Source of the DNA: a virus
Reading direction: 5' to 3' (one strand)
DNA: 34,233 bases
IMG/VR virus record: IMGVR_UViG_3300037635_002609
Coordinates: 1 to 34,233 of that record
Under the pieces are notes generated by a model. That model was not told the DNA's origin, ran no database searches, and was given only the letters and a program-made list of their open reading frames with translations. Position numbers and translations under genes: made by a program. Below, one piece after another: positions 1-34,233 of this stretch; within the stretch, counting starts at the first letter, position 1, and each line of letters begins with the position of its first letter.

Positions 1-29
1 ATACACATTATTATAATTAGTTTTTTCAT
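1..29 (-). CDS. 5' end of a further gene, coupled to the lipoprotein gene (partial)
   Basis: An ATG at 29-27 overlaps the TGA stop of the upstream lipoprotein gene (ATGA arrangement) and opens a frame that runs off the left edge of the window. The visible residues read MKKLIIIMC: two lysines and then a hydrophobic run, as at the start of a signal peptide. ATGA overlap is a common form of translational coupling, so the two products probably act together. The cysteine at position 9 is early for a lipobox, so I do not call this a lipoprotein. Only nine codons are visible, so no function can be given. Confidence 0.5.
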
Positions 30-574
30 TCTTTTATTTTAATTGTTATATCATGTGGTGCATATTCATTACCACCAAAATATGGGTATAAATAGTATCT
101 ACGCAATAAACCCCAGTTACCTTCAGGTCTTCTACGTACAAGCGTGGTATCATTATCTATTACTATTACATAATAAAATGTTTTTATATCAATAGTAGCG
201 TTGTAAATTACATCTGTATCTATAGTTCTTATTGTTGCAGCGCTATGTCTACCCTCTTCATGCCTTAACCAACAAAGCTCTAGCTCGTTGTTTAAATATC
301 TCCAACCAAGACGTATAGAATACTTTTGATGTCTTAAGCCAAAATCACTCACACCATATATTTTATTCACATCATGTTGGTTTTCTGCTATTTCAGTTTC
401 ATATATAGCAGACTCGTCTAGTATAAATTGAAAACTTATTCTTGAGTTATCTGGATGGTTTATAAAACTACCTGAGCTATGTTCACCAGCTGGTATTGTA
501 TAAACTCTAAAGCCAAGATCGTCAACTTCTTTAGTACAAGATAACAGTAAAAGAAGTATCAGGAGTTTTTTCAT
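26..574 (-). CDS. Phage-encoded lipoprotein, Bacteroidota-like, beta-rich (182 aa)
   Basis: The N-terminus is a lipoprotein signal peptide: MKK, a run of leucines and isoleucine, then LLSC with the lipidated cysteine at residue 13. After the cysteine come T, K, E, V, D, D. A lysine followed by acidic residues just after the cysteine recalls the surface-export signals of Bacteroidota lipoproteins. The mature part is mostly beta-strand pattern and ends in YPYFGG...APHDI near residues 164-177. From memory, that ending is typical of lipoproteins in Bacteroidota genomes, which suggests acquisition from a host. The start overlaps the stop of the giant gene (TAATG), so the two are coupled. Plausible jobs are receptor masking or superinfection exclusion on the infected cell; an outer spanin is less likely because the protein is long and not helical. 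The function is inferred; the lipoprotein nature is clear. Confidence 0.75.
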   Translation of the reverse strand: MKKLLILLLLLSCTKEVDDLGFRVYTIPAGEHSSGSFINHPDNSRISFQFILDESAIYETEIAENQHDVNKIYGVSDFGLRHQKYSIRLGWRYLNNELELCWLRHEEGRHSAATIRTIDTDVIYNATIDIKTFYYVIVIDNDTTLVRRRPEGNWGLLRRYYLYPYFGGNEYAPHDITIKIKE

Positions 575-3500
575 TAAAACTTTTTCTTTTTAAACGTTTG
601 TTTTTTAAATGGTTTTCTTAATGATTTTCTTGATTTAATAGCGTTTTTATATTCTTCTATAGCTTCGTTTTGTATACCTAAGTTATACTGACTCCAACCT
701 AAAAACATTAAAGCTCTTTGCCAAGCTTCATTTTGACTATTTAAAGCTTGACCTAAATTTTTAGTTTTGTTATACAGCCTATTAGCTGGTACATTAGTTA
801 AAGCTTCAATATAATTAGTTGCGGCTGACCATTGAGGATTGTCACTGTCAAGCAGTTCCATTTCACTTATTATATTTTCATTATAATTTAATGTTTTTTC
901 TGCGTTAACTATTTTTCTTAACTTAATACCAAGTGGTGGTGAGAAGTTTGCTAATTCCATTATCACAGAGCTTTCATCAAAGTTATAGTCTTTGTCTCTT
1001 TCTCTTGAAAATTTAATAGCCATATTTTTTAAAGTTGACACAGCAGCACCTAAAACACCAGCACCTCGTAATACAGAATCAATACTACCGCTGAGCATAC
1101 GTTCTTGTTTGCTTAATAATTTTTCATCTTCTGGATCATCATCAAACATCATAAAAAACAATGCTGACTGTAAACCATAGAATATTAAGTTTTGTACTGC
1201 AAAGTAATATAATATTCTTGAAGAGTTGGATATATCACTTTGTAATAATGTTTTGTTAGGCGGCGTTATTCTTCTATTGTACATATCTAAAAACGCTTTT
1301 TTACCTAACCTATTAAACTGAGATGTTACATTTTGAAAAGCTAATATCCATTTACCAGCATCAGAGGCTTGTTGTTGTGAAACCATATCAGGTCTTGCTG
1401 ACTGTTGTGTTGCTTCTGATATTTCTTGAAAATCTGCAAATGCTCTTCTTTCAGCTTCAGCTTGACCTAAGCCTTCTTTTTTATAAGTGCTTACTCTGTT
1501 TCTGTAAAACAAAGCACCACCTGTTGCTATCGCAATGTTATCACCAATTTGCGTAGGCTTAAAACCTAGTTGCAATAATTTTCTTATTAAACTTCTTATA
1601 GGATATTCAGATTCGCTAATTTCAGAAGCAAGCTCAGCACCGTTAACATCTGTTCTAATACCACCACGTCTTTGCTTCATAAAGTCAGAGTTAAATAGCA
1701 TAGACCAATCATTCCAGTATTGTTTTTGATTTGCAAAAACTTTAGCCGCTTGAAATATATTGTTATCAGCATAGTTTATAAAATTAACTATAGACATTTG
1801 CTGTAAAACTAACGATCTTATATTAAAGAACATGACAGTACCTACAGCAGCATTTACAAAATTAGTTAATGCGTTTACTATTGCATTTTGCCCTTTAGGT
1901 CTATTCTTACCTAATTTTATTCTATAAAGCATGTCTTCAAGAGCGTTTCTAACACCTTTACCGTAAGCAGCTTCTATTTTATTTAAATTTTCTTGTGAAA
2001 ATATTATGTCAGCATTTTGTTGAAACTCTGCAAAAAACTCTGCTCTACCAACTCTATCAGTAGCGTCTATTAAATCCATTTTTATATTAAACGCTTCCCA
2101 GCCAACTGCTGGTGCAACATAATCAGATCGTTTAGATATTACATTTAAAGCCTCGGCATAGCTTAACAACCTAGCGTCGTTTTTAACTATGTTAGCTAGA
2201 TTAGCTTGATCAGTTTCACTTATACCAGGTATAGCGTGACCATGCTTGTCCCAAAGGTATACTCTTATAGCATCTTGATACGTGAAATCACCATCAGGCG
2301 TTTTCTTTGTAAACATATCTTTAACATCTTTGTATTGTTTGTTTAAAGATTTGTAATCACTAGCTATTGACTGTCTAGCAGTGTCATATTCTCTAAACGC
2401 TCTGTTAAGAGGTTTTATTAAAGCTTTTTCAAAAAAGTCTCTATGTGCATCACCTTTTTTTCCTTTACCTATAAAGTTATACAACAACCCTACAAGATCT
2501 TCATGTGATGGCGGTATAAAGTATCTAAACTTGCCTTTGCTAGACCCACGCTTTCTAGCTTTAATTTCACTAAATCTTTTTCTTGACTCTATACTAGTGA
2601 CATCTTCTATTATATCGTTAAACTGATCACTCATGCCTTCGCTAAAACTAACTTTGGCTTGTTGTATTTTTGATTTAACATCAAATTGATCTAGCATGTT
2701 TTTAACAGCTTGTACATTTTGTAACGCATCATCTGCAAAATAAAAGTCGTTGTAACCTTGAGCTGCTTTATCTGCTACCCACAGCGCTTTTGCCTCTGCA
2801 GTAGAGTTACCTAGACCAGTTATATTTTCTAAAGGTATATTTAAGCCATTAGCTTTTAAAAAGTCAAATATAGCTTGTGCTGATACAGCTGGCCTAGCAG
2901 TTAGTACAAACATATTTTGTGGACCAAACTTACTTTGCAGCTTTAGCGCTTTTTTAAATAAAGGTGCAACTTTACCTTTAACAACTTTATTAAACTCTGA
3001 AAAATCAAATACGTAACCTTGGTCTTGCAAGTCTTGATATGTACTGGCGTACTGCTCAGCGTTTAATGTACCTGTGTCTCCTTGTGGCGTTGTGTATTTA
3101 ACTAGTGATTCACTTGTTGCTAATGTGTCATCAAAGTCTAGTATAGTTATTCCTTTTGGTTTATTTACTGTTCTAGAGTTTATAGCAGCCTTACTCATAG
3201 AAATATTTTTCTTCGCATGAACAGATTTATTTACGGCTGTTTTAAATTGCTGTACATTTTTTTTGTTTCTTATATTAAAGCCAGATGTTTTTTCTATATT
3301 ATTAGTATTAAAAAAAGCTTCAGGATTAAGCCTAAAACCATAATACTTGTTTCCAGCCGCGTCGTAACTACTTTCAGATAAAAGCCTAAACTTAACGCCA
3401 TGACCACCTTTTACAGAAGTCACCCCTAGTTCTTGAGCTGTATTTAACGGATCTTTACCTAAATAATATAGACCTTTGCCTTGGCCTTCACCTATAAATA

Positions 3501-6500
3501 ACGCATAAAAATTACCTTTTTTATTGTAAAGATATGTGGATACAGAACCATCATCTTCAATTGTAATATTAGATTTCTTTTTTACTTTTCTTATTGACTC
3601 GTGCCAAATAGGATCTTTAACACCAGGTATTTGTTGAAAAATTATTTTGTTAATCATTTTACCAAAAGTAGAAGAGTCTGGATTATTATCTAGACTTTTA
3701 TATGGTGATATTTTTGGTAATTCTATTTTATTTAAATCTATACCTTTTGGATAACCGAATTCTTCAACAAGTAAATTTTCAAACTCTTTAATTACTTTAA
3801 ACACAGGATTTGCACCTTTTGTTACAATATCTTTAATAAACTGAGGTAAAGTAGGATCACTAAAAGTAAAATTACCTTTACTATCATAAGAACTAATAGT
3901 TATTTTACCAGCATTAACAGTTCCGCTAGCAGCAAACTTTATTTCTAAAGCAACTTCTTGTCCATTATCTAAAACAAATACTATGTCTGCATTTTGGAAC
4001 TTACCACCTTTAAATGTAAAAAATGGTTTTATATTAACTTTCTTTTCACTTAATTGATGGCCAGGCGCTAAAAATCCAGCTTCTTCAAATAATTCGTAAA
4101 CAACTCTTTCACCTACATCACCAAGATTTTTTTCTCCTTTTAATTTCACTATTGATCCAAACACTTTTTTTAACGCTGTGTTTAACATACTATCTTTTTC
4201 TAAACCGCCTTTATTGTGAAGTTGTTTAATAGGATCATATATAGCAGATAATATAGGTACTCCGTTATATTTTAGTTTATTTTCCAACGCTAAAAACTGA
4301 TCAATACTATTTTGAGCAAGAGTTAATAATTCATTAAACTGCTCTATAGTCTGCATACCAGTTATACCTAAACTTAATGATATACCAGGGTTAACATCAA
4401 GAACATCAGCTATTACTTGCACGTCATTTTCAAGCTGTTCAATACCTGTTATTTCTTGAACACCTCTCATTCTTTCAACAATATTTAACTCTTTGTTTAA
4501 GATGTTAATTGTAGCATCAAAACCAACTTTTTCAACTACAGCTTCTGCTAAGCCGTCTTTTCTAGTGCCAAAAGTAGATTTACCTACAGTATATCCTAAT
4601 ACCTCTTGCATGTTTGTACCTCTAAAAAACGCCATTATTTGCTCGTTGCTAGGTGTTTTTAGCTTAGTATTTAAGTTTGGCCCACTAGCAGGTTTAACAT
4701 CTTTTCTTATTAAACCTTGCTCTTGTAATTTTCTAACTTCTTTTACAGATGTTATTCTTTTAGAATCTACAAATATTTTTTTACCTTTTGGTACTCTTCT
4801 TTCTATTTGCACCCACCTATCAGCGTTTAATGTTCTATGTAGTGTAGGTATGTATTTTCTTAAAAACTTATTGTAATCTTGCTCTCTACCAAATATATCT
4901 TGTATTTCTTTTTTAAGCTCAACAATAAGAGCATCTTTTAATTGTGTTCTATATTTTTTTGATCTTATATCTGGAAGTTTTGTACCGTATGTTTTTCTAA
5001 CAGCTTGTTTTACCTTTTCAATTACTTCGTCAGTTAAGTTAAGATCTTTTTTAATTTGAGACTCTAGCTGCTCTGGAGTAAGTTCCTGCTCTTGTTCTTG
5101 AACATCATCAGCAATATCAAAACTTCTTCTACCAGTCTCTGATGGTTGATCTATTGTAGTTGTTTTTGGCTTAGTAGCTAGTTCTTTTGCAGCCTCCATT
5201 TTACCAAATCTAATATCAGAAAATATTCTTTCAGCAAAAGTTACTGGAGCATCACTTTTCTTTTTTCTTTTAGCGCCTGGATCATAATTTATAATCCTGT
5301 CATTAATTTCATCTAAAACTTTTGACCTAGCGTCAGGCAATGCTTTTTGCATTACTTGGTTGTATATAAGACCACCTGGCGCTAAAGCTTTACCTATTTC
5401 TTTGTTAAGTCTTGGGTCAGATAAAAAAGCTAAATAATCTTCTTTTGTTTTAACATTTTCAGGTATAAGATCGTTTATTTGATCTACAACACCTTTTGAA
5501 AAACTAGTGCTAGAAACTTTAACATCTTCTTCTGGTGGCAATTGTAATTTAACACCACCTTCTGTTATTTGTTTTTGAAAATTTCTTATGTAAGATAATA
5601 CGTCTTCAGCAGTTTTAAGCTTTATAAAAGGAAATATTTTTTTACCAAAAGGCATGGCTCTTAAAGCAGAGTTAAACAACGATCTAAAATAATACATAGT
5701 ATTGTCGTCCTCTTTTGTTATAACACCAGCGTTTATAAGCTCACCAAATATAGTTTTTACTTCTCTTAAATCAAGCTTACCGTTTTTAGTGTATTGATCT
5801 AGTCTTTGTTTTGCTGTTTTGTATTCTTCTGAATTTTGATCTAGTTGATCAATACTTTTAACAAGCTCTTGCATTGCAGCTTTATGAGTTTCAACAACTT
5901 CACGATTTTTAACAACACCTTGTTTTATATCATACATGTGTTGTGCTTCGTGAACCGCTGAATAAGCGTGCATAGCTTTTTCATATATATTTTTAGAATT
6001 TTCAATACTTACAGCTATCGCATTTTTAAAAATTAAAATTTCATTTGTTGACTGTACAAAACTAGCGTTACCTACTCTAAATCCTTTAATATAATCGTTG
6101 TAATCATCAATTGTTATACTTCCTTTTGACAAAAGATCATTAAGCTTAACCTGCATGTCTTCAAAAGTAATACCTTCAAATACTTTTACATCATTAGTAC
6201 CTTTTAATAAGTTTATAAAATGCTGGGCTTGTGAAAAATAAAATAAATTTTCTGCATCAACATTTTCTTTTTGTACTATTTCTTTATATCTTTTTTCTCT
6301 TTCTTCAGTTGGTCTATTTACTAACTCTTCATTTTTAGATCTTAGATTTATATTGTCTTGTTGTATTTTTTTAAGCTCTTCTTTAGTTCTACTATCAAGA
6401 CCAATACCTTGATTAACTGCTAAGTTTTGTATTTTTTGATTATTATCTCTAATTAATCTATTGTTTTCTAATACTTGAAATATATTTTCATTGCTCATTT

Positions 6501-8622
6501 CAGCTATATTAGTAAAAAGCTCAGCATCTTTTATATTAACCTCTTCAAGAAGCTCGTTTAATTTACCTTCAGCTCCATTTTTTTGAAAATAACTTTTAGC
6601 GTTTTTTATTCTTTCATTTAACTCAAAAAATTGATTAGCATATTTTCTATTTGCTTTTACCTGTGAAAAAGTATTGAACTCATCTCTTAATGTTGCTATA
6701 GCTGTTTGGCCTATAGAAGGACCTTGTATTGCAAGAGTTGAAAACAAAACGTTCATATTAAAATTAGCGTCTATACCTTCAACAAAACTTTTGTTTTCTT
6801 TTAAAATCACATAGTCAGCTACGTTGTGCATAAACTGAGTACCAAACTCTTCAACATACTCTACACCAATATTAAATCCATAGTTTTTACCGGTACGTAA
6901 AATATTTTTAAATTCTTTTTTATTAATAGGCAAGCTATTAAGTTTTTCAAAAATTCTTAAAGTACCAAGAGTTTCTGCAACAGTAGCTATACTACCGTAA
7001 AACAAAGGATTTAAAGTCTTTTGCAACCCAGTTATGTCAAGAGCTCTTTCGTGCGACTCAAGCTCTACAAGTATACGTTTCTTTTCTTGCTCGTCTGTAA
7101 TACTGCTTAATTGTTCTCTTAATAAAGGTATTTGCGCTTTAGCGTTTCTTTGTCTTATTTCTAGCTCACTTAAATGCCCACCAGCTTCTACAGTAAAAAA
7201 AGCACTTTGCACGGCTTTTTTTGCAAGTTTTTCTGCGGTTTTACCTAACGCTGCTCTACCAACACCATAATAACTTAAAGCAGTTCCTATACTAAATATA
7301 TTTTCTGCTAAAATACTTGAAGCAACATCTCCTAAATTACTTAAATTCATGTCACTGAAATTAACAGGTAATGGACTTATAGACTGTTTATGATTTTTTA
7401 TTGATTCATTAACACTAATCATATCGCTATAAGACTTTTCAGAAACTAAATTTAGCTTTCTACCTACAGCGCCTGTAAACAAAGATATATCATTAAAAGC
7501 AACGTCTAAGCTCATTTCAGCAATGCTAGACCATTCATATTCTTTACCTAAAGCTTTAATAGCTATATCAGCATCTTCAATTTGTTCAGAAGCTTTTTTA
7601 AAATTTTTATGGCGTATTGACAGATTGCCATGTGCATTGGTTAAATACTCAACATCATGTTTATCATAAAAGCCTTTAACAAGATCAGCTCTTTGTTGAT
7701 ATAAATTATTTACTTTATCTATGTTTTCTTGGTTTTTAGAATACAAAACCATAGGCACGTCTTTATCATTAGTTTGAAAACCTAACTTATCAAGCTCGCT
7801 ATTTATATTGTCTAAGCTTTTATCTAAAACAACTCTATCTTTTTCGTATGCGTCGTATTTTGTTATGTATTCTTTTGACTGATTACCTAAGCTTTCTTGC
7901 TCTTTAATTATATAATCTTGTAATACTTTTTGAGCGTTAACAGCTTTAGATTTTATATCTCTTGCTAAAAATTTTTTAGCAGTTACCGTTGGATCAGTTA
8001 AATCTAATTTTTCAACAAAAGAAGGCATAAGCTGTTCAGAAGCTTCTAAACTAACTTGATCTTTTTTTATCGCTTCTTTATATAAATTAATATATTTTTC
8101 GTTACCATTAAAAAGCTCAATAAAACCATATCTAACATTATCATAAACTTCTTTTTGCTCTTCTTTGCTTAAGTCTTCAGTGTTTATATAAAGCTCTGCT
8201 TGCCTTTGTTTAAATTCATTTAGTGCAGTTTGTTTCTCTGTATCGTTTACAAAGCTTAGTATATCAAAATCTTTTTTATCTTGAGACAAATATGCTTCGT
8301 GTTTTCCTGGCTTTTGAGAATCAAAAAAAGTTTTTATATCTTCTTCCCTGTCTGTTTTAAACTGTGGTAAAGGTATAAATTTATCACCTGCAAAGCTAGG
8401 TAGTTGTTGTTCAAGGTTGTAATTATCAGGTCTTTCTCTAAATTCAGTAAAATTTAAAAACGTTTTATCACCAACAACAGCACCTTGTTCTAAGCTAAAA
8501 TACTTTTTAGACAAAAAATCTTTAAAATTATTATCGTTTTCAGTAACATTATTTATAACGTTGAATAACTGAAAATTATAATCTTTTGTAGAATTAAGTT
8601 TTATTATATTGTCTTCCGGCAT
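574..8622 (-). CDS. Giant polyvalent internal virion (ejection/cargo) protein, 2682 aa
   Basis: This is by far the longest gene. The first ~720 residues are mainly helical with several Gly/Ala-rich hydrophobic patches, as in ejected internal virion proteins. Residues 891-895 are HEAQH, a zinc-metallopeptidase HExxH motif in a hydrophobic helix. Around 1510-1575 a PD-(D/E)XK nuclease-like core has D1546 and the E1560-I-K1562 pair. Residues ~1822-1990 are a HAD phosphatase: motif I D1829-x-D1831-x-T1833, motif II T1908 in VLTARP, motif IV D1964-D1965. Residues ~2010-2500 resemble the C-terminal domain of large polyvalent phage proteins (LPD38-like, from memory), with a strongly hydrophobic segment near 2471-2491. 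A motif of the form SFS-x-G-x-x-DQ-x-ND-x-I occurs twice, near 1041 and 1993. It follows the gp14-like and 471-residue genes, which fits an ejection module. I infer that it is packaged in the capsid and delivered into the host, where the enzymatic domains act. No catalytic activity has been tested. Confidence 0.8.
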   Translation of the reverse strand: MPEDNIIKLNSTKDYNFQLFNVINNVTENDNNFKDFLSKKYFSLEQGAVVGDKTFLNFTEFRERPDNYNLEQQLPSFAGDKFIPLPQFKTDREEDIKTFFDSQKPGKHEAYLSQDKKDFDILSFVNDTEKQTALNEFKQRQAELYINTEDLSKEEQKEVYDNVRYGFIELFNGNEKYINLYKEAIKKDQVSLEASEQLMPSFVEKLDLTDPTVTAKKFLARDIKSKAVNAQKVLQDYIIKEQESLGNQSKEYITKYDAYEKDRVVLDKSLDNINSELDKLGFQTNDKDVPMVLYSKNQENIDKVNNLYQQRADLVKGFYDKHDVEYLTNAHGNLSIRHKNFKKASEQIEDADIAIKALGKEYEWSSIAEMSLDVAFNDISLFTGAVGRKLNLVSEKSYSDMISVNESIKNHKQSISPLPVNFSDMNLSNLGDVASSILAENIFSIGTALSYYGVGRAALGKTAEKLAKKAVQSAFFTVEAGGHLSELEIRQRNAKAQIPLLREQLSSITDEQEKKRILVELESHERALDITGLQKTLNPLFYGSIATVAETLGTLRIFEKLNSLPINKKEFKNILRTGKNYGFNIGVEYVEEFGTQFMHNVADYVILKENKSFVEGIDANFNMNVLFSTLAIQGPSIGQTAIATLRDEFNTFSQVKANRKYANQFFELNERIKNAKSYFQKNGAEGKLNELLEEVNIKDAELFTNIAEMSNENIFQVLENNRLIRDNNQKIQNLAVNQGIGLDSRTKEELKKIQQDNINLRSKNEELVNRPTEEREKRYKEIVQKENVDAENLFYFSQAQHFINLLKGTNDVKVFEGITFEDMQVKLNDLLSKGSITIDDYNDYIKGFRVGNASFVQSTNEILIFKNAIAVSIENSKNIYEKAMHAYSAVHEAQHMYDIKQGVVKNREVVETHKAAMQELVKSIDQLDQNSEEYKTAKQRLDQYTKNGKLDLREVKTIFGELINAGVITKEDDNTMYYFRSLFNSALRAMPFGKKIFPFIKLKTAEDVLSYIRNFQKQITEGGVKLQLPPEEDVKVSSTSFSKGVVDQINDLIPENVKTKEDYLAFLSDPRLNKEIGKALAPGGLIYNQVMQKALPDARSKVLDEINDRIINYDPGAKRKKKSDAPVTFAERIFSDIRFGKMEAAKELATKPKTTTIDQPSETGRRSFDIADDVQEQEQELTPEQLESQIKKDLNLTDEVIEKVKQAVRKTYGTKLPDIRSKKYRTQLKDALIVELKKEIQDIFGREQDYNKFLRKYIPTLHRTLNADRWVQIERRVPKGKKIFVDSKRITSVKEVRKLQEQGLIRKDVKPASGPNLNTKLKTPSNEQIMAFFRGTNMQEVLGYTVGKSTFGTRKDGLAEAVVEKVGFDATINILNKELNIVERMRGVQEITGIEQLENDVQVIADVLDVNPGISLSLGITGMQTIEQFNELLTLAQNSIDQFLALENKLKYNGVPILSAIYDPIKQLHNKGGLEKDSMLNTALKKVFGSIVKLKGEKNLGDVGERVVYELFEEAGFLAPGHQLSEKKVNIKPFFTFKGGKFQNADIVFVLDNGQEVALEIKFAASGTVNAGKITISSYDSKGNFTFSDPTLPQFIKDIVTKGANPVFKVIKEFENLLVEEFGYPKGIDLNKIELPKISPYKSLDNNPDSSTFGKMINKIIFQQIPGVKDPIWHESIRKVKKKSNITIEDDGSVSTYLYNKKGNFYALFIGEGQGKGLYYLGKDPLNTAQELGVTSVKGGHGVKFRLLSESSYDAAGNKYYGFRLNPEAFFNTNNIEKTSGFNIRNKKNVQQFKTAVNKSVHAKKNISMSKAAINSRTVNKPKGITILDFDDTLATSESLVKYTTPQGDTGTLNAEQYASTYQDLQDQGYVFDFSEFNKVVKGKVAPLFKKALKLQSKFGPQNMFVLTARPAVSAQAIFDFLKANGLNIPLENITGLGNSTAEAKALWVADKAAQGYNDFYFADDALQNVQAVKNMLDQFDVKSKIQQAKVSFSEGMSDQFNDIIEDVTSIESRKRFSEIKARKRGSSKGKFRYFIPPSHEDLVGLLYNFIGKGKKGDAHRDFFEKALIKPLNRAFREYDTARQSIASDYKSLNKQYKDVKDMFTKKTPDGDFTYQDAIRVYLWDKHGHAIPGISETDQANLANIVKNDARLLSYAEALNVISKRSDYVAPAVGWEAFNIKMDLIDATDRVGRAEFFAEFQQNADIIFSQENLNKIEAAYGKGVRNALEDMLYRIKLGKNRPKGQNAIVNALTNFVNAAVGTVMFFNIRSLVLQQMSIVNFINYADNNIFQAAKVFANQKQYWNDWSMLFNSDFMKQRRGGIRTDVNGAELASEISESEYPIRSLIRKLLQLGFKPTQIGDNIAIATGGALFYRNRVSTYKKEGLGQAEAERRAFADFQEISEATQQSARPDMVSQQQASDAGKWILAFQNVTSQFNRLGKKAFLDMYNRRITPPNKTLLQSDISNSSRILYYFAVQNLIFYGLQSALFFMMFDDDPEDEKLLSKQERMLSGSIDSVLRGAGVLGAAVSTLKNMAIKFSRERDKDYNFDESSVIMELANFSPPLGIKLRKIVNAEKTLNYNENIISEMELLDSDNPQWSAATNYIEALTNVPANRLYNKTKNLGQALNSQNEAWQRALMFLGWSQYNLGIQNEAIEEYKNAIKSRKSLRKPFKKQTFKKKKF

Positions 8623-8635
8623 ATTGCTATTTTTA

Positions 8636-10051
8636 TTATCTAGACAAGTTCATTAGAATTTTTTCAAAAAAGTTTGGTTGTTCAACACTTATGCTAGCAC
8701 TTTGCTTCTGGCTTTCAGTGTTTTTCATCAAACTTGGATCCATTGTAAGATTTGCAAATTCTTCCATGTTTAACATAAAACCAGAACCTCTGTTAAAAGC
8801 GTCAGTTTCGCTACCACCATTTAATAATCTTTTTACTTGCTCTAAACTCAAGCCTGTAACTGGTTTTCCTTGTTTACCTGTTACTGAAATATCTGAATAT
8901 GACCATGTTTTATTTTGTTTGTCAAAAGAAAATTTACGATCTTCGCCAAAAGGCGCCATAAACTCGTTACCACTTTTTAAGTTGTTTAACAACTCGTTGA
9001 ACTGTGGTAATGCTATTGGTGTACTAGGCGCTATGTTAACATAGTTGTTTTTAGTAACAAACTGCTTGTAGCTAACTACTGTTCTATCGCCAATATCTGG
9101 AAGTTGGCTATCATCTGTATTAAAGACAATGTTTTCTTGTTCAAGAGTATTTGCGTAGTAATTTACAGCAAACTGAGCGCTTTTATCACTATCATAATCT
9201 GGATGCCCAGGTTGTACTAAAGCGTCTACAATTTCGTTTTTTTCTTCAGGAGATTTATCTGCTAATTCAGGAAATAACCCATCAAACACTACTTCTTTTC
9301 TTAATTCATCTGCTACAGAACCACTTGTGTTTTCCATTAAGTCTGGAGTTGTTAATAAATTTGCAACTCTTATATTTCTATCTGTAGATATAAAATCGTA
9401 CAAGCTAGATTTAATATCGTTTTTATTAAAACTAGGTGACTGTCTTTTTTGTAACACTTTAAAGACTTCTGCTTTTTCTACATCACTCATGTTTGGCACA
9501 ACACCAAAAAAGTTTTTCACATCACCAGGTCTAACTTCTAACACTTCATTATTATTAGATGCTCCAGAATATAAAAAATACATACCAGTGCCGTCATCTT
9601 GAAACCCTATAGCCTCGTCATTTACGTAAGATTTAGCATTTTTTAAAGACTGTGGATTTGTAGCGTCTAGATTTATGTTTTGTTCGTTAGAAAATAAATC
9701 TATTAAAGGACTATGGTGAACTGCAAATTCTTTTTGAAAGTCACCATATTTTTGAGCTTTATACTTAGCCTCATCTAAACTTTCTTCAGTAACGCTACTA
9801 CTAAAATTTTTAATTTTACCATGAAAATGACCAGCAGCTTTTTCACCACCGTTATGTATACCAATACTTTCGGTCATTTTTTTAATGTCTTTTAACAACT
9901 CTTTGTTTACTTCTCTTTTAGCTGTAAAAAGACTCATCATGTTATTACCTTTCTGTATTTCTATTTGAGCTTGGCCCGCATAGATTTTAGTCATGTCTAA
10001 CGTTTTTTCTAAAGTACCAGCCGTTGCTATTAGTGATTTGTCTGCTCTCAT
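8636..10051 (-). CDS. Probable internal virion/ejection protein of unknown fold (471 aa)
   Basis: I do not recognise the family. The protein has no signal peptide or membrane segment and alternates helical stretches with Asn/Asp-rich loops. A segment around residues 160-180 (EVLEVRPGDVKNFFG) looks like a small folded domain, and the last ~60 residues are Ser/Gln-rich before a hydrophobic C-terminal helix. It lies 10 bp downstream of the gp14-like ejection gene and 13 bp upstream of the giant polyvalent gene. By position it corresponds to the middle member of a three-gene ejection module (compare T7 gp14-gp15-gp16). That role is inferred from context alone. The start ATG follows an A/T leader with no Shine-Dalgarno sequence. 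Confidence 0.6.
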   Translation of the reverse strand: MRADKSLIATAGTLEKTLDMTKIYAGQAQIEIQKGNNMMSLFTAKREVNKELLKDIKKMTESIGIHNGGEKAAGHFHGKIKNFSSSVTEESLDEAKYKAQKYGDFQKEFAVHHSPLIDLFSNEQNINLDATNPQSLKNAKSYVNDEAIGFQDDGTGMYFLYSGASNNNEVLEVRPGDVKNFFGVVPNMSDVEKAEVFKVLQKRQSPSFNKNDIKSSLYDFISTDRNIRVANLLTTPDLMENTSGSVADELRKEVVFDGLFPELADKSPEEKNEIVDALVQPGHPDYDSDKSAQFAVNYYANTLEQENIVFNTDDSQLPDIGDRTVVSYKQFVTKNNYVNIAPSTPIALPQFNELLNNLKSGNEFMAPFGEDRKFSFDKQNKTWSYSDISVTGKQGKPVTGLSLEQVKRLLNGGSETDAFNRGSGFMLNMEEFANLTMDPSLMKNTESQKQSASISVEQPNFFEKILMNLSR

Positions 10052-10061
10052 ATTATAAGTT

Positions 10062-10739
10062 TTAAGGATTTAGAAAATCTTGCACACTATCAGTTTGAAG
10101 TGCTGTCATATAGTTTTGACTAGCTTGTGACCTTAGTTGATTAGCATATAAATTAGCTGACGCTTGGTTTGCACCTGCCTGTCCTAAGTTACCAGCGGCT
10201 TGGCCAGTAAGTGCTTGCTGTATGCCTAATAAAGTAGATTGTCTACTAGCGTTCATGCTTTGAAGCATTGCCTCACCTTTTCTCTCAGCAAGTTGAACTG
10301 ATAAATTACCTTTAGCAGCGGCTAATCTATTTGCTCCTTCTTGTCTTGCTATGTCAGCAGATATTTTTTGCGTTCTAAGCATGTTTTGATTTGCTAATGC
10401 TTGAGCTAAACTAGCGATACCACTAGAGCCAGCAGCGTCTCTTAGTGAAGAAAGTAAATTAACTTGAGATTGCTCAGCTCTTCTTGATGCAAACTCTGCT
10501 TGCTGTGTATTTACAGTAAGATCTTCAAATGGATTTTGTACGTTTTCATAAGGATTTATAAAAACTTGCTGTCTATATTTATCTTTTTCAATTTGCAAAA
10601 GTCTTTTTTGCTCATCAAACATTTTTTTATTTTCTTCGTATTGCTCTCTAGACATACGCTCCATAGACCTAGCTGACCTTCTTTGTGATCTTGAGCTAAT
10701 GAATGCCCCTGCAATAGTTGCTACCGCTAACCAACTCAT
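10062..10739 (-). CDS. Internal virion protein, T7 gp14-like ejection protein (225 aa)
   Basis: Residues ~2-16 form a single hydrophobic helix (WLAVATIAGAFISS). A very basic and charged helix follows (about 17-60), then a long Ala/Gln/Asn-rich helical region (78-210) with heptad-like spacing and no cysteine. One N-terminal membrane helix followed by an Ala/Gln-rich coiled region is the usual look of gp14-type ejection proteins, which leave the capsid first and form a pore in the outer membrane. T7 gp14 is 196 residues, a similar size. The gene sits at the head of the probable ejection module. The family assignment rests on architecture and position, not on a recognised signature. Confidence 0.65.
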   Translation of the reverse strand: MSWLAVATIAGAFISSRSQRRSARSMERMSREQYEENKKMFDEQKRLLQIEKDKYRQQVFINPYENVQNPFEDLTVNTQQAEFASRRAEQSQVNLLSSLRDAAGSSGIASLAQALANQNMLRTQKISADIARQEGANRLAAAKGNLSVQLAERKGEAMLQSMNASRQSTLLGIQQALTGQAAGNLGQAGANQASANLYANQLRSQASQNYMTALQTDSVQDFLNP

Positions 10740-10798
10740 ATTATTATTGTTTTTATTGTCATATATTTATTATTACACTTTTAACGTGCTTTTTACTA

Positions 10799-11173
10799 TT
10801 ATACTACCTCAGAACCAACTGAAAATAGTTTAGCTTCAGTAGTGCTTGTGTTTTTCATTTTAACCTTAGCATAATAGCCAGATATTCCAGAGGTGTTTAC
10901 AACACCGCTTTTAGCAAATAAAGCCATAGCATTTGCAAGAGCGTTTCCACTTACACTTGTACCTCCATCATCAACTGTTATAACGTTAGTTGTGTTATTA
11001 ATAGCAGTTACAGTTCCTCTAAGTACTGGAAGATTACTACTATTATTTTTATCTATCCCACTATCAGTACCTCCAGCGTCAAGCGCGTTTACTTTGCCCG
11101 CTGTGTATATAGCGTCGCCTATACTTAGTGATTCGTTTATATTTCCGCTTAATGTTATTGTAAATGTTGCCAT
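10799..11173 (-). CDS. Small beta-rich virion accessory protein (124 aa)
   Basis: The sequence is Ser/Thr/Gly/Asn/Val-rich with repeated short beta strands (FTITLSG, GTVTAINN, VITVDDGG) and no cysteine. It looks like a compact beta-sandwich exposed on a particle. Similar short proteins that begin with a run like MATFTITLSG are, from memory, frequent in marine phage contigs, but I know of no established function. It lies 6 bp after the 527-residue beta-rich gene and before the ejection module, so a tail or head decoration role is the simplest inference. A 59-bp gap to the next gene holds only AT-rich sequence with no convincing hairpin. Confidence 0.6.
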   Translation of the reverse strand: MATFTITLSGNINESLSIGDAIYTAGKVNALDAGGTDSGIDKNNSSNLPVLRGTVTAINNTTNVITVDDGGTSVSGNALANAMALFAKSGVVNTSGISGYYAKVKMKNTSTTEAKLFSVGSEVV

Positions 11174-11179
11174 ATTATA

Positions 11180-12763
11180 TTAAGACCAACCTGGGTCAAT
11201 TGTTAAAAAGTTATCTAAATTTAAACCTATTGTTGTATTTGCCGTAGGAAATTGGTCTATGCTCAACACAAAGCTTATATCAGCAACTCTACCTGCGTTT
11301 TCAAAAATCAATTCTTGACCAGACCTAGATACAACACTGTCGTTTAACACCGCTGTGTGATTACTACTGTCAACAGTGTTAACAGTAAGGTTTTCTAAGT
11401 TAGCACCACTTTTTACAGTAGTAACACCTTCGTACAAACCAACAACATTTCCAACAGCATCGTCAAGCTCTGTGTTGGTCAACAAAGTAATTGTTGCACT
11501 ACTACCAGAACTATTAGCATTTATTATTTTATTTACATCTGCAATTGTTAAAGCTGCAATGTCTTCTTCATTTGGATTAGTTGTAGTAAATACTAAACCA
11601 GAACCTTTTTGTATAAAAGTAGCGCCAGCGCCAGCAAAAGTTAAAGTACCTGAAGGCGTACCACCTGGAACACCACTTAAAACCAAAGCGGTTCCACTAA
11701 TACTAGCCACAGTTACACTGTTGGTTATATTTGTTCCAGTTACAGTCATACCAACTAGTATTTGACTGTTAGAAGCTGATAAAGTTTGTCCTGTTCCTGT
11801 CGTACCGCTAGCTATAGTAGCTGTTGTTCTAAGCTCAAAATCATTAGCAACTATTTCTCTAGCTATTTTAAACGCTTTAGTGTTTAGTTTTGGCTGCAAC
11901 TCTATTACCGTGTTATGCCCAGACGTGCTTGAGTTAGCACCGGTTATAGCTGATGACGATGGTAAAGCTCCATGTGTACCAGAATAAGAGGTGTCAGCAG
12001 AAACACAAGTAATAGTCACTGTAACATCATTTATTTGGTTAAAAGTAAATATGCCAGATAAGGAGTCTGGTAAAACAGTTAAACTGGTATTAGTAACGCT
12101 TAGCTGTAAAGAGTAAGAATCTAAAGACGCTGAACTAGGTATTGTAAAGCTTGTTATTGAATTTCCTTCGCTACCTATGGTTATAGCTCCTGATGTTGTA
12201 GAAGAAGCTGTAAAAGTATTAGATGTAAAATCGTAAGTGTGATTATCAGAATTTCTTTTTAAAAAAAACGAAAATTCTGAATTTTCAGTGCCATTAACCG
12301 TAAGGCTTCTTGTTTGTCCTCCAGCCGGAACATCAGATGTGTCTAAAGCCACACCACTTATTTCTTTTATAACTGTACTATTAACACCAACAGTTTCTCC
12401 AGAGCCTATACTTTCGTTAAAATGTATATCATTATATATTGTATTAACACCAGCTTTAGCACTAATTACAAAAACTTTTTGTGTTACTCTCTCTAAAGAG
12501 TTTTCTGTTGTAGTGCTTGTTACTATTAAATCACCGTTGTTAAAGTTAAACTTAAAATCAGGTGGTGTTGAATAATAAAAATTATCATTAGCAGTAAATG
12601 TAATTGTACATATTTCTTTTGTTACATCTTCAGTTGCAGATACAGCACATCTTTGTGTAGACGAGTTAACAGTTGTAAGAGTAACACCAGAACTAGCGAC
12701 TATACTTACAGTATGATCTGTTTTTGTATTTGTTTTTATATTTAATCCTAAATTTATTGCCAT
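11180..12763 (-). CDS. Beta-rich structural protein with a shared module (527 aa)
   Basis: No catalytic motif or signal peptide is visible. The whole protein is Thr/Ser/Val/Asn-rich and reads as successive beta-sandwich domains: about 1-120, 120-260 and 260-400, then a C-terminal domain. Residues ~316-379 contain a small module (ILVGMTVTG, then TVASI, then SGTLTF) that also occurs, in diverged form, as an insertion in the S74 fibre at the other end of the window. The gene begins just after the stop of the muzzle gene, so the product is probably a tail-associated accessory or adhesin protein. Function beyond that is unknown. Confidence 0.65.
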   Translation of the reverse strand: MAINLGLNIKTNTKTDHTVSIVASSGVTLTTVNSSTQRCAVSATEDVTKEICTITFTANDNFYYSTPPDFKFNFNNGDLIVTSTTTENSLERVTQKVFVISAKAGVNTIYNDIHFNESIGSGETVGVNSTVIKEISGVALDTSDVPAGGQTRSLTVNGTENSEFSFFLKRNSDNHTYDFTSNTFTASSTTSGAITIGSEGNSITSFTIPSSASLDSYSLQLSVTNTSLTVLPDSLSGIFTFNQINDVTVTITCVSADTSYSGTHGALPSSSAITGANSSTSGHNTVIELQPKLNTKAFKIAREIVANDFELRTTATIASGTTGTGQTLSASNSQILVGMTVTGTNITNSVTVASISGTALVLSGVPGGTPSGTLTFAGAGATFIQKGSGLVFTTTNPNEEDIAALTIADVNKIINANSSGSSATITLLTNTELDDAVGNVVGLYEGVTTVKSGANLENLTVNTVDSSNHTAVLNDSVVSRSGQELIFENAGRVADISFVLSIDQFPTANTTIGLNLDNFLTIDPGWS

Positions 12764-12764
12764 A

Positions 12765-15700
12765 TTATACCGATGCTGTATTACTTGTTATTATACCTAA
12801 GCCTTGCACATTGAAATCACTAGTGTCTATATTACTAGCTGTGATAGCGTCTCCTTTTATGTAATTATACCACTTGTTATCTTTTTCTAAAAACTCGTTA
12901 ATAGAGCCTGATTGAGTTGGTGTTACTATAGTTTCTGCAAACCAACCTGTTTTAGCATTGATGTTATAAACGTCAGCATCTGACCCATCAGACGTAACAT
13001 CTAACAAGTCTACTTTACCTTGAGTTCCTTCGTAAATTATATTTTTAAATCTTTTGTTTTCGTAAGGATTTGTATTAAAAACAACTTCTACATAAGGCTG
13101 TGTAACAGCACCGTAAAAATTACATCTTGTTTCATTTGAGTGATGCTTGTAAAGCTCGCCATCATTAAAAGTATAATAGTTGTTATTAAAGCTTATACCA
13201 CTCTGCATTGCTGTAAAAGATTTAAAACTTGACCAACCTTTTGTGCTTTCATTAAAACTAACAACATAGTCAGTCGCACCATCAATTTTTATATTATACT
13301 CATTTTTTCTACTATCATAACTACCAATCAAAGCTGTTGAACTAGATAGTTCATCTTTAAAAAAGTCAGATAAACCATATTGTGATATAGGCGTTAAACC
13401 GTCCATTGATAACCTAAGCACAACACCTCTTTGTTTGTCTGTAAAGTAAGATCTATGTGATTGTGAAGCAAAAGATCTTGGGTCTTTAGATATACCATAC
13501 TCACCAGTGTAAGGTATTGTTTGCCCTAAAACGTTTTTATTTGCAACTAGCTGTGGATTACCATCAGCATTAAACACGGCATCTTTGTTTGCTAGTATTT
13601 TTAAAACTTTATCTTCACACAATACTAAAAGGTTAGAGTCTTTAGTATGTAGCTTTTGTATACTACCATATGTTGGGTTAACGTCTTTAGTAATTTTTTC
13701 AGCTTGTATAAATTGATTTAAGTTATTTACATTGCTAGTAGAGTTGTATATGCCAGAGAATATTAAACCACTCACTCTATTGTCTTGTTTGTAAACTTCA
13801 TCTAAAGTTGTTGAAGCAACTATACCTTTACCTAAAGTAGGTTTATTAAATACATCTTTTATTCTGTTTGACTCAACACCGTTTTCAAAAGAATAGCAAT
13901 TAGAATATTTTAAATCTTGAGTAGTGCCATGATCTTTTATATCGTAAAAATCACTAGCCTCGTAATATATGTCTAGGCCTTCTGTTGTTTTTGGCTCTGT
14001 TTCAAACACTGCTGGATTATCTGTTGTTAGTTGACTTCCTTCCTCTACAACATCACCTATAAACTGTATTACTCTACTAGTTCTACCATTCATTTTACCA
14101 GCTGTAGTTGTATTTCCAGGACCAATTGGATCAAAAGAACCACTATCACCTGGCAACTTGTCTAATTTTATTATATATGTTAAACGCCTGTTACTACCTC
14201 TTAAAAATCTTTTTTCTTCATCTGCTATAGAATCTTGAACTATATCAGCATTACTACCAATTGTACGTTCATCAAAATCAGCAGTTCCGTCGTGAGTCTG
14301 TCTAGCTCTAAACCTTTTGTAGGTTCCAGAACTAGGATCTCTTAAATCACCCCAAGTTATATTTTGCATACCGTCAGGATCATCAAACCATTGGTAATAC
14401 GTAAAGTCATCACCAGGAAAAGGCGTGTGGTTGTATCTTTTTACTTTTTTAAAGTCTATTATTTCAAACTGTTCATCAGTTGGATCATCAGTAAATTTAA
14501 ACTTTGCACCTTTTTTAATGCTATCAGATATACTTTTAAAAACATTAGAACTACTTGTCCAACCGTCATTTTGCAAAGAACTTGCGATACTAGAAACGTT
14601 GCTTTGGCTTAAAGAGATGTGTGGTATATCTGTTTCCATGCCTCCGTAAGAAAGCTCCATGTAAAGACTACCTAGCTCACGAAAAGCAGACCCATAAAGA
14701 TAAACATCAGCATCAACATCGTCTTGCACCGCTCGATATATACCTCTACCAACCCTGTTAAAATCATTTGTACCTCCAGTTGGATTATTACCAAAGTTAG
14801 TACCATCGTTAGCAGCAAACTCTAACTTGTTGCCATTATCTAAATCATAATGAACAGCTCTGTGGTATAACGTGTAAAAACCATTTCCAGAACCAGAAGG
14901 TGATGGGTCATAGCTAGCGTCTCTTTGTATACCTATGTAAGACGTTTGGTCTATAAACCAATTACTACCGTAACTACCTGTTAAGCCTAAATCATTATCT
15001 GAGCCTGCAACACCATACTTAAATAGTCTTAAAAATTTCATGTAAGCCCCTTGCGAACCATAAACGCTGTAGTCTCCACTTCCTTGACTCTGAAACAAAC
15101 CATAGCTATATGAAAAAGCGGCATGCTTAAATGTACCGGCATTTGTTCCACTACCATTAATAAGAGTTTGACCACCGCTTATACCAAGTATATTATCAGA
15201 TATACCAACACCAACTTGACCACCAGTCGAAAGCTCTCCATCTACGTGGATAGTCGCCGTTGCTAAACCTATTGGCATTACTTTATATATATTTTTACCT
15301 GACCCATCTGTTCCATTGTCATTGTCACCACTTGCAAACCAGTTTCTAACCTCATAGTAAAGGGTGTCGTTTGCTAAAAAGTTGTTACTAAAAGGACCTG
15401 TACTATTATAAGTAAGAAAACCAGAACCTTTTAAGTCGTCCCAAACACCAACATTAGCTGAGTCGTAGTTTCTATCTTGTATATCTATTACGTTTGAAGT
15501 TTCTAATCCTTGCGTCTTGTTATTTCTAGTAGTAACAGTGCTTAAGTCTTGATAGTCGTTTATAAAACAACCGTCTATTGCAACACCATCTTGCTTGTGA
15601 AAACTAGGTACGTTAGCAACAACTTGAGCTGTAAGAGTGTTAGTAGAATTTTCGTAAACATTTGAAGTGATAAAAGAGTCTGAATTTACTTTTACAAAAA

Positions 15701-18700
15701 ACCTACCATCAAACTCAGGCTTGTTTTCTAGCTTTGATGTAAAAAACTCTATTTTTACATTAGTTTCAAAGTCTGTTCCATTATCTTGAATTATAAAATC
15801 AATGTCACTTTCTATAAAGGGATTTTCAGTTTTTATTTGATAATGATCACTACCATTGTAATCAACTATCTCTATAGAATCTACGGCATAGGTTTCAGAA
15901 ACTTCATTAATATTGTTTTTAAACTTAAAAACTAAATTTTTTGTAAGCACGAGCTCAGACAAGTTATTATTTCCTTCTGTAACTATCCAAGAGTCTTTGT
16001 TAAAAGATATGGTGTTTGAACCAATCAAAGGTCTAGTGTTTATATTTTCAAATAAATCATTATTAATATGTGCAGAATCACCACCTTCTCCAACACTGTT
16101 TCTATTTGTTTTAACAAAATCTGGTGCATTGTTAGATATATCTAAAATTTTATATATTGCCTCAGCACTATCAACTGCAACACCAGTATCACCATGACCT
16201 TTTTTTAATATTAAAAAATCATCTTCGTCAACCTTGTTTCTTTCTGAAGATGGAAATGAAAGCCAATAACCACCATCACCTGATTTATATATTCTATCAA
16301 GAGCTATGTTATTATAATCACTACTAGTTTCTTTTACAAAATATTTAAAGTGTGTAGCCCATGTTGGTGGATCACTTTTTATGGTAGACTTAATACAGTT
16401 TATAGATTTAGAATTATTTTTTGGTACAGACACACTTGCTGTTTTACCCGTTAAAACCGGTGTTTCTCTACCATATTCATCTGCATAAACAACACCAAGC
16501 TTATAATTTCTTATAGATTTTACAGACTCTCTATTATTTGTTATTATTTTTTTTAATGAAAAGTGGCTTATAGTACAAGAAAAACCAATTTCTCTTATTT
16601 GAAACATAAAATCTCTAGCACTTGGACTATTAGAAAAAGTACCACTACCTGTTGTTCTATCTAAGTTTATAGCCATTACGCCATAGTAGTTTCCATCGCC
16701 AGTTATTTGTCTATCAAAATCACCATATTTACCAGTAGCGTTGTCTCCTGACATCAATGCTGGGCCTTCTAAAATACAAGTTTGACCAGGTGTTTGACTC
16801 CAGTTACTTACTTTAAAGCTGTAATAATACTCAGCATCACTTTCAAGACCTAAAGCAGTATCTGTGTGTAGTTTTACAAATTGAGCTATTCCTGTTCCAT
16901 CAACATTAACAACACCAGCTGTTTTATCATTAACACCTTTTACATGCGTAAATTTAGTAGAACCAGAAGAAGGACTAACTCCATAACCATCAAAATGTGA
17001 AGTCAAATGTCTATTAGGTAAAAGCTCAGGACCAGTAAAAATCCTATCGTCTATATAAGCTTCTAAATCTACATTTTGATTTTCTAAGTCATAACCTTGC
17101 TCGTAGTTAGCATATACTAATCTATTACCCACTATTTCTTGTGCTAAAGCTTTTTTAGGAACATTATCCCATTGTCTTAATAATTGTTTTTCTTCTAATA
17201 AAGAATATATATTTTCTTTAGATATAACATATTTATTTTTCTTCCAATTAAAATCAATGCTACTATCTTTTCTAACACTATCAACTTTATAAACTTCTGG
17301 GTTGTTAGACTCTGTATATAATATATCTACTTGAACCACGTCTTCCGGTATGTCTTCGGGTATTATGTTTGTTAGTTCAATTTCTTTTATTTTGTTTACC
17401 ATACCAGTGTTAAACGCATTTTCTGTGTCGTAAACAAAATTGCTAGGTAAAAAAGCAGCCTGTGTAAATGGTGAAAAAGTAGAATACTCACCGTCTATAT
17501 ATTTAAACCTAGTTGCAAAAAATGAAAATTTATCTTTAAATAAATCAGTTTCTTCTTTAAAAAGAAATGTATTAAACACAGAATTACTTGAAACATTACT
17601 TTGTAAAACTTTAGCTTTAAATATTTTATTACCTTCTAAGTTTACAATTTTTATTCTTACATCAAAATCTGTTGCTGTTGGAGTAGAACCTGCTTTTAAA
17701 TGTATTACATCATTAACTAAAAAAGGATTTCTTCCAGGATTTATTTTTACTTCAATAAAATCACCTTCTAAAACACCGCTCATGTCTAAAGCATCTGTAG
17801 TTAGACTAACCAAAGGACTTCCGTCTACTTTAGTTCTTTGTTCTTTTATGTTTATGTCTGGGGAGTTTATTGGAGATTTTCTTATAACAGTAGTGTGGCT
17901 TTCATCTGCTCTTTTACCTGTTGTTAGAGGGTAAAATGAAGACCCATCTATATAAAGCTTTGTAGGCTTTCTTCTTCCTTCGTCACCTGTTAATGTTCCA
18001 GCAATAGACCTTGATATAGATATTTTTTTAGGTTCAGAGTTGTTGTCTGTCCACATTAAAAAATCATCTACTATGTTTACACCAGTCACAGGGTATGCTG
18101 GGTTAAAATTTAAAGGTCTTTTATTGTCTTTGTGTGTTATGTGTAACGTTAAATTTGTAATAGCTATACCGTCTAAATCATCTATCTTGTTTTCAAGAGT
18201 TAATACGGCATTTGCAACTGTTACTATTCTATTGTTTCTAACATATTCTTCACCAGTAGTAGCGTTAAAAACATTAACGTACATATTGGTTACCATATTT
18301 TTTTTATAAGCGTTTGTGCTTGGTAGTGTAATAGTTTGTGCTGCCACGTCAAAACTAAGATCTGTACTACCAGTATCAAAAACAGCTAGATAACTATATA
18401 CATCTGTAAACACGTTTGTTATAGCGCTACCATCGTATTTTAATATTAAATCTTTACTGACAGTAGGTTGTGTGTCACTAGAGCTAAAGCTACTTGGGTC
18501 AGTTTTTGCTCCTGCTACAAAATAATATACGCAGTTGTTTTTTTCTTCAGCAATTTCACCAACTATAGAACTACCTGTAGGTACAATATCACCAGAAACT
18601 AATGTGTTACCTTTAACACTTTGAACAGTTCCAACGTCATCACCTTCTGATGTTGAAACCTCAATGTTAAGCGCATCTCTATATTGTCCATTAGGTACTA

Positions 18701-18761
18701 ATCTTTCATCAAGGTCTTTATTCATTTTACCTTGAAAAAAGCTATTCTTAATTTCCGGCAT
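12765..18761 (-). CDS. Tail muzzle/nozzle (stabilization) protein, 1998 aa
   Basis: The N-terminus (FFQGKMNKDLDERLVPNG, then YRDALN) carries the pattern of the phage stabilization/nozzle family, related in role to T7 gp12 and P22 gp10 and to the muzzle of crAss-like phages. Later parts contain propeller-like blades, for example the stretch around residues 1640-1850 with LLVLCEDKVLKIL and SYFTDKQRGVVLRLS. Between about residues 586 and 740 there is an inserted jelly-roll of carbohydrate-binding-module type. It starts after LLPNRHLTSHFDG and ends in FSCTISHFSLKKI. At 1998 residues it is several times longer than T7 gp12. The gene is 3 bp downstream of a ring-protein gene. I infer that the product forms the distal tube of a short tail, with the insertion perhaps contacting surface glycans. 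Confidence 0.75.
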   Translation of the reverse strand: MPEIKNSFFQGKMNKDLDERLVPNGQYRDALNIEVSTSEGDDVGTVQSVKGNTLVSGDIVPTGSSIVGEIAEEKNNCVYYFVAGAKTDPSSFSSSDTQPTVSKDLILKYDGSAITNVFTDVYSYLAVFDTGSTDLSFDVAAQTITLPSTNAYKKNMVTNMYVNVFNATTGEEYVRNNRIVTVANAVLTLENKIDDLDGIAITNLTLHITHKDNKRPLNFNPAYPVTGVNIVDDFLMWTDNNSEPKKISISRSIAGTLTGDEGRRKPTKLYIDGSSFYPLTTGKRADESHTTVIRKSPINSPDINIKEQRTKVDGSPLVSLTTDALDMSGVLEGDFIEVKINPGRNPFLVNDVIHLKAGSTPTATDFDVRIKIVNLEGNKIFKAKVLQSNVSSNSVFNTFLFKEETDLFKDKFSFFATRFKYIDGEYSTFSPFTQAAFLPSNFVYDTENAFNTGMVNKIKEIELTNIIPEDIPEDVVQVDILYTESNNPEVYKVDSVRKDSSIDFNWKKNKYVISKENIYSLLEEKQLLRQWDNVPKKALAQEIVGNRLVYANYEQGYDLENQNVDLEAYIDDRIFTGPELLPNRHLTSHFDGYGVSPSSGSTKFTHVKGVNDKTAGVVNVDGTGIAQFVKLHTDTALGLESDAEYYYSFKVSNWSQTPGQTCILEGPALMSGDNATGKYGDFDRQITGDGNYYGVMAINLDRTTGSGTFSNSPSARDFMFQIREIGFSCTISHFSLKKIITNNRESVKSIRNYKLGVVYADEYGRETPVLTGKTASVSVPKNNSKSINCIKSTIKSDPPTWATHFKYFVKETSSDYNNIALDRIYKSGDGGYWLSFPSSERNKVDEDDFLILKKGHGDTGVAVDSAEAIYKILDISNNAPDFVKTNRNSVGEGGDSAHINNDLFENINTRPLIGSNTISFNKDSWIVTEGNNNLSELVLTKNLVFKFKNNINEVSETYAVDSIEIVDYNGSDHYQIKTENPFIESDIDFIIQDNGTDFETNVKIEFFTSKLENKPEFDGRFFVKVNSDSFITSNVYENSTNTLTAQVVANVPSFHKQDGVAIDGCFINDYQDLSTVTTRNNKTQGLETSNVIDIQDRNYDSANVGVWDDLKGSGFLTYNSTGPFSNNFLANDTLYYEVRNWFASGDNDNGTDGSGKNIYKVMPIGLATATIHVDGELSTGGQVGVGISDNILGISGGQTLINGSGTNAGTFKHAAFSYSYGLFQSQGSGDYSVYGSQGAYMKFLRLFKYGVAGSDNDLGLTGSYGSNWFIDQTSYIGIQRDASYDPSPSGSGNGFYTLYHRAVHYDLDNGNKLEFAANDGTNFGNNPTGGTNDFNRVGRGIYRAVQDDVDADVYLYGSAFRELGSLYMELSYGGMETDIPHISLSQSNVSSIASSLQNDGWTSSSNVFKSISDSIKKGAKFKFTDDPTDEQFEIIDFKKVKRYNHTPFPGDDFTYYQWFDDPDGMQNITWGDLRDPSSGTYKRFRARQTHDGTADFDERTIGSNADIVQDSIADEEKRFLRGSNRRLTYIIKLDKLPGDSGSFDPIGPGNTTTAGKMNGRTSRVIQFIGDVVEEGSQLTTDNPAVFETEPKTTEGLDIYYEASDFYDIKDHGTTQDLKYSNCYSFENGVESNRIKDVFNKPTLGKGIVASTTLDEVYKQDNRVSGLIFSGIYNSTSNVNNLNQFIQAEKITKDVNPTYGSIQKLHTKDSNLLVLCEDKVLKILANKDAVFNADGNPQLVANKNVLGQTIPYTGEYGISKDPRSFASQSHRSYFTDKQRGVVLRLSMDGLTPISQYGLSDFFKDELSSSTALIGSYDSRKNEYNIKIDGATDYVVSFNESTKGWSSFKSFTAMQSGISFNNNYYTFNDGELYKHHSNETRCNFYGAVTQPYVEVVFNTNPYENKRFKNIIYEGTQGKVDLLDVTSDGSDADVYNINAKTGWFAETIVTPTQSGSINEFLEKDNKWYNYIKGDAITASNIDTSDFNVQGLGIITSNTASV

Positions 18762-18764
18762 ATA

Positions 18765-19631
18765 TTAGTGTTTTATCCACTTAGATTTACCTCTAAGTAT
18801 TTGAGTTAATTCTTCTAATTTTATATTTGATAGTCTAAGCTTTGCTTTTCTAACCTCAGCTCTTCTTTCTTTTCTAAATCTATTTACAATGTATTCTGGC
18901 ACATTAGCTTTTGTGGACATAACAGCATAAGCTATGCTTTTATACATTGCTTCTTCAGCAAATTTATGTACTTGCATTTCCGCATCAGTACCTAGGCTAT
19001 CGCTTATATATTCTAATATTAAAGTCTTACCAGATATGTTAGAGCTAAAATGTATTTTACCAGCAAGCTCGTCTATATAAAAACTACCATTTGTCTGTGC
19101 GTGAGCAGGGTCAATACCATATCTTTCTCCAATAACTAAATCATAAGTACCATCGTCATATTTATCAACATTGTCATTTGGAGTGTGTGACTTATAAGCA
19201 GTCCAAGTGTCAGAATCTGTAGTTGTTAAATCATCACCTGTAAACTGATAAACTCCATCAGCGTCTTGTGTTATAGCTGTTGGATTTGAAGTTTTAATAG
19301 CAGGATATAACACGTGCTCTATACCAGCTGAATCACTCCAAGATAACTTTACATAGTTTACATAGTCTTGTGGTAAAACCATTTGCAACGTTGCAGGTAT
19401 TTCTATTTCTTGTGCTTTTGTAGACTTAAAAGTATCAAACGATAATTCTTGTAAAGCTCTTTGTGCGTGAAAAGCAACATCTACTTTGTTTACTTTTGGT
19501 ATTATTTTTCCTTCACCAACATACGCAATTATAAATTGATCAATAACGTTTTGTAATGAAGTAAATTGATAAGTACCAAAACTTGATCCTTCGTAATAAC
19601 TTTTTTGTGTTTGATTGTCTAATAACCCCAT
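18765..19631 (-). CDS. Head-to-tail connector/ring protein, gp11- or gp4-like (288 aa)
   Basis: The protein has an N-terminal helical part (VDVAFHAQRALQELSFD near residues 50-66), a central beta-rich domain with VLPQDYVNYVKLSW near 84-97, and a very basic C-terminal helix ending in LRGKSKWIKH. A helical bundle wrapped around a beta domain is usual for tail adaptor proteins such as T7 gp11. The C-terminal basic motif is one I associate with ring proteins of Bacteroidota podoviruses. It lies between another adaptor gene (4 bp away) and the muzzle gene (3 bp away). The probable role is a dodecameric ring joining the portal to the muzzle. Assignment is by architecture and order. Confidence 0.65.
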   Translation of the reverse strand: MGLLDNQTQKSYYEGSSFGTYQFTSLQNVIDQFIIAYVGEGKIIPKVNKVDVAFHAQRALQELSFDTFKSTKAQEIEIPATLQMVLPQDYVNYVKLSWSDSAGIEHVLYPAIKTSNPTAITQDADGVYQFTGDDLTTTDSDTWTAYKSHTPNDNVDKYDDGTYDLVIGERYGIDPAHAQTNGSFYIDELAGKIHFSSNISGKTLILEYISDSLGTDAEMQVHKFAEEAMYKSIAYAVMSTKANVPEYIVNRFRKERRAEVRKAKLRLSNIKLEELTQILRGKSKWIKH

Positions 19632-19635
19632 TTAT

Positions 19636-20367
19636 TTATTGTTTTTCTTGTGAAATAATATTAACTTCTTTATTGCTAGCAGCTGAAGCTAATTGATAGT
19701 CTTTCATAGATATACCAGCTAGTTGTAGTATTTTAATTACAAGCTCAGACTCTTCTGATTCGTGTAATTCAAAATTTTGTAAATCAGTAGCTCCAGAATT
19801 GTGAACTGCTTTGTCATTAATAACTACATACGTCCATTTAACTGTAGTTGGTTTTTTAATGTAATTAACACTTGTATTGCCTGTACTATAAGAAGATGCT
19901 GCTGGAAAAATTTTTATTTGAGATACGCCAGCTGCAGTTGGGGCTTGATGAATAAATACTGGTCTTGAGTCTGTTGGAGCTGTTAAAGGTGAGTTTAAAA
20001 TTAATTGAAGATTTTTTTTATCAATCTTTTCAACTACAGGATTAGATGTGGCAAGTGTAGAAAACACAGTTCCTAACCTATGTAAGTCACTAGGTAAAGT
20101 TAAAACACTACCACTAACACTACTAGGCGCAATTTTAAATTTTTCAAAAGCAGATATTTTTTCTTCTAGCATACCAACTATATCTGAGTATTCTGTTGAA
20201 TTACCAGGTGTTCTTTTGAATTGATTTATATCATAAAAATATTGCTCAAATATTTCCATTTGTGCTTGGTTGGCAAACAAGTTAAACTCTTGAGGCGTTA
20301 TATAACCTCTTTGTTCTTTGTTAGCTATTGCTAATACTTTTTGATACACCGTGTCTATTAATATCAT
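19636..20367 (-). CDS. Head-to-tail adaptor/ring protein (243 aa)
   Basis: The N-terminal 60 residues are helical (VYQKVLAIANKEQRGYITP, then EFNLFANQAQMEIFEQYFYD), followed by a mixed beta domain and a C-terminal helix (ESEELVIKILQLAG). This N-terminal pattern is shared with small adaptor proteins encoded between capsid and muzzle genes in short-tailed phages of Bacteroidota, as far as I remember. It is the first gene after the REP-like hairpin, whose outer arm ends 11 bases before the start codon, so translation could be affected by that structure. The expected location is the connector just below the portal. The exact ring is not assigned. Confidence 0.6.
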   Translation of the reverse strand: MILIDTVYQKVLAIANKEQRGYITPQEFNLFANQAQMEIFEQYFYDINQFKRTPGNSTEYSDIVGMLEEKISAFEKFKIAPSSVSGSVLTLPSDLHRLGTVFSTLATSNPVVEKIDKKNLQLILNSPLTAPTDSRPVFIHQAPTAAGVSQIKIFPAASSYSTGNTSVNYIKKPTTVKWTYVVINDKAVHNSGATDLQNFELHESEESELVIKILQLAGISMKDYQLASAASNKEVNIISQEKQ

Positions 20368-20377
20368 ATTTCTTTAT

Positions 20378-20416
20378 TGTAGTTTGCGATCGCCCCGAAG
20401 AGCGACCGCTCCTACA
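20378..20416 (-). repeat. REP-like GC-rich hairpin with UUCG tetraloop
   Basis: Read on the minus strand this is TGTAG, GA, a 10-base arm GCGGTCGCTC, the loop TTCG, the arm GGGCGATCGC, AAA, then CTACA. The inner stem is fully paired (8 Watson-Crick plus 2 G-U pairs) and capped by the very stable c(UUCG)g loop. The outer five bases also pair. The stem is almost all G/C inside AT-rich DNA. GTAG followed by GGAGCGG and a palindrome is the look of REP elements mobilised by RAYT (TnpA-REP) transposases in gammaproteobacteria. No U-run follows, so it is not an ordinary terminator. It sits between the 272-residue gene and the adaptor gene. Confidence 0.75.
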
Positions 20417-20422
20417 GTTTGA

Positions 20423-21241
20423 TTAATTTAATCGTTTTTCTATATTTGAATACACTTCCATGCCTTCATCAGTTTTAAACCAAGCGGCTAAAGCTGAGTA
20501 TGGATGCTCATCAAAAGGTACGTTCATTAGCTTTCTATTATTAGAACTCCAAGTAAAAGTTCTTTGATCGCCAGACAAACTTATAATACCAAGCTCTGTA
20601 GCTTTGATACCAAAATTTCTAAGTTGAACGTTGTCGTCAGTGGCTAATTCTAAGAATAATTGAGGGTTTCTTTTAGCAAATACAAGTAAATCACGTTTAA
20701 GCTCTTTAGAACTCATCTCTGATACTTTAGAACCAATTTCTGCTCTCATAATTGCCTCAGCAATATCTATATCTAAGTCTCTAGCCATCATTAAAGCTTC
20801 TATTTCAAACTCAAGCATATCTAACTCGCTCTTAGCTTCTTTTTCTGCTTCGTATTCATAAAATAAAACTCCAGAGTGCGGGTGATATAAAGACATTAAC
20901 TTTTGTAAAGTTTGTTTTTCTCTTGGAACATGAAGATATCCATTTCTAAAAATAATATGAGCTAATCTTTGATCACCAACCATTTCATCAACAAATGGGG
21001 TTTTTTGATTTTCAGTATGCTTTAATTCTCTTTCGTAGCCTTTCTCTTCGTCAAACCAATATATTCCAGATGATTTTATAGAATAACTTAAAGGTTTTCT
21101 TTGTCTTAGTAAGTAGTATATTCTATCTTTTACTTCCCACGTTGGTTTTTTAGATTCAACTTTTTTAGGTTTTGGTGTTTCAACTATTGGAGTTTCAACA
21201 ACAGGTACCTCTACCTCTTTTGTTTTTTGTTTTTTTGCCAT
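20423..21241 (-). CDS. Head-associated protein of unknown role, next to capsid gene (272 aa)
   Basis: I do not recognise a named family. Residues 1-33 are a charged low-complexity leader with a short repeat (PVVETPIVETP) and many lysines. The rest is a folded, mostly helical protein with a motif GIYWFDEEKGYERELKH near 59-75, a possible beta hairpin around 95-125 (IIFRNGYLHVP), and long acidic helices around 128-185. No transmembrane segment is visible. It is the first gene after the capsid terminator and the last before the REP-like hairpin, so it may have its own expression level. A head completion, decoration or connector role is possible from position only. Confidence 0.6.
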   Translation of the reverse strand: MAKKQKTKEVEVPVVETPIVETPKPKKVESKKPTWEVKDRIYYLLRQRKPLSYSIKSSGIYWFDEEKGYERELKHTENQKTPFVDEMVGDQRLAHIIFRNGYLHVPREKQTLQKLMSLYHPHSGVLFYEYEAEKEAKSELDMLEFEIEALMMARDLDIDIAEAIMRAEIGSKVSEMSSKELKRDLLVFAKRNPQLFLELATDDNVQLRNFGIKATELGIISLSGDQRTFTWSSNNRKLMNVPFDEHPYSALAAWFKTDEGMEVYSNIEKRLN

Positions 21242-21271
21242 AATATAATATATAATAAAATTAATAAAAAT

Positions 21272-21303
21272 AAAGGGGTTGGGGAATTACCCCCAACCTC
21301 TTT
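21272..21303 (-). terminator. Intrinsic terminator downstream of the major capsid gene
   Basis: On the minus strand a 13-base stem (AAAGAGGTTGGGG with CCCCAACCCCTTT, one A-C mismatch) closes a 6-base loop. It is followed immediately by ATTTTTATTAATTTTATT, a U-rich tail. It begins about 15 bases after the capsid stop codon. This is a textbook Rho-independent terminator and could act as a partial attenuator that keeps capsid transcripts more abundant than the tail genes that follow. Confidence 0.85.
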
Positions 21304-21317
21304 AAATAGTAAGTTGC

Positions 21318-22826
21318 TTATTTCATTAACATGAAATTGTTAGCAGCTTGAGTAACTAGACATCTTTCAGATAAATAGTGAATTTGCATTGCATCTAAAT
21401 CAGATGTAACAGCTCCAACTGAACCAGTAGTCCAAGTTTTCATTCTTCTATCATCTGTTTGAGAAGCTCTGTATCTAACATGTAAGAAAGGTCTTGTAAG
21501 ATTCTTACCTAATGATTGATCGTAAACTGAAGATGTTCCAGCAGGTATAATAACCCCTCTAACAGCATCTGTAGTTCCTCTATCATTAATACCACCTCTT
21601 GTAGCTAGATCGTTTAAGTATCTAAAGTCAGACTTGTAGAAATCGTAAGATCCACGTCTGAAACCAGAGAAACCTAAATTTAATGCCATATCTTCAGAGT
21701 TGTTGAATACACCGTAAGATGTACCACCAGCACCGTAAGAATTCATTGAAGCTAACATATCGTCCATAGCTAAGCTAGTAGATCTGTTAACAAACATCAT
21801 GTTTTCTTCAATAGCACCTTGCTTATCAAACTCAGCTAAGATAGCGTCAAATTCAGCTAAATCAGTCGCAGCGTTAACACCAGTAACACCAGTAGTAACA
21901 TTACCTCTATCTTCGATAGCAGCGAATAAACCTTCAGTACCAGAGTTAGTTCCTAAAGCAGCGTAGGCAGTATCATTAGTACCACCAGCATCAGCAATGT
22001 GAGATGCAGCAGCAGTTTTCTCTGCCTCCATCATTGTCATTTCTAAGTAATCAGTAAAACGAGATCTAGTCTCACCCTCTGCTTTTAAGTACCATAAGTA
22101 ACCTGATTGACCAGCTTCTCCAGATATTTCTACCCATCCAATTTGTGAAGCGTCAGATCCTGAAATTTCATAGTAATCTTTCATAATGATCGGCTTGTTT
22201 GTAAAAGAAACGTGAGTTGGTTTTACAGCTTTTGGTGAACCAGTACCTGATCCGTAGTTACCTTGACCGTTAACTCCTTTCTTAAATTCAGAACCAATAA
22301 CTAATAAAGTTGCAGCAGTTGCACCTGCAGTAGCTATTGAAGCGTCATCATCAAAATGCTCAACAGTGTATGGCTGAGCTGTAATAGCTACACCATCAAC
22401 TTTAGTTACATGAGCTCTTAAAACTCTACCAGCAACAGCTACTAAAACGATATCGTTTAATCTAACACCGTGGTTAGCTAAAGTAAATACGTTAGTAGAT
22501 GAAGCATTGTTTCCATCAATATCAGAAGTTACAGTAAATATAGAATCACCTGTACTTAAAGTTCCTTTAACTGATATATGTAGTCTACCTTGTTCAGACC
22601 AAACAACTTGGTCAGACGTCATAGCCTCTTCAGCTCCTACTTGTGCAAGAAATCCTGAGATAGTTCTGTTTCCAAAAACCTCAGCTTCTTTTTCCATAAG
22701 ATCTGGTAAATATTGTTGCGCCCACCCTGCGGTTCCTGACGCTGTAAAATCGATGTAGTTTGAATCTAGTGTTTGCTTCTGTGAAGCTGGTACACTGTTC
22801 AACTCACCTCCTGGTGTAATTGCCAT
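21318..22826 (-). CDS. Major capsid protein (502 aa)
   Basis: Length, composition and position (after portal and scaffold) identify this as the major capsid protein, most likely of the HK97 fold. The N-terminal region has a helical arm (QQYLPDLMEKEAEVF near residues 38-52), then strands typical of the A/P domains. No signal or membrane segment is present, and the protein is rich in Gly, Ala, Ser and Asp. By eye its coding DNA is less AT-extreme and more uniform in codon choice than its neighbours, as expected for a highly expressed gene. It is closed by a strong terminator. No cleaved N-terminal prodomain is obvious. Confidence 0.8.
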   Translation of the reverse strand: MAITPGGELNSVPASQKQTLDSNYIDFTASGTAGWAQQYLPDLMEKEAEVFGNRTISGFLAQVGAEEAMTSDQVVWSEQGRLHISVKGTLSTGDSIFTVTSDIDGNNASSTNVFTLANHGVRLNDIVLVAVAGRVLRAHVTKVDGVAITAQPYTVEHFDDDASIATAGATAATLLVIGSEFKKGVNGQGNYGSGTGSPKAVKPTHVSFTNKPIIMKDYYEISGSDASQIGWVEISGEAGQSGYLWYLKAEGETRSRFTDYLEMTMMEAEKTAAASHIADAGGTNDTAYAALGTNSGTEGLFAAIEDRGNVTTGVTGVNAATDLAEFDAILAEFDKQGAIEENMMFVNRSTSLAMDDMLASMNSYGAGGTSYGVFNNSEDMALNLGFSGFRRGSYDFYKSDFRYLNDLATRGGINDRGTTDAVRGVIIPAGTSSVYDQSLGKNLTRPFLHVRYRASQTDDRRMKTWTTGSVGAVTSDLDAMQIHYLSERCLVTQAANNFMLMK

Positions 22827-22847
22827 AATTTTGTTTTTTTAAATTTA

Positions 22848-24047
22848 TTATTTATTTTTAATTTTAAACTTAAAATCATTTGAGTTATCACCTAACACTC
22901 TTACCTTAACACCTCCAGCTTCAACTCCACCAAAAGCTTGTCTTGGGTTCATGTCTACATTTTTAGCTTTAGCAATACTTTGTTTTAAAGCATCTGCTTT
23001 ACCTTGTTCATAGAAGTGTTTTGCAACAGCATCAGAGTTCATTGCTGTAAATAAAGATTTATGATAACCTTTAGCATCTGACATTTCATTATTTTCATTC
23101 AAGAACTTCTTGGTGAAATTAGTAATATCGCTTTGTGTTTCTTTTACTTCATTTATATTCTTAACATTAAACCTATACTTTTTATCTCCAACATTATATT
23201 CAAAACCTTTAAAGTTTTTATTGAATAAATTGTCAGATTTTAATCTAAAAGCACTAGCTTGACGCTCAGCAGTTTTTTGACCCTCTTCTGATTCTTTGTT
23301 ATATCTACTAAAAAAATCAACAGCTTTTTGTTGTTCTTGAGTCAACTTTGACCCAGCTTTTATTTCTTCATAGTATTTAGACTTTTGCCCGTCTAAGTGG
23401 CTTTTAGCGTTGGCAACTTGCTCTTTTAACGCTATTTTTTTCTTTTTAATCTCTCTTGGTTCGTCTTCTTCTTCATTATATGAAAATGAGTCTTCCATTA
23501 AAAAACTAATTTCATCATCTGTTAAGTGAGATTTTGTTTGTTTGTAGTACTCTCTAAGAATTGTTGTGTCGTCATAGCTAGAATAGTCTTGATTAAGCCT
23601 TACATAATCTTCTAGTGTACCACCAGTTTCTTCCATAAAATCTACAACTTTTTGTAAATTCTCTGGTATTGCTTTACCGGTTTCAGCAGACTCTAACATA
23701 GCTTCTTGAGCTTGTTCAGCTAAATCTTCTACTTGTTCTTCTATTTTTTCTTCAGTAGCTTCTTCAGTAACTTCTTCTAATACTGGAGTTTCTTGTGTTT
23801 CAGCTTCCGGTTGTACTTTTTCTTGTTTTTCTGTGGTGTTGGCATCTTCAACGAGCTCAACCACTCCGCTGTTGTCAGCGTTATCTTTTGTAACTTCTTC
23901 TGTAGCTTCATCTTCTTTTGGTGTTGGTGGTTTATCTAAATTTACTTTGACGACATTGTCATCTTTATTTGTTTTTTTAAGATCAACTTTTACAACGTTG
24001 TCTTCAGCAGCCTTTTCGACTACTTTTTCTGTTTTCTTTTTTGCCAT
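22848..24047 (-). CDS. Scaffold-like acidic protein (399 aa)
   Basis: The first ~145 residues are extremely acidic and low in complexity (runs of E, T, V, A). They include a twice-repeated motif DNVVKV(D/N)L at about residues 16-23 and 30-37. The middle is helical and charged. The C-terminal ~60 residues are basic, ending in FKFKIKNK. A long disordered acidic leader, central helices and a basic C-terminal end are typical of phage scaffolding proteins, whose C-terminus binds the capsid protein. Placement between portal and capsid supports this. No protease motif is seen, so it does not look like a fused maturation protease. Confidence 0.75.
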   Translation of the reverse strand: MAKKKTEKVVEKAAEDNVVKVDLKKTNKDDNVVKVNLDKPPTPKEDEATEEVTKDNADNSGVVELVEDANTTEKQEKVQPEAETQETPVLEEVTEEATEEKIEEQVEDLAEQAQEAMLESAETGKAIPENLQKVVDFMEETGGTLEDYVRLNQDYSSYDDTTILREYYKQTKSHLTDDEISFLMEDSFSYNEEEDEPREIKKKKIALKEQVANAKSHLDGQKSKYYEEIKAGSKLTQEQQKAVDFFSRYNKESEEGQKTAERQASAFRLKSDNLFNKNFKGFEYNVGDKKYRFNVKNINEVKETQSDITNFTKKFLNENNEMSDAKGYHKSLFTAMNSDAVAKHFYEQGKADALKQSIAKAKNVDMNPRQAFGGVEAGGVKVRVLGDNSNDFKFKIKNK

Positions 24048-24075
24048 AATATAATATAATAATAATTAATAATTG

Positions 24076-26496
24076 TTATCTAGGATCAAAAGCACCTAAA
24101 TTAAAACCTCCTCCTAGTATATCATTACCTGCAGACTCAAAGTTTTTAGGTGGTTTGTCACCTTTTCTTTGGTCTATAAGTTCACTTTGTTGAGAAGCTT
24201 GTATTCTAGTTCTTTCGTCTTTACGATCTTCTTTTTCTTTTTCTTTGTTTTTTAACGCTTTATCATCAACACCTTTGAGTTGCATATTCATTTGAAACTC
24301 TAACTGCATTAATTCTTTCTTGTGCTCAACTTCTTGCATCATACGTTGAGATTCTAATTCAGCTTTAACCTGAGCAAGCTGTGCATCATTAGCATTAATA
24401 ACTTGATTTTTTTGTACTTCGGCTTGAGCAGCAACTTGTTGAGCTTGTGCGTTTGCCTCTGCTTGAGCTTGTATATTTTCTTTAGATATTTGTTGATCTC
24501 TAGCTATTTTCTTTTTTCTACGTATTTTTAATAGTTGATTTGCTAGTTTTAAATTTTTAATTTCTCTAACATCTATAGCGTCTTCAAGATCTATACTTTG
24601 CTGTGACAAAGCAACTTGTATATTATTTTCTAATAACATTTTTTCTTCTTCGTCCGGCTGTAACTCTATAAATATACCAAAGTCGTATAAATAAAGTTCT
24701 TTTAATTCTTCAAGCGTAGCAACATTATGAGCGCCTATAGCATGTATAAAAGCATCTCTTGTTGGTGAGTATTCTATAATATCAGATATTCTAAGTGATA
24801 ATTTTTCTGCTATCTCAGCGGTTAAAAACAAACCTGACTGTAGTATATGTCTTGTAGCGGTATTACTATTAGCCGCAGCCAACTTCTGCACTCCAACTAA
24901 AGCGTTTTTATCTGGTGTACTACCATCTCTAGCCTCGTTAAGCCCGGTAGTATCTCTAATCATCTGCATGTAATAGTTGTAATTACCTATTAAAGCTTGT
25001 ATTTTGTTACCACCACTACCACTTGTTATTTCTTGTATTGGTACTTTACCAGCATTAATATCACCATCACCAGTGTAAGATCTACCAATTACAGAACCTG
25101 TTTGGAAGAACATATTTAAAGCTTCTTGAGGATTATAGTTTGTACCATTACCTAAGTCAACTTCAGCTAAACCGTCAGCATCTAAATAAACACCATCTGG
25201 TACCATACGTGATAACACCTGCTGTAGCTTTAGGTGTGTTAACTGTATCATGTCAGCAAAACCAGTTATACGTCTTACTAAGCTTTCTATTTTACCTTTA
25301 TACATACGCGGCGCTACAATAGAGTAATTCATTTTTACTTTATTAAAATCACTTTTAGGCCTTAGCATGTTTTTAGAAATCTCCCACTTTAATAATTTAT
25401 TAGTACCTAATACTAAAGCTCCTTCATATAAAACTTCAATTGTTCTTTGTAGTCTTGTAAACTCACCTTCTTTACCAACAGGTGGATTAAAAGTATCATC
25501 TTTTTCTATTGCTTTATCTGCTCCACTACCAACTTGTTTTACTTTGTAAACCTCGTTCATATATGTTTTATAATTAAAGTATAAAACTTGAACTTTATTA
25601 TTGTCTATTTCTCTATATTGTGTTGAGCCTTGATTGTAATTAGTTTGATGATTTTTATTTTTAACTATATCTTCTAAATCTTCTTCAGTTAAAAAAGGAA
25701 ATTGTTTAGCTAATTCATTTATAGGTATTTTTTTAACTTCACCAACATAATACAAATCGTCAAAATAAGGTGATTCTGTGTAAGAATATACTAAGTCTGC
25801 TGGATCAACGTACTCAACAGTGGCACCTTCAGAAGTGTTAAAGTTAGTTTTAACAGCACCTATTCCTAAAACTGTTAAATCATAATAAAACCTTTTTTTA
25901 ATTAAATCGTAGTTACTACCTTTCATTAAAGCACCTAAAGCTTGTTCCTCTGCTAACTCAATAGACTGTTTGTAAGTTAACTGCATGTGTAAAGCTAAGT
26001 CTTCTTTACTCTCAGGTAATTCTTTTATATCTGATTTTCTAGTGTTTATACCAAACTGTGAACTATTAAAATCATGAAGCTCTTGAGTGTTCATATCTGA
26101 AAGAACATCTTGCATGTATTGTGTTCTTTTTTGTACACTATAAGGATCTTGTGAATAAGCTTTTATATCGTACATACGTTCAGCTATACCGTTTACAACT
26201 ATGTCTACAAATTTAGGTATAATAGGTACTGGTGTCCAATCTAAATTAAGATAAGATAAATCACCGTTTATAGATAATTCATCTTTATATTTTTTTACAG
26301 ACTGCTCTCCTCTAGCGTATAATCTAAGATTGTGATAATTGTTTTTATTAGTAGTATATCGTGTTTGATTATAATCATTGTAAAACCACTCTGACTCTAT
26401 TGCTTTAGCAACTTTCAAACCGTAATCGTAACTAATCTTCTCTGCATCACTTACTACTTGACTAGGAAAATAACTTTTTATAACAGACTCTGCCAT
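24076..26496 (-). CDS. Portal protein (806 aa)
   Basis: The gene follows the large terminase directly, 2 bp apart, and precedes the scaffold, the canonical portal position. The N-terminal part has the segment LNLDWTPVPIIPKFVDIVVNGIA near 83-105, a pattern I associate with large portals of Bacteroidota podoviruses, followed by the wing and stem regions. From about residue 660 a very long Gln/Ala/Lys/Glu-rich coiled coil extends the C-terminus (~120 residues) before a Gly-rich tail. At 806 residues it exceeds T7 gp8 (536) and P22 gp1 (725) and matches crAss-like portals in size. It forms the DNA entry ring of the procapsid and the terminase docking site. Confidence 0.8.
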   Translation of the reverse strand: MAESVIKSYFPSQVVSDAEKISYDYGLKVAKAIESEWFYNDYNQTRYTTNKNNYHNLRLYARGEQSVKKYKDELSINGDLSYLNLDWTPVPIIPKFVDIVVNGIAERMYDIKAYSQDPYSVQKRTQYMQDVLSDMNTQELHDFNSSQFGINTRKSDIKELPESKEDLALHMQLTYKQSIELAEEQALGALMKGSNYDLIKKRFYYDLTVLGIGAVKTNFNTSEGATVEYVDPADLVYSYTESPYFDDLYYVGEVKKIPINELAKQFPFLTEEDLEDIVKNKNHQTNYNQGSTQYREIDNNKVQVLYFNYKTYMNEVYKVKQVGSGADKAIEKDDTFNPPVGKEGEFTRLQRTIEVLYEGALVLGTNKLLKWEISKNMLRPKSDFNKVKMNYSIVAPRMYKGKIESLVRRITGFADMIQLTHLKLQQVLSRMVPDGVYLDADGLAEVDLGNGTNYNPQEALNMFFQTGSVIGRSYTGDGDINAGKVPIQEITSGSGGNKIQALIGNYNYYMQMIRDTTGLNEARDGSTPDKNALVGVQKLAAANSNTATRHILQSGLFLTAEIAEKLSLRISDIIEYSPTRDAFIHAIGAHNVATLEELKELYLYDFGIFIELQPDEEEKMLLENNIQVALSQQSIDLEDAIDVREIKNLKLANQLLKIRRKKKIARDQQISKENIQAQAEANAQAQQVAAQAEVQKNQVINANDAQLAQVKAELESQRMMQEVEHKKELMQLEFQMNMQLKGVDDKALKNKEKEKEDRKDERTRIQASQQSELIDQRKGDKPPKNFESAGNDILGGGFNLGAFDPR

Positions 26497-26498
26497 AT

Positions 26499-28709
26499 TT
26501 ATTTTATTATTTTAGAATTATAACCAGTATTTTTGTACTTAGCTATGTTTATGTTTATTTTTTGTTTTTCTATTTTTACGTTTGGCGCGTATAAATGCCT
26601 GTTGTTAGCCATTATAGCTAAACCAGAGCTTATAGATGCGTCATGCTTTGTTCTTTTGTTTATATCAAATTTAGCCCAGTCATTTAACAGCTCGTTAAAA
26701 TAACAGTCGCCAAAAGACCCGTCTTGTTGCATGCCAACGTGGTCTTGTATATACATTTCAATTGCAGCAGCATGAGCTTGTTTTATGTCTTCACTTGAGT
26801 TTGGTATTCCACCAACTTCTTTTTCAGCTGTAGATAATTTGTTCCATATTTTATCTGGCCTATTCATACTATAACCTCTGTAACCTCTACGTCTTAAATA
26901 ATACAATAAACGAGGTTTATTGTTTTCCGCGAGTAAAGGCATCCCATAAAATACTAATGCCATTAGAACGTCTTCAAAGAACATCTCTGCAGTCTGAGGT
27001 CTAGCTAAATACTCTAAAAAAAATGTGTTGGCTGGTGCATCTTCCATACTGAACTTTGTTAGTCCGTGCAAAGCACCTTTAGAACCTACACCATCTACAG
27101 TTCCTGATATATCATAGCTATCACAACCAAAAGCTCCCATGTGCTCATTGCCAGGCCATTTAACACCATTTTTAGTTACAACTTTATTTTGTATATTAGC
27201 TGGTGGTACCCAGCTTACTTTAAACCTACCCTTAGGATCTGGATAAAATATTACTTTAGAATCTTTAATACCATTAACCCATTGAAAATTACCTTTAGTA
27301 ATACCTAATGTCCTAGACATTTCTTCGTTGTAATCTATTTGTTCGTATAGTTTAACTAAGTTAAATATACTGTTCTTAGTCTCATCTCTAAATGCGTGCT
27401 CAGTAGTTCTTGGAAACTGTCTGTAAAATTCGTTCAGTGCATCTTGATCACCTTTTAAACCGTCAGCTTCGTTTTGCCAACTGTCTACAACGCCTATGTC
27501 TATTAATTCCCCATGTGGATCGAAGACTTCATGATCCGGAGTATCGAAGACTGGGCTTCCGTACTCATCAATAAATCCTTCGTAGTTCCACTCCATTGGG
27601 ATAAAAAGAGAATATAAGCCAGACGCTGTCTGTCCATTTCTGTTTCGCTTAGTAACGTCTGATGCTCCATATAATTTTTTAAAGTTTTCTCCACCTTTGT
27701 CTAATGCGTTAGATGTTGAGCCCATCATACATTTACCTATAATCCTACTACCTAATCGTAAACATGTTTTTGTAACTCTCCAGTTGTTTAATATATTATC
27801 GGGTCTTTCCCACTTACCACTTTCATCGTGTACTAAAAGCTTTAATTTTTCACCGTCATAGCTATTGTCACCTGTATTCTTCCAGTCTATAGTTGTATCT
27901 AATCCTTCTAAATCTTCTAGCTTTTCGTTTGTTGTAATCTTCTTTCTAGTGAACTTAGAAGCTGGAACTCTATATGCAAGCTCGGATTTTGGCCTATCCA
28001 TACCGTCTTGAATAGGACTAAAAAAGAAAGGATAATTAATCGATATAGGTACAACTTTGTCAGTAAACATTTTCTTAGCATCAGCTCCTGTTTTAGATAA
28101 TATACCAAACCTTGCATCACTTGATATCGTAGCTTGGTTAACTGTTTCAGCCGATGACATAAAAGAAAAACCAGACCGTCTATTTTTTAGGTAACACATA
28201 CCATAACATCTTTTATCTGCTTTGCATGCTTCCCAAAATATATAGAATAGTCTGTTAGCTTCTCTGAAGTCTGGCGCGCCTACGTCAATCTTACTCCATT
28301 GCAGATACATATAATGTGTACCTGTTATGTATGTTGCCTTACCATTGTTGTTAAACCAAAAACCTTCATCTCTACGCTTAAACTCTTCGTCTATATAATC
28401 AAACCAGTCAGCTTTCTTTTCTTCTGCGTAAGCTCTCCAGTCAAATATGTTTTTAAGTCTACTTAGTTCTTTAGGGTATTCAAACTGTTTCCACTTTTTT
28501 TCTTTGTTGCTATACACACTACGCTCTTTAGGTAATGCTATCTGAAAGTTTTGTATCTCGTATATCTCACCTATCTCACCAGTCTTAGATATAACTACAA
28601 GATCGTGTTCTTTGTTATAACCATACTTCCACTTTTTACCTTTATTAAGTCTGCTTATAGTAGTTTTTTTTATAGGTTCTACTATTTGTAGTAAATTCTG
28701 CTCGTACAT
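26499..28709 (-). CDS. terL: Terminase large subunit, TerL (736 aa)
   Basis: The ATPase domain has a degenerate Walker A at residues 175-182 (KNRRSGFS) and Walker B LLVHDE with D295-E296. The C-terminal RNase H-like nuclease domain shows its acidic positions: D530 and D533 in GCDSYDISG, and D690 in KHDASISSGLAIM. The Walker A lacks the usual GKT/S, but an Arg/Gly/Ser variant of this kind is known among large terminases. The protein packages DNA into the procapsid, powered by ATP and docked on the portal. The start overlaps the stop of the preceding small gene (TAATG), which suggests coupled synthesis with a small terminase. Confidence 0.9.
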   Translation of the reverse strand: MYEQNLLQIVEPIKKTTISRLNKGKKWKYGYNKEHDLVVISKTGEIGEIYEIQNFQIALPKERSVYSNKEKKWKQFEYPKELSRLKNIFDWRAYAEEKKADWFDYIDEEFKRRDEGFWFNNNGKATYITGTHYMYLQWSKIDVGAPDFREANRLFYIFWEACKADKRCYGMCYLKNRRSGFSFMSSAETVNQATISSDARFGILSKTGADAKKMFTDKVVPISINYPFFFSPIQDGMDRPKSELAYRVPASKFTRKKITTNEKLEDLEGLDTTIDWKNTGDNSYDGEKLKLLVHDESGKWERPDNILNNWRVTKTCLRLGSRIIGKCMMGSTSNALDKGGENFKKLYGASDVTKRNRNGQTASGLYSLFIPMEWNYEGFIDEYGSPVFDTPDHEVFDPHGELIDIGVVDSWQNEADGLKGDQDALNEFYRQFPRTTEHAFRDETKNSIFNLVKLYEQIDYNEEMSRTLGITKGNFQWVNGIKDSKVIFYPDPKGRFKVSWVPPANIQNKVVTKNGVKWPGNEHMGAFGCDSYDISGTVDGVGSKGALHGLTKFSMEDAPANTFFLEYLARPQTAEMFFEDVLMALVFYGMPLLAENNKPRLLYYLRRRGYRGYSMNRPDKIWNKLSTAEKEVGGIPNSSEDIKQAHAAAIEMYIQDHVGMQQDGSFGDCYFNELLNDWAKFDINKRTKHDASISSGLAIMANNRHLYAPNVKIEKQKININIAKYKNTGYNSKIIK

Positions 28710-28981
28710 TACTTAGACCTACCCTCTGCAAAACCTTTAAATACTTTAACCTCGGTTTTAGTTTCTTTACCTTCAAGTATGTTCTCTTCCTCTTGTATTC
28801 TATTCAATATTTCAAACGCATCAAATATAGCTAGTTTCTTTGTTGCTGCAGCATTTTTTAATCTGTCAGCAGATATATCATCGTCAGAATCTACAATAGC
28901 TTCTTTGGCAACTTTAATCAGTTCTTCAACTGCCTTATGCCCAGCTTGGATTATATTCTTCTTCGTCTCCTTGATATTCAT
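28709..28981 (-). CDS. Candidate small terminase subunit (90 aa)
   Basis: A short, charged, mostly helical protein: a helix at residues 1-30, a DSDDD turn, a second long helix at 36-68, and a basic C-terminal tail (KVFKGFAEGRSK). It lies immediately before the large terminase gene and overlaps it by one base, the usual place for the DNA-recognition subunit; T7 gp18 is 89 residues. Its N-terminus overlaps the preceding reading frame by 47 bp. I see no helix-turn-helix motif that would settle the matter, so the call rests on position, size and helical content. Confidence 0.45.
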   Translation of the reverse strand: MNIKETKKNIIQAGHKAVEELIKVAKEAIVDSDDDISADRLKNAAATKKLAIFDAFEILNRIQEEENILEGKETKTEVKVFKGFAEGRSK

Positions 28982-29513
28982 ATTTGATTGTAATAAAATT
29001 TGATAGTAGTCTATATAGTTTCTGGCCGTCTATTATAAACTCATATTCTGAGCTTGGCCTAAAACCTATTAAATCGCCTTTGTTAACTGTACCGTCAGTA
29101 TGTTTAACAATACCAACTAAAGGCTTTTCTTTATCTACACTTAGTTTGTCTGTAGATTTTACTGGTGCTACAAAACAATATCCTTTTTGCGCTTGCCATT
29201 CGGTATCTTTGTATAAGAATATTTGATCTGGTTGTACTAGGTATGTTTCTTCATCAATATAACTTCTACTATTCTTTTCTATACCGTGCTGGTTGTGCCA
29301 TCTTCTAAATACATTGTGATGTACTATAACCTTATCACCAACTTTTATATCTGTATCACCAACTGTAGGTATTGCTTTTACTATAGCTTCTCTACTAACA
29401 TACTGGTGGTTGAATATCTCTGTATTAACTATCAGTTCTTTACCTCCTATATCTTTTGTATTGTTGTATCTTGATTTTACTGGTGTTACAACAAAGTTGT
29501 AAACCGACTTCAT
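28935..29513 (-). CDS. Tandem GroES-like co-chaperonin (two Cpn10-like domains, 192 aa)
   Basis: Residues 5-103 follow the GroES pattern: VVTPVKSRY, a mobile-loop-like GGKELIVN (23-30), REAIVKAIP, KVGDKVIVHHNVF (58-69), then SYIDEETYLVQPDQIFLY (84-101), which matches the GroES C-terminal strand region. Residues 111-179 repeat the plan: YCFVAPVKS, PLVGIVKH, NKGDLIGF (144-151) and EFIIDGQKLYRLLSNFITIKYE-like ending (158-179), but with a short loop instead of a mobile loop. A fused double Cpn10 is unusual; chloroplast Cpn20 is the known parallel. Phage GroES homologues such as T4 gp31 serve capsid folding by host GroEL. It lies in the block just before terminase. No GroEL is seen here. The GroES call is from pattern reading. 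Confidence 0.6.
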   Translation of the reverse strand: MKSVYNFVVTPVKSRYNNTKDIGGKELIVNTEIFNHQYVSREAIVKAIPTVGDTDIKVGDKVIVHHNVFRRWHNQHGIEKNSRSYIDEETYLVQPDQIFLYKDTEWQAQKGYCFVAPVKSTDKLSVDKEKPLVGIVKHTDGTVNKGDLIGFRPSSEYEFIIDGQKLYRLLSNFITIKYEYQGDEEEYNPSWA

Positions 29514-29734
29514 TAATACTGTAAGTTATATTCTACAGATACAGCCATATTTTTGTTAAAGTCTTTCCAAGGCAAAACATCTTTACCTTTTCTAATATAC
29601 ACGCTGTACTTATCGTCTTCTTCTAAGATGTCACATATAGTATGACCACCATACACTTCTTGCCCAACGGCATAGTGCATGGCGTCATTTTTATAATCTT
29701 TACCGATACTAATCTTCCTTATTAGCTTCGACAT
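29513..29734 (-). CDS. Small conserved-looking protein of unknown function (73 aa)
   Basis: The product is a compact basic protein (MSKLIRKISIGKDYKND start) with alternating strands and a short helix; there is no signal peptide or zinc-binding cysteine cluster. The start ATG lies 26 bp inside the end of the preceding gene, and its stop overlaps the ATG of the GroES-like gene by one base. A later in-frame ATG (residue 18) would avoid the long overlap, but the residues before it look native to the protein. I recall similar short proteins in marine phage contigs, without a known role. Confidence 0.65.
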   Translation of the reverse strand: MSKLIRKISIGKDYKNDAMHYAVGQEVYGGHTICDILEEDDKYSVYIRKGKDVLPWKDFNKNMAVSVEYNLQY

Positions 29735-29975
29735 CTTCTACTTCTGTTATAGTACCGTCTTGTATATTAACGTTTACTTTACCATACTCTTCTTCAAGCT
29801 CTGCTTGGAACCTTGAAAGATCTTCTCTCATTTTAGATAAATCGTGAAGTACAATATGTTTTTGAGTTTCGATCTGTCCAACTCTAGTAGTTGCACCGTT
29901 CATCGCTCCTACAATTTCTTGTAGTGTTTTTAATTGTTCGTCAGTTACTTTTAAGTCTTCTGTTTTTTTTGCCAT
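29709..29975 (-). CDS. Small coiled-coil protein (88 aa)
   Basis: After a MAKK start, residues 10-68 form one long amphipathic helix with heptad spacing (leucines and isoleucines in EQLKTLQEIVGAMN and LSKMREDLSRFQAELEEEYG), followed by an acidic tail. The pattern fits a coiled-coil dimer or trimer, possibly a small assembly factor, but no family with a defined job is recognised. It begins after an A-rich leader 31 bp from the previous gene and shares 26 bp with the next one, so the small genes here appear to be one translational unit. Confidence 0.65.
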   Translation of the reverse strand: MAKKTEDLKVTDEQLKTLQEIVGAMNGATTRVGQIETQKHIVLHDLSKMREDLSRFQAELEEEYGKVNVNIQDGTITEVEDVEANKED

Positions 29976-30006
29976 TTTATTTAATTTAAGTTAATTTAAT
30001 TTTATT

Positions 30007-30255
30007 TTATAGAGATAACGCCTCTATTTGCGTTTTTTGCTCAGATGATAATTCAGCTACAAAAGCTGGGATAGCCATTTTAATTCTTAAATGACCTTCG
30101 TTTCTACGAAGCGTATCAGCATCGTAATTATCTTCAGTTCTATCTTCTATTGCAACAGCTCTCATAGCCACTACAATATCGTAAGAGTTAAAAGCTGGAG
30201 CTACATCTGCTGCGTAGTCTCTATCATCTACTACTTCAGGAGTTTCTTCTGCCAT
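30007..30255 (-). CDS. Small acidic protein of unknown function (82 aa)
   Basis: The product is acidic in its first half (EETPEVVDDRDYAADVAP) and ends in a helical, more neutral part (IPAFVAELSSEQKTQIEALSL). There is no signal peptide, membrane helix or cysteine. The reading frame is clean, with an A/T-rich leader before its ATG, and it lies directly downstream of the S74 fibre. Fibre genes are often followed by small assembly or adaptor proteins, but nothing in the sequence specifies this. Confidence 0.6.
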   Translation of the reverse strand: MAEETPEVVDDRDYAADVAPAFNSYDIVVAMRAVAIEDRTEDNYDADTLRRNEGHLRIKMAIPAFVAELSSEQKTQIEALSL

Positions 30256-30294
30256 AATTGTTTATTTATTTATTGTTTATTTGTTATTATATAA

Positions 30295-33135
30295 TTACTT
30301 GTTTTTCAGTGCTTTTACTTCTTCTGATAGCTCTTGTATTGCTTTAACTAACATAGGTATTAAGTTTGCTTGTGCAATCATGTATTGATCAGGATCGTTA
30401 GTGTTTACTATACCAGTGTAATCAATGTTTTCGTTATCTAGCACTTCTTTTACTTCTTGAGCAATAAAACCAGAAGCTTGTTTACCTTTATCGTTATTTG
30501 TGTGCCTATGATTCCACTTGAATTTTCTAGGTTTTAATTTGTTTATAAACTCAGTTCCTAATTCTAAATCTTCAATATCTGACTTATCTCTTTTGTCAGA
30601 TACAAAAGTCCAAGCACTTGCAGATCCTTGAAATCTAGCAGTTACAGAGCCGTTATAAATATTTACTTCGTTATCAACACCCACAGCAGAAGCTGCAGCG
30701 TCATAACCTATTATAATATTGTTATCACCAGTTGTAAGAGCGTCACCACAAAGACCACCTATAATAGTATTTTTAATACCTTCAGAAATGTTTTTACCAG
30801 CTTCAAAACCCATAGCAGTATTAAATGGATTTGTAGTACAGTTTTGCATCATTAACGCTCTATAACCCACAGCAGTAGAACCTCCATAAACATCTTCAGT
30901 AGTTAGCGCTTCATGTCCAATAGCAACATTTCTAACACCAGTAGTTAAAGCATCTCCGGCTAAACTACCTATAACAACACTTTCAATAGCTGTTGTCATT
31001 CCCTCACCGGCTTTGTAACCTACAGCAGTATTATTACCTTCACCGCCAGCGTTCAAAGTAGCTAAAGAGTTGAAACCAACAGCTACGTTTCTACCGTGTT
31101 GATCTTCTGAACCTAAAGCAGCATAACCTATAGCTGTATTTCCAACACCTGAGTTCAAAGCGTCACCGGCCAAAGCACCAATTATTGTGTTTTGTGTTCC
31201 TGTTGATACGCTTAAACCAGCATGAAAACCAACGGCAACATTGTAAGTATTACTACCCGTGTTCATGACACCATTTCCTAAAGCAGATGTTCCAAAAGCT
31301 GTATTTCTAGCCGAGGTTGTTGCAGCCGATAAAGATCCATAACCTACAGCTGTGTTTTCTGAAGAATCTGTTAATGCATCACCAGCCGTGCATCCTATAA
31401 TAGTGTTGCTAGTACCAGTTGTAATTTCTTTACCAGCGTGGAGACCAACCGCTGTGTTGTTACCATGACCAGATACATTTTGCTTTTGTAATGCTCCTAC
31501 GCCAACAGCTGTGTTTTGTCCAAAAACCGTTTGTGCACTTAATGCCAAATAACCAACAGCAACGTTATTAATTCCTGACGTTAAAGCATCTCCAGCTTGA
31601 GAACCAATTAATGTATTAGTAGTACCTGTTGTTATAGAGTTTCCAGCAAGATGACCTATGGCAGTGTTATGACCATCTACACCACCAGTAAATGTAAGTG
31701 TTGCCCCAGATACAGCGCCACCAGTTGCACTAGCTGACATTTCAAATTCTGTGTTACTAGTTATACTAGCAACTGTAGTTCCAGAAGGTATAGTGTTAGC
31801 AGTACTACTTGTTACAACTTGCCCAACTACAATACTAGTGTTAGACGTGTGAGTAACAGTTGTGCCTCCATTATAAGCACCACCACCAACCGTATGCTGT
31901 GGTTGTTGAACCTCTAAAGCTCCAGATCCTATAGCAACTGATTTTGAACCAGCGTTTGTAGCACTTAGAGCGTTATATCCTAAAGCTATGTTATGATTAC
32001 CAAGAGTAATTCCGTCTCCGGATAATGAGCCAACTAAAGTGTTTTTAACACCTGTTGTCATTGATTTACCAGCTTCAAATCCTACAGCTACGTTGTAAGC
32101 ATCGACGCCTGCGTTTTGTGTTTTTAAAGCTTGATACCCAACTGCTACATTTTTACCATGAGTTTCTTGTGTACCTAAAGCGTTATAACCAACAGCAACA
32201 TTTGCAATAGAAGTTGTCATTGCATCACCGGCTAAACTACCAACTAGAGTGTTTAATCTACCTGTTGTTACGTTTAATCCTGAGTTATAACCTACAGCCG
32301 TGTTGTATGTGTAAGCAGTAACTCCATTATCTAAATTAAGTAAAGAATTAGCTCCAATTGCAACGTTACCTGATTCATTAGTATTGGCACTTGTAAGCGC
32401 GTTATACCCTAAAGCAACGTTTTCAGATCCAGTAGTTAAAGCATCTCCGGCTAAACTACCTATTAGAGTGTTTTGTACACCTGACTCTAGTAAATGACCA
32501 GAGTTATAACCTAAACCTACATTATAACCATTGCCATTAAAATTCAAAGAATACAAAGAACCTTCACCAATAGCTGTGTTTCTTGCGCCTGTATCTTCGG
32601 TAAGTAAAGCTTGATGTCCTACTGCTGTGTTTTGTCCCCCTGTTGTTATTCCCGATCCAGCTTGATAACCTACAGCAGTATTAAAATCTCCATCTGTAAT
32701 AGCATCCATTGCCGCAAGACCATAAGCAGTGTTGTAAGTTGCAGTATTTTGTGTTGCAGAAACATTATGCGTGTATATAGAGCCAGTGTCTCCAGAATAA
32801 AAAGGTATGCCGTTAAAAGAAGTTCCATCAACCGTACCTGCAAAAGTTGCGTTTTGAGATGTATCTAATGTAAGTGCTAAGGTGCTGTTAGTTAAAAACG
32901 CTAAATTATTATTTGTAGTAGTTCTTACGCTATTTTGGTCTACTCTTAATGACTGTGATGAATGATTTAAAACTAAAGCAGCATCTCCAGAGGAAGGAGT
33001 TACTGTTATGCTATTACCATTTACAACTAAGCCGTTTGCTGTTATTGCATCTATATAAGCTGATGCCCAGTATTTACTTGCTGTTCCTAAACCTCCTTCA
33101 CTGTCCGCTCTTGGGACTATATTTGGTGTTGCCAT
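30295..33135 (-). CDS. Tail fibre/spike with YadA-like repeats and S74 chaperone (946 aa)
   Basis: Residues 1-125 form an N-terminal attachment and shaft region with an MATPNIVPRADSEGGLGT start. Residues ~130-828 are head-type repeats of the trimeric adhesin kind (NTAVGYxA, NVAVGF). They are grouped in eight ~80-100-residue super-repeats, each marked by a variant of SLAGDALTTG. Residues ~410-488 are an insertion that breaks the repeat array. Residues 846-946 are a peptidase S74 intramolecular chaperone: SDKRDKSDI at the cleavage point, then FINKLKPRKFKW, GFIAQEV and a C-terminal coiled coil. S74 domains trimerise the fibre and cut themselves off between Ser and Asp (here S846-D847). The protein is the likely primary receptor-binding fibre. 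Confidence 0.9.
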   Translation of the reverse strand: MATPNIVPRADSEGGLGTASKYWASAYIDAITANGLVVNGNSITVTPSSGDAALVLNHSSQSLRVDQNSVRTTTNNNLAFLTNSTLALTLDTSQNATFAGTVDGTSFNGIPFYSGDTGSIYTHNVSATQNTATYNTAYGLAAMDAITDGDFNTAVGYQAGSGITTGGQNTAVGHQALLTEDTGARNTAIGEGSLYSLNFNGNGYNVGLGYNSGHLLESGVQNTLIGSLAGDALTTGSENVALGYNALTSANTNESGNVAIGANSLLNLDNGVTAYTYNTAVGYNSGLNVTTGRLNTLVGSLAGDAMTTSIANVAVGYNALGTQETHGKNVAVGYQALKTQNAGVDAYNVAVGFEAGKSMTTGVKNTLVGSLSGDGITLGNHNIALGYNALSATNAGSKSVAIGSGALEVQQPQHTVGGGAYNGGTTVTHTSNTSIVVGQVVTSSTANTIPSGTTVASITSNTEFEMSASATGGAVSGATLTFTGGVDGHNTAIGHLAGNSITTGTTNTLIGSQAGDALTSGINNVAVGYLALSAQTVFGQNTAVGVGALQKQNVSGHGNNTAVGLHAGKEITTGTSNTIIGCTAGDALTDSSENTAVGYGSLSAATTSARNTAFGTSALGNGVMNTGSNTYNVAVGFHAGLSVSTGTQNTIIGALAGDALNSGVGNTAIGYAALGSEDQHGRNVAVGFNSLATLNAGGEGNNTAVGYKAGEGMTTAIESVVIGSLAGDALTTGVRNVAIGHEALTTEDVYGGSTAVGYRALMMQNCTTNPFNTAMGFEAGKNISEGIKNTIIGGLCGDALTTGDNNIIIGYDAAASAVGVDNEVNIYNGSVTARFQGSASAWTFVSDKRDKSDIEDLELGTEFINKLKPRKFKWNHRHTNNDKGKQASGFIAQEVKEVLDNENIDYTGIVNTNDPDQYMIAQANLIPMLVKAIQELSEEVKALKNK

Positions 33136-33169
33136 ATTTTAATTTTTTATTTGTATTTTTTATATTTTT

Positions 33170-34233
33170 TTAAATGTCTTTTGGTTGTATTGCGTATTCT
33201 TTTACTGACACGTTATCTAGTTGATAACTATTAGTACCACTTGTTGCTCTAAATATAAGGTTACCGTTTGGTATTGCGTGTGTAAATATAGCTGTAAAAG
33301 TACCATTACCACTTATACCTTGTATTGTACTTCCATTGTTATTTATTACAGCTGTAACTCCACTGCTTAAACTATAATTAGAAATAGTGTAAGTAAGCTC
33401 ATAAGTTGTTCCTTCAACAAGCATGGTTTGTGGATTTACATGAATCGTAGTGGTTCCGCTAGCGCCAGTAACAGTTGCTTTACCATCAGATATACTAGCT
33501 CCACCTGTTAAAGTCCACCTATCGTTTGGATCAACTTGTTTTACTGACACGTTGTCTACAAAAAAGTTTAAAGAATTTTGAGACAAAATACTTACATAAG
33601 ATGCACCTGTTGATGATGCAGTAGCTATATAAGTAATATTAGTCCATTCGCCTACTGTTACAGTTCTTTCGGTAAATACACTAACATTAGTATTATTCAA
33701 ACCTGATTTAATTGAATTACCACTTACTGAATATACCCATAATGAAACTGAATAAGTACGACCACTTGTCAAGTTAAAATTGTTTGGAGAAAATATACCT
33801 TCTTGTGTTGCATCTGCTATTATTTTCCAACTATAAGTTCCTGTATGACTTTGTTCAGTTGATTGCTCTGAAGTAGTTGGACTACCGAAATTATTCCAAT
33901 CACTATTTAATTCAAAGCCTCCATTTATAACTAAATCACTACCTAATTCTTCATAATCACCGTTTAGAACTAACTCAGGTAGTGTTGCACCATCTGGGTA
34001 ACTTTCTTCCCAGAAGCCTTCGTCTTCAGGATCTTCTGCTATCATTATATCTGCACCGTCAAAATCCCAAACATTACTTGTATCGTTTAATGTTGTTGCT
34101 ACTGTTACAGCACTACCAGATGTTGGTATATATGCACTAACAAAACCATCTTGTTCTAGTTGAAAGCCCCAAAAAAACGCAGATTGTCCATTAGGTAAGT
34201 TTCTAGCAAACTGCACTTGACCTTGTGAATTTG
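33170..34233 (-). CDS. Tail protein with jelly-roll domains (5' end outside window)
   Basis: The frame is open to the right edge with no stop, so the N-terminus is missing; the GTG at 34216 is an internal valine, not a start. Numbered from that GTG, the visible part begins with a beta domain (AFFWGFQLEQDGFVSAYIP). It then has a linker carrying two related motifs (ELVLNGDYEELG, then LVINGGFE). Two jelly-roll domains of carbohydrate-binding-module 4/9 type follow: residues ~110-228, ending in FFVDNVSVKQV, and ~230-341, ending in YQLDNVSVKEY. Such linkers and jelly-rolls are common in phage tail proteins that bind surface sugars. It is followed by the S74 fibre gene, 34 bp downstream, so both belong to the adsorption apparatus. 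Confidence 0.75.
   Translation of the reverse strand, partial: NSQGQVQFARNLPNGQSAFFWGFQLEQDGFVSAYIPTSGSAVTVATTLNDTSNVWDFDGADIMIAEDPEDEGFWEESYPDGATLPELVLNGDYEELGSDLVINGGFELNSDWNNFGSPTTSEQSTEQSHTGTYSWKIIADATQEGIFSPNNFNLTSGRTYSVSLWVYSVSGNSIKSGLNNTNVSVFTERTVTVGEWTNITYIATASSTGASYVSILSQNSLNFFVDNVSVKQVDPNDRWTLTGGASISDGKATVTGASGTTTIHVNPQTMLVEGTTYELTYTISNYSLSSGVTAVINNNGSTIQGISGNGTFTAIFTHAIPNGNLIFRATSGTNSYQLDNVSVKEYAIQPKDI

Follow-up and report, generated by a model that had tools for sequence, protein, structure and literature searches.

Why would a phage place the signatures of a peptidase, a nuclease and a phosphatase in one protein, and where would such a protein act? This question is raised by an intact ORF with an ATG start on the minus strand of a 34,233-nucleotide viral sequence (IMG/VR record IMGVR_UViG_3300037635_002609; this whole stretch is referred to as the window), whose source is an uncultured marine phage, probably with a host among the Bacteroidota. 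The initial annotation had described the encoded product as an injected effector combining three enzymes, and all residues that it named are indeed found at their positions (HEAQH 891–895, D1546, E1560, K1562, D1829, D1831, T1908, D1964 and D1965). The features of the locus are as follows:

574..8622, minus strand: giant polyvalent-type protein P0001, 2682 aa (ORF; relatives occupy the same gene-order position)
577..2625, minus strand: conserved C-terminal block, aa 2000–2682 (hydrophobic segments 2255–2273 and 2475–2493; Lys-rich tail)
2638..2646, minus strand: degenerate linker motif FSE, aa 1993–1995, after the HAD domain (from the motif)
2653..3165, minus strand: HAD phosphatase-like domain, about aa 1820–1990, with D1829, D1831, T1908, K1945, D1964 and D1965 (41-sequence alignment; Pfam)
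3190..3198, minus strand: degenerate linker motif MSK, aa 1809–1811, at the junction of nuclease slot and HAD domain (from the motif)
3223..4260, minus strand: exchangeable slot module, aa 1455–1800, PD-(D/E)XK nuclease plus C-terminal extension (relatives' alignments, tree)
3703..4140, minus strand: predicted PD-(D/E)XK nuclease core, about aa 1495–1640, with E1505, D1546, E1560 and K1562 (alignment, hhalign, predicted fold)
5494..5502, minus strand: linker motif FSK, aa 1041–1043, the first one C-terminal of the peptidase (its Ser is invariant across 13 relatives)
5593..6261, minus strand: zincin-like metallopeptidase domain, about aa 788–1010 (alignment of 13 relatives; predicted secondary structure)
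5938..5952, minus strand: HEAQH motif, aa 891–895 (position; alignment; HExxH count in relatives)
8636..10051, minus strand: 471-aa protein just upstream of the giant gene (positional counterpart of phi40:1 gp100; no family match)
10062..10739, minus strand: 225-aa protein (at the position of phi40:1 gp99; no family match)

When used as a single query, the giant protein gave nothing significant against Pfam, PHROGs, NCBIfam or PDB sequences, and hence the profile matches that had been anticipated for at least two of the three domains were not obtained. The domain assignments stand because family alignments and fold comparison succeed where single-protein profiles fail: once relatives were aligned, the motifs lay far above chance, with HExxH present N-terminal of the HAD domain in 78 of the 82 long relatives (0.73 expected) and with invariant columns in both the HAD and nuclease alignments. 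Together with the fold comparison for the nuclease, these alignments identify a single protein with three domains that resemble enzymes and retain their catalytic residues, as had been proposed. Such a union of disparate biochemical activities in one giant multidomain phage protein is what characterises the polyvalent proteins (Iyer, Burroughs, Anand, de Souza and Aravind 2017, PMC5512222). Three residues were absent from the initial annotation: E1505 (a fourth nuclease residue), E954 (the likely third zinc ligand) and K1945 (the HAD Lys). Promoter and terminator scans remained at chance level.

In the peptidase alignment of 13 relatives, H891, E892, H895 and E954 are invariant and D898 is near-invariant: the domain displays the HExxH motif and downstream Glu ligand of a zincin-like metallopeptidase and, in addition, the Asp three residues past the motif that is seen in the zincin-like HEXXH peptidase of polyvalent proteins (PMC5512222). 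The four long relatives lacking HExxH exhibit HDxxH in its place. The predicted order of elements (helix, strands, HExxH helix, Glu helix) fits a zincin. Foldseek matches of the peptidase model were filled by its long N-terminal helix, and no zincin was present among the VIA matches listed. Of ten proteins tested with the peptidase family profile, the best match, albeit weak, was the HExxH region of the N4 virion RNA polymerase (gp50), which possesses a zincin. Motif conservation and this match thus support the zincin identity at the level of sequence.

The nuclease module could be aligned with 28 relatives, 26 of these at 12–20% identity, and E1505, D1546, E1560 and K1562 are the sole invariant columns of the resulting 29 sequences; alignment members were picked partly by the D and ExK residues, with E1505 playing no part in the selection. 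Comparison of the window nuclease with 26 slot nucleases by hhalign gave an E-value of 5.5e-6. The predicted fold was closest to HhaI (VIA-align Z 8.3, 179 residues aligned, rmsd 3.7), followed by Hjc, RecU, SwaI, EcoRV and MspI, and the best 14 VIA-align matches are all PD-(D/E)XK enzymes; Foldseek matches to the PDB were weak (E-values above 0.1). The slot module is thus predicted to have the PD-(D/E)XK core fold together with the catalytic E, D and ExK set of enzymes such as HhaI, Hjc, RecU, EcoRV and MspI, and would be expected to cleave DNA or RNA in a metal-dependent manner. It differs from these nucleases in being embedded in a virion-type protein and in its low identity to most other slot nucleases. 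Scans for its own subtype gave only two further copies, in L001 and L003. The nearest predicted structures are two uncharacterised BFVD entries, A0A218ML07 from an uncultured virus (E 2.8e-11) and A0A6J7X0G9 from an uncultured Caudovirales phage (E 1.6e-9), the latter differing as a stand-alone protein of 259 aa.

The HAD phosphatase-like domain contains all four HAD motifs (I–IV: DxDxT, T/S, K, DD), and seven catalytic positions (D1829, D1831, T1833, T1908, K1945, D1964 and D1965) are invariant in 41 sequences. Pfam DUF2608, which we take to be a member of the HAD clan, matches all 41 (best E 4.6e-6), Pfam HAD matches seven of them (best E 3.4e-4), and the window domain itself reaches a Pfam E-value of just 0.0027, below the curated cut-off. 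The motifs are shared with DUF2608, HAD, acid phosphatase B and PNKP, although the domain has no close family among HAD phosphatases and is distinguished by the inserts that its relatives accept after motif I: a P-loop kinase in four of them (L035, L040, L042 and L050) and, in L030, an ART-like domain (ART-PolyVal match below cut-off, E 0.0013) that resembles a module of the polyvalent proteins (PMC5512222). The idea that the insertions are inteins was rejected given their identity as kinase and ART-like domains. The kinase insert, a polynucleotide kinase PHROG match in one of the proteins scanned and a weak profile match of the HAD domain to PNKP structures (E 1.4) would suit a role in healing polynucleotide ends against host nucleases at entry, in the manner of T4 Pnkp, as would the PNK-HAD fusions that act in RNA repair in jumbo phages (PMC7824862). 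We regard such end-healing as doubtful, if compatible with our preferred explanation: the kinase insert fits zeta toxin equally well, the window protein yields no kinase family match, and its HAD domain contains no insert and hence no joined kinase of the T4 Pnkp type. Furthermore, an RNA ligase partner was found above cut-off in none of 17 records, one weak match aside (a second ligase profile matched no control genome either, so that its negative outcome carries no information), and an RNA-repair role of the HAD domain is not supported.

The initial annotation had also assigned a polyvalent-type C-terminal domain. This holds in so far as a strongly conserved C-terminal block exists, yet the block is one of its own: no Pfam polyvalent-associated domain matched it, and none of the catalogued domains of this type (ART-PolyVal, LPDs, DdrB-ParB and others) was found in the window protein. 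The HAD domain and C-terminal block are encoded in at least 536 IMG/VR stretches, with 86 distinct giant ORFs among the relatives (82 of them long); the family is common in marine data, while the cultured-phage records searched gave one weak match only. Hundreds of related phages thus share this architecture but differ in the enzymes that it holds. In the slot between peptidase and HAD domain, the PD-(D/E)XK nuclease and an "EH" module, for which an HNH-like nature is only a guess, have replaced each other at least seven times on supported branches of the C-terminal tree, and comparison of the window with L001 reveals patchwork identity. The HAD domain and C-terminal block therefore form a constant chassis, with the segment between peptidase and HAD domain as cargo that is exchanged between phages. 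This chassis with its exchangeable slot, as well as the lack of any known LPD domain, separates the protein from the polyvalent proteins of Iyer et al., and neither HAD phosphatase nor PD-(D/E)XK nuclease was found named as a polyvalent domain in the available main text of PMC5512222. The swapped-enzyme layout suggests a toolbox that is injected into the host alongside the phage genome.

Terminase, portal and capsid group the phage with flavobacterial podoviruses, and the giant gene lies within the morphogenesis operon. The gene order equals that of Cellulophaga phage phi40:1, in which gp97–gp101 are virion proteins by MS/MS; the giant protein occupies the place of phi40:1 gp101 and of N4 gp50, both giant proteins that end a virion gene block. 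No similarity was detected with the C-terminal profile to the giant proteins of elemo, phi38:1, phi46:3, Panino and MW202828, with phi40:1 gp101 being represented by the near-identical phi38:1 copy, and unlike N4 gp50 the window protein contains no polymerase that could be found. The label of ejection genes given to the upstream neighbours gained no confirmation from homology, as these are recognised by position. Gene order accordingly suggests that the giant protein may be part of the virus particle. It is conceivable that its domains serve the phage earlier, with the zincin cutting during head assembly and the nuclease and phosphatase acting in assembly or DNA packaging instead of in the host, in line with the location of the gene in the morphogenesis operon and with the processing of P1 DdrB before packaging that is proposed in PMC5512222. 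We consider this quite unlikely: according to the same paper the closest analogue by position, the N4 virion RNA polymerase, enters the particle in unprocessed form; phi40:1 gp101 (1691 aa), its counterpart in the gene order, is listed among the virion proteins in a record that does not give its full-length state; and the window already encodes a large terminase, so that an additional packaging nuclease is not obviously needed. We instead favour as the probable reading, with some reserve, an ejected polyvalent protein that resides, as a giant component, inside the particle of a podovirus probably infecting Bacteroidota.

Clues to the fate of such a protein could lie in a linker motif, (V/I)(K/M)(F/Y)S(K/R)S, that is enriched only C-terminal of the peptidase (2.53 versus 0.62 per 1000 aa on the N-terminal side) and is densest just before the HAD domain (13 per 1000 aa). 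Its occurrence at module borders, where exchange happens, could indicate a DNA recombination joint devoid of protein function; this highly improbable origin was rejected on codon use, since the motif Ser is encoded by TCN (117) and AGY (79) in background proportions and DNA identity is thus not kept. The use of both Ser codon families implies that selection acts on the protein. Zincin autoprocessing has been proposed for polyvalent proteins, and no cleavage recognition sequence was found named for their zincins in the available text (PMC5512222). The confinement of the motif to the C-terminal side offers circumstantial support, at the sequence level, for self-processing, and we tentatively envisage a packaged self-cleaving polyprotein, in which the chassis zincin would cut the downstream linkers and set free exchangeable enzymes in the host, be it a nuclease or EH module, a phosphatase, a kinase or an ART. 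An effector zincin directed against a host protein, with the (F/Y)S(K/R) motif as a binding or linker element, is left open by Iyer et al. It would agree with the degeneracy of two of the three motifs in the window protein (MSK and FSE) and with the HDxxH relatives, which keep some sites and for which a tie between HDxxH and site loss could not be shown (n=4, p 0.41); the restriction of the motif to one side of the peptidase and its concentration before the HAD domain make it an unlikely explanation.

For the ejected polyvalent protein that we favour, a course of action can be outlined. From its place in the gene order, the giant protein would be built into the particle and would pass into the host together with the DNA or ahead of it, delivering the PD-(D/E)XK nuclease and HAD phosphatase with their presumed activities. 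There the zincin would most likely cut at predicted (F/Y)S(K/R)-type linkers on its own C-terminal side and so free the cargo, the nuclease most likely attacking DNA of the host or of competitors at an early stage of infection and the HAD domain, in what is the weakest step, most likely stripping phosphate from nucleic-acid ends or nucleotides. New here are the HAD-containing trio of enzymes, the swap slot, the HAD inserts and the linker motif as candidate cleavage sites. The family thus provides a concrete candidate cleavage-site motif for polyvalent zincins, as well as a natural experiment in which one chassis is combined with a PD-(D/E)XK nuclease, an "EH" module, or a kinase or ADP-ribosyltransferase-like insert. 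If true, this reading would explain how several early weapons are delivered from one gene, and how these weapons get swapped.

The initial annotation had read peptidase, PD-(D/E)XK-like and HAD phosphatase motifs in one giant protein, and in the translated ORF every motif residue it named lies at its assigned position:

574-8622, minus strand, intact reading frame of the giant protein (2682 residues)

Searched on its own against Pfam, PHROGs, NCBIfam and PDB sequences, this protein gave no significant match, and tblastn against 50,697 cultured and deposited phage records gave a single weak one; the claim therefore needed testing with relatives. The full-length protein yielded 8 IMG/VR loci, and an IMG/VR scan with the HAD domain and the C-terminal block (residues 2000-2682) yielded at least 599 candidate stretches, including at least 536 true relatives, with 80 retained. 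The assembled set comprises 86 distinct giant ORFs, roughly 2100-3600 aa long where complete; they are similar in the HAD domain and C-terminal block and widely divergent in their N-terminal parts.

An HExxH motif occurs N-terminal of the HAD domain in 78 of the 82 long relatives, against 0.73 expected from composition; the remaining four carry HDxxH, an altered active site:

L010, residue 1031
L037, residue 868
L059, residue 945
L088, residue 868

The 13 sequences nearest to that of the window all share H891, E892, H895 and E954, and D898 is almost fully conserved. This agrees with a polyvalent peptidase subtype described by Iyer et al. (PMC5512222), in which an Asp lies three residues past HEXXH and the next conserved helix contributes a Glu. 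The peptidase profile ranked N4 virion RNA polymerase first, at its HExxH, among ten giant or neighbouring virion proteins (E 7e-4 in this small set). In the AlphaFold2 model (mean pLDDT 72), helices and strands follow one another as expected, but fold searches with it were filled by matches to its long N-terminal helix. At the motif level, the conserved residues argue strongly for a peptidase, with the zincin fold a prediction. Two HEFGH motifs occur in the giant protein of the Manatee Spring phage (MW202828, 741-12320; 3859 aa).

The slot directly N-terminal of the HAD domain (residues 1455-1800) is filled by a PD-(D/E)XK-type module in 29 members, 26 of which share only 12-20% identity with the window's nuclease. 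Only four alignment columns are invariant (E1505, D1546, E1560, K1562), and because members were selected in part by the D...ExK pattern, E1505 is the sole independent check. Comparison by hhalign of the window-type nucleases with the other 26 gave E 5.5e-6. For the AlphaFold2 model (mean pLDDT 70, higher in the core), all of the top 14 VIA-align rows belong to the PD-(D/E)XK superfamily, led by HhaI (Z 8.3, 179 residues) and followed by Hjc, RecU, SwaI, EcoRV, MspI and HinP1I; Foldseek taken alone gave weak E-values, and the viral proteins closest in predicted structure are uncharacterized. In some 50 other members the slot holds instead an 'EH' module with a nearly invariant Glu-His (EHAMP, EEHTDP, YEHMIP; for example at residue 1261 of the L006 protein, and in L011 and L016). 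On the C-terminal-block tree (52 rows) a minimum of 11 switches into or out of the PD-(D/E)XK state can be counted, 7 of them forced by supported branches. Identity between the window's protein and that of the related locus L001 is mostly 87-100% over residues 1021-1380 and 1801-2682, against 23-68% in the nuclease slot.

In the HAD alignment (41 sequences), D1829, D1831, T1833, T1908, K1945, D1964 and D1965 are invariant. All 41 match Pfam DUF2608, a family of the HAD clan (best E 4.6e-6), and 7 match Pfam HAD (best E 3.4e-4). Four relatives carry a P-loop kinase inside the HAD domain, C-terminal of motif I, with Pfam AAA_33 and Zeta_toxin above cut-off, and a fifth carries another insert at the same point:

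L035:10124-10768, P-loop kinase (AAA_33/zeta-toxin type)
L040:639-1283, the same
L042:9374-10018, the same
L050:10118-10762, the same
L030:9584-10060, ART-PolyVal-like ADP-ribosyltransferase (E 0.0013, below cut-off)

In the first four, the kinase is embedded within the phosphatase domain. PHROG polynucleotide kinase profiles matched one of 16 proteins scanned. The inserts and polynucleotide kinase matches hint at nucleic-acid end chemistry, but a profile search of 17 records for RNA ligase gave nothing above cut-off. In L060 (10529-11836), an insertion of about 440 aa directly follows the HAD domain.

Between the peptidase and the HAD domain, 79.9 thousand residues contain 202 copies of the linker motif (F/Y)S(K/R) (2.53 per thousand), whereas the 68.2 thousand residues preceding the peptidase contain 42 (0.62 per thousand); the motif is densest within 60 residues N-terminal of the HAD domain. 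Of five permuted triplets, four show no such rise (0.5-0.8 per thousand on either side of the peptidase); the fifth, (K/R)(F/Y)S, rises from 0.44 to 1.64 per thousand because it overlaps the K-F-S core of the motif itself. The strict form x(K/M/R)FS(K/R)(S/T/N) was observed 48 times, against 1.6 in shuffled sequence. Both Ser codon families are used in background proportion, so it is the protein sequence and not the DNA that is under selection. Since sites inherited among kin are non-independent, this enrichment is a lead and not proof. The window's giant protein has FSK (residue 1041), MSK (residue 1809) and FSE (residue 1993), the first two in or adjoining low-confidence linkers of the AlphaFold2 models.

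The window's terminase, portal and capsid match Flavobacterium phage elemo, Cellulophaga phage phi38:1, Maribacter phage Panino and the Manatee Spring phage, and all four genome-collection matches of the C-terminal block lie on contigs binned as Bacteroidota. Two further genes were noted:

26-574, minus strand, predicted ORF of 182 aa, 3' of the giant gene
30295-33135, minus strand, 946-aa tail-spike-like protein (matches phage tail spike PHROGs; many NTAVGY-type repeats)

An ORF of near-equal length to the 182-aa gene also lies 3' of the giant gene in L001, L003, L006 and L008. Gene order in the window is that of Cellulophaga phage phi40:1, whose gp97-gp101 are recorded virion proteins by MS/MS; gp100 occupies the place of the window's 471-aa protein and gp101 that of the giant protein. 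No sequence similarity was found between the window's giant protein and the phi40:1 type (phi38:1 copy of gp101), and the argument for packaging in the virion is thus evidence by position. The analysis demonstrates the domains, their conservation, the exchange of modules and the distribution of the linker motif, whereas packaging, injection, cleavage and the targets are inferences. On balance we lean towards the giant protein being a polyvalent protein as defined by Iyer et al., which would be ejected with the genome and from which the zincin-like peptidase may free the nuclease and the phosphatase.
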